NCBI RefSeq assembly: GCF_009392895.1
Contig: NZ_CP045490.1
Span: 1 to 64,000, forward strand
DNA length: 64,000 nucleotides
Direction: 5' to 3'
Source of the DNA: Natronorubrum aibiense
GTDB taxonomy: Archaea > Halobacteriota > Halobacteria > Halobacteriales > Natrialbaceae
Under the pieces are notes generated by a model that did not search any database, had not been told where the DNA came from, and saw only the letters and a program-made list of their open reading frames with translations. The number at the start of each line of letters is the position of its first letter. Positions within the stretch are counted from its first letter, which is position 1. Of this stretch, positions 1-64,000 are shown piece by piece. Made by a program: the position numbers and the translations under genes.

Positions 1-60
1 TGTGAAGTATAGCTATAGAATGTAGCTATAGCATGCAGCCATATGTGTTGACTGGAAGTT
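1..60. repeat. AT-rich tatagctata-type repeats upstream of parA
   Basis: The first 60 bases contain repeated tagctata/atagctat words just ahead of parA. The same words recur densely downstream of the operon around 1540-1790. Short AT-rich repeats bracketing a parA operon suggest a partition centromere or plasmid origin. The role is inferred; only the repeats are seen. Confidence 0.5.
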
Positions 61-100
61 ATCGGTTAGATTTATACTCACGGACCGTGACTATCAGCGT

Positions 101-958
101 ATGCTGACTTACACCGCTGTTTCGGAAGCGGGCGGCGTCGGGAAGACGACGACGTCTGCGACCTGCGCCGTCAGCCACGCTCGGGCCGGACTCGACGTTC
201 TCGTAATCGATCTGGACACACAGAACGGAAGCCTCACTTACTTTTTCGGCCCCGATTACGACCGTGGCGATTCCGAAGTCGACAACATCGTTCGACATCT
301 GATCGGGCGGCCGAAAGGCGACTTCGACGACCTCACGATCGAAGTCGAAGAAGGGATCGATCTCATTCCATCGCACAACATGCTCGAGGACCTGCCGGAA
401 CTGCTCTTGCGCGAGAAGGAGCAAGCCGAACGGTTGGGAGATTCCTTCTCGATGTACCACCAGCTCCACCGCGTCCTTCGGGACGGAAACGTTCGCGACA
501 ACTACGACGTCGTGATCGTCGATACGGCAGGGAAAGCCGGGCCGGTCCTCTATAACGCGCTCGTCGCCGTTCGAAACGTCGTCATCCCGTTCGAAGTGAC
601 GGCGAAAGGCCAGGAGTCGATTACTGGGCTCGACGACCTCGTCGATGGGTTAGAACAGAGCACCGGCATCGACGTTGGCGTGCTCGCAGTCGTGCCGATC
701 GGCTACAAGGATACCCGCGACCAACGGGAAATCCTCACCGAACTCCGCGAGATGGACTTCCCCGTTCCGGTCGTCATCGGTGACCGAGGCTCGCTGATGG
801 AAGGCAGTTGGAAACAGCAGTGCAGTCCGTACACGTACGTCGACAAACACCGGAACCGGAAACGCGAGTACGAGGTCGAAACCCTCGAGCAGTTCGACGA
901 CCTCGCTCGTACGCTGGAACGACAGGCTGGCCTCAAGACACCGGAGGTGACCGTCTAA
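101..958 (+). CDS. parA: ParA/Soj-family partition ATPase
   Basis: 285-residue ParA/MinD-superfamily P-loop ATPase, expected to segregate a replicon by dynamic binding to nucleoid DNA. The Walker A loop GGVGKTT is at residues 11-17, and a hydrophobic Walker B-type strand with an Asp (VIVDTAG) lies near 140. The residue that is normally the deviant-Walker-A signature lysine, just before GGVGKT, is Ala here (SEAGGVGKTT); as I recall, haloarchaeal plasmid ParAs often look like this. Its stop overlaps the start of the next gene by one base (TAATG), so the two are translationally coupled. Repeats of the tatagctata type lie on both sides of the pair. The ATPase family is secure; the replicon it serves is unknown. 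Confidence 0.9.
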   Translation: MLTYTAVSEAGGVGKTTTSATCAVSHARAGLDVLVIDLDTQNGSLTYFFGPDYDRGDSEVDNIVRHLIGRPKGDFDDLTIEVEEGIDLIPSHNMLEDLPELLLREKEQAERLGDSFSMYHQLHRVLRDGNVRDNYDVVIVDTAGKAGPVLYNALVAVRNVVIPFEVTAKGQESITGLDDLVDGLEQSTGIDVGVLAVVPIGYKDTRDQREILTELREMDFPVPVVIGDRGSLMEGSWKQQCSPYTYVDKHRNRKREYEVETLEQFDDLARTLERQAGLKTPEVTV

Positions 959-1443
959 TGGGACTCAAATCCGGCTCTCGAGATGCAGGGTTGGACGGCT
1001 CCGACGACGAGTCCAGTGCAAACGACCCGTTCGACGAGTCGCCCGCCGACGAACAGTCGACTGACGCCCCCGACACCGAACCAGAGCAGCCGTCATCGAC
1101 ACAGCCCGAGCACACGCCCGAATCGGCGACACAAGAGTCGACAGCGACCGAGACTGAATCCGCCGATGAGTCGAACGATCACGGCCATCCGACGATGGAC
1201 TCGATTCCGTACAAACTCCGCCGGAACAAGGTCAACGAGGGCCGCGAGCAGGTGCCGTTTTTCCTGCGCGACCACGTCATCGACGCCGAAGCCGAACTGC
1301 AGGATAATCTCGAGGAGCGCCTCGGAGAGAACGTCTACAAATCGGACTACCGCGAAGCGGCGATGGTCGTCGCCCAGCGCAACCCGGAGTTGATCGCATC
1401 GGTTCTTCGCGAGTGGGGCTACGACCTCGAGTCCTCACAGTAG
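958..1443 (+). CDS. acidic ParA-partner protein (putative ParB-like/CopG-like)
   Basis: 161 residues. The start is the ATG at 958, which overlaps the parA stop; longer upstream in-frame versions would run through parA and are not credible. Residues 1-80 are a low-complexity acidic Ser/Thr/Asp/Glu tail. Residues about 80-161 are a compact, mixed-charge helical domain (around SIPYKLRRNKVNEGR and YREAAMVVAQRNPELI). The position directly behind parA suggests the DNA-binding or adaptor half of a two-gene partition cassette. I recognise no classical ParB motif, so this role rests on context. Confidence 0.7.
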   Translation: MGLKSGSRDAGLDGSDDESSANDPFDESPADEQSTDAPDTEPEQPSSTQPEHTPESATQESTATETESADESNDHGHPTMDSIPYKLRRNKVNEGREQVPFFLRDHVIDAEAELQDNLEERLGENVYKSDYREAAMVVAQRNPELIASVLREWGYDLESSQ

Positions 1444-2000
1444 TTTTGGAGTATCGGTCTCGGGTATCGTTTTCGACTATCGACACCAGTGATAGTTTCT
1501 GAGTATACCTGTCAAGTATCGTTCTATCCAATATGTTTTTAGTATAGCTATAATATATAGTTCACAACAATAGGTGACAAGTATAGCTCATCGAAAACAG
1601 CGATAGAGAGGTGTAAAACGGTGTAATCGACGATTTTCCCGGACAGAGTGGCGGGTTACTCGGTTTCGATTTCACCCTCTGTATAGGTAAATTGTAAGTA
1701 TAGTTGAGACCAATAGCTATATGATATAGACATTAACTATAGATGGACACTATACATATATAGTATAGCTATAAAATATAGTGAGATATAGCAGCTACTG
1801 GTTGTGGATGGCCAGCGAACCGTCGGTATCAGTGGAATTGCATCGTCTATCGAGAGTCCGAAAATGGGGCCGCTATAGTAACAACTGAAACGGTTTACAC
1901 ACCGATCGTACAGCCGTCGTGCGATTGGGTGTGCACTGACTTTCAGTGGCTACTATAGCTGACGGATCGAGCGTCTAGGTAGGTTATACGCTGAACAGGC
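1444..2000. other. non-coding, AT-rich repeat region behind the par operon
   Basis: No credible gene. From about 1530 to 1790 the sequence is far more AT-rich than its surroundings and is packed with tatagctata, atatagc and ctatagt words, the same words as at 1-35. This looks like a cis-acting site (centromere or old plasmid origin). A MITE occupies 1873-1958. Confidence 0.5.
1873..1958. mobile_element. 86-bp MITE with terminal inverted repeats
   Basis: The left end CTATAGTAACAACTGAAA and the right end (read in reverse) CTATAGTAGCCACTGAAA match at 16 of 18 positions. The interior has no coding capacity. A decayed relative lies at 53557-53637, and single-ended relatives lie at 26221-26246 and 50281-50300, so this is a dispersed non-autonomous element. 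The parent IS is not in the window. Confidence 0.75.
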
Positions 2001-3454
2001 GCAATACCACGCCCTTCAGGGCGTGGATACGCGCCGTCAATTGATGCAACAATCCACCGCCTGTTGCATGGCCGGATATTCTATACTGAATCGGTTCTAT
2101 TATGTTCTCGGACTTCATAACTGGTTATGAGTCCAGAATCCGATGCGAACCCACCGAACATTCGAGGCGTCGATCACGAACCCACGGCAGGTGAGTGACG
2201 ACCTCGATCAACTCGGACGGGCTGCATCGAAGCTCTGGAACGTCGGTCGCTACTACGCACAAGAGCAGTGGGACGAAACGGGCGAGATCCCCGATGACGG
2301 GGAACTCAAATCCGAACTCAAAGGTCACGAACGCTACACGGACCTTCATTCTCAATCCAGTCAGCGCGTTCTCGAAGAACTCGCTGAAGCGTTCAACGGC
2401 TGGTTCGCAAAGCGTCGGAACGGCGATAGCCGTGCCCGACCACCCGGCTACCGCAAGCGCGGTGATTCCCACCCGCGTTCTACTGTGTCGTTCAAGGCGG
2501 CTGGCTTCAAGCAGGATGCACAGTTCACCCGCGTTCGCCTCTCGAAAGGACGCAACCTGAAGGAACACCGCTCGGACTTCGTGCTGTGCGAGTACGAGCT
2601 ACGTCCCGACGTAGACCTCTCCGAGTGGGACATCCAACAGGTTCGGGCTGTCCACAAGTACGACGAGTGGCGACTCCACTTCATCTGCCGAAAGTCGATT
2701 GATCCCGAACCACCGGGAGACGAAACTGCCGGGATTGACCTCGGCATCTCGAACGTTGCCGCGCTTTCGTTCGGCGGTGAATCAATCCTCTTCCCCGGAA
2801 ACGCGCTGAAAGAGGACGAATACTACTTCGGACGAAAGAAAGCGAAGTGCGACGACAGCCGGTCGAACGAGCGGCTTCGATTGGACCGTAAGCGCACGGA
2901 ACGCCGAACCCACTTCTTGCACACCCTCTCAAAACACATCGTTTCGGAGTGCGTCGAGAGGGGTGTCGGGACGATCGTCATCGGTGACCTCGGCGGTATC
3001 CGAGACGACGATAACGGCGAGTCCTGCAACTGGGGCAAACACGGAAATCTCGACCTTCACGGGTGGGCGTTTGACCGCTTGACGTCGATACTCGACTACA
3101 AAGCGGAAGCCGAAGGTATCGACCTAACGGTTGAGTCCGAACGCGATACCTCAAAGACGTGTTCCGCCTGCGGAACGAAGGACGGCAACCAGCGTGTTGA
3201 ACGCGGGTTGTACGTTTGCGAGGAGTGTGATACGGTGGCGAACGCGGACGTGAACGGTGCGGAGAACATCCGCCGAAAAGTAACTCCGAGTCCTTCTGAG
3301 GATAGGAGTAACGGCTGGTTGGCACAGCCTTCAGTCCACCTGTTCGATCGTAACGGGGGCCGTTTCGCCCCGCGAGAACAGGTCGTGGACTGTAAACCGT
3401 AATATCCCAACGGCGGTCGGGATTCCACGTCGTTTACGGCGTGGAGGATGTCAA
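2001..3454 (+). mobile_element. IS1341-type element (IS200/IS605 superfamily, tnpB only)
   Basis: The left end has a perfect 8-bp hairpin at 2007-2026 (CCACGCCC, loop TTCA). The right end has a hairpin at about 3425-3444 with loop TTTA followed by GGAGGATGTCAA, ending near 3454. Between them is one tnpB and no tnpA, so the element would need a TnpA from elsewhere to move. The right-end hairpin plus the 3' end of tnpB is where an omega-RNA normally lies, with its guide starting just past 3454. Exact ends are estimates. Confidence 0.75.
2143..3402 (+). CDS. tnpB: TnpB RNA-guided nuclease-family protein
   Basis: 419 residues, full length for TnpB. RuvC-I has the catalytic-type Asp in GIDLGISN (about residue 199). 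The zinc ribbon has CSAC followed by CEEC (about 343-363). RuvC-III has its Asp in NADVNGAENI (about 368). The RuvC-II strand reads VIGDLGG, with Gly where canonical TnpBs have Glu (EDL), so the active site is either rearranged or dead. TnpB proteins are omega-RNA-guided nucleases that help IS200/IS605 elements persist. The gene fills the IS1341-type element and its 3' end leads into the right-end hairpin. Confidence 0.88.
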   Translation: MRTHRTFEASITNPRQVSDDLDQLGRAASKLWNVGRYYAQEQWDETGEIPDDGELKSELKGHERYTDLHSQSSQRVLEELAEAFNGWFAKRRNGDSRARPPGYRKRGDSHPRSTVSFKAAGFKQDAQFTRVRLSKGRNLKEHRSDFVLCEYELRPDVDLSEWDIQQVRAVHKYDEWRLHFICRKSIDPEPPGDETAGIDLGISNVAALSFGGESILFPGNALKEDEYYFGRKKAKCDDSRSNERLRLDRKRTERRTHFLHTLSKHIVSECVERGVGTIVIGDLGGIRDDDNGESCNWGKHGNLDLHGWAFDRLTSILDYKAEAEGIDLTVESERDTSKTCSACGTKDGNQRVERGLYVCEECDTVANADVNGAENIRRKVTPSPSEDRSNGWLAQPSVHLFDRNGGRFAPREQVVDCKP

Positions 3455-3468
3455 TCCCGAGTGCCGTG

Positions 3469-3840
3469 TCAGCCGATCGGCTTGAGTGGGGTTCCCTTTG
3501 CAAGACGGGCCGAATTCGCACCGAGTTTTCGTGCCGTTTGTGCCGTCACCTCGGCACTGTCGAACACCGGTTCGTCAGCCGAAAGCTGAGCGTGGTGCAC
3601 AACGACCCGTGCGTCGGCGGTAACGCTGACACCGATGTTCAGCGCCGAGTTGGTCGCAGCTTCGTGGGCGACGGCGATCGCATCACCATCGTGCCCCCCG
3701 TCGACAGCCCACGAAACGGCTTCTTCTTCGATGCCGTGTTCGATGTATTCGACGGTCTCGGGGATCTCCGCCTCGAGACACCACACGAAGAGACGGGGCA
3801 CCGCGTCGTCGGACTCGATCTCGCCTCGACAGCCACTCAT
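3469..3840 (-). CDS. ddrB: diol/glycerol dehydratase reactivase, small subunit
   Basis: 123 residues from the ATG at 3840; an ATG at 3852 is also possible. The fold resembles the DdrB/GdrB/PduH subunit, which swaps with the dehydratase medium subunit to release damaged cobalamin. Family features seen: a central GIEEEAV segment, the Ala-rich AVAHEAATNSALNIGVSV helix-strand, and VVVHHAQL followed by PVFD. It lies on the same strand as and downstream of the large reactivase subunit (77-90 bp gap), as in bacterial ddrAB/pduGH. The IS1341-type element ends about 15 bp from its stop without entering it. Confidence 0.85.
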   Translation of the reverse strand: MSGCRGEIESDDAVPRLFVWCLEAEIPETVEYIEHGIEEEAVSWAVDGGHDGDAIAVAHEAATNSALNIGVSVTADARVVVHHAQLSADEPVFDSAEVTAQTARKLGANSARLAKGTPLKPIG

Positions 3841-3927
3841 AGCGTAGTTCATCCGGGCCAGATACAAAATTCTATAGGGCCACTTCACTCCTGAACGGCC
3901 ATGGAACGATCGTGACAGCAACCCATC

Positions 3928-5850
3928 TTAACTGGGACGGCGCTCGGAGGTGGAGTGGGCCGGCACTCGCTCGAGCGCCGACGAGAGTTCGGCTGGGATT
4001 TCGAAGTCGAGATACGACTCGCCGTCGCTATGGGAGAGCACGAGGCCCGTTGCCACGGCGTTTCGAGGCCCGAGTTCGCCACGCACGTTGGCACTCCCAC
4101 AGACGATTCCGTACTCGGCCATGGCGTCCGAGATCAGTTCGGGGATTTCGAAGTCGAGCGCGGAGCGACCGACCATGACGACGAACGATAGCTGTCGAAT
4201 TGACTCCGTCGGCGTGATGATGTTGAGCGCTCGCTGTGCGTTTGTGACGAAGACGCGCCGCTTGGCCCGCCGCCGAACTCGACGGATTTCTTCGGGGGAC
4301 GTATCGAGCGGAATCGCCCGCATCTCACCGTCACCCGTAAGGAGAACGGTGCGACCGAAGAGTTCGGGAGCGACTGCCTCATCGAGGAAATCGACGGTTC
4401 CGTCTTCCTGACGGACGCTGAACAGGGTTTCGACCTTCGCGGAGGGATTGATCTTGATCGCCTCCGCGAGGTCGCGGTCGTCCAGGCCGAGTTCGGAATT
4501 GATGAGCATCGTCACCATGTCGCCGGCCCCGGAGAGGTGAATCGACTCGATGGTTTTGTCTTCGGCCATGTATGCGGCATCGGTCGAACCGCCACCCATA
4601 TCGAGAATCGCGACCGGGTAGTCCGTTCCGGGCGTGGTGAGCGAGCCGAGGACGGCCATTTTTGCTTCGATGCCCTGAATAACGACCTCAGTATCCAACT
4701 CGTCCGTGATCCCGGCTGCAATCTGTTGCATCGGGAGCTGTTGGGTCTTGACCATCGCCGCGAGCCCGACGGCGCTCTCCATCGAGTGTTCATCGGCGAC
4801 CGACCCCTCGACCGCCTGCGGAACCAGCGTATCGACAGCCATGATGTCACGGATCTCGATCGAGTCGATAGATTGACCAGTAACTGCAGCCATGCTGCTC
4901 CGAGCCCGGTTCAACATCCCCCCGATGTTCGAACCGCTTTCTCCCTGTACGTCCGAGACCGGCCAACTGTTCATCACGGCATCCATGATGACGTCAGCAC
5001 CCTGATCGACCGGGACCTCGGTCGAGTTCCCCCGTTCGTCGATGATCTGTAACGTTCCGGCCGGGATGGTTCGTTCCTCGACGTCGCCCTCCGGCGTTTT
5101 GATCACGACTGCGGACTTGTTGCCGACGAGCGCACGGGCAACGGGGATGATCTTCTGTGTCTCCTCCGGAGACAGGTCGAACACCGTCGCGATACCGTAG
5201 GGGTTCGACAGTTCGTCGATCGTCTTTCCGCTCGCCGGCGGCGCGACCTCGACGGCCGCCCGCTGGTCACGCGGCACCTCGTCCAGTTTCCTGACCTCGT
5301 CGACGATCGGGATCTCCACGTCGATGCGGTTGTTGATGAGAACCGCGTCGTCTTTCTGGACGATCGCGCCGGCGACCTCGTAGCCGTTCTTAGTCCACTC
5401 GTTGATGAGTTCGGCTGCAGCTGCGAAGTCGACTGTCTCCGGAACGAGAAAGATGACCGGCTCGGCCGTCGAGTAGTCGTCCATCGATGCGGTGATCTCG
5501 ACCGTCGTTCCGGTTCCGAGGCCCATCCCACCCGGCGTCGACGGATCGTGGCCGATCATCGTCGACTCCGTGATGACCGTCTCAGTAATCGTCTCCATCG
5601 CGACGTCGCCGATGACCGGCGCGGCCTCGTTGAGGAGCACGCGATCGATCTCCGAGACGTCGATAGCCGCGTTTTCCGCCGCTTGCTCGAGTGCGTTGAG
5701 CACGCCCGGAACGTTCTTTTTCGTTCCTTTCAGCCCCGTCGTCCGATACAGAGCCGCCGAGAGAAACTCGGTCTCTCCCGAGTCGGATCGGCGTAACAGC
5801 GCAACTTCCGTACTCGAGTTCCCGATATCGACGCCTGCGATGTGACCCAT
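3928..5850 (-). CDS. ddrA: diol/glycerol dehydratase reactivase ATPase, large subunit
   Basis: 640 residues from the ATG at 5850. Hsp70-like ATPase DdrA/GdrA/PduG, which uses ATP to expel inactivated cobalamin from the dehydratase so that fresh adenosylcobalamin can bind. Seen: an N-terminal GVDIGNSSTEVAL phosphate-binding loop (residues about 5-17), a second loop LDMGGGSTDAAY near 435, and family-typical length (bacterial forms are about 610). It is transcribed away from the dehydratase operon, with about 175 bp between divergent starts, and its small partner follows it. Association with all three dehydratase subunits makes the assignment firm. Confidence 0.92.
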   Translation of the reverse strand: MGHIAGVDIGNSSTEVALLRRSDSGETEFLSAALYRTTGLKGTKKNVPGVLNALEQAAENAAIDVSEIDRVLLNEAAPVIGDVAMETITETVITESTMIGHDPSTPGGMGLGTGTTVEITASMDDYSTAEPVIFLVPETVDFAAAAELINEWTKNGYEVAGAIVQKDDAVLINNRIDVEIPIVDEVRKLDEVPRDQRAAVEVAPPASGKTIDELSNPYGIATVFDLSPEETQKIIPVARALVGNKSAVVIKTPEGDVEERTIPAGTLQIIDERGNSTEVPVDQGADVIMDAVMNSWPVSDVQGESGSNIGGMLNRARSSMAAVTGQSIDSIEIRDIMAVDTLVPQAVEGSVADEHSMESAVGLAAMVKTQQLPMQQIAAGITDELDTEVVIQGIEAKMAVLGSLTTPGTDYPVAILDMGGGSTDAAYMAEDKTIESIHLSGAGDMVTMLINSELGLDDRDLAEAIKINPSAKVETLFSVRQEDGTVDFLDEAVAPELFGRTVLLTGDGEMRAIPLDTSPEEIRRVRRRAKRRVFVTNAQRALNIITPTESIRQLSFVVMVGRSALDFEIPELISDAMAEYGIVCGSANVRGELGPRNAVATGLVLSHSDGESYLDFEIPAELSSALERVPAHSTSERRPS

Positions 5851-6025
5851 GTGTGACCTATTGACAATAGGTAGCGAACGCAAAATACCTTTTCCTGAAA
5901 TTGGGGCTTCGGGCCTGCCGTCTCCTTACTGGGGAACAGACAGGGACCGAACAGGAGATGGTACGGTATCACCCATCACGTGAACTCATACCATAGACTT
6001 ATTTCTCAGTGTTCGGAGTATACAG
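5851..6025. promoter_or_regulatory. divergent promoter region of the reactivase and dehydratase arms
   Basis: 175 bp between the ddrA start (minus) and the HbpS-like gene (plus). Both arms must start here, and an AT-rich stretch near 5995-6010 precedes the plus-strand gene. No archaeal operator could be assigned with confidence and no cobalamin-riboswitch-like fold is apparent. Confidence 0.4.
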
Positions 6026-6451
6026 ATGGATCCACGAATGACAGACGTAACACTCGACACGGCGAAAGAGATGATCGAGGCAGCAGAAGGGGAGGCCGCA
6101 GAGATCGGCGTACCAATGTGCATCGCGGTGATGGACGAGGGAGCGAACCTCGTCGCGTTCCATCGAATGGACGGGGCGCTCCTGGCGAGTGTCGATATCG
6201 CGCAGAACAAAGCCTACTCCTCGGTCTCGCTGAAGATGGACACGGAGACGATCCACGAAGTGTCACAACCGGGCGAGTCACTGTACGGACTTGGCAACAC
6301 GAACGACGGACGGATCATCACCTTCGGTGGCGGACTCCCGCTCGAGGACGAATCCGGCGACGTCGTCGGCGGGATTGGCGTTTCCGGCGGCAGCGCAGAA
6401 GAAGACATACAAGTCGCACAGGCGGGTGCGGACGCCTTCGAACGCAGTTGA
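6026..6451 (+). CDS. GlcG/HbpS-family protein (PduO C-terminal-domain-like)
   Basis: 141 residues of one domain. GlcG/HbpS family (DUF336), the same fold as the C-terminal domain of PduO and as heme- or corrin-binding HbpS. Seen: an N-terminal helix TAKEMIEAAEGEAAEIG, a central strand MCIAVMDEGANLVAFHRMDGA, and the C-terminal glycine-rich GGGLPLEDESGDVVGGIGVSGG. In bacterial pdu clusters this domain accompanies adenosyltransferase PduO; here it stands alone as the first plus-strand gene before the dehydratase. A role in cobalamin or heme handling for the dehydratase is inferred. An alternative start is the ATG at 6038. Confidence 0.82.
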   Translation: MDPRMTDVTLDTAKEMIEAAEGEAAEIGVPMCIAVMDEGANLVAFHRMDGALLASVDIAQNKAYSSVSLKMDTETIHEVSQPGESLYGLGNTNDGRIITFGGGLPLEDESGDVVGGIGVSGGSAEEDIQVAQAGADAFERS

Positions 6452-6536
6452 TCGGCGACGGTCACGATTCGAATCGGTATCCAATTGCAATGTGGCTAGA
6501 TATTCTTTACTTTTACACAGGAGTGGTGAAAACATC

Positions 6537-6574
6537 AAACTATATACACACGCTTGTCGAAGTTGGCGTGTGCA
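6537..6574 (+). promoter_or_regulatory. TATA box and operator-like inverted repeat before the dehydratase genes
   Basis: A TATATA box at 6541-6546 sits about 30 bp upstream of the ATG at 6575, so the transcript is leaderless or nearly so. Between box and start is a perfect 7-bp inverted repeat, CACACGC (6547-6553) and GCGTGTG (6566-6572), overlapping the expected start point. A regulator bound here would block initiation. Its identity is unknown. Confidence 0.5.
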
Positions 6575-8311
6575 ATGGTAAATAATGACACACCAGCTAC
6601 AGATGGGGGTGGCGAAGCCAGCGCGGCCGAAGAGACCGGGACCAGGCGGTCGAACCGGTTCAAGAAACTGGATGAACGAGCAGTCACCGAGGACGGCTTC
6701 GTAAACGAGTGGCCCGACGTCGGATTCGTGGCCATGGAGAGTCCGAACGACCCCGCTCCGAGCATCACGGTCGACGATGGACAGATCGTCGAGATGGACG
6801 GGAAAGACCGCGATGAGTTCGACTTCATCGACCGGTTCATCGCTGACTATGCGATTAACGTCGAACGAGCCGAAGACGCGATGGACGTCGATTCGGAGTC
6901 GTTCGCACGTGATCTCGTCGATATCAACGTTCCCCGAGAAGAGATCGTCGAACTGTCGACGGCGATGACACCGGCGAAACTGGTCTCCGTCGTCAACCAT
7001 CTCGACATCGCCGAGATCATCATGGCGATGAAGAAGATGCGAACGCGCCAGACACCCGGCAACCAGTGTCACGTGACGAGCGTCGAGGACAACGTGGCAC
7101 AGATCGCGGCGGACGCGGCCGAGGCCGCACTCCGGGGCTTCTACGAGGTCGAAAACACCGTCGGCGTGGCCCGTATGGCACCGCTGACGGCGCTCGCCCA
7201 ACAGATCGGCGCACAGTGTGGTCGCGGCGGCGTCATCACGCAGTGTGCCGTCGAGGAGGCGACGGAACTCGAGCTCGGCATGCGCGGCATGACCGGCTAC
7301 GCGGAAACCGTCTCCGTCTACGGCACCGAAGACGTGTTCAAAGACGGTGACGACACCCCGTGGTCGAAAGCGTTCCTCGCCTCCGGATACGCATCCCGTG
7401 GGCTAAAGATGCGGTATACGTCCGGTGCCGGAGCGGAGCTCAACATGGGACAGGCCGAAGGGAAGTCGATGCTCTATCTGGAGACGCGATGCATTCTGGT
7501 CACGAAAGGCTGTGGCGTGCAAGGGCTCCAAAACGGCGGAATCAGCTGTATCGCGATCCCGACGTCGGTCCCGGCCGGCGTCAAGGAGGTCGCCGCCGAA
7601 AACCTGATAACGATGATGGCCGACCTCGAGGTCGCCTCGGGGAACGACCAGACGTTTACCCACTCTGACAAGCGACGGACGGCGCGGATGATGCCCCAGT
7701 TCCTCGCCGGTACCGACTTCATCTTCTCGGGATACAGCGCCGTGCCGAACTACGACAACATGTTCGCCGGTTCGACGTTCGACTCGTCAGATTTCGACGA
7801 GTACAACGTCATGCAACGAGATCTGCAAGTCGAAGGCGGAACACGTCCCGTCGACGAGGAGACAGTCCTCGAGTACCGCGAACGCGCCGTCAAAGCGTTG
7901 CAAACCGTGTTCGAGGAGCTCGGATTCCCCCCGATCACGGACGAGGAAGTCGACGCGGCGATCTACGCCGACGGCAGTAAGGACATGCCAGAGCGCAGCA
8001 CGGCCGAAGACATCGAAGCGGCGGAGGAACTACTCGAAGACGGCGTCACCGGTGCCGATGTCGTGAAGATCCTGGCCAAAAACGGGTTCGAGACGATCGC
8101 CCAGAACATGCTCGGCATCCTCAAAGGGCGTGTCGCAGGCGATTACATCCAGACGTCGGGAATTTTCGAGGGTGACGGCGAGTTCGACATCGTAAGCGCA
8201 GTCAACGACCCCAACGAGTATCAGGGCCCCGGAACCGGATTCCGACTGGAGGGGGAGCGCTGGGAAGAGAAGAAAGACATTCGATTCGCCGTCGATCCGG
8301 AGGATATCTAG
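6575..8311 (+). CDS. pduC: coenzyme-B12-dependent diol/glycerol dehydratase, large subunit
   Basis: 578 residues. The catalytic TIM-barrel subunit converts 1,2-propanediol or glycerol to propionaldehyde or 3-hydroxypropionaldehyde by adenosylcobalamin radical chemistry. Aligned by eye to the Klebsiella oxytoca enzyme (offset +23), all substrate and metal residues are present: His166, Glu193, Glu244, Gln319, Asp358 and Ser385, matching His143, Glu170, Glu221, Gln296, Asp335 and Ser362. The bacterial protein is 554 residues; here an acidic extension of about 25 residues precedes the conserved RFKKLDERAVTEDGF. The very high resemblance to bacterial PduC suggests transfer from bacteria followed by halophilic acidification. 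Diol versus glycerol preference cannot be read from sequence. The medium-subunit gene follows after 2 bp. Confidence 0.96.
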   Translation: MVNNDTPATDGGGEASAAEETGTRRSNRFKKLDERAVTEDGFVNEWPDVGFVAMESPNDPAPSITVDDGQIVEMDGKDRDEFDFIDRFIADYAINVERAEDAMDVDSESFARDLVDINVPREEIVELSTAMTPAKLVSVVNHLDIAEIIMAMKKMRTRQTPGNQCHVTSVEDNVAQIAADAAEAALRGFYEVENTVGVARMAPLTALAQQIGAQCGRGGVITQCAVEEATELELGMRGMTGYAETVSVYGTEDVFKDGDDTPWSKAFLASGYASRGLKMRYTSGAGAELNMGQAEGKSMLYLETRCILVTKGCGVQGLQNGGISCIAIPTSVPAGVKEVAAENLITMMADLEVASGNDQTFTHSDKRRTARMMPQFLAGTDFIFSGYSAVPNYDNMFAGSTFDSSDFDEYNVMQRDLQVEGGTRPVDEETVLEYRERAVKALQTVFEELGFPPITDEEVDAAIYADGSKDMPERSTAEDIEAAEELLEDGVTGADVVKILAKNGFETIAQNMLGILKGRVAGDYIQTSGIFEGDGEFDIVSAVNDPNEYQGPGTGFRLEGERWEEKKDIRFAVDPEDI

Positions 8312-8313
8312 TC

Positions 8314-8883
8314 ATGGCACACGCACAACAGCAGACGCGGACCCTCGAACTGACCGAAACGGGCGTCGCAACCGAGGGAACGGCGACAGATGAAGTCGTC
8401 ATCTCCATCAGCGCCGGGTTCAACGAACTGAAAGACGAGACGCTGGCGGGCGTAAACTTAGCCGACGTACTTCGGGAGATGATGGCCGGAATCGAAGAGG
8501 AAGGCCTCACACCGCGTGTCGTTCGCTTCACTGATACGCTCGACCTCGGCGTCATCGGACTCCGGGGCGCGAAATTAAGCGGTTCGGGGATCTCGATCGG
8601 CATCCAGACGCGCGGCACGACGCTCATCCATCAGGAGGACCTCGTCCCGCTCAGCAATCTGGAACTGTTCCCGCAGGCGCCGCTGATCGACCTCGAGACG
8701 TTCCGTGCGATCGGAAAGAACGCGGCACGGTACGCCAAAGGCGAGACACCCGAGCCGGTGCCAGTCGCAAACGACCCGATGGCACGACCGAAATACCAGG
8801 CGCTCGCGGCGGTCTGGCACATCAAAGAGATGCAGTACAAAGACGAAGACAAAGAGCCGATGGAACTGGAGGTCTCCTTCTAA
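8314..8883 (+). CDS. pduD: diol/glycerol dehydratase, medium subunit
   Basis: 189 residues. The medium (beta) subunit helps hold the corrin ring of adenosylcobalamin at the interface with the large subunit. Family blocks seen: REMMAGIEEEGL, KLSGSGISIGIQTRGTTLIH, LSNLELFPQAPLIDLETFR and KNAARYAKGETPEPVP. Klebsiella PduD is about 224 residues and begins with a roughly 20-residue amphipathic microcompartment-targeting helix plus linker; this protein starts directly at the equivalent of the globular domain. The absence of that peptide and of shell genes points to a free cytosolic enzyme. Two bases separate it from the small-subunit gene. Confidence 0.95.
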   Translation: MAHAQQQTRTLELTETGVATEGTATDEVVISISAGFNELKDETLAGVNLADVLREMMAGIEEEGLTPRVVRFTDTLDLGVIGLRGAKLSGSGISIGIQTRGTTLIHQEDLVPLSNLELFPQAPLIDLETFRAIGKNAARYAKGETPEPVPVANDPMARPKYQALAAVWHIKEMQYKDEDKEPMELEVSF

Positions 8884-8885
8884 CC

Positions 8886-9284
8886 ATGACCGACGATATC
8901 GAATACCCACTTTCAGATCACCCCGACCAGGTCGAAACACCCGAGGGAACGACGCTTTCCGAGATCACACTCGAGAAAGTCGTCGACGGCGAGATCGATG
9001 GCGATGAACTCGTCATCGCCCCGGAAACGCTCGAAAAACAGGCACAGATCGCGGAACAGGAAGGACGGCCACAGCTCGCACAGAACTTCCGGCGAGCCGC
9101 CGAGCTGACGGCCGTGCCGGACGACCGCATCCTCGAGATCTACAACGCACTCCGACCGAGCGGGGCGGATAAAGAGACGCTGCACGAGATCGCCGACGAA
9201 CTCGAAGACGAGTACGGCGCCGAGATCAACGCCGAGCACGTCCGAGAGGCGGCGGCGGTGTACGAGGAACGCGATCTCTACTGA
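8886..9284 (+). CDS. pduE: diol/glycerol dehydratase, small subunit
   Basis: 132 residues. Small (gamma) subunit of the dehydratase (alpha-beta-gamma)2 complex. The block RAAELTAVPDDRILEIYNAL is nearly identical to bacterial PduE, followed by the helical C-terminus ending in VREAAAVYEER. Bacterial PduE is about 173 residues and carries an N-terminal targeting helix; here only a short acidic leader precedes the PLSDH segment. Last of three tightly packed dehydratase genes. Confidence 0.94.
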   Translation: MTDDIEYPLSDHPDQVETPEGTTLSEITLEKVVDGEIDGDELVIAPETLEKQAQIAEQEGRPQLAQNFRRAAELTAVPDDRILEIYNALRPSGADKETLHEIADELEDEYGAEINAEHVREAAAVYEERDLY

Positions 9285-9324
9285 TCGTCTCGAGCACCGA
9301 TTTCGACCGGAACAAACCACTCAG

Positions 9325-10173
9325 ATGTACGATCGCGTGCTTGTGCAGGTCGATACCGACGACCGAACGCACCCCGCAGTCGGCTACGCCGTCGACGTCG
9401 CTGCTACCCACGGGGCCAGCCTGTACGTTCTCGAACCAGTCGAGACGAGTACACACCGCGTCGTGCGAATCGAACGCGACGTGGTTGCGACCGCCCAGTC
9501 GACCGATCGAGCGAGCAGCACCGACGAGCACACGCTGCTCGAGACGACCGGCGAAGTGGTGTCGGAGTTCCCAAACCGGACTGAAACCACGCGCCAGTCG
9601 ACGCTCGCACGCTGTGTCGCGTCCCACGAAATCGATCTGACCGTTGTTGGGGTCGGGCGGCGACGACGTCTCGGTGCGTCCGTCTTCGGCAGTTCGGTTA
9701 CGCAACGTCTCACCACCGCTTCGACACCCGTGATAACGGTTCGAGCGGACGCCGAAATCACGCGATCACCCCCGTTCGAATCAGTCTTGGTACTCGTCGA
9801 CCAGCGCGGAGACGGACTCGAGCAGGTGACACGGGGAGCTGAGCTCGCGGCCCGCGACGGGGCTAACGTTCACCTGCTGGCCGTCGTTACTGCGTCGGTG
9901 CTCGGAACCAGCGTCTGGTCACGCGACGTCGTCGACCAGTTAGAAGCGACCGCCCACGGCGTAATCGACGACGCAGCAGCGGTTGCAGCGAGCGAAGGGG
10001 TCGACGAGGTCGTCACGACGGTCGTCTCCGGGACAGTAATCTCGGAACTACAATCACACGTCGCCATGACGGACGCCGATCTCATCGTGAGTCGGACGGG
10101 GTTACCGGACGGGCTCACCGAACGAATCGTCCGGACTGCACCGGTCCCAGTGCTGAATGTCCACCTTGAGTGA
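9325..10173 (+). CDS. tandem universal stress protein (UspA family)
   Basis: 282 residues in two Usp-like halves. Residues 1-140 begin MYDRVLVQVDTDDRTHP and end in a TPVITVR strand; residues about 150-282 begin SVLVLVDQRGDG and end APVPVLNV. Usp domains bind ATP or act as stress-linked regulators. The first half has a degenerate glycine loop (GVGRRRRLGASVFGSS), so ATP binding is not assured. It lies 40 bp behind the small dehydratase subunit on the same strand and may be read from the same transcript. Function in the dehydratase pathway is unknown. Confidence 0.85.
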   Translation: MYDRVLVQVDTDDRTHPAVGYAVDVAATHGASLYVLEPVETSTHRVVRIERDVVATAQSTDRASSTDEHTLLETTGEVVSEFPNRTETTRQSTLARCVASHEIDLTVVGVGRRRRLGASVFGSSVTQRLTTASTPVITVRADAEITRSPPFESVLVLVDQRGDGLEQVTRGAELAARDGANVHLLAVVTASVLGTSVWSRDVVDQLEATAHGVIDDAAAVAASEGVDEVVTTVVSGTVISELQSHVAMTDADLIVSRTGLPDGLTERIVRTAPVPVLNVHLE

Positions 10174-10204
10174 CGACGTTCGCCGGCGCGCCACTCGACC
10201 CGCC

Positions 10205-11419
10205 CTAACGCTCCGTTTTGCTCCCCCGAATCGGCTGGCGAGTCTCGTACGTCAGCGCGCGCCAGAGCCACTCGAGCGGACCGAATCGGAAGTATCGCAA
10301 CCAGAGCAGCGACAGCACGATCTGTACCGCCCAGATGACAACGACGACCCCGAACAGTTCGACTCGAGTGAGATGCCCAAACAGACCGAGACCGTGGCCG
10401 TAGAAGATCGACGTGGCGAGGACGGTCTGCAAGATGTAGTTGCTGAACGCGGTCCGGCCCACGGCAGCTAACGTCTGCGTCACGACGCCTGCGGGCCGCC
10501 ACCGACAGTACGCCATCACGACGCCGATGTACGCCGCAGCGAGCGGGAAACTTCCCCAGTAGTTGAACTGCCGCCAGAACAGCGCCGCGCTCGTCCCCCA
10601 GTCGTTCGCCTGAATGTACCAGACACCGGTGAGAATTACAGCGAGCCCACTGACCGATCCAATACCGATCAGTCGGCGATAGAACCGCGGTGACCGATCG
10701 TTCGTCAGTACGCCCCACTTGAACAGCGCCATGCCGATGAGCATGGTACCGCCGACGCGCCAGACAGCGTAACCGAGAAAGCCGGTCGTCTGGCGCTGGA
10801 ACGAGGCCGAGATGCGGTGGTTCATCTGGTCAATCCACCCGCTACGGTACGTTTCGACTTCGGCTTGCAGCATCGGCTCGGGTGGTCGCCACGTGGATGC
10901 GATCACGGCCGGATCCATCGTCAACCCCGACAAGACCTCGAGGAGCGACGGAACGGCCACCAGACTGAGCCCGAAAAGCAGCAACGTCCGTGCCTCGAGA
11001 TCGCGAAGAAAGACGACGCCGAAGGCACAGAGGCCGTACGTGACGAGAATATCACCGTACCACAGCAGATAGGCGTGTGCGAGGCCGAACAGGACGAGCC
11101 ACCCGGAGCGTCGGAAATACAGTTGCAGCACCGACAGCCCTTTGTTCTCGACGTTGCGCGTGAACAAGACGACACCGCCGCCGAACAGAATCGTAAACAG
11201 CGTGAGAAACTTCTGTTGGGCGAATACGTGGCCGACGAACCAGGCCCAGTAGTTCTCCCCGGTAAACGCACCGTACACCGTCGGATTGGAGAGGGTCGAC
11301 TCGGGCATCGCAAACACCCAGATATTGACCACCAGAATGCCCAACAACGCGAATCCCCGGAGCGCATCGAGACCGACGATCCGTTCCGATGGCGACGTTG
11401 GGCCGCTTTTAGAAGTCAT
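10205..11419 (-). CDS. DUF418/YeiB-family multi-pass membrane protein
   Basis: 404 residues with about ten hydrophobic segments. The N-terminal signature RIVGLDALRGFALLGILVVN is typical of the YeiB/DUF418 family of heparan-N-acetyltransferase-like membrane proteins, and the C-terminal GRTAFSNYILQT segment is the DUF418 hallmark. The family is loosely linked to acyl transfer or transport across the membrane; no substrate is known. It is convergent with the Usp gene (31 bp apart) and belongs to no visible operon. Confidence 0.85.
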   Translation of the reverse strand: MTSKSGPTSPSERIVGLDALRGFALLGILVVNIWVFAMPESTLSNPTVYGAFTGENYWAWFVGHVFAQQKFLTLFTILFGGGVVLFTRNVENKGLSVLQLYFRRSGWLVLFGLAHAYLLWYGDILVTYGLCAFGVVFLRDLEARTLLLFGLSLVAVPSLLEVLSGLTMDPAVIASTWRPPEPMLQAEVETYRSGWIDQMNHRISASFQRQTTGFLGYAVWRVGGTMLIGMALFKWGVLTNDRSPRFYRRLIGIGSVSGLAVILTGVWYIQANDWGTSAALFWRQFNYWGSFPLAAAYIGVVMAYCRWRPAGVVTQTLAAVGRTAFSNYILQTVLATSIFYGHGLGLFGHLTRVELFGVVVVIWAVQIVLSLLWLRYFRFGPLEWLWRALTYETRQPIRGSKTER

Positions 11420-12037
11420 TCGATACGTTGTCCATCGGACTCGTCCATTGTACGTCTTGCGCGTTCGTGGCCGAACACGACACAGGCATCAAGTGACTCT
11501 CGGTTCAGACGGGCTGTGCGCAAGCAGTCACCGATCGAATCGCCACCACACTCGAGATTTGAATGTTTTATTGATAAGTGGGTAAACATAACATCTTTTC
11601 GATGATACGATTTCGTCCGGAATCAGCAGTTGCATCAATCGGTACGCTTCGAAGTGTCCCGTCCCATGGATAGACGAGCCGGACTCGAGAGCGGGCATAC
11701 CGATTACAGCAGGAATGTGCAGTCGGCTGTGGATGGTGTGCACTACTGTCGAGGCTGGCCTTTCGACATCAGCGTTCTGAGAGAAAATATCCGGTTCAGA
11801 AAGTATATCGAAGACAGGTAGCTCGGTGATCAGAGACGCGTCAGGAACAGTGCCCGACGCGGTGTTCGGTCTCACCCCGGACGGTGCCCGTGGAGCGAGC
11901 GTCTGCCGAGTAACAGATGACGTCGGCCTCGAGTTTGTGGTGGGGTCCTGCCGACCAGTCAGATTGCGAAACAGCGCTGGCTAAGCGTTCCGTAGCGGGC
12001 GCAACCGGAGGTTAGACGTGTTTCTGGCATCCGATTA
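11420..12037. other. 618-bp gene-free stretch
   Basis: Lies between the starts of the DUF418 gene and the end of malate synthase. Open frames of 63-115 codons exist but show no recognisable domain and no haloarchaeal acidic composition. The stretch is locally AT-rich around 11560-11600 (the DUF418 gene starts at 11419). It may hold an eroded gene. Confidence 0.4.
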
Positions 12038-13342
12038 TTATCCGACGACCATCGCACGCTCGACGATCTCCTCGCCGTACATCTCTTCTAGGTCTTCGTG
12101 TTGGTCGGGACGGTTCTCGTAGACGTCCTGGAACAGCGTAATGGGTGTTTGAGCGGCCTGATAGGTCGCTTCGTCCCACATCCGGTCGTTGCTGATGGAG
12201 ACTTCGACATCGTCGACCAGCAGCGTGGCCGACTGCTCCATAGCGATGGCACCGCGGCCGGCCTCTTTGGCCGCTTCGAACTCCTCCATCGAGTCGACGA
12301 TATCGTTCATACTCGGGATGTAGGACGCCAGATCGAGCAGTTCTTCTGCCAGTGCATCGCCGTCGAGTTCGCGTTCGTCGCCACCGACGGTGAGTCGGTA
12401 CTGGTCGTCGTCGAGTTCCTCGAGTTCGATCCCGTCGCCGTCGTAGACGTACTGGCCGTCCTCCTCGCGGAGTTCGACGTCACGACCGTTGACTTCGAGG
12501 AGCCAGCTTCCGGTTTTCGGTGGGAGCGGCGACTTGTTCGCCTCTTCGACCTGCCCGGGCGTGAGCGACCAGATTCCGAGCATTCCTTTCGCCTGATTCT
12601 CGGTCATGCGCTCGTGGTAGCCCTCGACGTCGCGGATATCGTCGTACGGGCCGTCGACCGCGATCAGGCCGTTCGCACTCGCGCCGCGGGAAGTGTTGTG
12701 CCGCAGTTCCGGCCACGGCGGCAGCCCGCCGGTAGGCGTGATCGCACGCATGTCCTTGGTGTAGTCGACTTCACCGTCGACGAGGAGGAACAGGCGCTCG
12801 AGATTGTTCGACGGCTTGCCCATCTCGTCGCGGAGGTCCCCGAGCGCTAACTCGGCCTCACCGCTTTCGACGATGACCGACATGGCCAGACTACCCTCGT
12901 CCAGACCGTACTCGTTTTCGACGATGGTGAAAAACTCGTCGGCCTTCTTCCAGTCGTCGATGTCGCCGACTTCTGGAATCACGAAGCCGTCGATGTGTTC
13001 AATGGCTCCGTTCTCGGGGTCGGCAATCTGCAGCATGTGCTTGAAACACTGATGGCGGGTTTCGGGACTGTCCCGGTGCCAGACGATGCGCGGGTGAATC
13101 TCGCCAGGGAAGTCGGCTCCCTCTTCCGAGATGACGTCGATGATGTTCTCGGCTCCTTCGTCGCGCATCGACGGTGCGGTCGCGTCTTCGTTGTCCGGCA
13201 CCCAGACGTCCGGAGCTTCGATACCGCGGAGTTGGACTGCACCGCGCAGCATCTTGGCCGAATCGTCTTCTCCTTCCACCGCAGTTGGGGTCGTAAAGAA
13301 TGTGCGCACGAACTCCCGGTCGTGCCGTCGTTGCGTACTCAT
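12038..13342 (-). CDS. aceB: malate synthase, haloarchaeal type
   Basis: 434 residues from the ATG at 13342. Haloarchaeal malate synthases are a short class (about 430 residues, versus 530-720 in bacteria) that condenses glyoxylate with acetyl-CoA to malate. Seen: IHPRIVWHRDSP near 87-98, an acidic VIPEVGD strand, GGLPPWPELRHNTSRGASANGL near 205-227, and the C-terminal TYQAAQTPITLFQDVYENRPDQHEDLEEMY. The gene is monocistronic here with no isocitrate lyase beside it, unlike the aceA-aceB pair of Haloferax volcanii. An IclR regulator lies just upstream. Glyoxylate could come from a distant aceA or another pathway. Confidence 0.92.
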   Translation of the reverse strand: MSTQRRHDREFVRTFFTTPTAVEGEDDSAKMLRGAVQLRGIEAPDVWVPDNEDATAPSMRDEGAENIIDVISEEGADFPGEIHPRIVWHRDSPETRHQCFKHMLQIADPENGAIEHIDGFVIPEVGDIDDWKKADEFFTIVENEYGLDEGSLAMSVIVESGEAELALGDLRDEMGKPSNNLERLFLLVDGEVDYTKDMRAITPTGGLPPWPELRHNTSRGASANGLIAVDGPYDDIRDVEGYHERMTENQAKGMLGIWSLTPGQVEEANKSPLPPKTGSWLLEVNGRDVELREEDGQYVYDGDGIELEELDDDQYRLTVGGDERELDGDALAEELLDLASYIPSMNDIVDSMEEFEAAKEAGRGAIAMEQSATLLVDDVEVSISNDRMWDEATYQAAQTPITLFQDVYENRPDQHEDLEEMYGEEIVERAMVVG

Positions 13343-13385
13343 AAGTGCAGTGTACACTATTACGTTCTAATATTAAAGTGGTTTG
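13343..13385 (-). promoter_or_regulatory. malate synthase promoter with 10-bp palindrome
   Basis: A perfect palindrome AGTGTACACT lies at 13349-13358, seven bases before the aceB start, with an AT-rich TATA-like stretch (TTAATATTAG, read on minus) at about 13366-13376. The palindrome would cover the transcription start. The adjacent IclR protein is the obvious candidate ligand, by inference. Confidence 0.45.
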
Positions 13386-13460
13386 GTGAGTTGAGTGGCT
13401 GTCATATGTTGGTTCGACCAGCAGGAGCGAACGGCGGACGGGAGCTACGCCACGGCTGTA

Positions 13461-14228
13461 CTACACGGTGTATTTGTTGAGTTCGATCACATTTGCGACG
13501 CGACAGAGTTGGTCGACGAACTCGTTTGCCTCCCACGTCTCGTCGATTCGCGTCGTCGGCCCCGAGATACTGATCGCACCGATAGTGTCCGAATCGAACC
13601 GAATCGGCGCGGCGATACAGCGCAGTCCCTCGAGACGTTCTTCGTCGTCGACCGCGAACCCACGCTCCCGCGTTCGGTCTAGCTCCTCGAGGAGGGCATC
13701 GCGGGACGTGATCGTTCGGGACGTGACTTCCGGTAAGCCGTGTTGGTCGATGATATCGTCGACCCGTTCCGTCGGGAGATGAGCGAGAATCGCCTTCCCG
13801 AAGGCCGTACTGTGCATGTGGTGTCTGCAACCGACGTACGTATCCAGATCGACCGCATGCTCGCCTTTCGCTCGGCAGAGGTAGACCCCCTTTCCGTCTT
13901 CTTCGACGACGAGGTGGACCAACTCCCCCGACGCATCCGCCAGTTCCGTGACTTTCGGTTCGGCGACCTTGTAGACGGCTCTCTCACTCCGAATTTGCCC
14001 GCCGATATCGAGGAATTTGAGACTAAGGCGATAGGTTTTGGTCTCGGAGTTCTTGATCACGTATCCGTGTTTCTCGAGCGTCGAGAGATGATTGTGAACG
14101 GCGCTTTTCCCCATCTCGAGTTCGTCCGTCAGCGTCGTAATCCGTGCCTCTCCGAATCGATTGAGTTCCTCGACGATGCGTAACGATTTTTCGGTCGTCC
14201 GAACGGGGTGTTTGGCTGTATCTCCCAT
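13461..14228 (-). CDS. IclR-family transcriptional regulator
   Basis: 255 residues from the ATG at 14228. Winged helix in residues about 5-70 (VRTTEKSLRIVEELNRFGEARITTLTDELEMGKSAVHNHLSTLEKHGYV region), then an IclR effector domain (about 80-250) with GVYLCRAKGEHAVDLDTYVG, HMHSTAFGKAILAHLP and CIAAPIRFDSDTIGAISISGP. IclR proteins commonly sense small organic acids and control glyoxylate or aromatic catabolism. It is transcribed toward malate synthase from its own promoter with a gap of about 118 bp, and probably regulates it. Confidence 0.92.
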   Translation of the reverse strand: MGDTAKHPVRTTEKSLRIVEELNRFGEARITTLTDELEMGKSAVHNHLSTLEKHGYVIKNSETKTYRLSLKFLDIGGQIRSERAVYKVAEPKVTELADASGELVHLVVEEDGKGVYLCRAKGEHAVDLDTYVGCRHHMHSTAFGKAILAHLPTERVDDIIDQHGLPEVTSRTITSRDALLEELDRTRERGFAVDDEERLEGLRCIAAPIRFDSDTIGAISISGPTTRIDETWEANEFVDQLCRVANVIELNKYTV

Positions 14229-14725
14229 ATGAACGCACACCGAAGCTGGCGTGATAAGTCTTGTTCTATCATAGAAAACGGGGCAGCGTTAGCTCCGACC
14301 ACAATAACAGAGAACTGCTTCGAAACGCCGGAAGGAACGACCTCACCGATGTTTACTAGCATCTCTGAGTCAGTTTCTCTCGATCGTATCGGTTCTGAGA
14401 TAGAGAACAGCTGTAGACTCTGCTCCGGTTTGGCACGCCCTGCCAGTCGTTTTCCGGGCATGAGTTTACATACATATGCCTGTAATATCTATGGTTGTGA
14501 GATAATCACTCACCCAAAATTCTGAGATAGAGAACAGGCGAGGTGGATTCCGACTCATCGCCGACTCGAGAGGCGATGGTGCGGCAAGACACGTATCCGA
14601 AAACCAACGCTAGAGATCGTCGTTCTTCCAAATTACGTGTGGTGTGACACACTATGGCAGCCATTTGGTGCTGTATGCTGTCGATCCGAAATATAACACG
14701 CGATGAGAGGAACGGCGACGTGAAA
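14229..14725. other. 497-bp gene-free stretch with a 20-bp palindrome
   Basis: Between the IclR start and the end of the VOC gene. No credible coding frame. It contains the palindrome TTACATACATATGCCTGTAA (14466-14485) and AT-rich DNA that may serve a lost gene or the IclR promoter. Confidence 0.4.
14466..14485. promoter_or_regulatory. 20-bp palindrome, copy 1
   Basis: TTACATACATATGCCTGTAA is an interrupted palindrome of form TTACA-N2-CATATG-N2-TGTAA. A second copy with the same symmetric core occurs at 51733-51752. This looks like a regulator binding site. The regulator is unknown; IclR is the nearest candidate. Confidence 0.5.
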
Positions 14726-15094
14726 TTACGATAACGGTTCGACGAGTTCCACGTTCCGCCCGTCAGGATCGGAGACAAACGCCGTTCGAGCGCCTGCCTC
14801 GGGCTGGTCGCCCGGTTCCTTCACGACGCCGTAGTGATCGATTTCCTCGAACACCGCATCGACGTCGTCGACACCGATGGCGAGATGGTCCCACGCCGTC
14901 CCCTGGTCGAATGCCTCGTCACCCGCAGTATCCGAGAGTTGGAGTTCGATGCCGTTTTCGTCCGCGATGTACCGATTTTTCGTCTCGCCATCTGGCGTTT
15001 CGAACTCCCAGGTCTCCTCGAATCCGAACTGTTCGTAAAACGCAATCGTCTCGTCGGCATCGGCGACGTTGATGTTGATATGGAGCAGTTCCAT
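14726..15094 (-). CDS. VOC-family protein (glyoxalase I-like)
   Basis: 122 residues, one vicinal-oxygen-chelate domain with two beta-alpha-beta-beta-beta halves. The N-terminal half has LLHININVADADETIAFYEQFGFEE; the C-terminal half has WDHLAIGVDDVD and ends FVSDPDGRNVELVEP, the lactoylglutathione-lyase-like signature. His near residue 4, His in WDHLAI and Glu in NVELVEP are plausible metal ligands. It may detoxify methylglyoxal or another carbonyl compound. Substrate not determinable. Confidence 0.88.
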   Translation of the reverse strand: MELLHININVADADETIAFYEQFGFEETWEFETPDGETKNRYIADENGIELQLSDTAGDEAFDQGTAWDHLAIGVDDVDAVFEEIDHYGVVKEPGDQPEAGARTAFVSDPDGRNVELVEPLS

Positions 15095-15166
15095 ACTCTG
15101 CCCCCTACGGACCAGTCGCTTAAAATTACTGGTTACCGAGAAAACGTGCGACGTGATTGAAGTCGG

Positions 15167-15595
15167 TCAGGACTCGTTGAGCCACAGATCTAGTCCGGTG
15201 CGGTCGTCCGGTTGCCGAACGAGTGGCTCCGCGAAAGCCCGAAGATGGACTTCGCCAGCGAAGACGGTCGCCGACTCCAAATGTCCGGCGAGTGTCTCCC
15301 CGTCCCGCCGAGAGAGCACAGCGTGGGTGTGCGCGAACACGTCGTCGTCGAGTGTCGAGACGTTTCCAACGCAGGCTGCGACCTCGAGCGGTTCGTCGAA
15401 CGTCACCGAGCCGTACTCCTGTTCGTCCTGATCGTAGAACCAGATCTCGGCGTCCTGGACGGCACCCATCGCGTTGAACCAGCCGGCCTCGATCTCTTCG
15501 GTGCGTGCCAGCGCTTCGATTTCGCCACGCCAGTCGGCACCAGTCTCGAGTCGGGCGAGATACTCGCGGGTCGAATCGACTGCTGTGTACTCCAT
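15167..15595 (-). CDS. PPC-domain (DUF296) protein
   Basis: 142 residues forming one PCC/PPC (DUF296) domain, found in plant AT-hook proteins and as stand-alone trimers in prokaryotes. Seen: a GADWRGEIEALARTEEIEAGWFNAMGA-type start (residues about 19-45), and the conserved HTHAVLSRRDGETLAGHLES segment (about 89-108), in which His residues can bind metal. The prokaryotic role is unknown. It lies divergent from the D-lactate dehydrogenase gene. Confidence 0.85.
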   Translation of the reverse strand: MEYTAVDSTREYLARLETGADWRGEIEALARTEEIEAGWFNAMGAVQDAEIWFYDQDEQEYGSVTFDEPLEVAACVGNVSTLDDDVFAHTHAVLSRRDGETLAGHLESATVFAGEVHLRAFAEPLVRQPDDRTGLDLWLNES

Positions 15596-15914
15596 GGTAG
15601 CATACGCGGATAGTTACATCAAAAAGGTTATGTTTAATGTGGGAATGAGTGCCACACCATTGACGACATGTCCGCCAACCTGCCGTTCTCACAGTGCTCG
15701 AGATGACGTCGAATCATCCACTCGTCTGAAACCGAGTTCGAAAGCATCACTGCTCGTTCGGATATCACTCGTAGCTAGGCCATCGCGTGCGGACAGCGCA
15801 CTCGAGGACGTTTCAGTCAGTTGCTCCATCGCTCTCACATTCCATTTTACTAGCAAAATAGTATTGTGAACATAACAAGAGATTTTATAATAATTGATAT
15901 TGTGGTATAAGGCA
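15596..15914. promoter_or_regulatory. divergent promoter region, PPC gene and D-lactate dehydrogenase
   Basis: 319 bp without a gene. For the plus-strand gene a TATA box TTTATAAT at 15884-15891 stands about 27 bp before the ATG at 15915, predicting a leaderless transcript. Upstream of the minus gene an AT-rich AAACATAACC (read on minus, about 15627-15636) is a promoter candidate. AACATAAC also occurs at 15870-15877. Confidence 0.5.
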
Positions 15915-18905
15915 ATGGCTGTTGAGAAGCCACAAGATGATCTGAGTAGCTACGAGGAGTTCCGAGACACACTTGATCACGACCACAGCGACGTAAGCGA
16001 GTACGCGGATCTGGCGGCCGATCTTCGAGCAGTCCTGAAGGGGGAGGTGCGCTTCGACGAATACGCGCAGGTGTTGTACGCGACCGACGGCAGCATCTAC
16101 CAGGCCCGGCCTGCGGGGGCTGTACTGCCACGTGACACCGAGGACGTGCGAAACGCCGTGCGCGTGGCGGCAAACCACGACGTGCCGATCATAGCACGAG
16201 GGGCGGGGTCCTCGCTTGGCGGACAGACGGTGGGGCCGGGCTGTGTGGTGCTCGATCTGAGCACGTACATGGACGACATTCTCGAGGTCGATGCTGAGCA
16301 ACGACGGGCGCGCGTCCAACCGGGCGTCGTTCAGGACGACCTCGACGACCACCTCGAGCAACACGGGCTCAAATTCGCACCGGACCCCGCCTCGTCGAAC
16401 CGCGCGACGATCGGTGGCGGCATCGGAAACAACTCGACCGGTGCCCACTCGGTGCGCTACGGTATCACCGACGCCTACACCGAGGAGCTAAAAGTGGTCC
16501 TCGCCGACGGCTCGATGATACACACCCGCGAGATCGTCCTCGACTCCGAGGAGTGGGACGAAATCGTCACGAAAGACGACCGCGAGGCGGCGATCTACCG
16601 CACCGTGCGCTCGATCGTCGAGGAGAACGAAGACGAAATCGACGAGCGCTACTCGGATCTCAAACGCAACGTCTCCGGGTACAACCTCGACCGGGTGATC
16701 TACGAATCCGACGACGGCGAGGACGTCATCAACCTCTCGAAGCTGTTCGTCGGCGCCGAATCCACCCTCGGTGTGGTCGTCGAAGCCGAGGTCAGTCTCG
16801 TGTCACTCCCCGAGGAGACGGCGCTCGTCCTCTACTGTTTCGAGGACCTGATCGAGGCACTCGAGGCGGTTCCCGAGGCCCTCGAGTTCGATGCCAGCGC
16901 GGTCGAACTGATGGACAGCGAGGTCTTTCGACTCGCGCGAGAATCCGAACAGTTCTCCCGCTACGAGGAGCCGATCCCCGATGGGACGAACGCGGCGCTG
17001 ATGCTCGAGTTCGACTCCGAACTCGTCGACGACTTCGAGGCGGCGATCGGCCGGACGAACGCTCACTTCGTCGACGACGGCGACGCCTTCGAGGCGCTCG
17101 AGGCGTACACCGACGACGCCCAGGCAAAGCTCTGGAAGCTCCGTAAAGCGGCGATTCCGCTGTTGATGAGCCTGGACGGCGATCCGAAGCCGTACCCGTT
17201 CATCGAAGACGCAACGGTTCCGCCGGAAGAACTCGCCGAGTACGTCCAACAGTTTATGGACGTCCTCGAGGCCCACGACACCTCTGCGGCCTACTTCGCC
17301 CACGCCGGCAGCGGAACGCTGCACATTCGGCCGATCCTCAACCTGAAGGAAGACGAAGGCATCCAGACGATGCAGTCGATCACCGAGGACGTGACCGACC
17401 TCGTGCTCGAGCACAATGGCTCGTTCTCCGGGGAACACGGCGACGGACTCGCGCGAACGGCGTTCAATCCGAAGATGTACGGCGACGAGCTCTGGGAGGC
17501 GTTCAAAGAGGTCAAGACCGTCTTCGATCCCGAGTGGCGGATGAACCCGGGGAAGGTCGTCTACACCGACGAAAACCCGACAGACATGCGCGAACACCTG
17601 CGCTATGGCGACGGGTACACGTCGATCGAGCCCCAGACGAAACTGGATTTCTCCGAGGAGGGCGGGTTCTCACAGCTCGTCGAACTCTGTAACGGCTGTG
17701 GGACCTGTCGCCAGACCGACGACGTGATGTGTCCGACCTACCGCGGGATGAAAGACGAGATCGCGACAACGCGTGGTCGGGCGAACATGCTCCGGGCGGC
17801 GATCTCGGGCGAGATTCCGGAAGAGGAACTCTACTCCAAGCGCTTCCAGGAGGAAGTGCTCGATCTCTGTGTCGGCTGTAAGGGCTGTAAGAGCGACTGT
17901 CCGACTGGCGTCGATCTGGCGAAGCTCAAAGCCGAAGCCAAGTATCAGTACCACGAGCGCGAGGACGTCGGACTTCGAGAGCGACTGTTCGGCAACATCG
18001 ACACGGTCTCGAAGCTCGGAAGCACGCTCGCGCCACTGGCGAACGTCGGACAGAAGCTGCCGGGGAGCCGGCTGGTGATGGAGAAAATCGCCGGCATCGC
18101 TCCCGAGCGGACACTGCCCTCGTTCGAGCGTACATCCCTGCAGGCGTGGTTCGCCGAGCGCGGTCCGCGGGTCGACCCACACGAAGCCGACCGGAAGGTG
18201 GTGTTGTTCCCCGACACGTACACGAACTACAACTACACGCGGCCCGGAAAAGCCGCCGTACGTGTCCTCGAGTCGGCGGGAATCCACGTCGAGATCCCCG
18301 AAGACGTCGCCCCGAGCGGCCGTGCGGCGTACTCGGTCGGCATGCTCGACACCGCCGAGGAACGCGCCCAGACGAACATCGACTTATTCACCGAGTACAT
18401 CCAGAATGGCTACGAAATCGTTACCGTCGAACCGTCCGACGCGGTAGTGTTCCAGGATGAGTACCTCGATCTGGTGCCGACGTCGCAGGCGGAAACGGTC
18501 GCCGCCCACGCCTACGGAATCAGCGAGTACATGGATACGTACCGACTCGTCGAACGACTTCCCCTCGACGAGACCGACGAAACCCTCGCCTATCACGGCC
18601 ACTGCCATCAGAAGGCAACCGGCAAGGACCACCACGCCGTCGGGGTGCTCCGGCGCGCCGGCTACGCAGTCGATCCGATCGAGTCCAGTTGCTGTGGCAT
18701 GGCCGGGTCGTTCGGCTACGAAGCCGAACACTACGATCTCTCGAAAGCGATCGGCGAACGACTCTACGAGAAACTCGATGCGAGCGATGGGACTCCGGTC
18801 GCACCAGGAGCGTCCTGCCGGAGTCAGATCGGCGATCGCGACCGCCAGGACGAGAAGCCGCCACATCCGATCGAAAAAGTGAACGACCTGCTTCCGGTCT
18901 CCTGA
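15915..18905 (+). CDS. dld: D-lactate dehydrogenase-type FAD/Fe-S fusion oxidoreductase
   Basis: 996 residues. An FAD-linked oxidase of the GlcD/D-2-hydroxyacid dehydrogenase family fused to a GlpC/GlcF-type iron-sulfur module. FAD PCMH domain about 40-275 (GAGSSLGGQTVGPGCVVLD; ASSNRATIGGGIGNNSTGAHS), FAD-oxidase C-terminal domain to about 560 with HAGSGTLHIRPILNL and SGEHGDG, two cysteine clusters at about 592-607 and 652-662 (CVGCKGCKSDCP), and a CCG domain near the end (YHGHCHQK; SSCCGMAGSFGYE). Likely oxidises D-lactate to pyruvate and passes electrons to the membrane quinone pool. The lactate permease gene follows on the same strand. Glycolate is an alternative substrate. Confidence 0.9.
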   Translation: MAVEKPQDDLSSYEEFRDTLDHDHSDVSEYADLAADLRAVLKGEVRFDEYAQVLYATDGSIYQARPAGAVLPRDTEDVRNAVRVAANHDVPIIARGAGSSLGGQTVGPGCVVLDLSTYMDDILEVDAEQRRARVQPGVVQDDLDDHLEQHGLKFAPDPASSNRATIGGGIGNNSTGAHSVRYGITDAYTEELKVVLADGSMIHTREIVLDSEEWDEIVTKDDREAAIYRTVRSIVEENEDEIDERYSDLKRNVSGYNLDRVIYESDDGEDVINLSKLFVGAESTLGVVVEAEVSLVSLPEETALVLYCFEDLIEALEAVPEALEFDASAVELMDSEVFRLARESEQFSRYEEPIPDGTNAALMLEFDSELVDDFEAAIGRTNAHFVDDGDAFEALEAYTDDAQAKLWKLRKAAIPLLMSLDGDPKPYPFIEDATVPPEELAEYVQQFMDVLEAHDTSAAYFAHAGSGTLHIRPILNLKEDEGIQTMQSITEDVTDLVLEHNGSFSGEHGDGLARTAFNPKMYGDELWEAFKEVKTVFDPEWRMNPGKVVYTDENPTDMREHLRYGDGYTSIEPQTKLDFSEEGGFSQLVELCNGCGTCRQTDDVMCPTYRGMKDEIATTRGRANMLRAAISGEIPEEELYSKRFQEEVLDLCVGCKGCKSDCPTGVDLAKLKAEAKYQYHEREDVGLRERLFGNIDTVSKLGSTLAPLANVGQKLPGSRLVMEKIAGIAPERTLPSFERTSLQAWFAERGPRVDPHEADRKVVLFPDTYTNYNYTRPGKAAVRVLESAGIHVEIPEDVAPSGRAAYSVGMLDTAEERAQTNIDLFTEYIQNGYEIVTVEPSDAVVFQDEYLDLVPTSQAETVAAHAYGISEYMDTYRLVERLPLDETDETLAYHGHCHQKATGKDHHAVGVLRRAGYAVDPIESSCCGMAGSFGYEAEHYDLSKAIGERLYEKLDASDGTPVAPGASCRSQIGDRDRQDEKPPHPIEKVNDLLPVS

Positions 18906-19209
18906 TCGGCGTCCGCTTCGCTCGTCACTGGTCGTGTGGCCGAGCCAAATGGTTCTATTAAAACGAATTCGTCCGCACAACACGCCGATGACGGTCTCGT
19001 CGGATGCGAGGCCAACCGAGGATTTTGCCACAGCTGAGGGGTGTAGTATATCGTTACTTTGGCACCAGTAGCCATTCGTGATTTGATAACAGTCGACAAT
19101 TATAAATACGAAATAGACAGTTTTCAATCCATGGCATATCCTGTCAAACGAAGCGCCGGGATAGTGGTCGAACCATCGCCGCTCACACGATCCACCGGAG
19201 GTGATCCGA
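18906..19209. promoter_or_regulatory. intergenic region before lactate permease
   Basis: 304 bp with no gene. An AT-rich AATTATAAATACGA at about 19099-19112 resembles a TATA box and could give the permease its own transcript about 100 bp before its start. A GGAGGTGAT purine run directly precedes the ATG at 19210, a good Shine-Dalgarno match, favouring that start over the upstream GTG at 19201. Confidence 0.5.
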
Positions 19210-20946
19210 ATGGCTAGTCCCGCCGAGCTCGTACTTGCAGCGACGCCCCTCGTACTCGCGGGCGTATTACTCGTTGGGCTACTGTGGCCGGCCACGCGTG
19301 CGATGCCGATCGCGTACGTCACGGCGCTTATCGTTGGCTACTTCGTCTGGGACATGCCAGGTGAGTACCTCTTCGCTGCTTCTGCGGTCGGCGCAATGAC
19401 GGCGATCCAGATCCTCTGGATCGTCTTCGGTGCGTTGCTCCTTCTGTATACGCTAATGCAAGCCGGCGCGTTCGATCGGATCAATCAAGGGTTCGCGAAG
19501 ATTAGCGACGATCGTCGGGTACAGATCGTCCTGATCGGCTTCTTCCTCGCGGCGTTCATCGAAGGTGCAGCAGGCTTCGGGACACCAGCAGCGGTCGTCG
19601 CACCGCTCCTGTTGGCGCTCGGATTCCCGGCACTCGCCGCCGTCATCGCCGGACTGGTTGGCCACATCCTCGCCGTCACATACGGTGCGGTGGGAACACC
19701 GATTATCATCGGAATTCAGGATCCACTCGGTTCCACCGATGCGACGAGCACGGCGATTTCCGAGGGTGGCTTCACCGTCCAAGAGTTCTCCCTCGAGGTC
19801 GCTGTCTGGGCGGCGACCTACCACACGCTCGTCGGGTTCGTCATGCCACTGTTCGCGGTCGGGATGGTCGTCTACTTCTTCGGCGATATGGATGAGCGGA
19901 GCCTCAAACCTGCCTGGGAGGTTGCGCCGCTGTGTCTGTTCTCCGGAATCGCGTTCGTCATCCCGTACTGGCTCTCCGCTCAGATCAGTGCCGAGTTCCC
20001 CAGCCTGATGGGAGCGATGGTCGGTGGTGCAATCGTCGTCACCGCCCTGAAAGCCGGCTACTTCGTGCCAGACGAAGAGTGGGATTTCCCGGACCGTGAG
20101 GAGTGGCCCGCTCACTGGGTCGGCACGATCGAACCAGGCCAGACCAATGGTGCCGGAACGGGCCGTGGAGCAGGTGATGCGACCGTCGCCGACGGTGGTG
20201 TCGGCACGGCTAACATGTCGCTGCTTCGCGCCTGGGCGCCGTACATTCTGCTGGTCGTCTTACTCGTCGTTACTCGAGTCGTCGAGCCACTGCCGTCTAT
20301 CTTACAACAGTTCGGGACGGAGTGGAGCAATATCCTTGGAACAGGGCTGAGTGGCGGTATCGATTGGGTGTACGTACCCGGTTTCTGGCTGTTCGTCTGT
20401 GCACTGATCGCGATCCCGCTGTACAGCATGTCCGGCGAGGAGGTCAAAGCCGCCTGGACGGAAGCAGGGCAGAAGCTCATTGCGCCCCTGATCGCGCTCG
20501 TGTTCGTCATCGCGATGGTGCAGGTGATGCTCCAGTCCGGTGCACACGCCGACGGCACTGAGAGTATGATCTTCGTGCTCGCACAGGCGACCGCCGACGC
20601 GGTCGGTCCCGCCTATCCGTTCATCGCCGCGCTCATTGGCGCACTCGGTGCGGCGATGGCCGGCTCGAACACGGTCTCGAACATCACCTTCGGCGGGTTC
20701 CAGTTCGAGGCCGCCACACAGCTCGGATTGCCAACGCAGATCATCGTCGGCGCGCAGGCCGTCGGCGGGGCCATCGGAAACCTCGTGGCGATTCACAACG
20801 TCGTGGCCGCACTGGCGACCGTCGGCCTCGTCGGCCACGAGGGCCGAGTCATGCGGTTGAACCTGATTCCACTCATCTACTACGCGGTCGGCGTCGGGAT
20901 CGTCGCGACCGTGTTCAGCTACGTGATCTTCCCGGGACTCTTCTAG
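19210..20946 (+). CDS. lctP: L-lactate permease family transporter
   Basis: 578 residues, about 13-14 hydrophobic segments, LctP/LldP family (proton- or sodium-coupled lactate/glycolate uptake). Family blocks seen: [21 protein letters not shown] (residues about 117-137), [15 protein letters not shown], and near the C-terminus [22 protein letters not shown] and [18 protein letters not shown]. An acidic, Gly-rich cytoplasmic loop sits in the middle (about 300-330). Its position behind the D-lactate dehydrogenase gives a lactate uptake and oxidation unit. LctP also accepts glycolate in bacteria. Confidence 0.93.
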
Positions 20947-20954
20947 GCGATCCC

Positions 20955-20966
20955 CGGCCATTTTTT
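20955..20966 (+). terminator. oligo-T terminator after lctP
   Basis: A run of six T (20961-20966) follows a GC-rich CCCCGGCCA just after the lctP stop. Archaeal polymerases terminate at oligo-T tracts, so this is a plausible end of the lactate transcript. Confidence 0.4.
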
Positions 20967-21648
20967 GAGACGGACGTCGAGTGGTGGCAGAGCACACAGA
21001 GTCGATCCGAACGAGAGACCGATCGTCGGTCGAGACAGCGACAGGTCCGTCATCAACCAACACACGTACTTATATTGTCAGTCACAGCCACTATGCGCTA
21101 GTATAGTTCCCATTCTATACAAGATAGGTTCTCGCGAAAGTGGCCACCAAGCGATGTGCTTTCGCATCTCGAGATCGAACGATCGTTCGCCAACCCGGTT
21201 CCCGAGACGGATGTCTTCAGTATAGTCGAGTATCTATCGGTCTCGAGTAAGCGTCATAATCGGTTACCGTGGCCAACAGCGACTGTTGTGAGCAGACGAC
21301 TCCCTCGAATGCGTGTCCCTCCGTGCGTCGCGATCGAACGCCAACAGAGAATACAGAGAGCAACTGGACAGACAGCAATAACGGCAAACCCACCAGTTCC
21401 ACTGTTCAATATTGTTTCTATGTCACAATAGTAGTTCCGTATATTACTATAATATATTAGATATATACTCTTGGAAGTCCGTCATCGGTGGCGAGTCGCA
21501 GTGCACGGGTTTCTCCTCGATTGCCAAGAGACAGACGTCAACCGCCTCGCAATTCTGTGAACGGTACTGATTGATATCACTTCCCGTGATTTCGTTTGTC
21601 TCGCTGTCGAAATCGTTATGCCAGCGGTACGCAGTCAATGAATTAGAG
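20967..21648. other. about 680-bp gene-free stretch
   Basis: Between lctP and the MFS gene. Several frames of 60-90 codons lack recognisable domains and have un-haloarchaeal composition. The part at 21400-21480 is very AT-rich and may hold an eroded gene or the MFS promoter. Nothing firm can be assigned. Confidence 0.4.
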
Positions 21649-22929
21649 ATGAGCACAGCGCAGTCGAGTCGACTGACCGACAACGACAGGTCCATCACGG
21701 GGTTCGTGATGATCTCGCACGCCGTCGTCCACACGTACGAACTCTCGATTCCGATCTTGATGGTTATCTGGCTCTCCGAGTTTGGGTTGAGTACGGCGAT
21801 TCTCGGGACGGCCGTCGCAGTTGGATATGGGCTGTTCGGCGTTGGTGCCCTCCCGGCAGGCGTGCTCGTCGACAAGTTCGGCTCGAGGGAACTGGTCTTG
21901 GTCTGTCTGGCTGGCATGGGTGGGTCGTTCCTGCTGTTGAGCGCAGCTCAGGGGATCGTCACGATCACCATCGCCCTCTGTGTCTGGGGCGTTGCAGCGA
22001 GCGTCTACCATCCGGCAGGGCTGTCGCTCATTTCGACTGGCGTCGAACAGCGTGGAACCGGGTTCGCCTATCACGGGATGGCCGGGAACTTCGGCATCGC
22101 GTTCGGACCGCTGTTGACCGCCCTGTTGCTGTTGGTGTTCGACTGGCGAGTCGTCACCGGTCTGTTGGTCATTCCCGCTGGAGTTGCGATTCTGTATGCC
22201 GTCTCGTCCAGTTTCGACGAAACGGCGGCCGTCCAGACGGAAACGGATGGGGGCGAACTCGAGGACGACGAATCGATGTCGCTGTCGAAGTTCGTCACGG
22301 ACAGTCGCGCGCTATTCACGCTTGGCTTTACAGTGGCGATCGGCATCGTGATGATGAACGGCCTCTTCTATCGGAGCACGCTGACGTTCCTGCCGGACGT
22401 GTTGAGCGGGTTCGTGCCGAACGTCGCCGATCAACTCCAGTTGTTCGATCCGGGGAGTCCAGTGGCTGAGGAGTTCGATCCCGCGTCGTATCTCTACTCC
22501 GGGTTGTTGATGATTGGGATGGCCGGCCAGTACGTCGGCGGTAAGTTGACCGATCGGATCCGAATCGAAAACGGTCTCATGATCGTGCTCAGCTCGCTGA
22601 CCGTCGTTGCGATCCTGTTCGTGCCGGCGGCACAGGCAGGCGTCATACCGCTACTCGCCGTCAGCGCGCTGCTTGGCTTCCTGTTGTTTTCACTCCAGCC
22701 GATGTATCAAGCGACGATTGCCGAGTACAGCCCACCCGAAGACCGCGGCCTCTCGTATGGGTACACGTACCTCGGTGTCTTCGGCGTCGGCGCCGCTGGT
22801 GCTGCCATCGCCGGCTACCTCCTTTCGATCACGACCGTCAGAACGACGTTTATCATCCTCGCGATATTCCCCGCGACGGGTGCCTTGCTGGCGATAGTCC
22901 TCTCTCGAACCGGCGACCGCCGTTCGTAG
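21649..22929 (+). CDS. MFS transporter
   Basis: 426 residues from the ATG at 21649, about 12 transmembrane helices. Major facilitator signature between helices 2 and 3: GVLVDKFGSRELVLV. A large central loop (about 180-215 acidic, and a second at about 265-300) separates the two six-helix halves. The second half has KLTDRIRIENGLM. Substrate not deducible; the place behind the lactate genes suggests an organic acid but the gap of roughly 700 bp weakens this. Confidence 0.88.
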   Translation: MSTAQSSRLTDNDRSITGFVMISHAVVHTYELSIPILMVIWLSEFGLSTAILGTAVAVGYGLFGVGALPAGVLVDKFGSRELVLVCLAGMGGSFLLLSAAQGIVTITIALCVWGVAASVYHPAGLSLISTGVEQRGTGFAYHGMAGNFGIAFGPLLTALLLLVFDWRVVTGLLVIPAGVAILYAVSSSFDETAAVQTETDGGELEDDESMSLSKFVTDSRALFTLGFTVAIGIVMMNGLFYRSTLTFLPDVLSGFVPNVADQLQLFDPGSPVAEEFDPASYLYSGLLMIGMAGQYVGGKLTDRIRIENGLMIVLSSLTVVAILFVPAAQAGVIPLLAVSALLGFLLFSLQPMYQATIAEYSPPEDRGLSYGYTYLGVFGVGAAGAAIAGYLLSITTVRTTFIILAIFPATGALLAIVLSRTGDRRS

Positions 22930-23102
22930 TCGGTTACTGATATAAACGTGAAGAAATAACGTCCACATTACTCCAGTTCGTCGTTTTCGTTCGTTGTAGC
23001 CGGTCACTCGTCAGTAGCGGTTTATCCAGTTTTATATATACTAAGTGGCAGTTTGGCGAATCGAACCAAACGTACTTTGAGAGAGCGACGCTGACTGGAC
23101 GC

Positions 23103-23606
23103 ATGGACGAAAAGCAACTACCCGAACCAGCGACTGGACTCTCACGACGCGCCGTTCTCAGCGCCGGCGCTGGTGTCGGCGTCGGAATACTTGCAGGATG
23201 TGTAACCGACGCGGGTGGAACCGGTACCGAAACGGACGGAGCCAGCGAAGACGACGATGGCAACGATGAAAGCGATGGTGATGAGGAGGCGGCGAGAACC
23301 CTCGTAGAAGCGTTTATCGACGCCATCGAACCCGAACTCTCGGTCACGGAATGGGAGCTGAACGGCATGCTCGTTTTGGAGTACACCGACAGCCACGGCG
23401 TCGAAGACGACGCTGAAATCCTCGGAAACGCCTACGCCGACATCGTCGAACAGGGATTCGATCGCCGAGCGATGCCGACCGCACTCGACGACAACGAGGA
23501 TGTCGCGTTCATGGTCTTTCTCGAACCGGAGTGGGCCACCGCGTATCTCGAGGGGGACTTGTCGGAAGACGCGTACTACGCGGAGATCATCGACTCCGAG
23601 CACTAA
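23103..23606 (+). CDS. TAT-exported lipoprotein of unknown function
   Basis: 167 residues. Twin-arginine signal LSRRAVLSAGAGVGVG followed by lipobox LAGC (Cys about residue 37), the standard haloarchaeal Tat lipoprotein arrangement. A Thr/Gly/Asp/Glu-rich spacer (about 40-65) leads to a small acidic globular domain of about 100 residues with alternating helices and strands (TLVEAFIDAIEPELSVTEWEL; YADIVEQGFDRRAMP). Predicted to sit on the outer face of the membrane. I do not recognise the domain. Confidence 0.75.
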   Translation: MDEKQLPEPATGLSRRAVLSAGAGVGVGILAGCVTDAGGTGTETDGASEDDDGNDESDGDEEAARTLVEAFIDAIEPELSVTEWELNGMLVLEYTDSHGVEDDAEILGNAYADIVEQGFDRRAMPTALDDNEDVAFMVFLEPEWATAYLEGDLSEDAYYAEIIDSEH

Positions 23607-23668
23607 CTCCGGTCTCGAGATTACCCGCGGCCATTCGGCGGGAGACCAATGTGTCAACGAGGGCGCGA

Positions 23669-24061
23669 TCACCCGAGTAACGCATCGGTGACGATTCGTT
23701 CGTGATCGAATCCCATCTCGGGGAGGTCGGACGGATTAAACGCGTTCACTTGGCGAGCCTCGGCTCGCGGTGCCGGTGAGTCGTCGCCGACGGGAGTACA
23801 TCGATACGCTGCACTCACGTTCCCGCGCTCGTCCCGGTTGGGGTCGTCGTAGAGACCGACGAACTCCTCGATCGTGACCTTGAGGCCGACCTCTTCTTTG
23901 GTTTCGCGGACGCACGCCTCTCGTGCAGTTTCATCCCGCTCGACGAGGCCACCGGGAAGTACCCAGCATCCATCGAACGGCGGGTGGTCACGCTCGAGGA
24001 GGAGGACGGCTCCGTCTCGCTCGATCACAGCGTCGGTCGCCAGCGCTCGAACTTCGACCAT
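23669..24061 (-). CDS. NUDIX hydrolase
   Basis: 130 residues. Full Nudix box GGLVERDETAREACVRETKEEVGL (consensus GX5EX7REUXEEXGU) at residues about 37-60, preceded by LLLERDHPPFDGCWVLP. Hydrolyses a nucleoside diphosphate linked to another moiety; the substrate is not specified by sequence. It is convergent with the lipoprotein gene and stands alone. Confidence 0.92.
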   Translation of the reverse strand: MVEVRALATDAVIERDGAVLLLERDHPPFDGCWVLPGGLVERDETAREACVRETKEEVGLKVTIEEFVGLYDDPNRDERGNVSAAYRCTPVGDDSPAPRAEARQVNAFNPSDLPEMGFDHERIVTDALLG

Positions 24062-24242
24062 ACCACACAGTCGAACAACTGACTACTAAGATGTACAGGG
24101 CAGATCTGAGCGGAGCACGACTGGAAGCCGGTCACGGAGAGGGACGTGACGGATTCGTGAGCCGGGCGATCCCGAGTGGAGCAACGAACAGCAGTCCACG
24201 GCAACGGCCAACATACAAGCGGACTGCGAGCATAGTTCCAGT

Positions 24243-24596
24243 ATGGCCGAAGCACTCGCAGATCAGGAGTGTACCGCGTGTACGTCGGACGACGAACCGC
24301 TCACCGAAGCGGAGTACGCGGACGATTTCGAGGAACTCGATGGTGACGTCTGGGCGGTCGTCGACGAACACCACCTCGAGGGAACGTACGCGTTCGAGGA
24401 CTTTCGCGATGCGCACGAGTTCACTTACGAAATCGGTGAACTCGCCGAAGCAGAGTGGCACCACCCGGACATCCACCTGCAGTGGGGAGAGGTTACGGTC
24501 GAGATGTGGACACACAAAATCGACGGCCTCCACAAGACAGATTTCGTGATGGCAGCGCGGATGGATCGCATCCACGACGAGTACGCACCCGACTGA
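24243..24596 (+). CDS. pterin-4a-carbinolamine dehydratase
   Basis: 117 residues. PCD/DCoH family: dehydrates 4a-hydroxytetrahydropterin. The catalytic-type motif [20 protein letters not shown] is at residues about 74-93, with the two His residues and downstream Trp/His typical of active enzymes. The N-terminal 20 residues include CTAC and an acidic leader. In haloarchaea it may recycle pterin for a phenylalanine hydroxylase or serve molybdopterin metabolism. No partner is adjacent. Confidence 0.93.
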
Positions 24597-24724
24597 GAGC
24601 GATCACCGGCTCACGTGCGACTTCGATGACGTAGCCCCCGCTCCAGCATCCAGTACACCGGTCGTGTCTCAGCGGTGAACAACCCCGATCGCTATTTACG
24701 TGTTCGGGTGTCAGTAGCACTGGA

Positions 24725-26086
24725 ATGGCCGATTTTGATGTTCTCGTCATCGGTGGTGGGACAGCCAACAACGTCGCCGCGGCGGCGGCAGATAACGGAC
24801 TCGAGACGGCGCTCGTCGAACCCGGCCCGCTCGGCGGAACGTGTCTCAACCGCGGCTGCAACCCATCGAAGATGCTCATTCAGGCAGCAAATGCGGTCAA
24901 CCACGTCCGGGACGCCAACCGGTTCCACGTCGATGCGACCCTTGCGGGGATCGACTGGGAAACCGTCGTTGACGAGATGGACGACGTACTCGGGAGCATC
25001 GCTGCGGATATGAAAGAACGCTACCGGAATACGGACGGTCTCACGCTGTTCGAAGAGCGGACCGCGTTCGTCGACGAACGGACGGTCGAACTCGAGGGTC
25101 GAGAGGTAACCGCCGAGAAGATCGTCGTCGCAACCGGCAGCCGACCCGCCGTGCCGCCGATCGATGGTCTCGAGAGCGTCGACTACCTGACGAGCACGGA
25201 CGCGCTGTACCTGACCGACCTCCCGGAGAGTCTGGTCATCCTCGGTGGCGGGTACATCGCCGTCGAACTCGGCTACGTCTTCGACTCGATGGGAACGGAC
25301 GTCACCATCGTCGAGAAGAACGAGACGCTCGTCTCGCGCGAGGACGACGACGTCGCCACGGCCCTGACCGAACTCGCAAGCGAGCGATACGACGTCCACA
25401 CTGGCTATCGCGTGACGGGCGTCGAAGCAGTCGATGGCGGCCATCACGTCCACGCCAAAACCGAAGCAGGCGAGACGTTGTCAGTCAGCGGCGAGGAGAT
25501 CCTCGTCGCACTGGGCCGCCGCCCGAACACCGACGCGCTGAACCTCGAGGCCGCCGGCATCGAGATAGACGACCGCGGGTTCATCGAGACGAACGAGTAC
25601 TTAGAGACCACCGCCGAAAACGTCTGGGCACAGGGCGACGTGGCCGGGAACGCGATGTTCAAACACGCGGGCGACTACGAGACGCGCCACGTGATCGACA
25701 GTGTCGTTCACGCTAACCGTCGGAAACTCGATCTCACCGCGATGCCACACACCATCTTCACCGAGCCTCAGATCGCTGGAGTCGGGGCAACCGAAGCGGA
25801 ACTCGAAAAAAACGGCCGCGAGTACGTCGTCGGCCGGGCCGACTACGCCGACTCGGCGATGGGGCGGGCGAAGAAACTCGAGGACGGCTTTGTGAAGGTG
25901 CTCGCGACACCCGATGGAGAGCTCCTAGGCTGTCACGTCATCGGATACGAAGCGTCGATGCTGATCCACGAGGCGGTCGTCGCGATGCGGACGGGGGCCA
26001 CCATCGACGAAGTGGCGGATACGATCCACGCCCACCCGACGCTCGGGAAAGTCATCGAGGCAGCGTTCCGTGACGTTTCGAAGTGA
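24725..26086 (+). CDS. class I pyridine nucleotide-disulfide oxidoreductase (dihydrolipoamide dehydrogenase-like)
   Basis: 453 residues. N-terminal FAD site VIGGGTANNVAAAAADNG (9-26), redox-active disulfide GGTCLNRGCNPSKM (about 37-50), NAD site VILGGGYIAVELGYVFDSMG (about 173-192), second FAD motif AQGDVAG (about 300), and a C-terminal dimerisation domain with the catalytic HAHPTLGK. The last resembles the HxHPT of DLD and mercuric reductases. No 2-oxoacid dehydrogenase genes or MerA HMA domain are nearby, so it is a stand-alone Lpd/MerA-like reductase whose disulfide substrate (lipoyl, gamma-glutamylcysteine, other) is open. Confidence 0.9.
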   Translation: MADFDVLVIGGGTANNVAAAAADNGLETALVEPGPLGGTCLNRGCNPSKMLIQAANAVNHVRDANRFHVDATLAGIDWETVVDEMDDVLGSIAADMKERYRNTDGLTLFEERTAFVDERTVELEGREVTAEKIVVATGSRPAVPPIDGLESVDYLTSTDALYLTDLPESLVILGGGYIAVELGYVFDSMGTDVTIVEKNETLVSREDDDVATALTELASERYDVHTGYRVTGVEAVDGGHHVHAKTEAGETLSVSGEEILVALGRRPNTDALNLEAAGIEIDDRGFIETNEYLETTAENVWAQGDVAGNAMFKHAGDYETRHVIDSVVHANRRKLDLTAMPHTIFTEPQIAGVGATEAELEKNGREYVVGRADYADSAMGRAKKLEDGFVKVLATPDGELLGCHVIGYEASMLIHEAVVAMRTGATIDEVADTIHAHPTLGKVIEAAFRDVSK

Positions 26087-26220
26087 GAGTAGTCGAATCG
26101 GTGCTCGGTTTCAGTACTGATGCGACTCGGAAGTGGAGCAGGTCACCCATTGGGACGTGACCCGGTGGCGACGGCCCCGACAACGGACGTCGAAAGCGAC
26201 CCTGTCGGGTGCGATACGTG

Positions 26221-26246
26221 TGTAACTCGTTTCAGTTGTTACTATG
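26221..26246. mobile_element. single-ended MITE remnant
   Basis: TGTAACTCGTTTCAGTTGTTACTAT matches one end of the 86-bp MITE at 1873-1958 (there, in reverse, TGTAAACCGTTTCAGTTGTTACTAT), with two mismatches in 25. The opposite end is not clear. It lies across the stop codon of the CoA-binding protein gene. Confidence 0.6.
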
Positions 26247-26663
26247 ATAGGCAGACGCGACCAGTCGCTGGTGTTCGGGTTTCATACACCGATCTTCGAC
26301 GACCGTCAGACCGGCCGCTTCTGCTCGAGCGACCGCCTCGTCGTCGTGAATACCGAGTTGGAGCCAGATGACCTCGACGTCGTCTCGCTCGAGGGCTGCG
26401 TCGACGATGCCGGCGACTTCGTCGCTTGGGCGAAACACGTCGACGATGTCGATGTCCTCCTCGACGTCCGAGAGCGAATCGTAGGCTGGCCGTCCCAGTA
26501 GCTCGTCCGCATTCGGGTTGACCGGGATGACTTCGTAGCCCTGTGCGTCGAGATATTTCGGGATTTCGTGGGCGGCTTTCCCGGGTGTCGACGAGCAGCC
26601 GACGACGGCGACCGTGTTCTGCTCGAGGACGGTTCGGACTTCGGCGTCTGTCTCGATAGGCAT
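26232..26663 (-). CDS. CoA-binding domain protein (YccU-like)
   Basis: 143 residues, one Rossmann-fold CoA-binding domain like those of acyl-CoA synthetases. Seen: NTVAVVGCSSTPGKAAHEIPKYL (residues about 15-37), VIPVNPNADELLG, IDIVDVFRPSDEV and VIWLQLGIHDDEAV, then the conserved CMKPEH near 130. The final residues SNN and the TGA stop are encoded by the MITE-like terminus, so the natural C-terminus has been replaced. YccU-like proteins are of unknown role. Confidence 0.9.
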   Translation of the reverse strand: MPIETDAEVRTVLEQNTVAVVGCSSTPGKAAHEIPKYLDAQGYEVIPVNPNADELLGRPAYDSLSDVEEDIDIVDVFRPSDEVAGIVDAALERDDVEVIWLQLGIHDDEAVARAEAAGLTVVEDRCMKPEHQRLVASAYHSNN

Positions 26664-26799
26664 ACCGTTCGTAGGCAGTCACACGGCAAAAGCCCTCTGT
26701 CGGTTCGCGATACCGTGGTGTGCCGGCGTCGGTTTCGGCGAGCAACGTTTGGATCGCACTCCCGAACCATTATGAAGGACATTTCCCTCTATCCTGTAT

Positions 26800-27249
26800 A
26801 TGAGTCGTTCCCACAACGCTTCCGACGGAGACCTTCTCGGTCACGTTCTCGTCCCGGTCGCAAACGAAGACGACGCTATCGAGACAGCAATGGCGCTCGA
26901 GCCGTACAACCCCAGCCACGTAACGGCACTTCACGTCGTCGAAAAGGGCGAAGGTGTGCCTGATAAGACACCCGTCGTGCAGTCCGAAGAGTTGGCTGCG
27001 GAGTCGTACGCCGCCGTCCGCAGGGTGTTTCCCGATGCGAACGAGCACACCGCCTACGCTCGAGATGTCGTCGGAGCGATCCTCGAAGCGGCCGATGAGG
27101 TAGATGCGAGCGCCATCGCATACCGCTCCCGCGGTGGAAACCGACTGCTGCAGTTTCTGTCGGGTGACCGCTCGCTCAAACTCGTTACCAAAGCCGATCG
27201 GCCGGTTATCGCACTGCCACGGGTAGAATCGGACGCGGACGCCGAGTGA
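26800..27249 (+). CDS. UspA-family universal stress protein
   Basis: 149 residues, one Usp domain. HVLVPVANEDDAIETA at the start, HVTALHVVEKGEG strand, and a C-terminal GDRSLKLVTKADRPVIALP. The usual ATP-binding GxxGxxxxxxGS is replaced by a weak SRGGNRLLQFLSGDRS. The gene is convergent with the permease-Usp fusion 18 bp away, so the two may share function in regulating transport under stress. Confidence 0.85.
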   Translation: MSRSHNASDGDLLGHVLVPVANEDDAIETAMALEPYNPSHVTALHVVEKGEGVPDKTPVVQSEELAAESYAAVRRVFPDANEHTAYARDVVGAILEAADEVDASAIAYRSRGGNRLLQFLSGDRSLKLVTKADRPVIALPRVESDADAE

Positions 27250-27267
27250 TCGACTCCGGTCGTCGAC

Positions 27268-29541
27268 TCAGCGACGGCCGAAGATTCGATCGCGGAGCGA
27301 CCGAGACGACGGCCGTTCGGCCAACAGCACGGGTGTCTCGAGTTCCTCGATCGTCTCGAACACGAGCGAGCCCCGAACGATACGCGACAGGAGTCCGCGT
27401 TCGGTCGCACCGATGATGACGAGATCGTGATCAGCACTGAAGCGTTCGATCGCGGTCTCGACATCGCCCGTCTGGACGTGTAACGCAGCCTCCGACAGCT
27501 GATGGCTGTCGGCCCACTCGCGCAGGAACTGCTGGCCTGCTTCTTTCTCGCCCTCGTCGACGACGTGTAACAACGACACCTCCGTGCCGATCGTTTCGTG
27601 GAGTGCACGGGCGATCTCCGCGGAAAGGTCGGACGACTCCCCGCCAGCTGTGGGGACGACGACGTCGGCCGGGTCGAACTCCGCTGCGTCCAGCACGAGG
27701 AAGTCACACGGCACGTCGTGAGTCAGTTCGTCGATCGTCCGTTCGGCACGGCCCGCAAACCGCGTGCCACCGTAGCCCATGACGACCATGTCGGCGCCGT
27801 TCGATTTCGCCGCGTCGGACACTTCCTCGAGGCCACGGTGAGAGAGAATGGTCTTCGTTTCGATCGGGACGTCGAACGCCGCGGCGTCCTCTTTGGCGGT
27901 TTCGAGAAGCGTCTCCGAGACGGAGTCGAGTTGGTCGCTGGTCTCGGCAGCAGCAGCGAGTGACGTCTGGTCGGGGACGGTAACGATGTGAGTCGCGAGT
28001 ACTCGACCACCTTCGTGTTTGGCAAGGATACTGGCGAGTGTGATAAGCGCCTTCTCAGTTCGAGGGTTAGCCAAGGCGACCATGATCGTCGGGCCGTCCG
28101 TCCCACTCGGTGCGACTGCGTCGGCAGCTTCGACGACCCGATTAGGCATCTCCTCTTCGCGATCTCGGATGTAGTCCGAGAGAATGCCTTGCTGGATGGT
28201 TTTATCACGAGCGTAAAGGAAGTACCAGAGCACGGCGGCGAGGACGAACGCTGCGGACAGCGCGATCTCGACCCCATCCATGAACGCGACGAGTCCCAGC
28301 GAGAGGGCTGCACCGAGAATTGGCGTGATTGGATAGAACGGCACCTCAAAGTCGGGATCGTACTCCGGGACGTCCGCCTCACGAAACACGATGAGTCCGA
28401 CGTTCATCAACGCATATACGATGAGGTGGAGAACGCTGGCCGCTTTTGCGAGCACCTCGATATCCCGTCCCAGGAACGTGATGAATGCGATGATGAGCAC
28501 GCCGGTTACGAGAATCGATCGGTACGGTGTCGAAAAGTTCGGATGAATCTCGTTGAGCCAGTTGGTGACGATCTTGTCGCGGCCCATCGCGAAGTTGATG
28601 CGTGCGGAGGCGAGAATGGACGCGTTCGCCGAGGACGCCGTCGCCAGCAGTGCACCGATGGTCATCAGCGCCGCCGCAGCGGCAGCGATGCCACCAAGCG
28701 GCCCGAGAGAGGACGGGAACGCGACCTCAGCTGCCTGTGCAACCGGCGCGTCCTGACTGAGTTCGGGCCACGAGATCACGCCGAGCATGGTCGTCACGAG
28801 GATCGCGTAGATGACGGTCACGATCCCGACGCTCCCGATGATGGCGATAGGGAGATTCCGGCCCGGGTTCTTTAACTCCTCGGCAACGGTTGCGATCTTG
28901 GCGTAGCCGAGAAACGAGACGAACACGAGCGCTGTCGCCGGTAAAATGGCACCCATTCCGAACGGCGCGAGGCCGCCCTCGTCAGCCAGCGTTTCGTAAT
29001 CGAACGACAGAAAGCCGGCGAGTGCGAATGCGGTAAGGATTGCGAGCAGAGTGAACACGATGATCGTCTGGACACGGCCGGTCTCTTTCGCGCCGATGTA
29101 GTTGACACCGACGAAAATCCCACCGGCGATGAGCGCCCCAATCTGAATCGAACTGAGAAACGCAATGTCCGGTAGCGGAACGAAAACCGCAAGGTACTGA
29201 CCAAATCCGATACAGTAGAACGCAGAGGCGAACGCGAGTCCCATCCAGTCACCCATCCCGGCGATCGAGCCAAACATCGGCCCGAGCGATTTGTTGATAT
29301 AATAGTACCCGCCGCCGGCTTTCGGCATTGCCGTCCCGAGTTCGGAGACCGACAGTGCGTTTACCATCGCGATCAACCCGCCGACGACGAACGATACGAC
29401 CACGATCGGCCCGGCCGCGTTGGCAGCGACGCCGGGGAGGACGAAAATCCCGGCTCCGATCATCGTCCCGATACCGATCGTCATTGCTGAGATCAGGCCG
29501 AGGTCCTTCGCGAGTTCCTCGTCACTTTCGCCGTGGCTCAT
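27268..29541 (-). CDS. APC-superfamily amino acid permease fused to two Usp domains
   Basis: 757 residues from the ATG at 29541. Residues about 10-455 carry about 12 membrane helices of the APC superfamily (SAMTIGIGTMIGAGIFVLPG at the start; PKAGGGYYYINKSLGP; EELKNPGRNLPIAIIGS), related to cationic amino acid transporters. A cytoplasmic tail holds two Usp-like domains, about 480-615 (TIMVALANPRTEKAL) and 620-755 (VVVPTAGGESSDLSAEIARAL, ending GSLVFETIEELETPVLLAE). Such permease-Usp fusions are common in haloarchaea, the Usp part probably regulating transport. A divergent Lrp-TrkA_C regulator begins 141 bp away. Confidence 0.92.
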   Translation of the reverse strand: MSHGESDEELAKDLGLISAMTIGIGTMIGAGIFVLPGVAANAAGPIVVVSFVVGGLIAMVNALSVSELGTAMPKAGGGYYYINKSLGPMFGSIAGMGDWMGLAFASAFYCIGFGQYLAVFVPLPDIAFLSSIQIGALIAGGIFVGVNYIGAKETGRVQTIIVFTLLAILTAFALAGFLSFDYETLADEGGLAPFGMGAILPATALVFVSFLGYAKIATVAEELKNPGRNLPIAIIGSVGIVTVIYAILVTTMLGVISWPELSQDAPVAQAAEVAFPSSLGPLGGIAAAAAALMTIGALLATASSANASILASARINFAMGRDKIVTNWLNEIHPNFSTPYRSILVTGVLIIAFITFLGRDIEVLAKAASVLHLIVYALMNVGLIVFREADVPEYDPDFEVPFYPITPILGAALSLGLVAFMDGVEIALSAAFVLAAVLWYFLYARDKTIQQGILSDYIRDREEEMPNRVVEAADAVAPSGTDGPTIMVALANPRTEKALITLASILAKHEGGRVLATHIVTVPDQTSLAAAAETSDQLDSVSETLLETAKEDAAAFDVPIETKTILSHRGLEEVSDAAKSNGADMVVMGYGGTRFAGRAERTIDELTHDVPCDFLVLDAAEFDPADVVVPTAGGESSDLSAEIARALHETIGTEVSLLHVVDEGEKEAGQQFLREWADSHQLSEAALHVQTGDVETAIERFSADHDLVIIGATERGLLSRIVRGSLVFETIEELETPVLLAERPSSRSLRDRIFGRR

Positions 29542-29681
29542 ACCGGGAACTCGAACACCACACACACATAAGAACACCGGTAATATTTAGGAATCAGTAA
29601 TAATAATGGTTCGAAATTGCGTATTACACAACACACCCACCAAAACAGCGATATGAAATCCCTCGCTACTACCCGAGTACC

Positions 29682-30437
29682 ATGGACTATCGGCTCGATG
29701 AAATCGATCGACGCATCATCTACGAGTTGATGCGTGACGCCCGCAACACGTCCGCTCCGACGATCGCTGAAGAGGTCAACGTCTCGCCGGGAACGATACG
29801 AAACCGAATTAGCCAACTCGAGGAGCACGACATCATCCGTAATTATACCGCTGAGATCGACTTCGAACGAGCCGATGGTCATTTGACGAACCTATACGTC
29901 TGTAACGCGCCGGTTTCCGAACGCAACGCACTCGCACAGGAGGCACGTGCCGTCCCTGGCGTCATCAACGTCCGACAACTGATGACCGGGCGCCGAAATC
30001 TCCACATTATGGCCGTTGGAGAAGACACGGAACAGCTGCGACGGATCACTCGAGCGCTCTCTCGGTTGGGGATCGAAATCGAAGACGAGACGCTCGTAGA
30101 ATCCGAAACCCACAGCCCCTATACGTCGTTTGGCCCCGAGGAGGAGATTTCGACGAACACGACGACGGATTTCATCAGCCTTGCCGGCGATGCGAACGTC
30201 GTCGACATGACCGTCGAGGCCGATGCGCCGATCGTCGGCCACACACTCGAGGAAGCAGTGCAAAACGACATCCTCGACGACGACTCGCTGGTGATCGCCA
30301 TCGAACGCGAAGACCGTGTACTGACACCCCACGGAACGACCGCAATCCAGCCGGACGACATCGTGACGGTCCTGTCTCGCAGCGGAGACACTGACCAAGT
30401 ACTTGAGGCGTTCATCGCTGATGAAGCGGCACCGTAG
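29682..30437 (+). CDS. Lrp/AsnC-type regulator with TrkA_C domain
   Basis: 251 residues. AsnC-type HTH at residues about 4-60 (LDEIDRRIIYELMRDARNTS; VNVSPGTIRNRISQLEEHDII), a middle AsnC ligand-type domain (about 65-145), then a RCK/TrkA_C domain (about 175-245; ADAPIVGHTLEEA; DDIVTVLSRSGDTDQV). TrkA_C domains bind small ligands or nucleotides and are frequent in transport proteins. Divergent placement by the amino acid permease strongly suggests it regulates that gene and perhaps senses its substrate. Confidence 0.93.
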   Translation: MDYRLDEIDRRIIYELMRDARNTSAPTIAEEVNVSPGTIRNRISQLEEHDIIRNYTAEIDFERADGHLTNLYVCNAPVSERNALAQEARAVPGVINVRQLMTGRRNLHIMAVGEDTEQLRRITRALSRLGIEIEDETLVESETHSPYTSFGPEEEISTNTTTDFISLAGDANVVDMTVEADAPIVGHTLEEAVQNDILDDDSLVIAIEREDRVLTPHGTTAIQPDDIVTVLSRSGDTDQVLEAFIADEAAP

Positions 30438-30517
30438 CGGTTCTGGGATCCGCACAAGAACAATTTTACGTTCACGACACTCGCGACTTCGTTCCTCGAG
30501 GTGTTCGCGTCGAAAAG

Positions 30518-30592
30518 TAGCGGGAGGTAGATTTGAACTACCGGTCTGCGGGTTATGAGCCCGCCGGAATCTCCTGGCTATCCCATCCCGCT
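30518..30592 (-). tRNA. initiator tRNA-Met (CAU)
   Basis: 75 nt on the minus strand. Acceptor AGCGGGA pairs with TCCCGCT followed by discriminator A. The D arm, a CTCATAA anticodon loop (CAT read at 30557-30555), and GGTAGTTCAAATCTACC T arm are all present. The A1-U72 pair and the three consecutive G-C pairs of the anticodon stem (GGG/CCC) are hallmarks of initiator tRNA. CCA is not encoded. Confidence 0.95.
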
Positions 30593-30744
30593 ACTACATC
30601 GTACCCGATGGCCACGATTAAGGGTTGTTATTTTCGGAGAGTGTGTCAGACAGTTAACTGTAGTTCACGGGGCAGACGGAAGGCATACACAGGAGACACC
30701 GGGCTGGACAAAACTGGAAAATCGTCGAACCGGGACTGTAGCGA

Positions 30745-32631
30745 TCAGTTACGACGGAACAACAGCGCCGTCGAAAGAAGTGCAACGAGTGCGACTGCGA
30801 CACCGAAGCCGGGCGAGCCATCGTCGCTCTCGTCCGTATCCTCGGCAGCCTCGTCGTCGTCGGCGTTCAGTTCGAGATACTCGGTGACCGTGTCCATGTC
30901 GAGCCGTGGGTGTTCGTCGTCCCACTCACCGGGCATGTGAACGGTCGTGTCGTCGTCGACGACCTCGAGCGTGCGGACGTCGTCTTCGGTGGCATCGCCG
31001 TCGACTAGTTCCGTCACGTAGACGTAGCCGGCTTCGTCGTTAGCGTAGACGTGGGTGACCGAGTGCCCGTAGAACGCGTCTTCGAGATGATCTTCGAAGG
31101 CGGTGATGTCGTCGAACTTCGCACCCGTTTCCATCTCGACCGTGCCGTCGTCCATATTCAGGTCGAACTTGGCGAGCTCGAGGTCTGCGTCGTCGAACGC
31201 CGTCATGAACTCGAGGGCCTCGTCGTCAGCGGTCGGATCGTCTTCTAGGCTGTCGATCGCAGCGGAGATCGCGTTCTCGAGGAGCGCTTCCTGGGTCATC
31301 TCGAGGGTCATCTCCATCTCGATTTCGTCGTCGACAGTTTCGGCGGTAGCAGTCATCGAGAACTCGGCGAGGTCGATGTCGCGCTCGTCGAGTTCCTGAG
31401 TGTACGCCTCCCAGTTTTCTGCGTCGGAGGAGACATCCATCGAGAACGTCTGTGTCTGGGTCTCATCCTGGGAGAACGAGAGTTTCCACTGGGACGTCTG
31501 AACGAGGTCGGCTTCCGCCTGAGCCTCGTACATGTCGACGTATTCGTCGGACTCGAGGTCGACGTCGTCCATCTCACCGGCCGATTCGGCAAGGTCGAAG
31601 AGGGCGAACGTGGTCGAATCGAGGTTCGTGAACGCGATCTCCCACGCACCCTCGACCGTGTTCTCGCTCACGAGATAGGAGACGTCGAACGTCTCGATTT
31701 CGGCGTCGAGAAGATCAGCTGCGAGCTGTTCGGCCTCGTCCTGGTCGAGGTCGAGGTCGGACTCGGAAGCGAGTCCGTCCGCAACTGCCGACTCGAGTCC
31801 GTCTTTGACGTTCTCGAACTCGACGGTGTACTCGACATCGAGGTCGGCGGTACCGTCGGCGTTCTCCTGGAACTCGTGAGCGTCGATCGAGACCGTCACG
31901 TCGCCGCCAAGTTCGGCTGCGACATCGCTGAACTGTGCCTCGAGGGTCTGCGTGGCGTCGGCTTCGGTTCGCCAGTTGTCGGTCTGGTACTGGTTCAGTT
32001 GGTCTTGGTTGTGCACGTCGAGCGTGTAGCTGCCGTCTGCTTCGGTAAGTTCGAGGTCAAGTCCGTTGTCCGGGCTCTGCATACCGCCCATCATGGTGGC
32101 GCTGAACTCGCCGTCCGTGCTGAACTCGTCAGCGCTCGAGACCGTCGTTCCGGAGGCAGACACCTGTGTGAATCCGGCACCGGGGCCGGCGGCATCCATC
32201 TCCATCTCGAGGTCGGCGTCGAACGTGCTCGTCTCCTGGTTCTGTTCGGCCAGCACGTCCATCGACAGCTCGGAGAGATCGGTCGGCCGCTTAGCCGCGA
32301 ACGAGCCCGAGGAGTCGACGCTGTCGCCGTCGACTTCCATCGAGAGGGCAGCGGAGACGTCGTCTTCCATGTCGTCCGTGATAAGCGCGTACACGACGGA
32401 TTCGGAGACGTCGAGTCCGACTTCGCCGGAGGCACCGGTGTCGGTGTCCGAGTCTTCATCGTAGACGAGGACGGCGTCGCCGTTTTCGTCGACGAACACC
32501 TCGTCAGCCGGGTCAGCCTCGTCGACATCCGCCAGTGCGGTGCCGGCAAACGAAGACGTGATCAGTACGACAGCCATCATGACCGTCGCGATACTCCGCA
32601 GGGACCGTTTCGAAAAGACCTGCCTGTTCAT
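30745..32631 (-). CDS. large secreted surface protein with PGF-CTERM anchor
   Basis: 628 residues from the ATG at 32631. Signal peptide about 1-35 (SLRSIATVMMAVVLITSSFAGTALA), then a very acidic exodomain with many DVDLE-type stretches, and a C-terminal tail ending DDGSPGFGVAVALVALLSTALLFRRN. This is a PGF-CTERM signal, the archaeosortase A substrate tag, so the protein should be processed and lipid-anchored to the S-layer side. The exodomain is repetitive beta-rich and unrecognised. It is a paralogue of the divergent next gene: both have VFVDENGDAVLVYD / VYVAENGDAVLVYD near the N-terminus and MPGEWD[DR]E[HF]PR near the C-terminus. Confidence 0.88.
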   Translation of the reverse strand: MNRQVFSKRSLRSIATVMMAVVLITSSFAGTALADVDEADPADEVFVDENGDAVLVYDEDSDTDTGASGEVGLDVSESVVYALITDDMEDDVSAALSMEVDGDSVDSSGSFAAKRPTDLSELSMDVLAEQNQETSTFDADLEMEMDAAGPGAGFTQVSASGTTVSSADEFSTDGEFSATMMGGMQSPDNGLDLELTEADGSYTLDVHNQDQLNQYQTDNWRTEADATQTLEAQFSDVAAELGGDVTVSIDAHEFQENADGTADLDVEYTVEFENVKDGLESAVADGLASESDLDLDQDEAEQLAADLLDAEIETFDVSYLVSENTVEGAWEIAFTNLDSTTFALFDLAESAGEMDDVDLESDEYVDMYEAQAEADLVQTSQWKLSFSQDETQTQTFSMDVSSDAENWEAYTQELDERDIDLAEFSMTATAETVDDEIEMEMTLEMTQEALLENAISAAIDSLEDDPTADDEALEFMTAFDDADLELAKFDLNMDDGTVEMETGAKFDDITAFEDHLEDAFYGHSVTHVYANDEAGYVYVTELVDGDATEDDVRTLEVVDDDTTVHMPGEWDDEHPRLDMDTVTEYLELNADDDEAAEDTDESDDGSPGFGVAVALVALLSTALLFRRN

Positions 32632-32751
32632 CGACTTCGTATTTAAACCTGCCCTATATGTAGTTTTCGCTGACATTAATTATCAACTGACATTCATATT
32701 TGAAAGACACTCAACAAGACGTATTACGGTGTACGCGAAAGCCACCGACAG
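32632..32751. promoter_or_regulatory. divergent promoter of the paralogous surface-protein pair
   Basis: 120 bp, AT-rich (about 32640-32735). Both paralogues start here in opposite directions, so their promoters are back to back; TATTTAAACC and AATTATCAA are TATA candidates. Confidence 0.45.
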
Positions 32752-34701
32752 ATGCGCGGTAACAGGGTGGGAGCGCTCCTCGTCGTCTGCCTGCTGATCG
32801 GGACCGTTGGAAGTGCCGGTGGCGCTGGCGCCACCGGGTCCACCGAGAGTCCCGTCTACGGGCCGCTCGAGGAACTCGACGTAACCGAGGAAAGTGACGA
32901 AGTCTACGTCGCCGAAAACGGCGACGCCGTTCTCGTCTACGACCACCCCCACAACGCAACGCCGCTCGAGGGAACGGTCGGCGTGAACACGGAAACTGGC
33001 CTCGCACATGCACGCTACGCCGGCGAGCTGGAGGAGGCAGCCGGGTTCACCGGCGACGTGACGCTCCGGACGGACCAGAACGACAGCGCGAGTGCCGGCG
33101 ACCTCCGGATAGCGGAAACCGAGTCGATAACCGACCTCGAGGCAGCTATCGACGTCCGACAGACTGATCGAGAGTCGACTTCGAGCGGCGACGTACAGGC
33201 GACCGTCACCGACCGAGAGCTGGCGTACTCGTCGGTTCGCTCGGAGGGCACCCTCGAAGTGGCGGGTGGTTCGCTCACCGGGTCGGGGACGATACACACG
33301 ACGGCGCACAACGACACCGCATGGCTGGCTGGGACGAACGCCTCCCTCGAGCTAACGGTCACGGAAGCCACCGACGGCTACGCGCTTGCAGTCACCGAAC
33401 GCCGACCCATCGAGGAGTGGGAACGGGAGCGATGGAACACGCGGGCGGACGCGCATGAAAGTCTTCAGAATCGATTCTCGAGCGCCGCCATCGAGTTGGG
33501 TGGGACAGCCAACGGGACACTGGAGTCGTATCGCTTTACGGACGGCGACGAGCAAGCCATCGTCGAATATTCGTACGACGTCACCTACGTCGGCGTCGAC
33601 GATCGAGTCGCGGAGGTCGTGGTGGCACAGATACAGCAGCGGACGAACACCGAGCTAACCGAAGCAGAATCGCGCGTACTGGCCGACCGGATCGAGTCGA
33701 CACGACTCGAGCGGTTGTGGATCGACGTCGATCGCAACGGGCCGAAGACGGCCGTCGAGTGGGAGCTCGAGGCCAGCGGCTACGACCAGCTCGTTCTCGG
33801 CACAGTCGAGGTCGCAGAATCGATCGACAGGATCGACGATAGCGTCGTCGACCAGTTCGACATCATCAGGGCGACGCTCGAGACGCGGAAAGAGACGGAT
33901 CTTCGCCAGACAGCATCCTGGAACGTGTCGATCGACGATGACGGCACTCAGACGGCGATCGACGCCACCTGGCGTTCCGACGCTGAAAACTGGCAGACGT
34001 ACACGACGGCGCTCGAGGAGCGAGGGCTGTCGTCGCTCGTTCCGGAAACTACTGTAACGATCGATGCACGCACGACCGCCGACGGCCTCGGCATCGTCTA
34101 CAACTACGAGACGGCCGCCGACGGCGCGCTCGATCGGACGATCGACGAACTCGAGGGGACGGCGGCGGGCGCGAGCGACGTCGTCGCGACGGCCAGCGCA
34201 CTCCACGAGACGTTCGAGACGGCCGAACACATGAAAGCCGACGTGACAGTCGACAACGGAACGTACGCACTCGAGGCGGCCGCGGCCAATCCCGATGTGG
34301 CGTTCGAGATAGCGGCGATCTCGGACCAAAGCGGGCTGTCAGTCTCGGCGATACACGCCGAGAGTGACGAGCACTCGAGTACGGTGTACGTCACCGTCGA
34401 CGAGTATGTCAGCGGGGAGCCGACGAAAGAAGCGGTGCGCGATCGTGAACAGGTCGGCGACGATACCGCCGTCTACATGCCCGGCGAGTGGGATCGCGAG
34501 TTCCCACGGGTCGATTCGGAGCGTGTGGCGACCATCCTCGATGTCGACCTCGACGACGAGGACGCCGACAACGAAAGACTGGGCATCGCGGTCAGCTTGG
34601 CGCTCGTGGGCGGCCTCATCGCAGTGGCACTCGTCGGGTTCTACGGCGTTCGTCAGTGGTCGCTCAGCCGATCAGACGGGACTCGAACTGACGAGCAATG
34701 A
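32752..34701 (+). CDS. membrane-anchored paralogue of the PGF-CTERM surface protein
   Basis: 649 residues. Signal peptide 1-28 (GALLVVCLLIGTVGSAGGAGA), a long acidic extracellular region, and one C-terminal transmembrane segment (about 615-637, LGIAVSLALVGGLIAVALVGFYG) with a basic/polar cytoplasmic tail. Shares VENGDAVLVYD, SDAENW[EQ].YT..L.ER and MPGEWD.E.PR with the divergent PGF-CTERM protein, but is anchored by a TM helix rather than an archaeosortase tag. It overlaps the RND transporter start by four bases (ATGA), so the two are translationally coupled. It may present substrate to, or regulate, the transporter. Confidence 0.85.
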   Translation: MRGNRVGALLVVCLLIGTVGSAGGAGATGSTESPVYGPLEELDVTEESDEVYVAENGDAVLVYDHPHNATPLEGTVGVNTETGLAHARYAGELEEAAGFTGDVTLRTDQNDSASAGDLRIAETESITDLEAAIDVRQTDRESTSSGDVQATVTDRELAYSSVRSEGTLEVAGGSLTGSGTIHTTAHNDTAWLAGTNASLELTVTEATDGYALAVTERRPIEEWERERWNTRADAHESLQNRFSSAAIELGGTANGTLESYRFTDGDEQAIVEYSYDVTYVGVDDRVAEVVVAQIQQRTNTELTEAESRVLADRIESTRLERLWIDVDRNGPKTAVEWELEASGYDQLVLGTVEVAESIDRIDDSVVDQFDIIRATLETRKETDLRQTASWNVSIDDDGTQTAIDATWRSDAENWQTYTTALEERGLSSLVPETTVTIDARTTADGLGIVYNYETAADGALDRTIDELEGTAAGASDVVATASALHETFETAEHMKADVTVDNGTYALEAAAANPDVAFEIAAISDQSGLSVSAIHAESDEHSSTVYVTVDEYVSGEPTKEAVRDREQVGDDTAVYMPGEWDREFPRVDSERVATILDVDLDDEDADNERLGIAVSLALVGGLIAVALVGFYGVRQWSLSRSDGTRTDEQ

Positions 34702-37700
34702 GCGAAGACGACAGCCGAGATCGGTCGACCAGTGGAGTGTCCCTCGTGGACGCGATCACGACACACTCGAGGGTCGTCATCACGGTCATGCTCGTGCTGA
34801 CGGCCGTCTTCGGCATCGGGGCCACAGCCGTCGAGTACGACACCTCCCTCGAGCAGTTCGAGAGTCAAACGGCAGAGCGAGCAGCACTCGAGTACGCCAA
34901 CGAACACTTCGACGCTCGAGACGGTTCGAATACGGCGACCACCGTCGTGATCGTCAGCGGGGAGAACGTCCTCACGAAGGAGTCACTCCTCGACTCGCTG
35001 GCGCTCCAACGCCAACTCGCCGACAACGAAACGGTCAACGGGAGTCTCGCCGAGGAAACACCGATCACCGGGGTCGAAAACGTCGTCGCGACGAGCGTGA
35101 TCCGCGAAGAACAGGCCGATGCGCTCAGATCGCGCGGTGCCGACCTCGAGGATCGTGCGGAGCGACTCAATGCAACGGCTGCGGCGCTCCAGAGCGATCT
35201 CGAGACTGTCCGCGACGTCCAGGCGGAGTACGAGCGTCTCAACACCTCCTCCGGAGCCGGCGAGATCGACGGCGAGACGTACCGAACGCGATCGGCCGAG
35301 CTCGACGCCGAACTGGACGCGGTCCACGACAACGCGACGCCGTCGCTCGATGCCGACCAGACACGGTCGTTCACCCGGGCTATGGGGAGCGTTCGAGCCG
35401 TGCAAGCCGAGATCAGCGCCACCGATCGAGCGCGAGCGAACGGGACCCTAAGTCAGTCCGAATACGATCGGCGAGTGAATCGCCTCGAGAACGATCTCGA
35501 GGCCGCCTACACCGACGGCACGGTCGGCGTGCTCAACGAGGAGTACGATCGGCTCTGGCACCAGCGCGAGGAACTGGAGGCCGAGCGCGACGCACTCGAG
35601 TCGACGGAGCAGCCACCCCTTGGCGACCAGATCGACGCTCTCGAATCGCTCAACGACTCCGCCTACGGCCGTCACCTCGAGTCGATGCTCGAGGCGGAGA
35701 CCGGACCAGCCAGTGAGATCGTCCGACCCATGCTCCCGTCGTCGTACGAGCCGGATTCGACGCAGGCAACGGAGCGACTGCTTCGCATCCAACAAACACA
35801 CGCCACCGACACGAACGAGTCGACAGGAGCGCCCGACGACGATCTTGTCGAACGCCAGCGCGCGATCCAGCAGGTGGTCGACGATCACGACAACGACGTC
35901 ACCGACGAACACACCGTGTTCGGGCTCGGGCTCGCGACCGACGAGGTCGATCGTGCGATCGGCGACAGCCTTCGCTTCGTCGGCCCGCTCGCACTCGGGG
36001 TCGTCCTCGTGTCGTTGACGGTCGCCTACCGCGACCCGCTCGAGGTCGTTCTGGGAAGCGTTGGTCTCCTGATCGTGCTCGTCTGGACGTTCGGGTTCAT
36101 GGGCTGGACGGGAATCACGTTCAACCAACTGTTCGTCGCGATCCCGGTGTTACTGATCGGTCTCTCAATCGATTACGCGATCCACGTCGTCATGCGCCAC
36201 CGGGAGTATCGCACCGATGGGATAGCTCCCACTCCAAGCAGCACCGACCAGGATTCCGCTCGAGGGGCGATGGCGGCCGCACTCGCCGGCGTCGGCGTTG
36301 CACTCATGTGGGTCACGGCGACGACTGCGATCGGGTTTCTCTCGAATGTGGTGAGTCCGATCGCCCCCCTCCGAGCGTTCGGCCTCGTGAGCACGTTCGG
36401 AATCGTCGCCGCACTGTTCGTCTTCGGCGGCCTGATTCCGGCGATTACGATCGAACTCAAGACGTTCCTCGAGCGCCGCGGCGTCGATCGGCACAAACCC
36501 GCGCTTGGCACCCGGAACGGCGTGCTCCGAGAGATGCTTTCGGTCGGCGCGAGTGCTGCACGGACCGCACCTGTCGTCGTCCTCGTCGTGGCGGTCGCGC
36601 TGACCGCCGGGAGTCTGTACGCAGCGGGAACGGTCGACACGAGTTTCGAGCAATCGGATCTCCTCGCCGAGGAGCCCGAGTGGCTCGATCAGGCCCCCAC
36701 AACACACGCTGAGTATCGGGCGAACGACGGCTTCACAAAGCTCGACGAACGCTTCGAGACCCGAAACTCGCAGGCCCAGATCGTCGTCACCGGGAACGTC
36801 ACCGACGGGGACACGCTCGAGCGCATCGACGCGGCGCGGACAGCGGCTGCAACGACCGAGTCGGCCGACGCGCCACGAACGGCCGGAACTGCCGATCGCG
36901 ATCCGCTGACGGTCATGGAATCCGTCGCCGAGGAGGACGAGTCGTTCAACGCGTCGTACCACCTCGCCGATCGGACGGGCGATGGCATCCCGGACCAGAA
37001 CGTCGCCGGACTGTACGACCAGCTGTTTGAGGTCGACCCAGACGCCGCGAGCGACGTGATCGCCCGAACGGACGACGGCGAGTACGAGTCGGTCCGACTC
37101 CTGATCTCGGTTCGTGATGACACACCCGGCGAGCAAACGACGGCGGAGATGCGGGCGGTCGCAGAGACGATCGACGACGGCGAGACGGACCAGCGCTGGA
37201 ACGCGACCGCAACCGGCCCGCCGATCGTCACGCACGTCGTCGAAGCCACCTTGTTGGACGCGATCTACGAGAGCCTCGCGATCACGCTCGTCGCAGTCGG
37301 TGGGTGTCTCGTCGTCGCCTACGCCCTGACCGGCACCGGGGCAACGCTCGGCGTCGTCACACTGATCCCGGTCGTCCTCGCACTCTGCTGGATCGTCGGT
37401 ACGATGGCGCTGCTCGAGATCCCGTTCAACGTCCTGACTGGCACTGTCGCGAGTCTCACGATCGGGCTCGGCGTCGCGTACAACATCCACGTGAGTTCGC
37501 GCTACGTCCTCGAGTGTCGTCGACAAGACACCGTCGACGACGCACTTCGAACGACGATGACGGGAACCGGGGGTGCGCTGTTTGGCAGCGTTGCGACGAC
37601 GGCACTCGGGTTCAGTACGCTCGCGCTCGCGTTTCTCCCCGCCGTTCGACAGTTCGGCATCATCACGGCGCTGACGATCGTCTACGCCTTCCTCGCGAGC

Positions 37701-37751
37701 GTCCTCGTGTTACCGACGTTGCTGGTCGGCTGGACGCAGTATTTCCAGTAG
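34698..37751 (+). CDS. MMPL/RND-superfamily transporter
   Basis: 1017 residues, RND fold: TM1 (about 25-47), a large first external loop (about 48-410) with a predicted coiled coil, a six-helix bundle (about 415-640; SIDYAIHVVMRHREY), a second external loop (about 645-850), and a last bundle (about 855-1015). In the first half the RND aspartate is present (GLSIDYAIH); in the second half the same position reads GLGVAYNIH, with Ala for Asp. The relatives are archaeal MMPL proteins that move lipids or hydrophobic cargo. Coupled to the surface-protein gene upstream, so it likely works with it at the envelope. Confidence 0.9.
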   Translation: MSEDDSRDRSTSGVSLVDAITTHSRVVITVMLVLTAVFGIGATAVEYDTSLEQFESQTAERAALEYANEHFDARDGSNTATTVVIVSGENVLTKESLLDSLALQRQLADNETVNGSLAEETPITGVENVVATSVIREEQADALRSRGADLEDRAERLNATAAALQSDLETVRDVQAEYERLNTSSGAGEIDGETYRTRSAELDAELDAVHDNATPSLDADQTRSFTRAMGSVRAVQAEISATDRARANGTLSQSEYDRRVNRLENDLEAAYTDGTVGVLNEEYDRLWHQREELEAERDALESTEQPPLGDQIDALESLNDSAYGRHLESMLEAETGPASEIVRPMLPSSYEPDSTQATERLLRIQQTHATDTNESTGAPDDDLVERQRAIQQVVDDHDNDVTDEHTVFGLGLATDEVDRAIGDSLRFVGPLALGVVLVSLTVAYRDPLEVVLGSVGLLIVLVWTFGFMGWTGITFNQLFVAIPVLLIGLSIDYAIHVVMRHREYRTDGIAPTPSSTDQDSARGAMAAALAGVGVALMWVTATTAIGFLSNVVSPIAPLRAFGLVSTFGIVAALFVFGGLIPAITIELKTFLERRGVDRHKPALGTRNGVLREMLSVGASAARTAPVVVLVVAVALTAGSLYAAGTVDTSFEQSDLLAEEPEWLDQAPTTHAEYRANDGFTKLDERFETRNSQAQIVVTGNVTDGDTLERIDAARTAAATTESADAPRTAGTADRDPLTVMESVAEEDESFNASYHLADRTGDGIPDQNVAGLYDQLFEVDPDAASDVIARTDDGEYESVRLLISVRDDTPGEQTTAEMRAVAETIDDGETDQRWNATATGPPIVTHVVEATLLDAIYESLAITLVAVGGCLVVAYALTGTGATLGVVTLIPVVLALCWIVGTMALLEIPFNVLTGTVASLTIGLGVAYNIHVSSRYVLECRRQDTVDDALRTTMTGTGGALFGSVATTALGFSTLALAFLPAVRQFGIITALTIVYAFLASVLVLPTLLVGWTQYFQ

Positions 37752-37887
37752 TTGGCACTACGGATATGATATTCAAAATCGTGCTCTGTTGAATAGCAGT
37801 CTACTCGAGATCGACAACCAGTGAGACCAGTATTGCCAACCACCACACCATTATTTCCAATAATTACACAGAGTGTCGCCCCCAGTA

Positions 37888-38526
37888 TCAAAACAGTTCG
37901 TCGAGCGGGCGATCTGCGTCGTCCTCGGTGGTAGCGTCCGGGTCAGGTTTCACTGGGGGAGCGTCGAAGAGTCGGCCGCCACCACGCTCCCGGGCAGCCA
38001 ACACATCGTCAAGTTCGGCTTGCATTTCATCGTCGAGAGTGGGCGCAGTGAAAGCGTTGGCAACGTCATCAGGCAGGGCGGGACGAGGTGCGTTTCGGTG
38101 CCGCTCGATTTTCTCAGTGAGGTAGAGGTTGTCCTGAAGGGCGCGCAGCACAGGCACGTACCGGAGGTAGTCGTATTCATCGAGTAGAGTAATGCCGTAG
38201 CTGGTGAACCGCCAGAACTCGCGTGGATCGTTCTGTTCAGCTTCATCACCGTTATAGGCGTGTTTTGACACGATTTCTTTCGCTGCGAGGCGATCGAGAT
38301 GCTCGAGGATGGTCGATCGATTCTTGGGTACTAAGTATTCCAATTCGTCCAGTGTGACGAGATGGTCAGGATGCCCGAGGATTGCCTGGATAATGTAGTA
38401 GCGAGTTTCCTGTGTGATAAACCGGTGTGCGCGTCGCTGTTTCTCGAACGGCAGAACGTCTTCCCCACCGAAAGGATCGGTTGGCCTTTCAGGCGGGCCG
38501 CGGTGGGCGTCCGCGCTATTGCTCAT
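37888..38526 (-). CDS. winged-helix transcriptional regulator (haloarchaeal)
   Basis: 212 residues from the ATG at 38526 (longer upstream frames are poor coding). Residues about 25-125 are a winged helix: RFITQETRYYIIQAILGHP, LVTLDELEYLVPKNRSTILEHLDRLAAKEIV. The C-terminal third is acidic and disordered. Divergent from the hypothetical gene at 38641 with 114 bp between starts, an arrangement that implies control of that gene and self-control. Confidence 0.82.
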   Translation of the reverse strand: MSNSADAHRGPPERPTDPFGGEDVLPFEKQRRAHRFITQETRYYIIQAILGHPDHLVTLDELEYLVPKNRSTILEHLDRLAAKEIVSKHAYNGDEAEQNDPREFWRFTSYGITLLDEYDYLRYVPVLRALQDNLYLTEKIERHRNAPRPALPDDVANAFTAPTLDDEMQAELDDVLAARERGGGRLFDAPPVKPDPDATTEDDADRPLDELF

Positions 38527-38640
38527 ATGCGTCTTTCCAGCCGAAGTCACGTAACTGTTCGGGTTACCCAGGTTGGGATTGGAGCTATTTAGCCAACTTG
38601 TGTATGAACATTTAAGCCGAACACTTCTGTAAAGAGGAAT

Positions 38641-39477
38641 ATGAGCGGTCCACGGGTTCCCCAGAACGCAAACGCCATCTACCGAGCTGTCAACCGAATA
38701 TTCGAGGGAATAGAAGTACCACAGAGAGACTGGCAGGAAGTCATTCGATACATGAACGAGGAACTGCCACGATTCGAGCAAGCTGACACCAGCTACCTTG
38801 TTCTCGGTAGCTACCGGGGCCAGTACGGCCACCGGCTACGCGAGTTCGCCAACTGCTTGAACATGCCAACCAATTCCGAGTCGATCGTGCTTGGAGACAC
38901 ACTCGATCTGGACACAGCGGTTATCCCTGAATTCGATATCAAAATCAACCTACTCGGCGAATTCGCTGACTCTATCGCGGGCGTCTATGAAAAAGAAGGC
39001 GGCGGAGAAAGTCCTGAATTGGGCGTGTGCAGATCGTTGTTTGCGAGAAAGACATTTGTGTTCCCTCGAGATTACACAGGTCTTACCCGTGACAGCCTCG
39101 AGACGCGAGAGGACGTTATTCAGGCAGCACTCTCCGTTTACTATACAGACTTCGACAACATCGATGAGAAGAACCGAGAGCAAGAAAAGAAGAAACGAGA
39201 GTTAGCGTCGCTCATCACAGCCGCACAGCGTGAGGGGATCCATATCACTGAGCGCGAGTTAACTGACATCATCAAAGAGAGAACTGCCAGTGTCGACGAG
39301 GAACCAGCAGTGTACAGTTGGGTGCATCTGAGTTTCTTCAAGCGGTGGGAAGCGATGGGGCAGTGCCACCCGTGGACGACACTTGATGAACTGCGCGATC
39401 TTGCTGACGAAATGCCAGGACCGGTGCGACCACGCTGGGAAACCGAATTTGACATCGACGCCTTCCTTGACGAGTGA
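38641..39477 (+). CDS. unrecognised protein with possible SLOG/TIR-like Rossmann core
   Basis: 278 residues. Residues about 50-140 read YLVLGSYRGQYGHRLREFANCLN, then FADSIAGVYEKEGGGESPELG, followed by KTFVFPRDYTGLT, a beta-alpha pattern with a Glu/Gly-rich turn like nucleoside-deoxyribosyltransferase, SLOG or TIR-type nucleotide-binding folds. This resemblance is tentative. A Lys/Glu-rich helix (about 178-190) and a C-terminal aromatic domain follow. The stop codon TGA is the first three bases of an IS1341 right-end signature (TGACATCCTCC), so the C-terminus may have been cut by an old insertion. Confidence 0.6.
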   Translation: MSGPRVPQNANAIYRAVNRIFEGIEVPQRDWQEVIRYMNEELPRFEQADTSYLVLGSYRGQYGHRLREFANCLNMPTNSESIVLGDTLDLDTAVIPEFDIKINLLGEFADSIAGVYEKEGGGESPELGVCRSLFARKTFVFPRDYTGLTRDSLETREDVIQAALSVYYTDFDNIDEKNREQEKKKRELASLITAAQREGIHITERELTDIIKERTASVDEEPAVYSWVHLSFFKRWEAMGQCHPWTTLDELRDLADEMPGPVRPRWETEFDIDAFLDE

Positions 39478-39499
39478 CATCCTCCTCGCCGTAAACAGT
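39475..39499 (-). mobile_element. solo IS1341-type right-end remnant
   Basis: Read on the minus strand, GTTTACGGCGAGGAGGATGTCA matches the right end of the element at 2001-3454 (GTTTACGGCGTGGAGGATGTCA) with one mismatch in 22. No tnpB is attached. It abuts, and supplies, the stop codon of the preceding gene. Confidence 0.65.
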
Positions 39500-39730
39500 A
39501 GTTGCCGAATCAGATTCTTAGCAAGTCAACCGACAAGTTGGTTTTGGACTTCAGCCCCACAAGAATTCATCTGAAACACTGGCTATGTGTGGCCGCTCGC
39601 AACGGTACTGCCGGCGGTCGTGATTACAAGAAGCGGACCCGCATAAAACGAGGACGGCGTCAACCGCTAGTACGCCGGTTGATCGCTCGAGTAGCTCAAA
39701 TCATTCGTCTCGATCTTGCCGGTTCTACAA
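39500..39730. other. gene remnant or non-coding stretch
   Basis: A plus-strand frame from 39502 runs into the 3' end of urtE (antisense) and encodes a basic peptide (RIKRGRRQPLVRRLIARV) without haloarchaeal acidity. I cannot identify it; it may be debris from the IS or a broken gene. Confidence 0.35.
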
Positions 39731-40429
39731 TCAAACCACGAGATGTGCCGCTAATTGTTCGCGATCCTTGAGGTCCGTATCGTCGAGTTCGTTGACGATG
39801 CGTCCCGTGTCCATCGCATAGCAGCGGTCAGCTAAATTCTGAATGACCGAAAGATTCTGCTCAACGAACAGGATCGTCGTCCCGAGATCCTCGTTGATGC
39901 GTGCAAGATCGTCTGTGATTGACTGGACGATGGAGGGCTGGACGCCCTCCGAAGGCTCGTCAACCAGCAGTAGGTCAGGATCTCCGACGAGCGCGCGACC
40001 GATCGCGAGCATCTGCTGTTGGCCGCCACTCATCGTATCAGCATCTTGGGCAGCCCGCTCCTCCAAGATTGGGAAGTACTCGTAAACGCGGTCGTACAGC
40101 GTCGCGTCGCTGCTCCCGACGTTCTCACCAATTAGGAGGTTCTCCTCGACGGTCAGCCCGGGGAAGACGTCTCGTCCCTGTGGAACGTAGCCGACACCCA
40201 GACCCGCACGTTCGTCAGCAGATCGATCGGTGATATCTTCGTCATAATACTGAACTGAGCCAGAATCGGACTCAAGCAGGCCCATCACCGTCTTCAACAG
40301 AGTTGTCTTTCCGACGCCGTTCTTTCCCATAATCCCGACGACCTCGCCCTCGGTGATGCGACAGTTCACGCCCCGAAGAATGGGCGTCCCCTCGTAGCCA
40401 GCTGTAAGGTCGGAGATCTCGAGGGTCAT
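39731..40429 (-). CDS. urtE: urea/branched-chain-type ABC transporter ATP-binding protein
   Basis: 232 residues. LivF/UrtE-type ABC ATPase: Walker A GKNGVGKTT (about 35-43), signature LSGGQ-like MSGGQQQ (about 135), Walker B LLLVDEPSEG (about 155-164), and the UrtE-like PQGRDVFPGLTVEENL. It overlaps the start of its partner urtD by 4 bp. The system normally pairs with permeases UrtB/UrtC and binding protein UrtA, which are missing here, so the ATPase is orphaned. Confidence 0.88.
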   Translation of the reverse strand: MTLEISDLTAGYEGTPILRGVNCRITEGEVVGIMGKNGVGKTTLLKTVMGLLESDSGSVQYYDEDITDRSADERAGLGVGYVPQGRDVFPGLTVEENLLIGENVGSSDATLYDRVYEYFPILEERAAQDADTMSGGQQQMLAIGRALVGDPDLLLVDEPSEGVQPSIVQSITDDLARINEDLGTTILFVEQNLSVIQNLADRCYAMDTGRIVNELDDTDLKDREQLAAHLVV

Positions 40430-41202
40430 GCGTCTTCCCCCAGATAGATGCGCTGAACGGCTTCGTCTGCCTCGATCTCCTCGATGGGACCCTGGCGGAA
40501 GATTGATCCCTGATTTAATACCGTCACTTGGTCGGAGATTGTACGGACGAACTCCATGTCGTGTTCGATGACGACGAACGCCATTCCGTCATCGTTGAGT
40601 GACCGAATCAGGTCGGCAACGCTCGCAGTCTCTTCGACCGACATTCCTGCGACGGGTTCGTCGAGCAACATCAGCGTCGGCTCGAGCGTCGTCGCCATGC
40701 CGATCTCAAGGCGCTGTTGTTGTCCGTGTGAGAGGTCGCCGGCGGGAGTGTCAGCTCGGTCAGCGAGTTCGATCTCCTCAAGAGTCTCGTGGGTCGCCGA
40801 ACGGATGTCGTCGCAGTCGGTTCGCTGGAGCGGGATCTGCAGGTTCTGTGCGACGGTGAGGCCTTCGTAGATGTGTGGTGATTGGAACTTCACGCTGAGG
40901 CCTGCGTCGATGCGCTCGTGCGCCGGCATGTCGGTGAGGTCGATACCGTCGAAGTAGACATGCCCCTTAGTCGGAGAGAGCTGACCGGTAATCAACTCGA
41001 GCAGCGTTGACTTGCCGGCTCCGTTGGGACCGATGAGACACCGAAGCTCGCCCTCAGCGACCGTGAAGTCGACGCTATCGACAGCGGTCAGTCCGCCGAA
41101 GTGCTTGGTGACGTTCTCCGTTGCTAACACCGCATCCTGGTCGAGACCTGTCGCCGCCACGGCAGGCGTAACCCTGACGTTCGGATCGCCCGGTGTGCTC
41201 AC
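40426..41202 (-). CDS. urtD: urea-type ABC transporter ATP-binding protein
   Basis: 258 residues with a GTG start at 41202. LivG/UrtD-type ATPase: Walker A GPNGAGKSTL (about 59-68), signature LSHGQQQRLEIGMA (about 160-173), Walker B LMLLDEPVAGMS. The C-terminus VIEHDMEFVRTISDQVTVLNQGS is typical of UrtD. Its stop overlaps the urtE start. The upstream urtC is only a 3' fragment, so this pair probably has no functional permease from this locus. Confidence 0.88.
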   Translation of the reverse strand: MSTPGDPNVRVTPAVAATGLDQDAVLATENVTKHFGGLTAVDSVDFTVAEGELRCLIGPNGAGKSTLLELITGQLSPTKGHVYFDGIDLTDMPAHERIDAGLSVKFQSPHIYEGLTVAQNLQIPLQRTDCDDIRSATHETLEEIELADRADTPAGDLSHGQQQRLEIGMATTLEPTLMLLDEPVAGMSVEETASVADLIRSLNDDGMAFVVIEHDMEFVRTISDQVTVLNQGSIFRQGPIEEIEADEAVQRIYLGEDA

Positions 41203-41275
41203 GACGCGTCACCCCCGACAGTGAGCGCTTGGTGGCTGACGACGACGGTTCGTGATTGGTCGGTAAGTGAGTGAG

Positions 41276-41506
41276 TCATTCGACTGCTTCCTCCGTTGGA
41301 TGGCTGGACGAGCGGTCCCCGACGCGCTCGAGCAACCGCGTTCCGAGTCGGTCAAGAGACGGTGCGACACCTGCCGGCATGAGAAGGATGACGGTCAACA
41401 GCAGTCCGCCGATGATGACGAACGCCCATTCGGGTCCGAGCGGGCCGATACCTTCCGTCAGTCCGGTTCGCAGCCGCTCGGTGGCCAGCGTCGCGCCGAC
41501 GGACGG
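41276..41506 (-). pseudogene. urtC: 3' fragment of urea ABC permease urtC
   Basis: About the last 76 residues of a UrtC/LivM-type permease (TEGIGPLGPEWAFVIIGGLLLTVILLMPAGVAPSLDRLGTRLLE). The 5' three-quarters is gone: before about 41506 the same frame becomes antisense to ureF. It lies directly upstream of urtD (73 bp), the normal operon order. The fragment ends at a deletion junction with ureF. Confidence 0.8.
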
Positions 41507-42112
41507 ATCGAGACGGCCGACGAACTCGGCGCGCTTGTCGAAGCATATCTTCGGCGTGTCGTCGGCCCGGCCGAGACGGTCGCGCTGGCGAATGCCCACG
41601 ACGCGGCTGCAGCCGACGACCTTGAAGGAATGCTGGCCGCCGACGATCGTCTCTACGCCGCGACGCTTCCCGCGGAGTTTCGCGCAAGCGCAACCAAGGC
41701 CGGCAGCAAACTACTCAAGTTGCTTGCGGACACCGACGAAGAACTGCTCGGGACTGCGAACAGTGAGGGTGCGGTCGCTGCATACGCCGACGCAGTCGAA
41801 GACGGGACGGCCCGAGGACAGTATCCAATTGTACTCGGTGTCGTAACCCAGCGCGCTGGTCTCGAACGGCGATCGGCATGTCTCGTTGGCGCGTACGCGT
41901 TCGTCACCGAACTGCTTGGGGCAGCCCAGCGGCTCGGCCGGTTCGGACACACAGACATCCAATCGCAGTTGGCTGACCTGCTTCCAATCGTTGAGTCGAT
42001 CTGTGCGAAGTACGCCGACGCCGATCTCGAGACGCTGACCACCTTCGCCCCACTGGTAGAAATCGAGAGCATGCGCCACGAGCGTGCCGACCGACGGCTG
42101 TTCATGAGCTAG
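41504..42112 (+). pseudogene. ureF: 5'-truncated urease accessory protein ureF
   Basis: About 202 residues from IETADELGALVEAYLRR to the stop. UreF hallmarks: PAETVALANAHDAAAADDLEGMLAADDRLYAATLPAEFR, AYAFVTELLGAAQRLGRFGHTD and the C-terminal ESMRHERADRRLFMS. UreF helps load nickel into urease. About 30 N-terminal residues are missing; the open frame runs on into antisense urtC only by chance. No urease structural genes or other ure accessory genes are in the window, so this is a relic. Confidence 0.82.
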
Positions 42113-42147
42113 CTCAGACTCGCGTGCGGTGATTCGCTTGGACGACC

Positions 42148-42390
42148 GATCGAGTTCAACCTCGAGTTCGCGTTTCGACCGTTCGTCTTCGGTATCGATA
42201 CCACCGTGCAGCAGTGCGTGAGCGTACTCGTGAATGAGTGTGACAGCGAGATCAGCCCTGGTTTCACGATCACGGATTTCCACACGGGGCTGCATCTCCA
42301 GGCGATGCTGACAGACGCCCTTGGCGCTGCCGTGAGACCATTCTCGAGGAGACGACTCGACGCCGGCAGATACCCACACCGACGACACCC
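42148..42390 (-). pseudogene. fragment of ArdC-like zincin metallopeptidase
   Basis: One frame reads SSPREWSHGSAKGVCQHRLEMQPRVEIRDRETRADLAVTLIHEYAHALLHGGIDTEDERSKRELE. The HEYAH zinc motif and flanks match haloarchaeal plasmid ArdC/ImmA-IrrE-like peptidases (antirestriction family). Both ends are lost, and the frame breaks after KRELE. It marks passage of a plasmid or virus-like element beside the urea-locus deletion. Confidence 0.65.
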
Positions 42391-42423
42391 GAGAGAGCCC
42401 AACCTGCGCAGGGAAACACCCAA

Positions 42424-43611
42424 CTACGGCCCGGCTGTGCCGACAGCGACCGTCCAGAACCCGCCGACGGTCGCAGCGAGCGTCAGCAAGATTACGGCAG
42501 TGAAACTGCCAGTGAACTCGACGCTTGCCGTTCCGAGCGGCGGCATCCCGAGAGCAGCGATACCGATTGCGACGTTGAACGTACCGACGATGGCGGTGTC
42601 TTTCTCCAGCGAGTAGATTCCCATGAGCAGCGGGATGTACAGTGTCGCGGAGCCGCCCAGTCCGAGTCCGATCAGGCAAATCGCGACCAGCAGCGTCGGT
42701 ACGGTGGGAACGAACAGCAGAGCGATCCCGGCACCCGCACAGACGAGTGACGCGAGAAACGCGCGTCTCGAGCCCATGACGTCGGCAAGGTAACCGCTTC
42801 CGATCCGTGAGATGATGCTGACACCGCCGATCAGCCCGAACGCGGTCGAGGCACCGGCAGCCGTCAGGCCGCGAGCGGCGAAGAGATCGACGGCGTAGGC
42901 AGCAAGCAGTTGATACCACGCGAAGGAGAGGGCGATACCGACGAACAACAACTGGAACGTCCGCGTCCCGCCTAACCGCGCGAGCCACTCGAGCAGTTCG
43001 TCGGCGGTCGCGGTCGACTGTGCCGCCCAGATCGGCCGTCGACAGACGAGCCCAGCGAGGAGGAACGCAAGCGCAGTTGCCGATATGATGACCAGAAAAC
43101 CACGGCGGACGCCGACGTCCGCGAGGGCAGCCTGCCAGATCGGCGGGAGCACGAACAGTCCGAGTCCGTTACCGACGAAAATCAGCCCCGTTGCGGCCCC
43201 GCGACGGGCCTCGAACCAGCGCGGAACGACCGACGCGAGGAGCACGAAGGCCGTCCCCAGTGCGAGTCCGAGGACGGCGAAGACGACGACCAGTCCCCCG
43301 ACGGAGTCGAAGAGATACAACGATGGCGCGATCACACCTGTGGCGAGCGAACACGCGAGTAACACCGCTCGAGCCCGAAACCGAGCGCCGAAGACACCGA
43401 CGAGTCCGGAGCCGATGAAGAATGTAAAGAGCATGATGGCAAACACGCCCGAGAGCGCGACTGACGAGACGCCGAAGGTGTCACTGAACGGCGCCCGAAA
43501 GATCCCGTACGAAAGCGGCGTCCCGAAGGTGAAGATCATCGCCACGGAGCCGATGATCGCCACGAGCCAACTGCGAGGGCTATCGGGACGTTCCGAACGA
43601 TCGATGTGCAC
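42424..43611 (-). CDS. MFS transporter (oxalate/formate-antiporter-like)
   Basis: 395 residues, 12 predicted helices, GTG start at 43611. Layout resembles monocarboxylate/OxlT-type MFS carriers: the N-terminal half opens with IGSVAMIFTFGTPLSYGIFRAPFS (about 20-43), helix 4-5 region VVPRWFEARRGAATGLIFVGNGLG, and the second half has YLADVMGSRRAFLASLV. Could exchange or take up organic acids. No partner gene lies in operon with it. Confidence 0.86.
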   Translation of the reverse strand: MHIDRSERPDSPRSWLVAIIGSVAMIFTFGTPLSYGIFRAPFSDTFGVSSVALSGVFAIMLFTFFIGSGLVGVFGARFRARAVLLACSLATGVIAPSLYLFDSVGGLVVVFAVLGLALGTAFVLLASVVPRWFEARRGAATGLIFVGNGLGLFVLPPIWQAALADVGVRRGFLVIISATALAFLLAGLVCRRPIWAAQSTATADELLEWLARLGGTRTFQLLFVGIALSFAWYQLLAAYAVDLFAARGLTAAGASTAFGLIGGVSIISRIGSGYLADVMGSRRAFLASLVCAGAGIALLFVPTVPTLLVAICLIGLGLGGSATLYIPLLMGIYSLEKDTAIVGTFNVAIGIAALGMPPLGTASVEFTGSFTAVILLTLAATVGGFWTVAVGTAGP

Positions 43612-43876
43612 GACACGGTCTCGATGGTGTGTGCTCGAAAACGTTCTGATTCCGGAACCGTCGAAGCGATTACGTCGAACGGAGAGGCGAATCTGACATT
43701 CGACAGAACGAAAACGGTAATCCGAACGTGCTGTACTCGAGGAGCGGTCGATTGCGAGCGTACAGATATTGTACCGCTCACCCTACAGAATGAAAGAAAT
43801 CAAACACGCTGTGAATATCAGAACACATATTACGGCAGCGTGTCAGATACTGCTGTGACTGGCGCCACTCAAACGA

Positions 43877-45340
43877 ATGGACGAACAAGATAGATCGGAT
43901 AGCTGTGACAGGTTGTTCGACGAACTCTCGTCCATCGCTACCGAAGCAACCTTTTTCAAAGAGTTAGTCGCAAACACCTCGGAGGCGTTCCTGACGATCG
44001 ACGAGGAGAGTACGATCGTGTTTGCCAATCCGGCGATAGCGGACATTTTGGGATACGCGCCATCCGAACTGATCGGTCGTTCGAAACTCCAGCTGATACC
44101 GGAACGGCTTCGACAAGCGCACGAACGCGGCCTCGAGAGCTACATCGAAACCGGCGAAAAACACATCGACTGGAACGGCATCGAACTGCCAGCACGACAC
44201 AAGGATGGACACGAGGTTCCGGTCCTGATAACGCTACAGGAGCACTCCGACGGCGGACAGCGGCTGTTCACAGGCATTTTTCGTGATCTCTCCGAACAGA
44301 AGACGAGACAACGGCGGTTCGAAGCCGTGTTCAACAACACCTATCAGTTTACCGGCCTCGTCGAGTGCGATGGGACCGTCATTGAGGCCAACAAAACGGC
44401 ATTGTCGTTTGCCGGCCTCGATCGGGCCGATGTCGTCGGAAAGCCGCTCTGGGAGACGTACTGGTTCCAGTTAACTGACGACGCCGCCGCGACTGCGTGT
44501 GCCGCCGTCGAGCACGCGAGCAACGGAGAGTTCTTCCGAGACGAGCTCCGGATACAGGGAGCGAACCGGACGGCGATCATCGACTTTTCGGTTCGGCCGA
44601 TAACCGATTCGAATGGTGAAACGCTGCTGTTGATTCCCGAGGGGAGAGAGATCACCGAGCTCAAACTTCGCAGGCAGCATTTCGAACTCATTCATCGGCT
44701 TCTCAGACACAATTTGCGAAACGATCTCAACATCATCAACGGGTTTGCGGAGTTGCTGACGGCGAAACTCGAAGACGAGACGCTGCACGAGTACGCAGTC
44801 AGAATCGCCGAAACGTCGTCCGACCTCATCACGATGAACGAGACGGCAAAGGAACTCGCGGCGATCACCCTCGACGAGGACTATTCACAGACGGATATCG
44901 CCGTCCAAGACGCTCTCGGGACAGTCATTCAGCAACTCCATCGCCAGTATCCCGACAGTTCGATCGAGCGGAAGACCTCGCACGACGCCATCGTGGCTGC
45001 GGATGCGCGTCTCGAACTCGCGCTCAAAGAGCTGATCGAGAACGCAATCGTACACACGACTGAGCCACGGCCATCGATCGAAATTAGTCTCGAGCAGGCG
45101 CAAGCGGACGAGGTGATCAGTATCAGCATCGCCGATTTCGGGCCGAAAATCCCGGAGACCGAACGGATCGGGACGTTGAACGAAAAATCGGTGACACCGC
45201 TCAAACACGGCAGCGGGCTTGGCCTCTGGCTAGCTCGACTGATCGTCGAAGCGTACGGTGGCCATCTGGACTACGAACGACGTGACGAGGACAGAGGGAA
45301 TCGAGTGACGATCTACCTACCGACAGTCGAGTTCAAGTAA
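43877..45340 (+). CDS. PAS-domain sensor histidine kinase
   Basis: 487 residues, soluble. Two PAS domains (about 30-140 and 150-265; FANPAIADILGYAPSELIGRS; ANKTALSFAGLDRADVVGK), then a bop-type HisKA box LRHNLRNDLNIINGFAELL (about 277-295) with the phospho-acceptor His, and HATPase_c (about 375-485; ELALKELIENAIVH; GSGLGLWLARLIVEAYGG). Phosphorylates an unlinked response regulator. No receiver gene is adjacent. Confidence 0.92.
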   Translation: MDEQDRSDSCDRLFDELSSIATEATFFKELVANTSEAFLTIDEESTIVFANPAIADILGYAPSELIGRSKLQLIPERLRQAHERGLESYIETGEKHIDWNGIELPARHKDGHEVPVLITLQEHSDGGQRLFTGIFRDLSEQKTRQRRFEAVFNNTYQFTGLVECDGTVIEANKTALSFAGLDRADVVGKPLWETYWFQLTDDAAATACAAVEHASNGEFFRDELRIQGANRTAIIDFSVRPITDSNGETLLLIPEGREITELKLRRQHFELIHRLLRHNLRNDLNIINGFAELLTAKLEDETLHEYAVRIAETSSDLITMNETAKELAAITLDEDYSQTDIAVQDALGTVIQQLHRQYPDSSIERKTSHDAIVAADARLELALKELIENAIVHTTEPRPSIEISLEQAQADEVISISIADFGPKIPETERIGTLNEKSVTPLKHGSGLGLWLARLIVEAYGGHLDYERRDEDRGNRVTIYLPTVEFK

Positions 45341-46169
45341 TATTTCAGTATAGTTCATTCATAGATAATATCTAACAAAGTAGTGTTGATTCTTGGCAAT
45401 ACTAAGGTATTGCTCCAACTAATGACTGGGTTTCGGCATACGGACGTCCGAATAGCCCGGATGCCATCTTGCAACTGTTTTACGTAGCGGTATTCGACAT
45501 TAGTGATTGTTTGGTGATTTCGATTCGGAACGTGGCAGTTGACTTTCGACGTAGTCGCCAAACACCGTTATGTGGGCCTACATATGTCGAAAAGCACGCA
45601 TCGATCCATTCAGTAGCCGATATGTGGGTCGTTCGGAGACGACATCTCGAGGGAGAACCACAACGCTAGTATTGCCTATACGATACAATTTCATCTCGAG
45701 AAATAGTACTATAGTATTGAATTGTACTAGAATCAGTACGTAATAAGATGGGTAGAAACGTCCCACCAGTGAGCCGGCTGAGGACGAGTCGTTCAAGTGA
45801 CCTGTCTCTCACGATCGAGTGAGGCCTACGATTCCGTGGCCCTCGAGGAGTCTGGTTGGATGAAGTCCTGCTAACCTCGCGGGAGCGGTGCTCCCGCTCA
45901 GCGTTGCTCCGGTCAGTCCCGAAACGCACCGATTTCGGACGGTCCTGAGGTACTCGTCTTGAACCGCGTGTAAAGTACCTCGAGGACAAGCCCGAGGCTT
46001 CACCGTTTTGTCCAAATCACCCAGAAACGGGCGAGCGGACGCAGGCGAATTTAATTCCCCTCGACCTTCTTCTCTCGGAGTCGGCTGGAATTACCACCCG
46101 AACACCTCGCTGGTGTCCGTGAGGGTCGGTCGCTCCACCACGACGGCAGCGATTCGGACGCGACAACGG
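45341..46169. other. 829-bp gene-free stretch
   Basis: Between the histidine kinase and the membrane-protein gene. The first 400 bp are AT-rich with no credible frame; around 45865-46010 there is a strong hairpin and a GAGGACAAGCCCGAGG element. Frames present lack domains. It may hold the remains of an IS and an eroded gene. Confidence 0.4.
45879..45897. other. 8-bp perfect hairpin
   Basis: GCGGGAGC, loop GGT, GCTCCCGC. A compact stem-loop in a non-coding region that also has short repeats; it might be an IS terminus or a structured RNA element. No direct functional evidence. Confidence 0.35.
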
Positions 46170-46730
46170 CTACTCGAGGTCCTGAACGAAGTTGTGGAGA
46201 TATCGATCGCCAAAGACGAGGACCAACAATGCGCCGACGAGATTGAACACGAGGTCGAGGACGGTATCGCGTTTCCCGTAGGCGATGAGTATCGGCTCGA
46301 GGTCGAGTCGGCGAGCAGTCCCGTGAATGGCATACTCCAGCAGTTCCCAGAGCACGCCGGCGACGGTGACGGTAGCAACGACGTCCACTCGAGGGTCGCG
46401 ACCTCGGCGGCGAGCAGCGGCGTGGGCGAATCCGCCGAGCAGGGTCGCCGAGTGCACGTGCGTGAGATGGTCCCACCAGCTGACGTCGTCGTACGGACCC
46501 AGCATTCCAATGGCGTGCGTGAGCAGTGCAGTGACCGTGTACACGCGCTGCCACGGCCGGAATTCGATATCGAATCGACACTCGAGGAGGTCGGGAAGAA
46601 AGGACACACCGAAGGCGAGACCCGCGTTGACGACCGCACCCGGATTGCGTCGGCGAATGCCCACGACGAACACGGCGACGAGTGCGGATCTGGTACCATG
46701 GACGATCGTTTTCGCTACCGAAGATCGCAT
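46170..46730 (-). CDS. small membrane protein (YjdF/DUF2238-like)
   Basis: 186 residues with about five hydrophobic segments. The block SWWDHLTHVHSATLLGGFAHA (about 84-104) and GVLWELLEYAIHG (about 125-137), then DTVLDLVFNLVGALLVLVFG, match the YjdF/DUF2238 family of small integral membrane proteins of unknown function. It stands alone, 59 bp from a TnpB element end. Confidence 0.7.
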   Translation of the reverse strand: MRSSVAKTIVHGTRSALVAVFVVGIRRRNPGAVVNAGLAFGVSFLPDLLECRFDIEFRPWQRVYTVTALLTHAIGMLGPYDDVSWWDHLTHVHSATLLGGFAHAAARRRGRDPRVDVVATVTVAGVLWELLEYAIHGTARRLDLEPILIAYGKRDTVLDLVFNLVGALLVLVFGDRYLHNFVQDLE

Positions 46731-46788
46731 CGCGCTATAATAAGCGGTGGATAGGCTAAAGTGAGTTGCCTCCGGTCGTTACACTCAC

Positions 46789-48362
46789 TTGACGTCCTCC
46801 ACACGGCTGAAGCCGTGGGATTCCTCCGTGGGCAATCCGGCCAGTTGATTACCCCGGCTGTGAACTTGCGGGTTTGCTGATGCTGGTTTGGTCGATCGAA
46901 CTCGACTGTTCCCCAAAATTCGCGGGTATCCAGTCGTGTCCGTTCCACTCCCAGTACGCCCCCTCACGGGGTGCGTCCCTCCCGCGTTCAGCAGAGAGGG
47001 CAGCGGGCCGCGCCATCGGCCCAACCTCGTTCTGCAACAGGTTCCACGCCCCTGCAACGTCACTGTGCGCGTCCAACCCACAGTCGTGACACCGATACTC
47101 GTCTTGATCTCGAGATACGTCCTTGCTTCCGCACTCGGGACACTCACTGCTCGAATCAGCCTCGCTCGCCTGCTCGACGCGAATTCCAATATCCTCGAGT
47201 GTGAGTTCGAGCCGGTCGATGAGTTGGCGGTGTGACCAGAACGCATGCGTCTTCTTGTTGACGTCAGACGACCAGTGTGTGTCCAATACGTCCGTGAGAT
47301 CGCCGACGTAGACGGTGTCAACGTTGCGTTCTAAGAGCCAGTCTGCGGCGTGTTTCACTGCGGCGTCACGGCTATGATCGCGCTTTCGTCCGCGTTCATC
47401 GTACACGCGCTGAATACGCCTGCTCGTATACTGGTCATCAGGGAGTTCTGATTGCAATTGGGCAATCAACTCGGACAACGCTTGGAACTGGTCGAACTCT
47501 GGACGAGCGTGGTAGACGGCAGTGTCTCCAGTGGTGGTGACGATCGCAAGCGTGTTGTTCGCGCCCACGTCGATCGCAGCTGACTGCGTCGTGTTCTCGG
47601 GACCGAGTGTATGAGTGAAGGCATCCAGTCGCTGTTCCTGCAAGTTGTCTGGCCGTATGCGAACTGGATGCTTGACACGAAGCACGTCTGCCGCTTCGTC
47701 GTAGACGAGTTCCAACCGTGCGTCATCACCCTCCCATTGCGGGTTGCCACGGACTTTGAGCGTGATGCGCTCTTGGTACTCGAAGTCGTATTTCTCTTCG
47801 AGGGCGTCGCCGACGCCGAACTCGAGCGTACTTCGATCTTCGTCCCAATCGAGGGTGTAGAGGTCGTTGCGGACGAGGCCGTGTAGATCGTAGCCGTCGT
47901 CGCGATTGCCCCAGTAGCCGGGCGAAGATGGTTTCTCCGTGACCGTTGGGTCTGAGTCGTCGTGGTAGTTGTCGAGGAGGCGGAAGTGGCTCCGCCATGC
48001 CTCGCTGTTCTTGCGGGCGACTTGCTGGCACGCTGCTTTGCCGAGAATCGGCGCGTATTCGTCGTACAAGTCCGTGTACTCGGCGTCCCAGACGTCACCG
48101 TCTTCGGCGAAGTATTCCTGTCGGCGTCGGTAGGTGATCTGGTTCCACAAGGGGGCGTGGGCGGCCAACCACTCGAACAAGCACTGCCGATACCGATCAC
48201 TGGCGGGTTCGGCAGTGTACTCGTTCGTGCGTTGCGGTCGGTCGCTCACACGTTATATGTTGGTAGAATGGGTTGTAAACGTTGGGATTGCGGTCAGGCT
48301 ACGGATTCGTGGTTGGTTTCAGAATTGATGGATTCATCCCACGACTAAAGTCGTGGGCCTTG
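46789..48362 (-). mobile_element. second IS1341-type element (tnpB only)
   Basis: Read on the minus strand: the left end has a perfect 8-bp hairpin at 48338-48357 (CCCACGAC, loop TTTA). The right end has hairpin CACGGC-TTCA-GCCGTG (46802-46817) then GGAGGACGTCAA ending near 46789. One tnpB, no tnpA. Compared with the element at 2001-3454 the hairpins and GGAG-GAYGTCAA terminus are shared but the tnpB is of a different subgroup. Confidence 0.72.
46849..48249 (-). CDS. tnpB: TnpB RNA-guided nuclease-family protein (second subgroup)
   Basis: 466 residues with a GTG start at 48249. RuvC-I Asp in AIDVGANN (about 224); RuvC-II strand VYVGDLTDVL, with Gly in place of the canonical Glu; zinc ribbon CPECGSKD with following CHDCG (about 372-392); RuvC-III Asp in DAHSDVAGAWNL (about 398). 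Zn and two Asp residues are intact, so the RNP may still bind RNA and DNA; catalysis depends on whether a Glu elsewhere takes over. The C-terminal tail (about 60 residues beyond RuvC-III) overlaps the region expected to encode the omega-RNA. Confidence 0.85.
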   Translation of the reverse strand: MSDRPQRTNEYTAEPASDRYRQCLFEWLAAHAPLWNQITYRRRQEYFAEDGDVWDAEYTDLYDEYAPILGKAACQQVARKNSEAWRSHFRLLDNYHDDSDPTVTEKPSSPGYWGNRDDGYDLHGLVRNDLYTLDWDEDRSTLEFGVGDALEEKYDFEYQERITLKVRGNPQWEGDDARLELVYDEAADVLRVKHPVRIRPDNLQEQRLDAFTHTLGPENTTQSAAIDVGANNTLAIVTTTGDTAVYHARPEFDQFQALSELIAQLQSELPDDQYTSRRIQRVYDERGRKRDHSRDAAVKHAADWLLERNVDTVYVGDLTDVLDTHWSSDVNKKTHAFWSHRQLIDRLELTLEDIGIRVEQASEADSSSECPECGSKDVSRDQDEYRCHDCGLDAHSDVAGAWNLLQNEVGPMARPAALSAERGRDAPREGAYWEWNGHDWIPANFGEQSSSIDQTSISKPASSQPG

Positions 48363-48399
48363 TATTCGGTGTAAGCAGAGAGAATCAGATACCCATCGC

Positions 48400-49260
48400 T
48401 CACTCGAGAGAGCGATCTCCCGACTCGGCAAGCCGGACGGTGAACACGGGAGCCGGGGCGAGACGGAGCACACGCTCCGTGACACTACCGAGCAGTTCCC
48501 GATCGACACCGCTTCGCCCGTGTGTTCCCAGAACGAGAAGATCGACCCCCTCTCGGTCGGCGTACGACACGATCTCTCGGTGCACCGTGCCGACCGTAAC
48601 TGCCGTGCGGACGTCGACTCCACGCTCGGTTGCAGTCGCTGCTGCCGTGTCGAGTGCCGTTCGAGCGTTTGCCTCGAGGTGGGCGACCAACCGATCGGTT
48701 TCGGCGTCGGAGCCGTAGCGCGTGATGTTGACGACCGAGAGCAAGTGGAGCGTCGCCCCCACGTCGGCCGCTGTTTCGATACCGTGTTCTAGCGCGGCGG
48801 TTGCGTGTTCGCTGCCGTCCGTCGGGACGAGTACGCGGTCGTAGGGGTAGATCTTGCGGATGTCGTCGCTCGCTCGGACGACGAGGACGGGCATCGGGGC
48901 ATCGCGGACGACACCCTGTGTTTCGTCTCCCAGCGCCAGTCGGCCGACACGTCGCCGGCCATGGGAACCCATGACGATCAGGTCTGTGTCGTGCTCGTCG
49001 GCGTACTCGAGGATTCGATCCCGTGGTGTTCCGCGTCGCACGTCGCTCTCGACAGACGCGCCGGCAGTCGTCGCGATTTCGCGAGCGTGTGCGAGGATGT
49101 CCGTGCCCACTTCACCCGGTCGGTCGGTAGCGTCGGCGTGGTCCTCATCGACGTAGAGAAGGTGGACAGTCGCCGAATCGGGTGCCAGTTTGACAGCGAG
49201 CTCGAGAGCAGCAGTGGCCGGGCCGCTGCCGTCGGTCGGGACGAAGAGACGCTCGAACAT
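48400..49260 (-). CDS. tandem universal stress protein (UspA family)
   Basis: 286 residues in two full Usp domains. First: MFERLFVPTDGSGPATAALE, ending GSHGRRRVGRLALGDETQGVVRDAPMPVLVV (ATP-type GxxGxx(9)G loop). Second: YDRVLVPTDGSEHATAALEHG, ending GTHGRSGVDRELLGSVTERVLRLAPAPVFTV, again with a complete ATP-binding loop. A canonical ATP-binding Usp, unlike the degenerate ones at 9325 and 26800. No operon partner. Confidence 0.93.
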   Translation of the reverse strand: MFERLFVPTDGSGPATAALELAVKLAPDSATVHLLYVDEDHADATDRPGEVGTDILAHAREIATTAGASVESDVRRGTPRDRILEYADEHDTDLIVMGSHGRRRVGRLALGDETQGVVRDAPMPVLVVRASDDIRKIYPYDRVLVPTDGSEHATAALEHGIETAADVGATLHLLSVVNITRYGSDAETDRLVAHLEANARTALDTAAATATERGVDVRTAVTVGTVHREIVSYADREGVDLLVLGTHGRSGVDRELLGSVTERVLRLAPAPVFTVRLAESGDRSLE

Positions 49261-49468
49261 ACCCTACATTCGCTAGATGCGTACAAGTATTCGGGTGGTA
49301 CTCCGCGGTCGTCTCACCGAGACGCTCCGGAAACAGCCATCGTCATGACGCTCCCATCGTAGTGCTGGGGTCAAGGCGTGCTCGGTGGCAACCGTTATGC
49401 ACCGCTAGATGGTGGCCCGACAGGTCTGGCTGGTACCAGTTGGCGATGTGAGTTACACCACAGTCGCG

Positions 49469-49663
49469 TTAGTCCCACGCGTCTAACTGCTCACCGAGGT
49501 CGTCGTACAGTTTTCGTGCCTGTTGCTCCGTCAGGTCGAAAATCGCGTGTCGTCGGTACTCCGGCGGCTTGGATTCGGGATGGGGGCGAAAGTAGCCGTC
49601 GACCTCGAGTCGTCGTTCGCCGTCGCGCTCGCGCACTTGCAGATCGATCTCATCGTACTGCAT
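49469..49663 (-). CDS. small haloarchaeal protein of unknown function
   Basis: 64 residues from the ATG at 49663 (MQYDEIDLQVRERD). Two short strands (EIDLQVRERDGERRLEVDGYF), a Pro/Tyr stretch and a C-terminal helix FDLTEQQARKLYDDLGEQL. Composition is haloarchaeal and acidic; I do not recognise the family. Single gene. Confidence 0.6.
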   Translation of the reverse strand: MQYDEIDLQVRERDGERRLEVDGYFRPHPESKPPEYRRHAIFDLTEQQARKLYDDLGEQLDAWD

Positions 49664-50037
49664 ACCACGGGGTACGCGCTCGAATACCAAAGGAGTAACG
49701 AGTACATCGACGAGAATGAACCGAACTCGAGGCGACGCACCCGGGTCGGCACAACCGACAGGAAGGCGTGCGACTCGTACATTTGAGAACCTCCCTGTAT
49801 AGCCGCCGAACGTGCCGGGTTATCGTCTCGGTGGCCGTCACCGTCGTCGGTACTATCGTTGTCGTCATCAGTGTCGCCCCACCGTTGTCGAGACAGCCTG
49901 TGAATCCCACGAAGAGTGCGCTCGAGAACGACTGCCGCGTGGGGTGTCGAACCGAATCGTTGCACGTCGGCTCCAAGACCGCACCCGCGATCTGTCCCTG
50001 GTATTCGCTTCGAGCGGTACCGTTTCCGGTTGACGAG
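49664..50037. other. 374-bp gene-free stretch
   Basis: Between the small protein and the CopG-like gene. Frames here carry no recognisable domain. A toxin partner for the CopG-like protein was looked for downstream on the minus strand and not found. Confidence 0.4.
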
Positions 50038-50181
50038 TTAGATGCCTTCCTGAAGGAATCGTCCCTCCTGTTCGTATATCGACACCAGTTCCTCGATGAA
50101 CTCTTCGATGGTTTCGTCTTCCTCGAGGTGGCCTTCGATTCGTCGGACGAGGTCGTCGTCGAGTTCGATTGTGTGTCCCAT
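50038..50181 (-). CDS. CopG-like small protein (DUF7557-like)
   Basis: 47 residues: MGHTIELDDDLVRRIEGHLE, then EDETIEEFIEELVSIYEQEG. A short strand followed by two amphipathic helices is the ribbon-helix-helix layout of CopG/antitoxin-like proteins, and this resembles the haloarchaeal DUF7557 group. Such proteins are often antitoxins or partition regulators. No toxin follows it. Confidence 0.7.
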   Translation of the reverse strand: MGHTIELDDDLVRRIEGHLEEDETIEEFIEELVSIYEQEGRFLQEGI

Positions 50182-50280
50182 CAGAAATGCCAACGAGCGC
50201 CATCCGTATAAATCACACCCAGCACGGTATCATCTCACACTACACCCAGAACATCGATTCAACTCAGTGGATACCGAACG

Positions 50281-50300
50281 CTATAGTAACAACTGAGAGA
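50281..50300. mobile_element. single-ended MITE remnant
   Basis: CTATAGTAACAACTGAGAG matches the first 16 bases of the MITE at 1873 exactly. The second end is not evident. Confidence 0.5.
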
Positions 50301-50413
50301 AGGGGCACAACCGCGGGTAAGACACGGTAGAAACCGGAGCGCACTCACGTGCGGTTGTTGACGCCGCTGAGAGAGCTAGATTGCGAGGGCGCAAATCGGC
50401 CGCGACACGAACC

Positions 50414-50884
50414 TCACCGACGAGTTGACGTGTCCCGCTGAGACTCTTCGTAGACGAAATAGAGGTTCCAGAGATTGAATCCGTCGCCATACTTTTCTTC
50501 AACGCTGCGGTCGTACAGCGGGACGAGCGTCGGTCGTGGCTCCGTGAACGCAGGTTTGATGTCCCACTCAAGCACCCATTCGTGGCCGTGAAAGCGGAGT
50601 CGGTCGCCGATCGACTCGAACACGCGCCGGAGCATCTTCGGAACCGATTCTGTTGTCAGCTCATCCGTGGTCTCGGCGGCCGTGAACGGATCGCTGGCGA
50701 CGGGAGGAGATCCGTACGTGGCGACAACTGGAATTACGCCGTCACGAAAGGCATCGGTGCGAGCGAGATAAACGGTGGCTGCGCCCGCTTCGCGCAGGTG
50801 ACAGAGGAGCTCGTCCGGCGTCGCGACGAACTCGTCGGCCGTCGTCACGAGTCCTGTCGGGGTGTACTCGGGTTGCCAACTCAT
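50414..50884 (-). CDS. unrecognised acidic protein
   Basis: 156 residues. N-terminal DEFVATPDELLCHLREAGAATVYLART (about 17-43), a middle VPKMLRRVFESIGDRLRFHGHEWVLEWDI and a C-terminal PLYDRSVEEKYGDGFNLWNLYFVYEES. A compact alpha/beta protein of haloarchaeal composition; no family recognised. Divergent from nadM. Confidence 0.6.
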   Translation of the reverse strand: MSWQPEYTPTGLVTTADEFVATPDELLCHLREAGAATVYLARTDAFRDGVIPVVATYGSPPVASDPFTAAETTDELTTESVPKMLRRVFESIGDRLRFHGHEWVLEWDIKPAFTEPRPTLVPLYDRSVEEKYGDGFNLWNLYFVYEESQRDTSTRR

Positions 50885-51009
50885 AACAAGACCATACGCG
50901 AGTGTACGTCAAGAGTGCTTCTCCGATCACCACAACGTTTTCCGCGCCGCGGCTCGAAAATGAGAGCGACGACACACGTTTGATATCGGTCGACAGCCAA
51001 GCTAGCCAC

Positions 51010-51519
51010 ATGCGTGGATTTTTCGTCGGCCGATTTCAGCCGTTTCACCTAGGGCATCGCACCTTCGTCGAAGACATCGCAGCGGATGTCGACGAAATCG
51101 TTATCGGCATTGGAAGCGCACAGACGTCCCACACCGCCGACAATCCATTCACCGCAGGCGAGCGAATCAGTATGATCCACCGGTCGGTGACAGGGTTGGC
51201 GACGACGACGTTCGTCGTCCCCATCGAGGACCTCCATCGAAACTCGGTCTGGGTGTCCCACGTCACCGCGACGGTCCCACCGTTCGACGTCGCATATTCG
51301 AACAACCCGCTGGTGAGACGGCTGTTCGAAGAAGCCGGCTTCGAAGTCCGCAGCGTCGAACTTTATCAACGCGAGGCGTACTCAGGCACCGAAGTCCGTC
51401 GCCGAATGCTGGCGGGCGAGCCGTGGCGTCACCTCGTCCCCGACCCGGTTGCGACAGTCGTCGACGAAACGAACGGTGTCGAGCGACTGGAGCGGGTGAG
51501 TGATCAGTTCGACGAGTGA
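51010..51519 (+). CDS. nadM: nicotinamide-nucleotide adenylyltransferase
   Basis: 169 residues from the ATG at 51010, the usual length of archaeal NadM (about 170). Forms NAD from NMN and ATP. Seen: MRGFFVGRFQPFHLGH (nucleotidyl-transferase HxGH), ADNPFTAGERISMI near 43-56, and the C-terminal YSGTEVRRRM (ISGTxxR equivalent, about 129-138). Start chosen because the family begins MRGFFxGRFQPFH. Confidence 0.95.
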   Translation: MRGFFVGRFQPFHLGHRTFVEDIAADVDEIVIGIGSAQTSHTADNPFTAGERISMIHRSVTGLATTTFVVPIEDLHRNSVWVSHVTATVPPFDVAYSNNPLVRRLFEEAGFEVRSVELYQREAYSGTEVRRRMLAGEPWRHLVPDPVATVVDETNGVERLERVSDQFDE

Positions 51520-52166
51520 GTCGTGGCCTCGCGGTGCTTTCCGATTGCGAGCACGACGTCTGGTTCGGAGGTCTCCGTCGAACGGCACGCTGTGTCCACT
51601 CACCCTCGAACCGCTCGTTCTCGCATCCGAAGCTGTAGGCCGCGGTTTCTCGAGTCGGTCGAAGCTACGAGAAATAAATACTTGACTACCGCGGGCCGAC
51701 ACTGCGAGTCGGAGCCGAGACGGTCGCCCTCTTTACACACATATGCTTGTAATCGTTCGAACGCGTGAGACTGCCATCGTTGCCGGGAAACAATCCGTGA
51801 TTACGTCAGTGAAACGATCTACTCGAGCAGCGCAACGAGAAAGGTATCGGATCAATCCGTCGCCACCAGCATCGAGCTATAGAGACGAGTCAACGGCGAT
51901 ATATCAGACAGTGCGCTCGCGGTAAGTTCGTTTTGTGCGCCGCAATCAGCACTTTCGACACTCGTGTCAGCATCATCGACGAACCCACTGAACGAATTAG
52001 TCAGTCACAGAACACGCGTATCGGAATACGGAATTGCTCTATTCAGTCACGGACACGTCGATTTTCGTACGACCATGAGGCACTCGCCGTGTTCATACGT
52101 AGATAGCGTGGACAGCCCACGAATGGCGGCGGAACGCTTTTGACTGTGTCTAGCACCTATCAGGGT
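51520..52166. other. 647-bp gene-free stretch
   Basis: Between nadM and the DUF5785-like gene. No credible coding frame. It contains the second palindrome (51733-51752), an AT-rich TAAATACTTG promoter-like stretch near 51676-51685, and otherwise nothing recognisable. Confidence 0.4.
51733..51752. promoter_or_regulatory. 20-bp palindrome, copy 2
   Basis: TTACACACATATGCTTGTAA has the same TTACA-N2-CATATG-N2-TGTAA symmetry as 14466-14485. The flanks of the two copies differ, so this is a conserved site rather than a longer repeat. Confidence 0.5.
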
Positions 52167-52493
52167 ATGGGAACAGACTGGCCACACGATCCCGACGGCG
52201 ACGAGGGCAGCGAGGGCAAACGCAAGTACGATATGGCGATTATCGCCAAGAAAGTCGACGAAGAAGAGGATTTCCCACTCGACCGTGACGAGTTCATCGC
52301 CGAGCACGGCGATGACCCGATTCGGATCAACTACAAGCGAGTCGTGCCGATGCGTGAGATCTTCGAGTACGTCGAACCCGATGAGTTCGAGACGATGGTC
52401 GACATGCACAAAGCGGTCGGGAACGCGATGCGTGCCGGCGATTTCTGGGAGTACCACCCGGAAGGATCTGATCCTGAAAAGAAGCGCGCCTGA
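52167..52493 (+). CDS. DUF5785-like haloarchaeal protein
   Basis: 108 residues from the ATG at 52167. MGTDWPHDPDGDEGSEGKRK, then KKVDEEEDFPLDRDEFIAEHGD and VPMREIFEYVEPDEFETMVDMHKAVGNAMRAGDFWEYHP. A small conserved haloarchaeal protein (DUF5785, as I recall it) of unknown role, widespread on chromosomes. Monocistronic. Confidence 0.8.
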   Translation: MGTDWPHDPDGDEGSEGKRKYDMAIIAKKVDEEEDFPLDRDEFIAEHGDDPIRINYKRVVPMREIFEYVEPDEFETMVDMHKAVGNAMRAGDFWEYHPEGSDPEKKRA

Positions 52494-52651
52494 GACGCTG
52501 ACGGACGCCGAACGGGTCCGCGGCAAACGTTCCTTACGTCCGATTTGATCGCCACCCGGATTCGAGAACGACCCGCGAAAGGCTTTATGGGTGGATGGTG
52601 TACGTCATGTGAAACGGCGAGTGAGCCGTTCACACGCACGAGGTGACCAAC

Positions 52652-52957
52652 ATGACAGCCATAGCTAGACTCGAGATCATTCCCGTTCGAGAAGAACACA
52701 TGTCGGACCATATCGCCGCAGCGCTCGACGAACTCGACCAGTTCGAGATCTCGTACGAACTCACCCCGATGGATACGGTCATTCAGGCCGACGATGTAAG
52801 CGAGATCTTCGCAGCCACGCAAGCCGCACACGAAGCGCTCGACGAGGACCGAATCATCACCTCGCTCGAGATCGATCACCAGCCCGATCGAGAACAGCAC
52901 ACGGCGGACCGAGTCGCAGCGGTCGAACACGAGCTCGGCCGTTCCGCACAGGGGTAA
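52652..52957 (+). CDS. MTH1187-family thiamine-binding protein
   Basis: 101 residues from the ATG at 52652 (a GTG at 52643 is also possible). MTH1187/YkoF-like ferredoxin-fold: ARLEIIPVREEHMSDHIAAALDELDQ, YELTPMDTVIQADDVSEIFAATQAAHEAL, ending RIITSLEIDHQPD. Such proteins bind thiamine or related ligands. The binding residues cannot be confirmed by eye. Confidence 0.8.
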   Translation: MTAIARLEIIPVREEHMSDHIAAALDELDQFEISYELTPMDTVIQADDVSEIFAATQAAHEALDEDRIITSLEIDHQPDREQHTADRVAAVEHELGRSAQG

Positions 52958-53037
52958 GACTCGACAGCGTCGTTCCAAACTCGACTCACGAATCGGTTAC
53001 CACTCCGACCAGGATTCGAAAACACCCGTCCGATCAA

Positions 53038-53199
53038 TCACCGAGAGAACTGGAGGTCTTTCGCCGGGTCTTCCGCGACGACCCACCAGCGGACGTCCTT
53101 TTTCGGGTGCCGTCGCTCGACGTGTTCGCGAAGTTGCTCGCCGGTATCGAAGTCGTCACCACAGAGGTTGCATCGGTGATGGTGGTGTTTTGGCGACAT
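53038..53199 (-). CDS. very small C2H2 zinc-finger protein
   Basis: 53 residues: MSPKHHHHRCNLCGDDFDTG, EQLREHVERRHPKKDVRWWV. CxxC-x12-HxxxxH (Cys10, Cys13, His26, His31) is a C2H2 finger. A tail with Trp-Trp follows. Haloarchaea encode several proteins like this below 60 residues with regulatory roles. Monocistronic; start is the only ATG. Confidence 0.75.
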   Translation of the reverse strand: MSPKHHHHRCNLCGDDFDTGEQLREHVERRHPKKDVRWWVVAEDPAKDLQFSR

Positions 53200-53556
53200 A
53201 GTGTGCGCGTACGCGCGCTACCCCAATGAATGCGGGGGGTGGCGAGGTCGCGAGAACCACGTCACGCTGCGTGTGTTTCGACCAGTAGCAGACGGTCACG
53301 AATTCGAAAGCACCACTCTTACTGCAAGGCGTACATGTTTTTTGGGAATGTATCACAACAATCCGTCATAATTTCATCCAGTGCTCGAACCGAGCTGGGT
53401 ACCCCACCGTTCCCACGTCCCACCGTCGAGCATGAGCTATCGCTCAAGGATACTGCATCAAGGCTCATCTTGCGAAGATTTCCAGTGGTCACAGCCGCCA
53501 CTCCGTCGTTCTCAGCGATGGTAGAGACGCGATGTGAACGGTGCGATCCGGGTCGC

Positions 53557-53637
53557 AATAGTAGCCACTGAACATCACTGTGCACCAGATCGCACAGCGA
53601 TCGTGCGGTCAGTGTGTGAATCGGTTCAGTTGGTACC
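53557..53637. mobile_element. decayed MITE copy
   Basis: Starts ATAGTAGCCACTGAA (minus-orientation left end of the 1873-1958 MITE) and ends CGGTTCAGTTGGTACC (compare CCGTTTCAGTTGTTAC). Interior TGCACCAGATCGCACAGCGAT resembles the MITE interior. Diverged, about 81 bp. Confidence 0.65.
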
Positions 53638-53796
53638 GACGTCCACCACGAACGCCCAGTGAGAGTATCGTCGCTGCCACCGACGATCATGTAGCCGACC
53701 ATGGTGAGAGCAGACGACAACTCACCGCTGTTGAAACAATGCTGATAAGACTATATGAATTATACTTCTCAGGAATTATTGAGGAAACAGGAAGTT

Positions 53797-53817
53797 GGAT
53801 ACACTCGTGATCAGGGG
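53797..53817 (-). repeat. ORB-like repeat, downstream of orc1
   Basis: ATACACTCGTGATCAGGGGTG on plus is a reverse-oriented relative of the origin repeat (ACACCCCT-CGTCCAGAGTG family), placed on the far side of orc1. Confidence 0.6.
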
Positions 53818-53871
53818 TGTCGTTTCGGATGTCCGTCTCGAGTATTCGAACGGAGTTGAGTGCCGGGTCAG

Positions 53872-55149
53872 TTAGGTCAACTCCTCGAGGCGGCTATCGC
53901 GAAGGACGGATTTCAACACGATTCCGGTGTCCTGTACCAATCGGTGCTCGAGGTAACTTCCTTCACCCCGCCCGCCACCGGTTCGCGTCGATTCGACGAC
54001 GCCGAGGAACGCTTGCTCTTTTAACAGTTCGTAGACTCGGTGTTCGCTCAGAATCTTGGTATCGACTTTCGTCGCGGTTTCTTTGTATCGGTTGTAGATC
54101 CGGCTAGTCGAAAAGCCCTCTTTGTCGGGGTTTTCTTCGGTCAACAGCGCAAGCGAGTACAGGATAAACTTGACCTGTGTCGTCGAACCGCGAAGGAGTT
54201 CCTCGAAGCGGTCGACTTCTGCCCACTCCTGTGCATCGCGGATGTGGTCTTCGGTGACAGTGTCGACGTTCTCTCGCTCGGCGAGTTCGCCAGCGTGACG
54301 TAAGATCTCGATCGCTTTTCGTGCGTCACCGTGTTCCTGAGCAGCCAACGCTGCAGCCAGCGGGATCACGTCATCGGAGAGCACGCCGTCGTAGAACGCA
54401 TCACGGCGATGCTTCATGATTTCGCGAAGCTGATTCGCATCGTAGGGCTGGAAGACGAACTCTTCCTCGCGGAGGCTCGACTTAACCCGCTCGTTCAGTT
54501 GATCACGATACTCGATCTTGTTGCTCACGGCGATAACGCTCAGATGGCAGTCTGCCTTCCCCGACTCGCGAGCGCGCGACAGTTGCATGAGGATGTCATC
54601 GTCCTCGAGTCGGTCGACCTCGTCGAGGACGATAATGACGGATTCGTAGGCGATATTGAGGATGTCCCAGAGGTAATCGTAGTATTCACCACTGCCGATC
54701 CCTGCTCGAGGAATATCGAAATCGGTATGCTCAGTTTCGTTGAGCGACCGGGTGACCGTCCGCGCGACACGCGTTTGCGTGTTGTGTTGGGCACAGTCCA
54801 CGTAGACCGTTCCGACCGAGACACCGTTCGATGCCGCCGCACGGCGGGCTCGTTCGGTAACGTGACGGGCTACGAGGGACTTTCCCGTCCCCGTCTTCCC
54901 GTAGATCATCACGTTGTTCGGTGGGTCGCCGCGAACGATCGGTCTGAGTTCGGCAGCGACGGCTTCGATCTCGTCGTCGCGGCCGACAATACGAGCACTT
55001 TCCGGAACGTGACCGACCTTGAGCAGTTCTTTTCGAGCGAAGATGTCTGCCCGCTCGGGATCGTCTTCATCGAAATTGAACAGGGGATCTTCCGCCGGGT
55101 CCTCGAACCGGTCGTTAAAATCTGAGAGTTGGGACGGTTCCTCGGCCAT
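53872..55149 (-). CDS. orc1: Orc1/Cdc6-family replication initiator
   Basis: 425 residues from the ATG at 55149. Archaeal Orc1/Cdc6: AAA+ ATPase with Walker A YGKTGTGKSLVARH (about 79-92), Walker B VIIVLDEVDRL (about 170-180), sensor 1 VIAVSNKIEYRDQLNERVKSSL, sensor 2 GDARKAIEILRHAGE, and a C-terminal winged helix ending near KSVLRDSRLEE. It binds ORB repeats and loads the MCM helicase. The gene is transcribed away from the 1.4-kb repeat-rich region, the usual archaeal oriC layout. An ORB-like repeat lies 39 bp before its start, so it may autoregulate. Confidence 0.95.
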   Translation of the reverse strand: MAEEPSQLSDFNDRFEDPAEDPLFNFDEDDPERADIFARKELLKVGHVPESARIVGRDDEIEAVAAELRPIVRGDPPNNVMIYGKTGTGKSLVARHVTERARRAAASNGVSVGTVYVDCAQHNTQTRVARTVTRSLNETEHTDFDIPRAGIGSGEYYDYLWDILNIAYESVIIVLDEVDRLEDDDILMQLSRARESGKADCHLSVIAVSNKIEYRDQLNERVKSSLREEEFVFQPYDANQLREIMKHRRDAFYDGVLSDDVIPLAAALAAQEHGDARKAIEILRHAGELAERENVDTVTEDHIRDAQEWAEVDRFEELLRGSTTQVKFILYSLALLTEENPDKEGFSTSRIYNRYKETATKVDTKILSEHRVYELLKEQAFLGVVESTRTGGGRGEGSYLEHRLVQDTGIVLKSVLRDSRLEELT

Positions 55150-55187
55150 CGATATGCTATAGCGCGTACTCCCCGAACTTAATGGTT

Positions 55188-55210
55188 CCCCCACCTCGAC
55201 AAGAGTGTAA
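55188..55210 (+). repeat. ORB-like repeat before orc1
   Basis: CCCCCACCTCGACAAGAGTG and TAA: a diverged copy within the orc1 promoter region, 39 bp from its start. Confidence 0.6.
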
Positions 55211-55391
55211 ATCGGCACGGGAACAGAGCCAGACATCCGTTTTAGCCGATGTCACATCCACAACACGAGAGGGCAGTCCCAAGTGATAATCGACGGGTTT
55301 CCGTGAGAAACCTTTGATCCGGAAACGTGGGAAGCAGTCATGGTAGACACGGTTCGTCTCGAGTGAAACGAAAGGCGGTCGTTGATTTCGT

Positions 55392-55413
55392 CACACCCCT
55401 CGTCCAGAGTGAA
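55392..55413 (+). repeat. ORB repeat
   Basis: CACACCCCTCGTCCAGAGTG then AA; consensus copy. Confidence 0.8.
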
Positions 55414-55455
55414 TCGCACTGCTGGGCGGCAAATTGCTAGGCGGCAGCTCGACCC

Positions 55456-55478
55456 CACACCCCTCATCACGAGTGTAA
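55456..55478 (+). repeat. ORB repeat
   Basis: CACACCCCTCATCACGAGTG then TAA; three changes from the consensus. Confidence 0.7.
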
Positions 55479-55548
55479 CTGTTGAACAATCCGTGAAGAC
55501 AGTGAACAAAGATCATATACATAGTGGAGCTCTGCCTGAAAAACGTGG

Positions 55549-55578
55549 CACACACCCCTCGTCCAGAGTGAAAACGAA
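55549..55578 (+). repeat. ORB repeat, extended
   Basis: A 30-base copy (core ACACCCCTCGTCCAGAGTGA) that is an exact inverted match of 56228-56257. Confidence 0.85.
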
Positions 55579-55653
55579 CAGAAGTGTCCTCGAGTTCGTA
55601 CGTTCAGCTGTGAAGTTCAAGATGGAGACGAAGAACCCCACGTCAAGAGTGTA

Positions 55654-55675
55654 TACACCCCCTATCAAGAGTGTA
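55654..55675 (+). repeat. ORB repeat
   Basis: TACACCCCCTATCAAGAGTG then TA; a half copy (CCCCACGTCAAGAGTG) directly precedes it at about 55636-55651. Confidence 0.65.
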
Positions 55676-55733
55676 TTCAACCGGTGAAACGAGACGGTTT
55701 TTCAGTCTGCAGACAGCAAAATCACTTCGGACA

Positions 55734-55756
55734 CACACCCCTCGTCCAGAGTGTAA
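55734..55756 (+). repeat. ORB repeat
   Basis: CACACCCCTCGTCCAGAGTG then TAA; consensus copy nearest the AT-rich segment on the orc1 side. Confidence 0.8.
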
Positions 55757-55969
55757 CGAGTATTCGGTACATGCCCTTGCGTGCAGACGGTGCCCAAACG
55801 TGGACGACCATATCGAAAGTAAGAGCTTATAAAAATCCAGATGGAGGGAGAAATACGCGAATATAGTGCAGGTTCTTCGGTAACCAGTAGAGACATCTGT
55901 CAATGGAGACGTTTCTGAGGACGGGCGCAGAGTAATAGTTAGATCTGTGCTAGACCTTCGTGGCAGCAT

Positions 55970-56090
55970 TCGTTCTTAGACTGAATATCTAGTCATTCTT
56001 AGACTATCCGATGAGTTTATTATGATATATTGCGTAAAGCCCACTAAGTGAAATTCATATATAAATAGGAACGAATGTAACATTCGTTCA
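55970..56090. other. AT-rich candidate unwinding element with palindrome
   Basis: Long AT tracts (TTTATTATGATATATTGCG; TTCATATATAAATAGG) lie between the opposed ORB groups. A perfect 10-bp inverted repeat GAACGAATGT-A-ACATTCGTTC occupies 56069-56089, and TTCTTAGACT occurs twice near 55972-56000. The AT segment is the likely site of strand opening. Confidence 0.6.
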
Positions 56091-56227
56091 ACTGCTGACG
56101 AAGTTATCTTTCTCTTTCTGACTGTGTTCGGATTCATATTGCTCGTTATCCTCTCTTTCGTTGCCGATCACGTCGATTCACTCCATTCAGAACCCCCGTT
56201 TCATCTGCAACCCACCCCACCCTTTCA

Positions 56228-56257
56228 TTCGTTTTCACTCTGGACGAGGGGTGTGTG
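56228..56257 (-). repeat. ORB repeat, extended (inverted)
   Basis: Exact inverted match of the 30-base copy at 55549-55578, facing the AT-rich segment from the far side. Confidence 0.85.
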
Positions 56258-56416
56258 GGTTCTCTCGTGAACTGCACTGGTACTTCGAATCGCTTCGAAG
56301 TCAGTGTCCGAGAGCTCTCGACGACTACTGTCCGGTATGGAATCCGTCGAAGATTGGTCACCAACTCTAGACAACATAGTAGCACAAATGCTACTTTTAT
56401 GGCTATCCTGACCTGA

Positions 56417-56437
56417 ATACACTCTTGATGAGGGGTG
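56417..56437 (-). repeat. ORB repeat (inverted)
   Basis: ATACACTCTTGATGAGGGGTG on plus; diverged inverted copy at the outer edge of the origin. Confidence 0.65.
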
Positions 56438-56595
56438 GCGCGCAATGTATCCGACCACCTGGACACTATCTTTCGAATCCATCCGTTTGATTGGTCCCTT
56501 TCTCTCTCGAGTGGCAGACCTCCGTAACGATGGCCGTTCCCACTTGTGGCAGAAATCGTCGTTTCACGGTGATCAGCTCCAGATTCACGGCACGG

Positions 56596-58383
56596 TCAGC
56601 GATACGGGTTTCGACCGGTCGTCGGAAAGTCGTTTCTGGTGGGGATCAGCCTGGTCTCACAGTATGCTTCGCCGCCGGTGTAATCGACACCCGGCTGAAC
56701 GTACGGATACGACCCGTCGGTGGGCGTGTTCTGTACTGACCCACCGTCGTCGGCAGTCCGGACGAGTTCGGTGTCGCCGTAGTCAATCGGAGAATTCGCA
56801 TCGAGATACTCCGTGACGACATCGACCGGGATGACCTCGCCGTCGACGTGGACGTCTCGAAACGGAAATCCACAGTTCCCGAGATCCCGTTCGGGATCAC
56901 CGGGACGAGCGAACGTCGCGACCGAGTATCTCGACTCGGGGTCTACCGACACCCCATCGACGAGGAGGTCGACGAGCCTGCGGCCGCGTTTGGCGGTCGG
57001 ATCGATGACGACCTCGACGTTCGAGGAGTAGTTCCGAACACGGCCGTCTTCTTGCTCGTAAACATACGGTGTGAAGTTGTCCGTGAGGAAGTGTTCCATG
57101 TGATTCAGCAACTGCTGACCGTACGCATCACCTCGTGCGACCGGTGCAGTCATCGGAAACGCCTGGTAGAGGTGCTCGAGTGTAATCTCTCCGGCAGGTA
57201 TCGCAGGGCCGTACCGAAAGCCGTGTGAGACCGCGAGATCGGTCTCGAAGTGTGCTCGAACCGCATCGTTGAACAATAGATTCCAGCCGCTCTCGAGGAA
57301 CGACTGCCGGTGGAGTGGCGTCTCCGTCTCGCCGACGACTGTATCCAGTGGCTGCTCGAGGGTGCCGGCACCGAGGTCGTGATGGACGTCGTCGCCGAAG
57401 AACGGAGAGCGAACTGCCTCGACCGTCTGTTCGGCTGCTGGGTCCGGCTCGGGCGTGTACTCGTGACCTTCGGAGAGACAGTAGAGGACGTGTCGAAACG
57501 ATAATTCGCCGTCGTCGAGCCGAAGATCCACGCGTCCGAGCCCGTCATCCGTTCCTGACTCGACGACGATTGTTTCCGTCTCGTCGACGATGATCGGATC
57601 GTGGGTGTACTCGTGGGTGTGTGCGCTAAACATGACGTCAATATTCTCGATGTCTTTTGCCGCTTGAACCATCCACGGCAGCCCGATTTCGGTGACTGCA
57701 ACGACGACGTCTGCCCCCGACTCGCGAGCCTCGCGCGCAGCGTCCTCGAGCAGCGCGGGATGTTTGCCGAACCGAAACGCTCCCTCAAAGAACGCCGGGG
57801 CCATCCGGTCGACGTAGACGTTCGTCATGCCGACGATTCCGACGTCGACGCCGTTGACGTGCTCGATCGTGTACGGGTCGACCACCGGTTCGTCGGCGTC
57901 CCACTCGTAGAGATTGGTCGCGAGAACGTGTGCCTCGAGCGCGTCCAGTAGCGTCCGGGTGACACCATCCTCGGCGGCTTCGTTCGAGAAGTCCCAGTTT
58001 CCGGGCACGTAGACATCGGGACACAGGTGTTCGTTAACCGGCTCGAGCATCGCTCGGCCGTTCGTGTACGTCGTTACCGCCGTGCCGTGAAACGTATCCC
58101 CGCTCATCAGCGTGAGCGTCTCCTCGTGGGCTTCCCGGATCTCGTCGAGTTTCGCGGTCAACAGCGGGACGCCACCGCCACGCTCGAGGCGTGTCGCCTC
58201 GCCCTCGAAGTCGAAGCCGGGATGGGATTCGACGGTATCGTAGTAGACGTGATGTCCTGATACGAGTTGGCCGTGTAGATCACTCACATGGAGACAGACG
58301 ACGGTCGGCTCACGGTCCTGTTCGGTCGCCCGTGATCCATCGAGTTGCCGCCACGGGCTCATATGTACTGTCTCGTGGCTCAT
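56596..58383 (-). CDS. metallophosphoesterase / 5'-nucleotidase family protein
   Basis: 595 residues from the ATG at 58383 (an in-frame GTG lies at 58434). UshA/YfkN-type: a metallophosphatase domain (about 25-290; HVSDLHGQLV, LMSGDTFHGTA, VYVPGNWDFSNE with Asn-Trp in place of the usual Asn-His, VVVAVTEIGLPW, MFSAHTHEYTHD) and a 5'-nucleotidase C-terminal domain (about 335-500; YGPAIPAGEITLEHLYQAFP, NHMEHFL). It would hydrolyse nucleotides or other phosphate esters. No signal peptide is clear, so location is uncertain. It ends near the origin. Confidence 0.88.
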   Translation of the reverse strand: MSHETVHMSPWRQLDGSRATEQDREPTVVCLHVSDLHGQLVSGHHVYYDTVESHPGFDFEGEATRLERGGGVPLLTAKLDEIREAHEETLTLMSGDTFHGTAVTTYTNGRAMLEPVNEHLCPDVYVPGNWDFSNEAAEDGVTRTLLDALEAHVLATNLYEWDADEPVVDPYTIEHVNGVDVGIVGMTNVYVDRMAPAFFEGAFRFGKHPALLEDAAREARESGADVVVAVTEIGLPWMVQAAKDIENIDVMFSAHTHEYTHDPIIVDETETIVVESGTDDGLGRVDLRLDDGELSFRHVLYCLSEGHEYTPEPDPAAEQTVEAVRSPFFGDDVHHDLGAGTLEQPLDTVVGETETPLHRQSFLESGWNLLFNDAVRAHFETDLAVSHGFRYGPAIPAGEITLEHLYQAFPMTAPVARGDAYGQQLLNHMEHFLTDNFTPYVYEQEDGRVRNYSSNVEVVIDPTAKRGRRLVDLLVDGVSVDPESRYSVATFARPGDPERDLGNCGFPFRDVHVDGEVIPVDVVTEYLDANSPIDYGDTELVRTADDGGSVQNTPTDGSYPYVQPGVDYTGGEAYCETRLIPTRNDFPTTGRNPYR

Positions 58384-58552
58384 CTGGGAGTCGCTGGGTG
58401 TTCGGTCTTCCGCAGCGTGTGCATTTCCTTGCACACGCCGGAATTGTCAGTATACGCTCAATGTTTCAGGAGCGGATCGGAGCGGTTCGATACGGATGAA
58501 CACTATTGACTGGTTAGCAACGGTGTGCTGTTACGGAGAATCAAGGAGAAAG

Positions 58553-58582
58553 CCCCGCCCTTCAGGGCGGGGAGGATGTCAA
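58553..58582 (+). mobile_element. solo IS1341-type right end
   Basis: Perfect 8-bp hairpin CCCCGCCC, loop TTCA, GGGCGGGG, followed by AGGATGTCAA, the same terminal signature as the two tnpB elements. No tnpB is attached. It lies in a 249-bp intergenic gap. Confidence 0.65.
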
Positions 58583-58632
58583 ATCGGTCGCGACGCTTTT
58601 TAGGTACCGAGAGGAGCCTCTCGCTGAGCGCT

Positions 58633-60732
58633 CTAGTGGCGCTGTCCGCTTCGTCGCCTCGGAGGTCGTTCCCGGATCCCTACCGCAGAGAGGCTGAACG
58701 AGAACTTTGCGCCCTCGTTGGGTGTCGACTCGACCCAGATCTCGCCACCGTGGCGTTCGATGATCCGTTCACAGAGCGCCAGACCGATCCCTGTGCCGTT
58801 CCCCTCGCTGCGGCTGTGGGCTCGCTCGAAGACTTCGAAGATCTGGTCGTGATCTTCCGACGCGATTCCGATCCCGGTGTCCTCAACCGTGATGATCCAG
58901 TTCGTACCGTTTCGCTGTGCAGAGACGTGGACGGTCGGCGGTTCGTCGCCACTGTACTCGAATGCGTTCTCCAGCAAATTCTGAAACACCTGTCGCAACT
59001 GACGGGCGTCACCCTCGACACGTGGCAGTGAATCTGCGGTGATCGTCGCATCGGTGGTCTCGATCGCGACTTGCAGATCGTCGAGGACGTCCTCGAGGAT
59101 CGCTTCGAGTTCGACCGGTTCCAACGGATCGGCTTCCGTTTCTACTCTGGAGTATTTGAGCAAGCCGTCGATCATCGATCGCATCCGTTCGGCGCCGTCA
59201 ACGGCGAACTCGAGGAATTCCTGGCCTTCGTCGTCGAGTTCGTCCTCGTAGCGCCGTTCGATGAGCTGGAGATACGACGACACCATCCGAAGCGGTTCTT
59301 GCAGGTCGTGTGACGCCGCATAGGCGAACTGTTCGAGGCGTTTGTTCGATTCCTCGATATCGGCGATCAGGTCCTCGAGTTCCGTCTGGTACTGCTGGCG
59401 CTCGATCGCCTCCGCGAGGATGTTCGAGACGCTCTGGACGAACGAAATGTCCTCGTCGCTGAACGTCGCGCGGTCGGTGTCGTGAGTGCCGAGAATTCCC
59501 CACGGATCGTCGAACGGCCCGATGACGGTACTGATTCCGCTTCGAACGTCGTGGGCTGTCAGCAGTTCGGGGCCGCTAAATCGCGTTTCCGACTCGAGGT
59601 CTTCGACGACGATGGGGTGGTTGTTCTCGAGGGTGTAGGCGGCCTGTGAGTCTGATTCGACGGCGGACACTATCTCTTCTCCAACGAGGCCGTCGTTCCA
59701 GCCGACGCCCTGTCGGAGGAGGAGTTCCGTGCCGGTTTCATCCAGATCGAGCACTTTGCAGAAGTCAGTGTCGAGGACGGTCGTGACTTGGTGGACAGCT
59801 TCATCCATGAGCTCGTCGAGATCGTCAGTTTCGAGTGCGAGTTGTCCGAGTTCGGCTACGACTCGTTGCTCGTGGGCTTGCTTCTCGAGTTCTCGTTCCC
59901 GCTGTTTGCGTTCGGTGATGTCTTGTGACATCGCAAGGATCGCGTACACGTCGTTTTCGTCGTTTGTCAACGGATGTGTCCGAAACTCGAACGTCCGACT
60001 TTGGAATGTTATCTCGAACGTGGTCTGTTCGCCGTCGAGTGTTGCACGGTAGTGTGGCTCGATAATATCGAGGTGCTGATCTGCGTAGACGTCCTGTATC
60101 CGTTCACCTCGGACGCCGCTGGCATCGAAATCGAGCTTCTCGAAGCCTTGGCCTGCGATGAGCGTGTGCTGGAACTCGCGATCCAGAAGCGCGACTGCGC
60201 CGTTTGGGATGTTTTCCGTGAGGGTTCGGTACCGGTGTTCGGACTCCTCGAGTTGGGTGACTGTGTCTTCGAGTTCCGTCTGCGTTTCCCGGAGTTCCCG
60301 ATTACGCTGTTCGAGAACGTGGGCTCGCGTTTTAGCCTTCGCATCGTGGAACCCCACCGCAAAGCCGGCGACGCTACTCAGCGCCGTCAGAATCGGTGGC
60401 GCCGTCAGTGGCGTGGTGATGCCGCTGTCGGGTTGCAGGTGGTAGAGGAGCAGTACCGCCGCCATAGTGCCGAAGCCGGCAGCCGTCCACCTCGCGATAT
60501 CCGGATACACGTCTGAATCGATACCGGTCGTGGCCACCCAGTAGCTGCCATAGAGGAGGACGACACCGGGAGCGACGATCAGAAAGGTCGTGATCGCGAC
60601 GCCGAGTAAGGGCGTGCCGGCGCTGAACACCGCTCCCGCTCGTACCACGGCGAACAGAACGTACAGGCCACCGAGCGTTCCGATGAGCCGTCTCGGTCCG
60701 ACTTGAGAGAGCACGTGTTTCAAGACTCCCAC
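58633..60732 (-). CDS. membrane sensor histidine kinase (PAS-GAF)
   Basis: 699 residues with a GTG start. Four N-terminal helices (about 15-130), a short coiled coil, PAS (about 165-285; YRTLTENIPNGAVALLDREF), GAF (about 290-440), HisKA with phospho-acceptor His in QFAYAASHDLQEPLRMVSSY (about 468-487), and HATPase_c (about 570-680; VFQNLLENAFEYSG; GNGTGIGLALCERIIERHGG). GAF and the AASHDLQEPLR box are of the bacteriophytochrome-related, bop-type haloarchaeal class. Signal unknown; receiver unlinked. Confidence 0.92.
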   Translation of the reverse strand: MGVLKHVLSQVGPRRLIGTLGGLYVLFAVVRAGAVFSAGTPLLGVAITTFLIVAPGVVLLYGSYWVATTGIDSDVYPDIARWTAAGFGTMAAVLLLYHLQPDSGITTPLTAPPILTALSSVAGFAVGFHDAKAKTRAHVLEQRNRELRETQTELEDTVTQLEESEHRYRTLTENIPNGAVALLDREFQHTLIAGQGFEKLDFDASGVRGERIQDVYADQHLDIIEPHYRATLDGEQTTFEITFQSRTFEFRTHPLTNDENDVYAILAMSQDITERKQRERELEKQAHEQRVVAELGQLALETDDLDELMDEAVHQVTTVLDTDFCKVLDLDETGTELLLRQGVGWNDGLVGEEIVSAVESDSQAAYTLENNHPIVVEDLESETRFSGPELLTAHDVRSGISTVIGPFDDPWGILGTHDTDRATFSDEDISFVQSVSNILAEAIERQQYQTELEDLIADIEESNKRLEQFAYAASHDLQEPLRMVSSYLQLIERRYEDELDDEGQEFLEFAVDGAERMRSMIDGLLKYSRVETEADPLEPVELEAILEDVLDDLQVAIETTDATITADSLPRVEGDARQLRQVFQNLLENAFEYSGDEPPTVHVSAQRNGTNWIITVEDTGIGIASEDHDQIFEVFERAHSRSEGNGTGIGLALCERIIERHGGEIWVESTPNEGAKFSFSLSAVGIRERPPRRRSGQRH

Positions 60733-60848
60733 TGTCTATACGACAGGAGGATCAGGGTTATGGATGTTGCGTCGGTTACTGCAGATACTCGGCTGCGACT
60801 TGGGCACCGCTGTTCGGTATGCACCGATCGATTTCGATGCGCTCGACC

Positions 60849-61178
60849 TCATTCGTCCGGCTTCTCGATTAGCCTTGCAACCGTCACGAACGTATCGAAT
60901 TTTTGTGGGGATCCTTGAATCTGAACTACTCCCTGTTCCGGATCGTATTGGACGAACTCGACTTCGGACGATCGCGGAAGGTGGGTGTGCTTCAAGTCCG
61001 CCGAAAGCGTATCGAACCGATCTGGAACGTCGTGGTGCGGTTGCTCGTCCTCCCACTCGTCGATTTTCTCGATGAGTTCGCCGACGGCTACCGGCCCGTC
61101 TCGTTCGTAGAGGTAATACAACGCGTATCGTCTGCGCTTGTTCTCGAGGAGTTCGAATATCTTGTCTAGTGTTACCAT
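60849..61178 (-). CDS. winged-helix-like small protein (DUF7344-like)
   Basis: 109 residues from the ATG at 61178. DKIFELLENKRRRYALYYLY and AVGELIEKIDEWEDEQ form a haloarchaeal HTH-like N-terminus, then DTLSADLKHTHLPRSSEVEFVQYDPEQGVV, the DUF7344 pattern. Probably a DNA-binding regulator. The open frame extends further upstream but with basic, non-haloarchaeal composition, so the ATG at 61178 is preferred. Confidence 0.75.
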   Translation of the reverse strand: MVTLDKIFELLENKRRRYALYYLYERDGPVAVGELIEKIDEWEDEQPHHDVPDRFDTLSADLKHTHLPRSSEVEFVQYDPEQGVVQIQGSPQKFDTFVTVARLIEKPDE

Positions 61179-61374
61179 AACCCATTTTGAACAGGAGCAT
61201 CGAAAGCGTTTGTTGCTGCATATGCACCGCAATCGGTAGCCGACACGAGACCGGTTACTCCAATAGGCACACCGGTACGATTGCAGCGAGCACCACAACG
61301 ACATCGAGGCGTCGTGCGATCGGCCGTGCACCAGCCGTCCGTGGCGTTGCTCTGCCGATCGCCGCCTCGAGTCC

Positions 61375-62322
61375 TCAATCGGACTCGAGGTCGTCGCCGA
61401 GCGAGTCGTCGTACTTCTCCTGTTCGTCCTCGGGGAGGTACTTTCGCTCCCACTCGACGACCTCGGGGAAGCCCGAGAACTCGTGGAGGCTACCCACGGG
61501 CTGGTCGTTGAACGCGTCGTCGATGTCCCGCATCGCTGCGACGGGATCGTCGGCGAAGGTTTCGAAGTCGGCGTAGACGTTCGCGATCGTCGACAGCGTC
61601 GCAGCGATCGGGAACAACACGAGATCGAAGCCCCACTCCTCGAGCGACGAGAGCTCGACGTACGGCGAGGAACCGAGATCGCCGACGAAGTTGTAGACGA
61701 GCGGGCCATCGACCTCCCGGCCAATGCGTTCGAGTTCTGCCTCGTCGGTCGGCCCCTCGACGAACGCGATGTCAGCGCCGGCCTCGAGGAAGGCGTTGAC
61801 GCGATCGATCGCTTCCTCGAGGGAGCCGTCGCCGGTCCCGCGGGCGTCGGTGCGAGCGATGAGGGTGAAGTCGGGATTTCGCTCGTCGCGGACGTCGGCT
61901 GCGGCTTCGATTTTGCCGATGGCTTCCTCGCGCGGGATGACCTGTCGGCCTTTCGTGTGGCCACAGCGTTTCGGGAATGTCTGGTCTTCGATGTGGATGG
62001 CTGCGACGCCGGCTTTGATGTACTCTCGAACGGTCCGGACGACGTTCGTCGCGTTTCCGTACCCGTTGTCCGAATCGGCGATGAGCGGCACGTCGATCCG
62101 TTCCTGGATGTTGCCGGCGTTTTCGATCATCTCCGGCATCGTGATGAAGCCGGCGTCGGGGTAGCCGGTCTTCGAGAGCGAGGTCCCGTAGCCAGTCATG
62201 TAGATCGCATCGAAGCCGACGCTGTCGGCGACGGCGGCCGTCAGTGGATCGTGGACCCCGGGACAGGCCAGCAGTTCGTCTTGCTCGAGGCGCTCGCGAA
62301 GCGCCGTTCCGTAGTTGGTCAT
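61375..62322 (-). CDS. PEP mutase / isocitrate lyase-family protein
   Basis: 315 residues from the ATG at 62322. Phosphoenolpyruvate-mutase/isocitrate-lyase superfamily: a TIM barrel that cleaves or rearranges C-C or P-C bonds of 2-oxo-type acids (2-methylisocitrate lyase, oxaloacetate decarboxylase, PEP mutase). Seen: CPGVHDPLTAAVADSVGFDAIYMTGYGTS, PLIADSDNGYGNATNV, IHIEDQTFPKRCGHTKGRQVIP with catalytic Cys in KRCGH, and RTDARGTGDGSLEEAIDRVNAF. The exact member is not decided by motif. It follows the isochorismatase-type gene (51 bp), same strand. Confidence 0.88.
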   Translation of the reverse strand: MTNYGTALRERLEQDELLACPGVHDPLTAAVADSVGFDAIYMTGYGTSLSKTGYPDAGFITMPEMIENAGNIQERIDVPLIADSDNGYGNATNVVRTVREYIKAGVAAIHIEDQTFPKRCGHTKGRQVIPREEAIGKIEAAADVRDERNPDFTLIARTDARGTGDGSLEEAIDRVNAFLEAGADIAFVEGPTDEAELERIGREVDGPLVYNFVGDLGSSPYVELSSLEEWGFDLVLFPIAATLSTIANVYADFETFADDPVAAMRDIDDAFNDQPVGSLHEFSGFPEVVEWERKYLPEDEQEKYDDSLGDDLESD

Positions 62323-62373
62323 GGTCGACCACAGGGGTGTCCTCGGCAAGCGGGTGTCGATTCGGCTCGTCTG

Positions 62374-63015
62374 TCAGTGTAATTCATCAGCATTCTCTGA
62401 GAGGTGGTTGATGACGGCATCCGTCGTGACGACGTCGCCGTATTTCGCGTCGATGTCGAAGAGGTTCGCGCGGTGTGGCCCCTCGGCGCGGTCGCCGACG
62501 GCGTCTTCGGGGACGATGGTGCGGTAGCCGTGCTGGAGGCTGTCGACGGCCGTCGCGCGGATACAGCCGCTCGTGGTGACACCGGCGAGCACGAGCGTGT
62601 CCACGCGCTGGGTCGTCAGCTCCGTCTCGAGGTCGGTTCCGAAGAAGGCACTCGCGTACTTCTTGAGGATGACTCGTTCGTCGCCGACGGGTTCGATCCG
62701 ATCGTCGACTTCGACGGCCTCAGTTCCGAGTCGCAGCTCTCGCAGCGCGGGCACCTTCTCGATGAACCGTCCGGCGTCGCCGTAGGACTCCTCGAACGCC
62801 ACGGTCGTAAAGTATCGCGGCAGGTCGTGTTCGCGGAAGGCCGCGAGCAGTCGCTCGGTCTGCTCGAGCACGTCGGCAACGTCCGAGCCAAGGCTGGTGT
62901 CGGGGTCCGTGAAGGCGTTTATCAAGTCGATGACGAGCAGTGCGGGCCGGTCGCCGAGGCCGACGCTCGCGCCGAAATCGTCCTCGTCGTAGTGGGCGTC
63001 GTGTGGTGGGTCCAT
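62374..63015 (-). CDS. isochorismatase-family cysteine hydrolase (N-carbamoylsarcosine amidase-like)
   Basis: 213 residues. Isochorismatase fold with a likely Asp-Lys-Cys triad: Asp in ALLVIDLINAFTD, Lys in VILKKYASAFFG, Cys in GVTTSGCIRATAVDS. The block AFFGTDLETEL and the C-terminal VPEDAVGDRAEGPHRANLFDIDAKYGDVV are especially like N-carbamoylsarcosine amidohydrolases, which split carbamoyl from sarcosine in creatinine breakdown. The neighbouring hydantoinase makes N-carbamoyl products, so this could act next. Other isochorismatase-type amidases cannot be excluded. Confidence 0.85.
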   Translation of the reverse strand: MDPPHDAHYDEDDFGASVGLGDRPALLVIDLINAFTDPDTSLGSDVADVLEQTERLLAAFREHDLPRYFTTVAFEESYGDAGRFIEKVPALRELRLGTEAVEVDDRIEPVGDERVILKKYASAFFGTDLETELTTQRVDTLVLAGVTTSGCIRATAVDSLQHGYRTIVPEDAVGDRAEGPHRANLFDIDAKYGDVVTTDAVINHLSENADELH

Positions 63016-63051
63016 TGTGGATCGTGTGTGAATGGTGGGTTCGCGTGTCGA

Positions 63052-64000
63052 TCAGTCGTGTCGGTCGTCGAACTCCCGGCGTTCGGCGGCGATGCGCTCC
63101 GCGAGCGTGTCGTCATCCGGCAGCGGGCCGTAATCGAACGCCGCGGGTTCGTCGCGGCTCGAGCGAAGCTCGTCGCGTCGGTCTTCGGTCGCCGCCTCGT
63201 CGACGGTTCCATCCTCGAGGACGACGCCGTACTCCTCGCGAGCGGCCGTCTCGGAGAGTAGTCCGCGGCCGACCTCTCGAGCGACGACTGCGGGATCTCG
63301 CTCGAGTGGATCGCCAAGGCCGCCGCCACCGGCGGTCGAAAAGACGAGTTTGTCGCCGGCGTCGACGGCGACGTTTTCGACTTTCGACGGCAGGTCTTCT
63401 TCGGTACCGTCGGTTAGGAGCAGTTTCTTCTCGCTGGTCTGGGCGTGGGAGCCGCCGTCGACGCCCCACGGGTAGGTGTGGGCACGGTCGTCCTGGAAGG
63501 TGATCGCCCCCGGCTCCTCGAAGGTGTAGACTTTCGTGATGCCGTGGCCGCCGCGGAACTCACCGGCACCGCCGGTGTCGGTGCGGGTGCTATACTCGTC
63601 GATAGTCAGCGGGTAGTAGGCCTCTTGATACTCTGCGGGCACGGTGCGGAACAGCGGCCACCACGAGTGACCGTCGAGGCCGTCGCCGCCCGGTCGGGCC
63701 GGAATCCCGCCGTAGAGAATTTCGAGCATCTGGAAGTCGTTGCCCTCCGAGTCCGTCCCCGCGTAGACGAGGTTCGGCGACGTGCCGTAACTGCCGGCGA
63801 CGGAGAAGCCGTCGATAAGCTTCGAGAACGTCGCCTGCAGGACGTCGAACTGGCGGGCCATCATCGGCAGTCGGTTGCCGAGTGCCGCCGGGAACTCCGG
63901 TTGGACGACGGATCCCTTGGGCAGCGTCACCTCGAAGAGGTCGTAGTAGCCGTCGTTGAACGTCAGCAACGGGTCGAAGGCCATGATGAGGAAGACCCCG
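63052..64000 (-). CDS. hyuB: hydantoinase B / oxoprolinase subunit (5' end beyond window)
   Basis: At least 310 residues are visible; the start lies beyond the window edge, and the ATG at 63984 is internal. HyuB/oxoprolinase-B family: visible blocks FNDGYYDLFEVTLPKGS, PARPGGDGLDGHSWWPLF, TDTGGAGEFRGGHGITKVY and the C-terminal GGGGLGDPLERDPAVVAREV. With HyuA (beyond the window) it forms an ATP-dependent hydantoinase that opens hydantoin rings to N-carbamoyl amino acids. It is the first gene of the three-gene minus-strand group in the window. Confidence 0.9.
   Translation of the reverse strand, partial: GVFLIMAFDPLLTFNDGYYDLFEVTLPKGSVVQPEFPAALGNRLPMMARQFDVLQATFSKLIDGFSVAGSYGTSPNLVYAGTDSEGNDFQMLEILYGGIPARPGGDGLDGHSWWPLFRTVPAEYQEAYYPLTIDEYSTRTDTGGAGEFRGGHGITKVYTFEEPGAITFQDDRAHTYPWGVDGGSHAQTSEKKLLLTDGTEEDLPSKVENVAVDAGDKLVFSTAGGGGLGDPLERDPAVVAREVGRGLLSETAAREEYGVVLEDGTVDEAATEDRRDELRSSRDEPAAFDYGPLPDDDTLAERIAAERREFDDRHD

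What the first reader, a model, noticed from the sequence alone, without database searches (positions are those of the whole stretch)
30745..37751. Paired surface proteins plus RND transporter: a possible envelope system
Two long paralogous secreted proteins diverge from one promoter; one has an archaeosortase tag (PGF-CTERM), the other a TM anchor, and the latter overlaps an MMPL/RND gene by ATGA. I know no described haloarchaeal system with this set. They could form a cargo-transfer path across the S-layer space.
Basis: inference. Interest (0 to 1): 0.72.

Follow-up and report, generated by a model that had tools for sequence, protein, structure and literature searches.

The report
Archaeal RND pump with paired surface proteins
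In a few salt-loving archaea, a membrane pump of the lipid-exporter type is always inherited next to its own membrane-anchored surface protein and, in all but possibly one genome, a sortase-tagged sister protein of a so far unnamed family; what the set carries is not known.

Summary
Two secreted paralogs (29% identity, E 3e-50) diverge from a short intergenic stretch. One (exoPGF) ends in a strong PGF-CTERM tag, and the genome encodes archaeosortase A. The other (exoTM) ends in a transmembrane anchor with a basic tail and overlaps an MMPL/RND gene by ATGA.

Among 125 genomes of the family, the same seven (four genera) hold this exoTM type and this RND type, adjacent every time. They occur in two gene orders, with congruent trees for exoTM and RND. 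This is a co-inherited module. The exo family is broader: 93 of 391 haloarchaeal genomes, mostly solitary, no Pfam or NCBIfam model.

A haloarchaeal "RND + anchored secreted partner" operon is already published (HVO_A0466/0467, Sailer 2024), but its Ig-type partner is unrelated to exo. No LolA/LppX sequence similarity was found. The AlphaFold2 model of exoPGF is one large antiparallel sheet; Foldseek's only clear match is the Fenna-Matthews-Olson pigment protein (E 1.8e-6, but TM 0.13 and no sequence similarity).

Most likely reading: an RND exporter for a hydrophobic or amphiphilic cargo with a dedicated anchored accessory protein and a sortase-sorted sister. Cargo binding and transport are inferred, not shown.

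The parts
30745..32631 (-). exoPGF: secreted exo-family protein with PGF-CTERM sorting tag (likely start 32631, 628 aa; the longest ORF starts at 32676)
   Evidence: orthologs in L032, L033 start at M16 of the long ORF
32530..32631 (-). signal peptide of exoPGF (MNRQ...GTALA, predicted from sequence; no lipobox, no twin-arginine motif)
   Evidence: read from the translation; inference
31267..32319 (-). exoPGF region modelled with pLDDT mostly 70-92: eight-strand meander, then beta-hairpin/helix units
   Evidence: model residues 70-420
30748..30828 (-). PGF-CTERM archaeosortase tag of exoPGF
   Evidence: TIGR04126 43.1 bits vs cut-off 24.5
32632..32751 (.). divergent intergenic region; TATA-like TACATATA about 32655-32662 (- strand, for exoPGF) and CGTATTAC 32720-32727 (+ strand, for exoTM), each 24-32 bp before a start codon; partly conserved in relatives
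   Evidence: promoter reading is inference
32752..34701 (+). exoTM: secreted exo-family protein with C-terminal TM anchor; 7 N-glycosylation sequons (exoPGF has none)
34579..34650 (+). C-terminal TM segment of exoTM, followed by a 16-residue basic tail; no PGF motif
   Evidence: translation; no PGF-CTERM hit
34698..34701 (+). ATGA overlap of exoTM stop and RND start
   Evidence: the same overlap in L033 (exoTM ends 5950, RND starts 5947)
34698..37751 (+). MMPL/RND transporter, 1017 aa, two MMPL halves
   Evidence: PF03176 90.5 bits; nearest solved structures HpnN 5.1e-11, MmpL4 1.9e-5, NPC1-related 2.7e-4, Patched 3.5e-4
35094..35627 (+). coiled-coil-like insert in the first extracytoplasmic loop of the RND, variable in length among relatives
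   Evidence: read; no coiled-coil program was run
36171..36176 (+). TM4 Asp492-Tyr493 of the RND (GLSIDYAIH), invariant in all 19 relatives aligned; putative proton-relay pair
   Evidence: proton-relay role from general knowledge of RND transporters

Best explanation
The three genes are one co-inherited envelope module. SHOWN: exoTM and the RND are always adjacent and of congruent phylogeny; exoPGF is a paralog that accompanies them, with a clear archaeosortase tag. INFERRED: the RND, whose nearest solved relatives export or bind hopanoids, siderophores and sterols, takes a hydrophobic or amphiphilic cargo from the membrane using the proton gradient. exoTM stays anchored beside it as a dedicated extracytoplasmic accessory. 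exoPGF, re-anchored to lipid by archaeosortase and able to move away from the pump, carries the same exodomain and receives or passes on the cargo in the space under the S-layer. The exodomain is predicted to be one large antiparallel beta sheet with helices between hairpins, an architecture that could enclose a hydrophobic cargo.
For: Seven of 125 family genomes carry exoTM-type genes (859-1053 bits in six; 595 in G406, where the next solitary exo elsewhere scores 564) and the same seven carry this RND type (1680-1879 bits; next 1429), adjacent every time. Two gene orders: exoPGF< >exoTM>RND in five genomes, RND>exoTM>exoPGF in G181; in G406 RND>exoTM, with exoPGF at the end of another contig, as that order would give across an assembly break. 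Congruent trees: exoTM clade 99/98, RND clade 98/96, same branching. Purifying selection on all three (dN/dS about 0.09-0.30). Archaeosortase A in the genome, 333 bits. RND relatives. FMO-like model of exoPGF; FMO was also the top Foldseek match of the poor exoTM model.
Against: Most exo proteins have no RND next to them, so the exodomain must also do something without an adjacent pump. Close relatives of exoPGF occur alone (L208, L210). The FMO-like match has TM 0.13 and Z 6.2 at rmsd 10.6 A, rests on six sequences, and has no sequence support. Nothing shows a bound cargo. One gene order may descend from the other, so the seven genomes are not independent events.
Confidence: 0.42

Rival explanations
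1. exoTM is a structural or regulatory accessory of the RND, playing the part that the Ig-type glycoprotein plays in the published haloarchaeal RND operons (HVO_A0466/0467) or that MmpS plays for MmpL: it holds or stabilises the pump in the pseudoperiplasm and binds no cargo. exoPGF is a duplicated copy with a looser role.
For: Same operon logic as COG1361-RND pairs (PMC11349517), also present in the window's own genome (L229). exoTM is the obligate partner (7/7), exoPGF the looser one.
Against: Does not explain a second, sortase-tagged paralog of full length, nor the wide solitary distribution of the same exodomain.
Confidence: 0.33
2. exo proteins are general haloarchaeal surface proteins (adhesion, S-layer association) and their linkage to an RND in one small clade is incidental hitch-hiking.
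For: 93 of 391 haloarchaeal genomes have exo, nearly all without an RND neighbour in the loci opened, often beside housekeeping genes (MiaB-like, DUF63, secY).
Against: Linkage survives a change of gene order, patchy presence in four genera and deep divergence; exoTM and RND of this type are never found apart.
Confidence: 0.15
3. The module is a siderophore or other secondary-metabolite exporter, like HVO_A0467 (44-fold up under iron starvation, proposed schizokinen exporter) or MmpL4/5, with exo proteins as periplasmic helpers of the Rv0455c kind.
For: MmpL4/MmpL5 are among the nearest solved relatives; an accessory secreted protein encoded beside mmpS4-mmpL4 is needed for siderophore secretion (PMC9042941).
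Against: No siderophore or metal gene recognised in the ORF list around the window genes; HpnN scores better than MmpL.
Confidence: 0.1

Closest known systems
Haloarchaeal RND + RND-T-associated protein operons (HVO_A0466/HVO_A0467; COG1361 S-layer family protein + MMPL)
   Same: Secreted protein with C-terminal TM anchor encoded directly upstream of, and overlapping or abutting, an RND gene; widespread in haloarchaea (PMC11349517).
   Different: Partner there is Ig-type (CARDB/NEW3), unrelated to exo by profile comparison (0.8% probability). No second, PGF-CTERM-tagged paralog was listed beside the RND in the three records opened. The window RND is longer and falls in a different group of RNDs.
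HpnN, MmpL4/MmpL5 and Patched/NPC1 (RND lipid, siderophore and sterol transporters)
   Same: MMPL halves and TM4 Asp-Tyr; nearest solved structures by profile.
   Different: Scores far below the HpnN and HAE3 family cut-offs; coiled-coil-like insert in loop 1; archaeal partner proteins.
MmpL-MmpS/LppX/Rv0455c systems of mycobacteria
   Same: RND exporter with dedicated extracytoplasmic partner proteins; MmpS5L5 uses a coiled-coil tube (PMC12501195, abstract).
   Different: No LppX or LolA match in exo proteins; cargo unknown.
Fenna-Matthews-Olson bacteriochlorophyll protein (PF02327)
   Same: Predicted exodomain: long antiparallel meander then hairpin-helix units; all 16 Foldseek matches under E 1e-3 are FMO.
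   Different: TM 0.13, Z 6.2; no sequence similarity; FMO is cytoplasmic and binds BChl a.

Membership tests
RND superfamily, MMPL type | MMPL domain above curated cut-off | tested here: met
   PF03176 90.5 bits vs 20.5, two stretches
RND superfamily, MMPL type | TM4 proton-relay Asp-Tyr | tested here: met
   D492-Y493 invariant in 19 relatives
RND superfamily, MMPL type | 12 transmembrane helices, two large extracytoplasmic loops | tested here: inconclusive
   Simple hydropathy scan gives blocks consistent with this but merges neighbouring helices
HAE3 family (TIGR00921) | Score above curated cut-off | tested here: not met
   196.4 vs 351.9
HpnN hopanoid transporter (TIGR03480) | Score above curated cut-off | tested here: not met
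   110 vs 751.85
PGF-CTERM archaeosortase substrate | C-terminal PGF-CTERM tag above cut-off | tested here: met
   exoPGF 43.1 vs 24.5 bits; exoTM no hit
PGF-CTERM archaeosortase substrate | Archaeosortase A in the genome | tested here: met
   TIGR04125 333 bits vs 75
Haloarchaeal RND + HVO_A0466-type operon | Secreted, TM-anchored partner encoded next to the RND | tested here: met
   exoTM, ATGA overlap
Haloarchaeal RND + HVO_A0466-type operon | Partner of Ig-type (COG1361) family | tested here: not met
   hhalign 0.8% probability; no CARDB/NEW3 in exo. HVO_A0466 itself was not held; three COG1361/NEW3 partners of other haloarchaea stood in
LolA / LppX lipid carriers | LolA or LppX sequence domain | tested here: not met
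   No LolA or LppX model among the families listed for 32 exo proteins; LolA absent from 21 haloarchaeal genomes with working controls. The genome search for LppX had no working control
LolA / LppX lipid carriers | Same fold | tested here: inconclusive
   Not among listed structural matches, which does not exclude it
Fenna-Matthews-Olson protein | Sequence family PF02327 | tested here: not met
   hhalign 0.1%; FMO scores within shuffles
Fenna-Matthews-Olson protein | Same fold | tested here: inconclusive
   Foldseek E 1.8e-6, prob 1.00, TM 0.13; Z 6.2, 201 aligned, rmsd 10.6-10.9 A

The most novel reading that the evidence does not exclude
The exo family is a new class of extracytoplasmic hydrophobic-cargo carriers with an FMO-like large-sheet fold, and the exoTM/exoPGF pair forms a relay (pump-side anchored carrier to sortase-sorted surface carrier) that takes isoprenoid lipids, pigments or similar compounds from an RND pump across the space under the archaeal S-layer.
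Probability: 0.17. Interest if true: 0.82.

Novelty: new variant of a known kind. Interest (0 to 1): 0.5.

Why it matters
RND exporters with dedicated secreted partners are known in haloarchaea, but the searches made here found no archaeal case with a shown cargo or mechanism. This module ties an RND to a protein family with no Pfam or NCBIfam model that is spread over about a quarter of the haloarchaeal genomes sampled, and pairs a fixed with a sortase-sorted copy of the same domain. If the exodomain binds lipophiles, it would give a first handle on how hydrophobic compounds move outward in a cell with one membrane and an S-layer, and a first function for a widespread unnamed family.

Tried and rejected
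LolA/LppX idea: no such Pfam model listed for any of 32 exo proteins; LolA absent from 21 haloarchaeal genomes with working controls; the LppX search had no working control. PDB sequence search with the exo profile: only chance hits (gp41-5, TOP7, HSIB1). First AlphaFold2 model (full-length exoTM, 6 sequences): pLDDT 47, not usable alone; trimming and starting from exoPGF raised it to 64. Viral contigs: no exo. Plasmids: no exoTM. Homology of exo with the COG1361 partner: rejected. Homology of exo with FMO by sequence: rejected. ABC-transporter link for the g5 exo variant: the 826-aa neighbour reads as cytochrome oxidase I/III, not a permease (read by eye). Sigma-70-type scan: not informative for archaea. 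The Haloferax pHV4 record was not held under the accession tried.

Full report
What is there. The two secreted proteins are paralogs over nearly their whole length (29% identity, E 3e-50). exoPGF carries a clear PGF-CTERM tag and the genome encodes archaeosortase A; exoTM has no such tag and ends in a TM segment with a basic tail. Orthologs suggest exoPGF starts at 32631 rather than 32676, which makes the intergenic stretch 120 bp, with a TATA-like box facing each gene (inference). exoTM has seven N-glycosylation sequons, exoPGF none.

The exo family. No Pfam or NCBIfam model describes the exodomain. With a 32-sequence profile, full-length relatives occur in 93 of 391 haloarchaeal genomes (my count of genomes with E below 1e-100; the weaker hits I looked at cover only the PGF tail). 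In the loci opened, most are solitary and PGF-tagged, often beside housekeeping genes (MiaB-like, DUF63, secY region; neighbour names read by eye from sequence). So the exodomain is not bound to an RND as a rule.

The module. Two profile searches of the 125 family genomes give the same seven genomes: exoTM type 859-1053 bits in six and 595 in G406, where the next solitary exo elsewhere scores 564; RND type 1680-1879 bits in all seven, next 1429. The profiles were built from members of this set (all seven for the RND, six for exoTM), so high scores of members are expected; the point is that no other genome falls in the RND gap. In G406 the exoTM score alone does not separate, and its placement rests on adjacency and the tree. 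In all seven exoTM and RND are adjacent. Five have exoPGF< >exoTM>RND (window, G120, G352, Natronorubrum thiooxidans, Halostagnicola sp. A56); G181 has RND>exoTM>exoPGF on one strand; G406 has RND>exoTM at one contig end and exoPGF at the end of another contig, as that order would give. Trees: exoTM clade 99/98 and RND clade 98/96 with the same branching; exoPGF follows it except that solitary relatives of genus g5 nest among them. All three genes are under purifying selection. The set is patchy (four genera, 4 of 10 genomes in the window's genus), so it appears to be gained or lost as a unit. Gene neighbourhoods came from a simple ORF picker of my own, not a trained gene finder.

The RND. Nearest solved relatives by profile are HpnN (5.1e-11), MmpL4 (1.9e-5), NPC1-related (2.7e-4) and Patched (3.5e-4). 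TM4 Asp-Tyr is invariant. A coiled-coil-like insert of variable length lies in loop 1 (read). By trees it groups with solo and tandem haloarchaeal MMPL genes. The window's genome also holds an RND of the published type, behind a 546-aa secreted protein (L229).

Prior art. Sailer et al. 2024 (PMC11349517) describe HVO_A0467, an RND 44-fold up under iron starvation, in an operon with HVO_A0466, a secreted glycoprotein with Ig folds and a C-terminal TM, and report that such pairs are widespread. Plasmid records show the same arrangement (COG1361/NEW3 + MMPL). The exo profile shows no relation to that partner. I could not open HVO_A0466 itself.

Fold. AlphaFold2 on full-length exoTM was poor (pLDDT 47). 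On trimmed exoPGF it gave mean 64, with residues about 70-420 mostly 70-92: an eight-strand meander followed by hairpin-helix units. Foldseek: all 16 matches under 1e-3 are FMO proteins (best 1.8e-6), next unrelated match 2.3e-2, but TM 0.13 and rmsd about 16 A. VIA-align: FMO on top, Z 6.2, 201 residues at 10.6-10.9 A, a level that can mean only a common arrangement. For the poor exoTM model FMO is also first in Foldseek; in VIA-align it ties with beta-barrels. Sequence comparison gives nothing (hhalign 0.1%, FMO within shuffles). I therefore report FMO-likeness as a lead about architecture, not as homology. I tried two models and two aligners; the exoPGF Foldseek result is the strongest of them and is reported with the weaker ones.

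Verdict. A real, co-inherited module and a new variant of the RND-plus-anchored-partner kind, with an unnamed partner family and a sortase-sorted second copy. Cargo, binding and relay are inference.

Noticed in passing
L229 (G000:C1:1477000-1490000), 3616-7776: The window's own genome also holds a published-type operon: 546-aa secreted protein then an 838-aa RND, with a TetR-like gene divergent.
   Followed up: partly
L186, L187: Two g61 genomes have tandem exo pairs (one PGF-tagged, one with another C-terminal TM) and no RND in the ~16 kb fetched: pairing without the pump.
   Followed up: partly
L188-L194: Diverged exo variant of genus g5 with no C-terminal anchor (N-terminal TM instead), beside cytochrome oxidase genes and, in several of the loci, the secY region.
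   Followed up: no
L113-L115, L117, L204, L207: A group of exo proteins ends in a TM segment plus short basic tail without the PGF motif; possibly another sorting signal.
   Followed up: no
L035, L048, L089, L098: Tandem MMPL/RND gene pairs whose first member groups with the module RNDs in the tree.
   Followed up: no
L034-L111: Haloarchaeal RND loop-1 insert varies so that proteins run from about 900 to 1300 aa.
   Followed up: no
window 30745-32676: Likely start of exoPGF is 15 codons downstream of the longest-ORF start.
   Followed up: yes
window on G000:C3 (356,702 bases): The module lies on a 357-kb contig, not the 3.35-Mb one, in this genome; possibly a secondary replicon.
   Followed up: no
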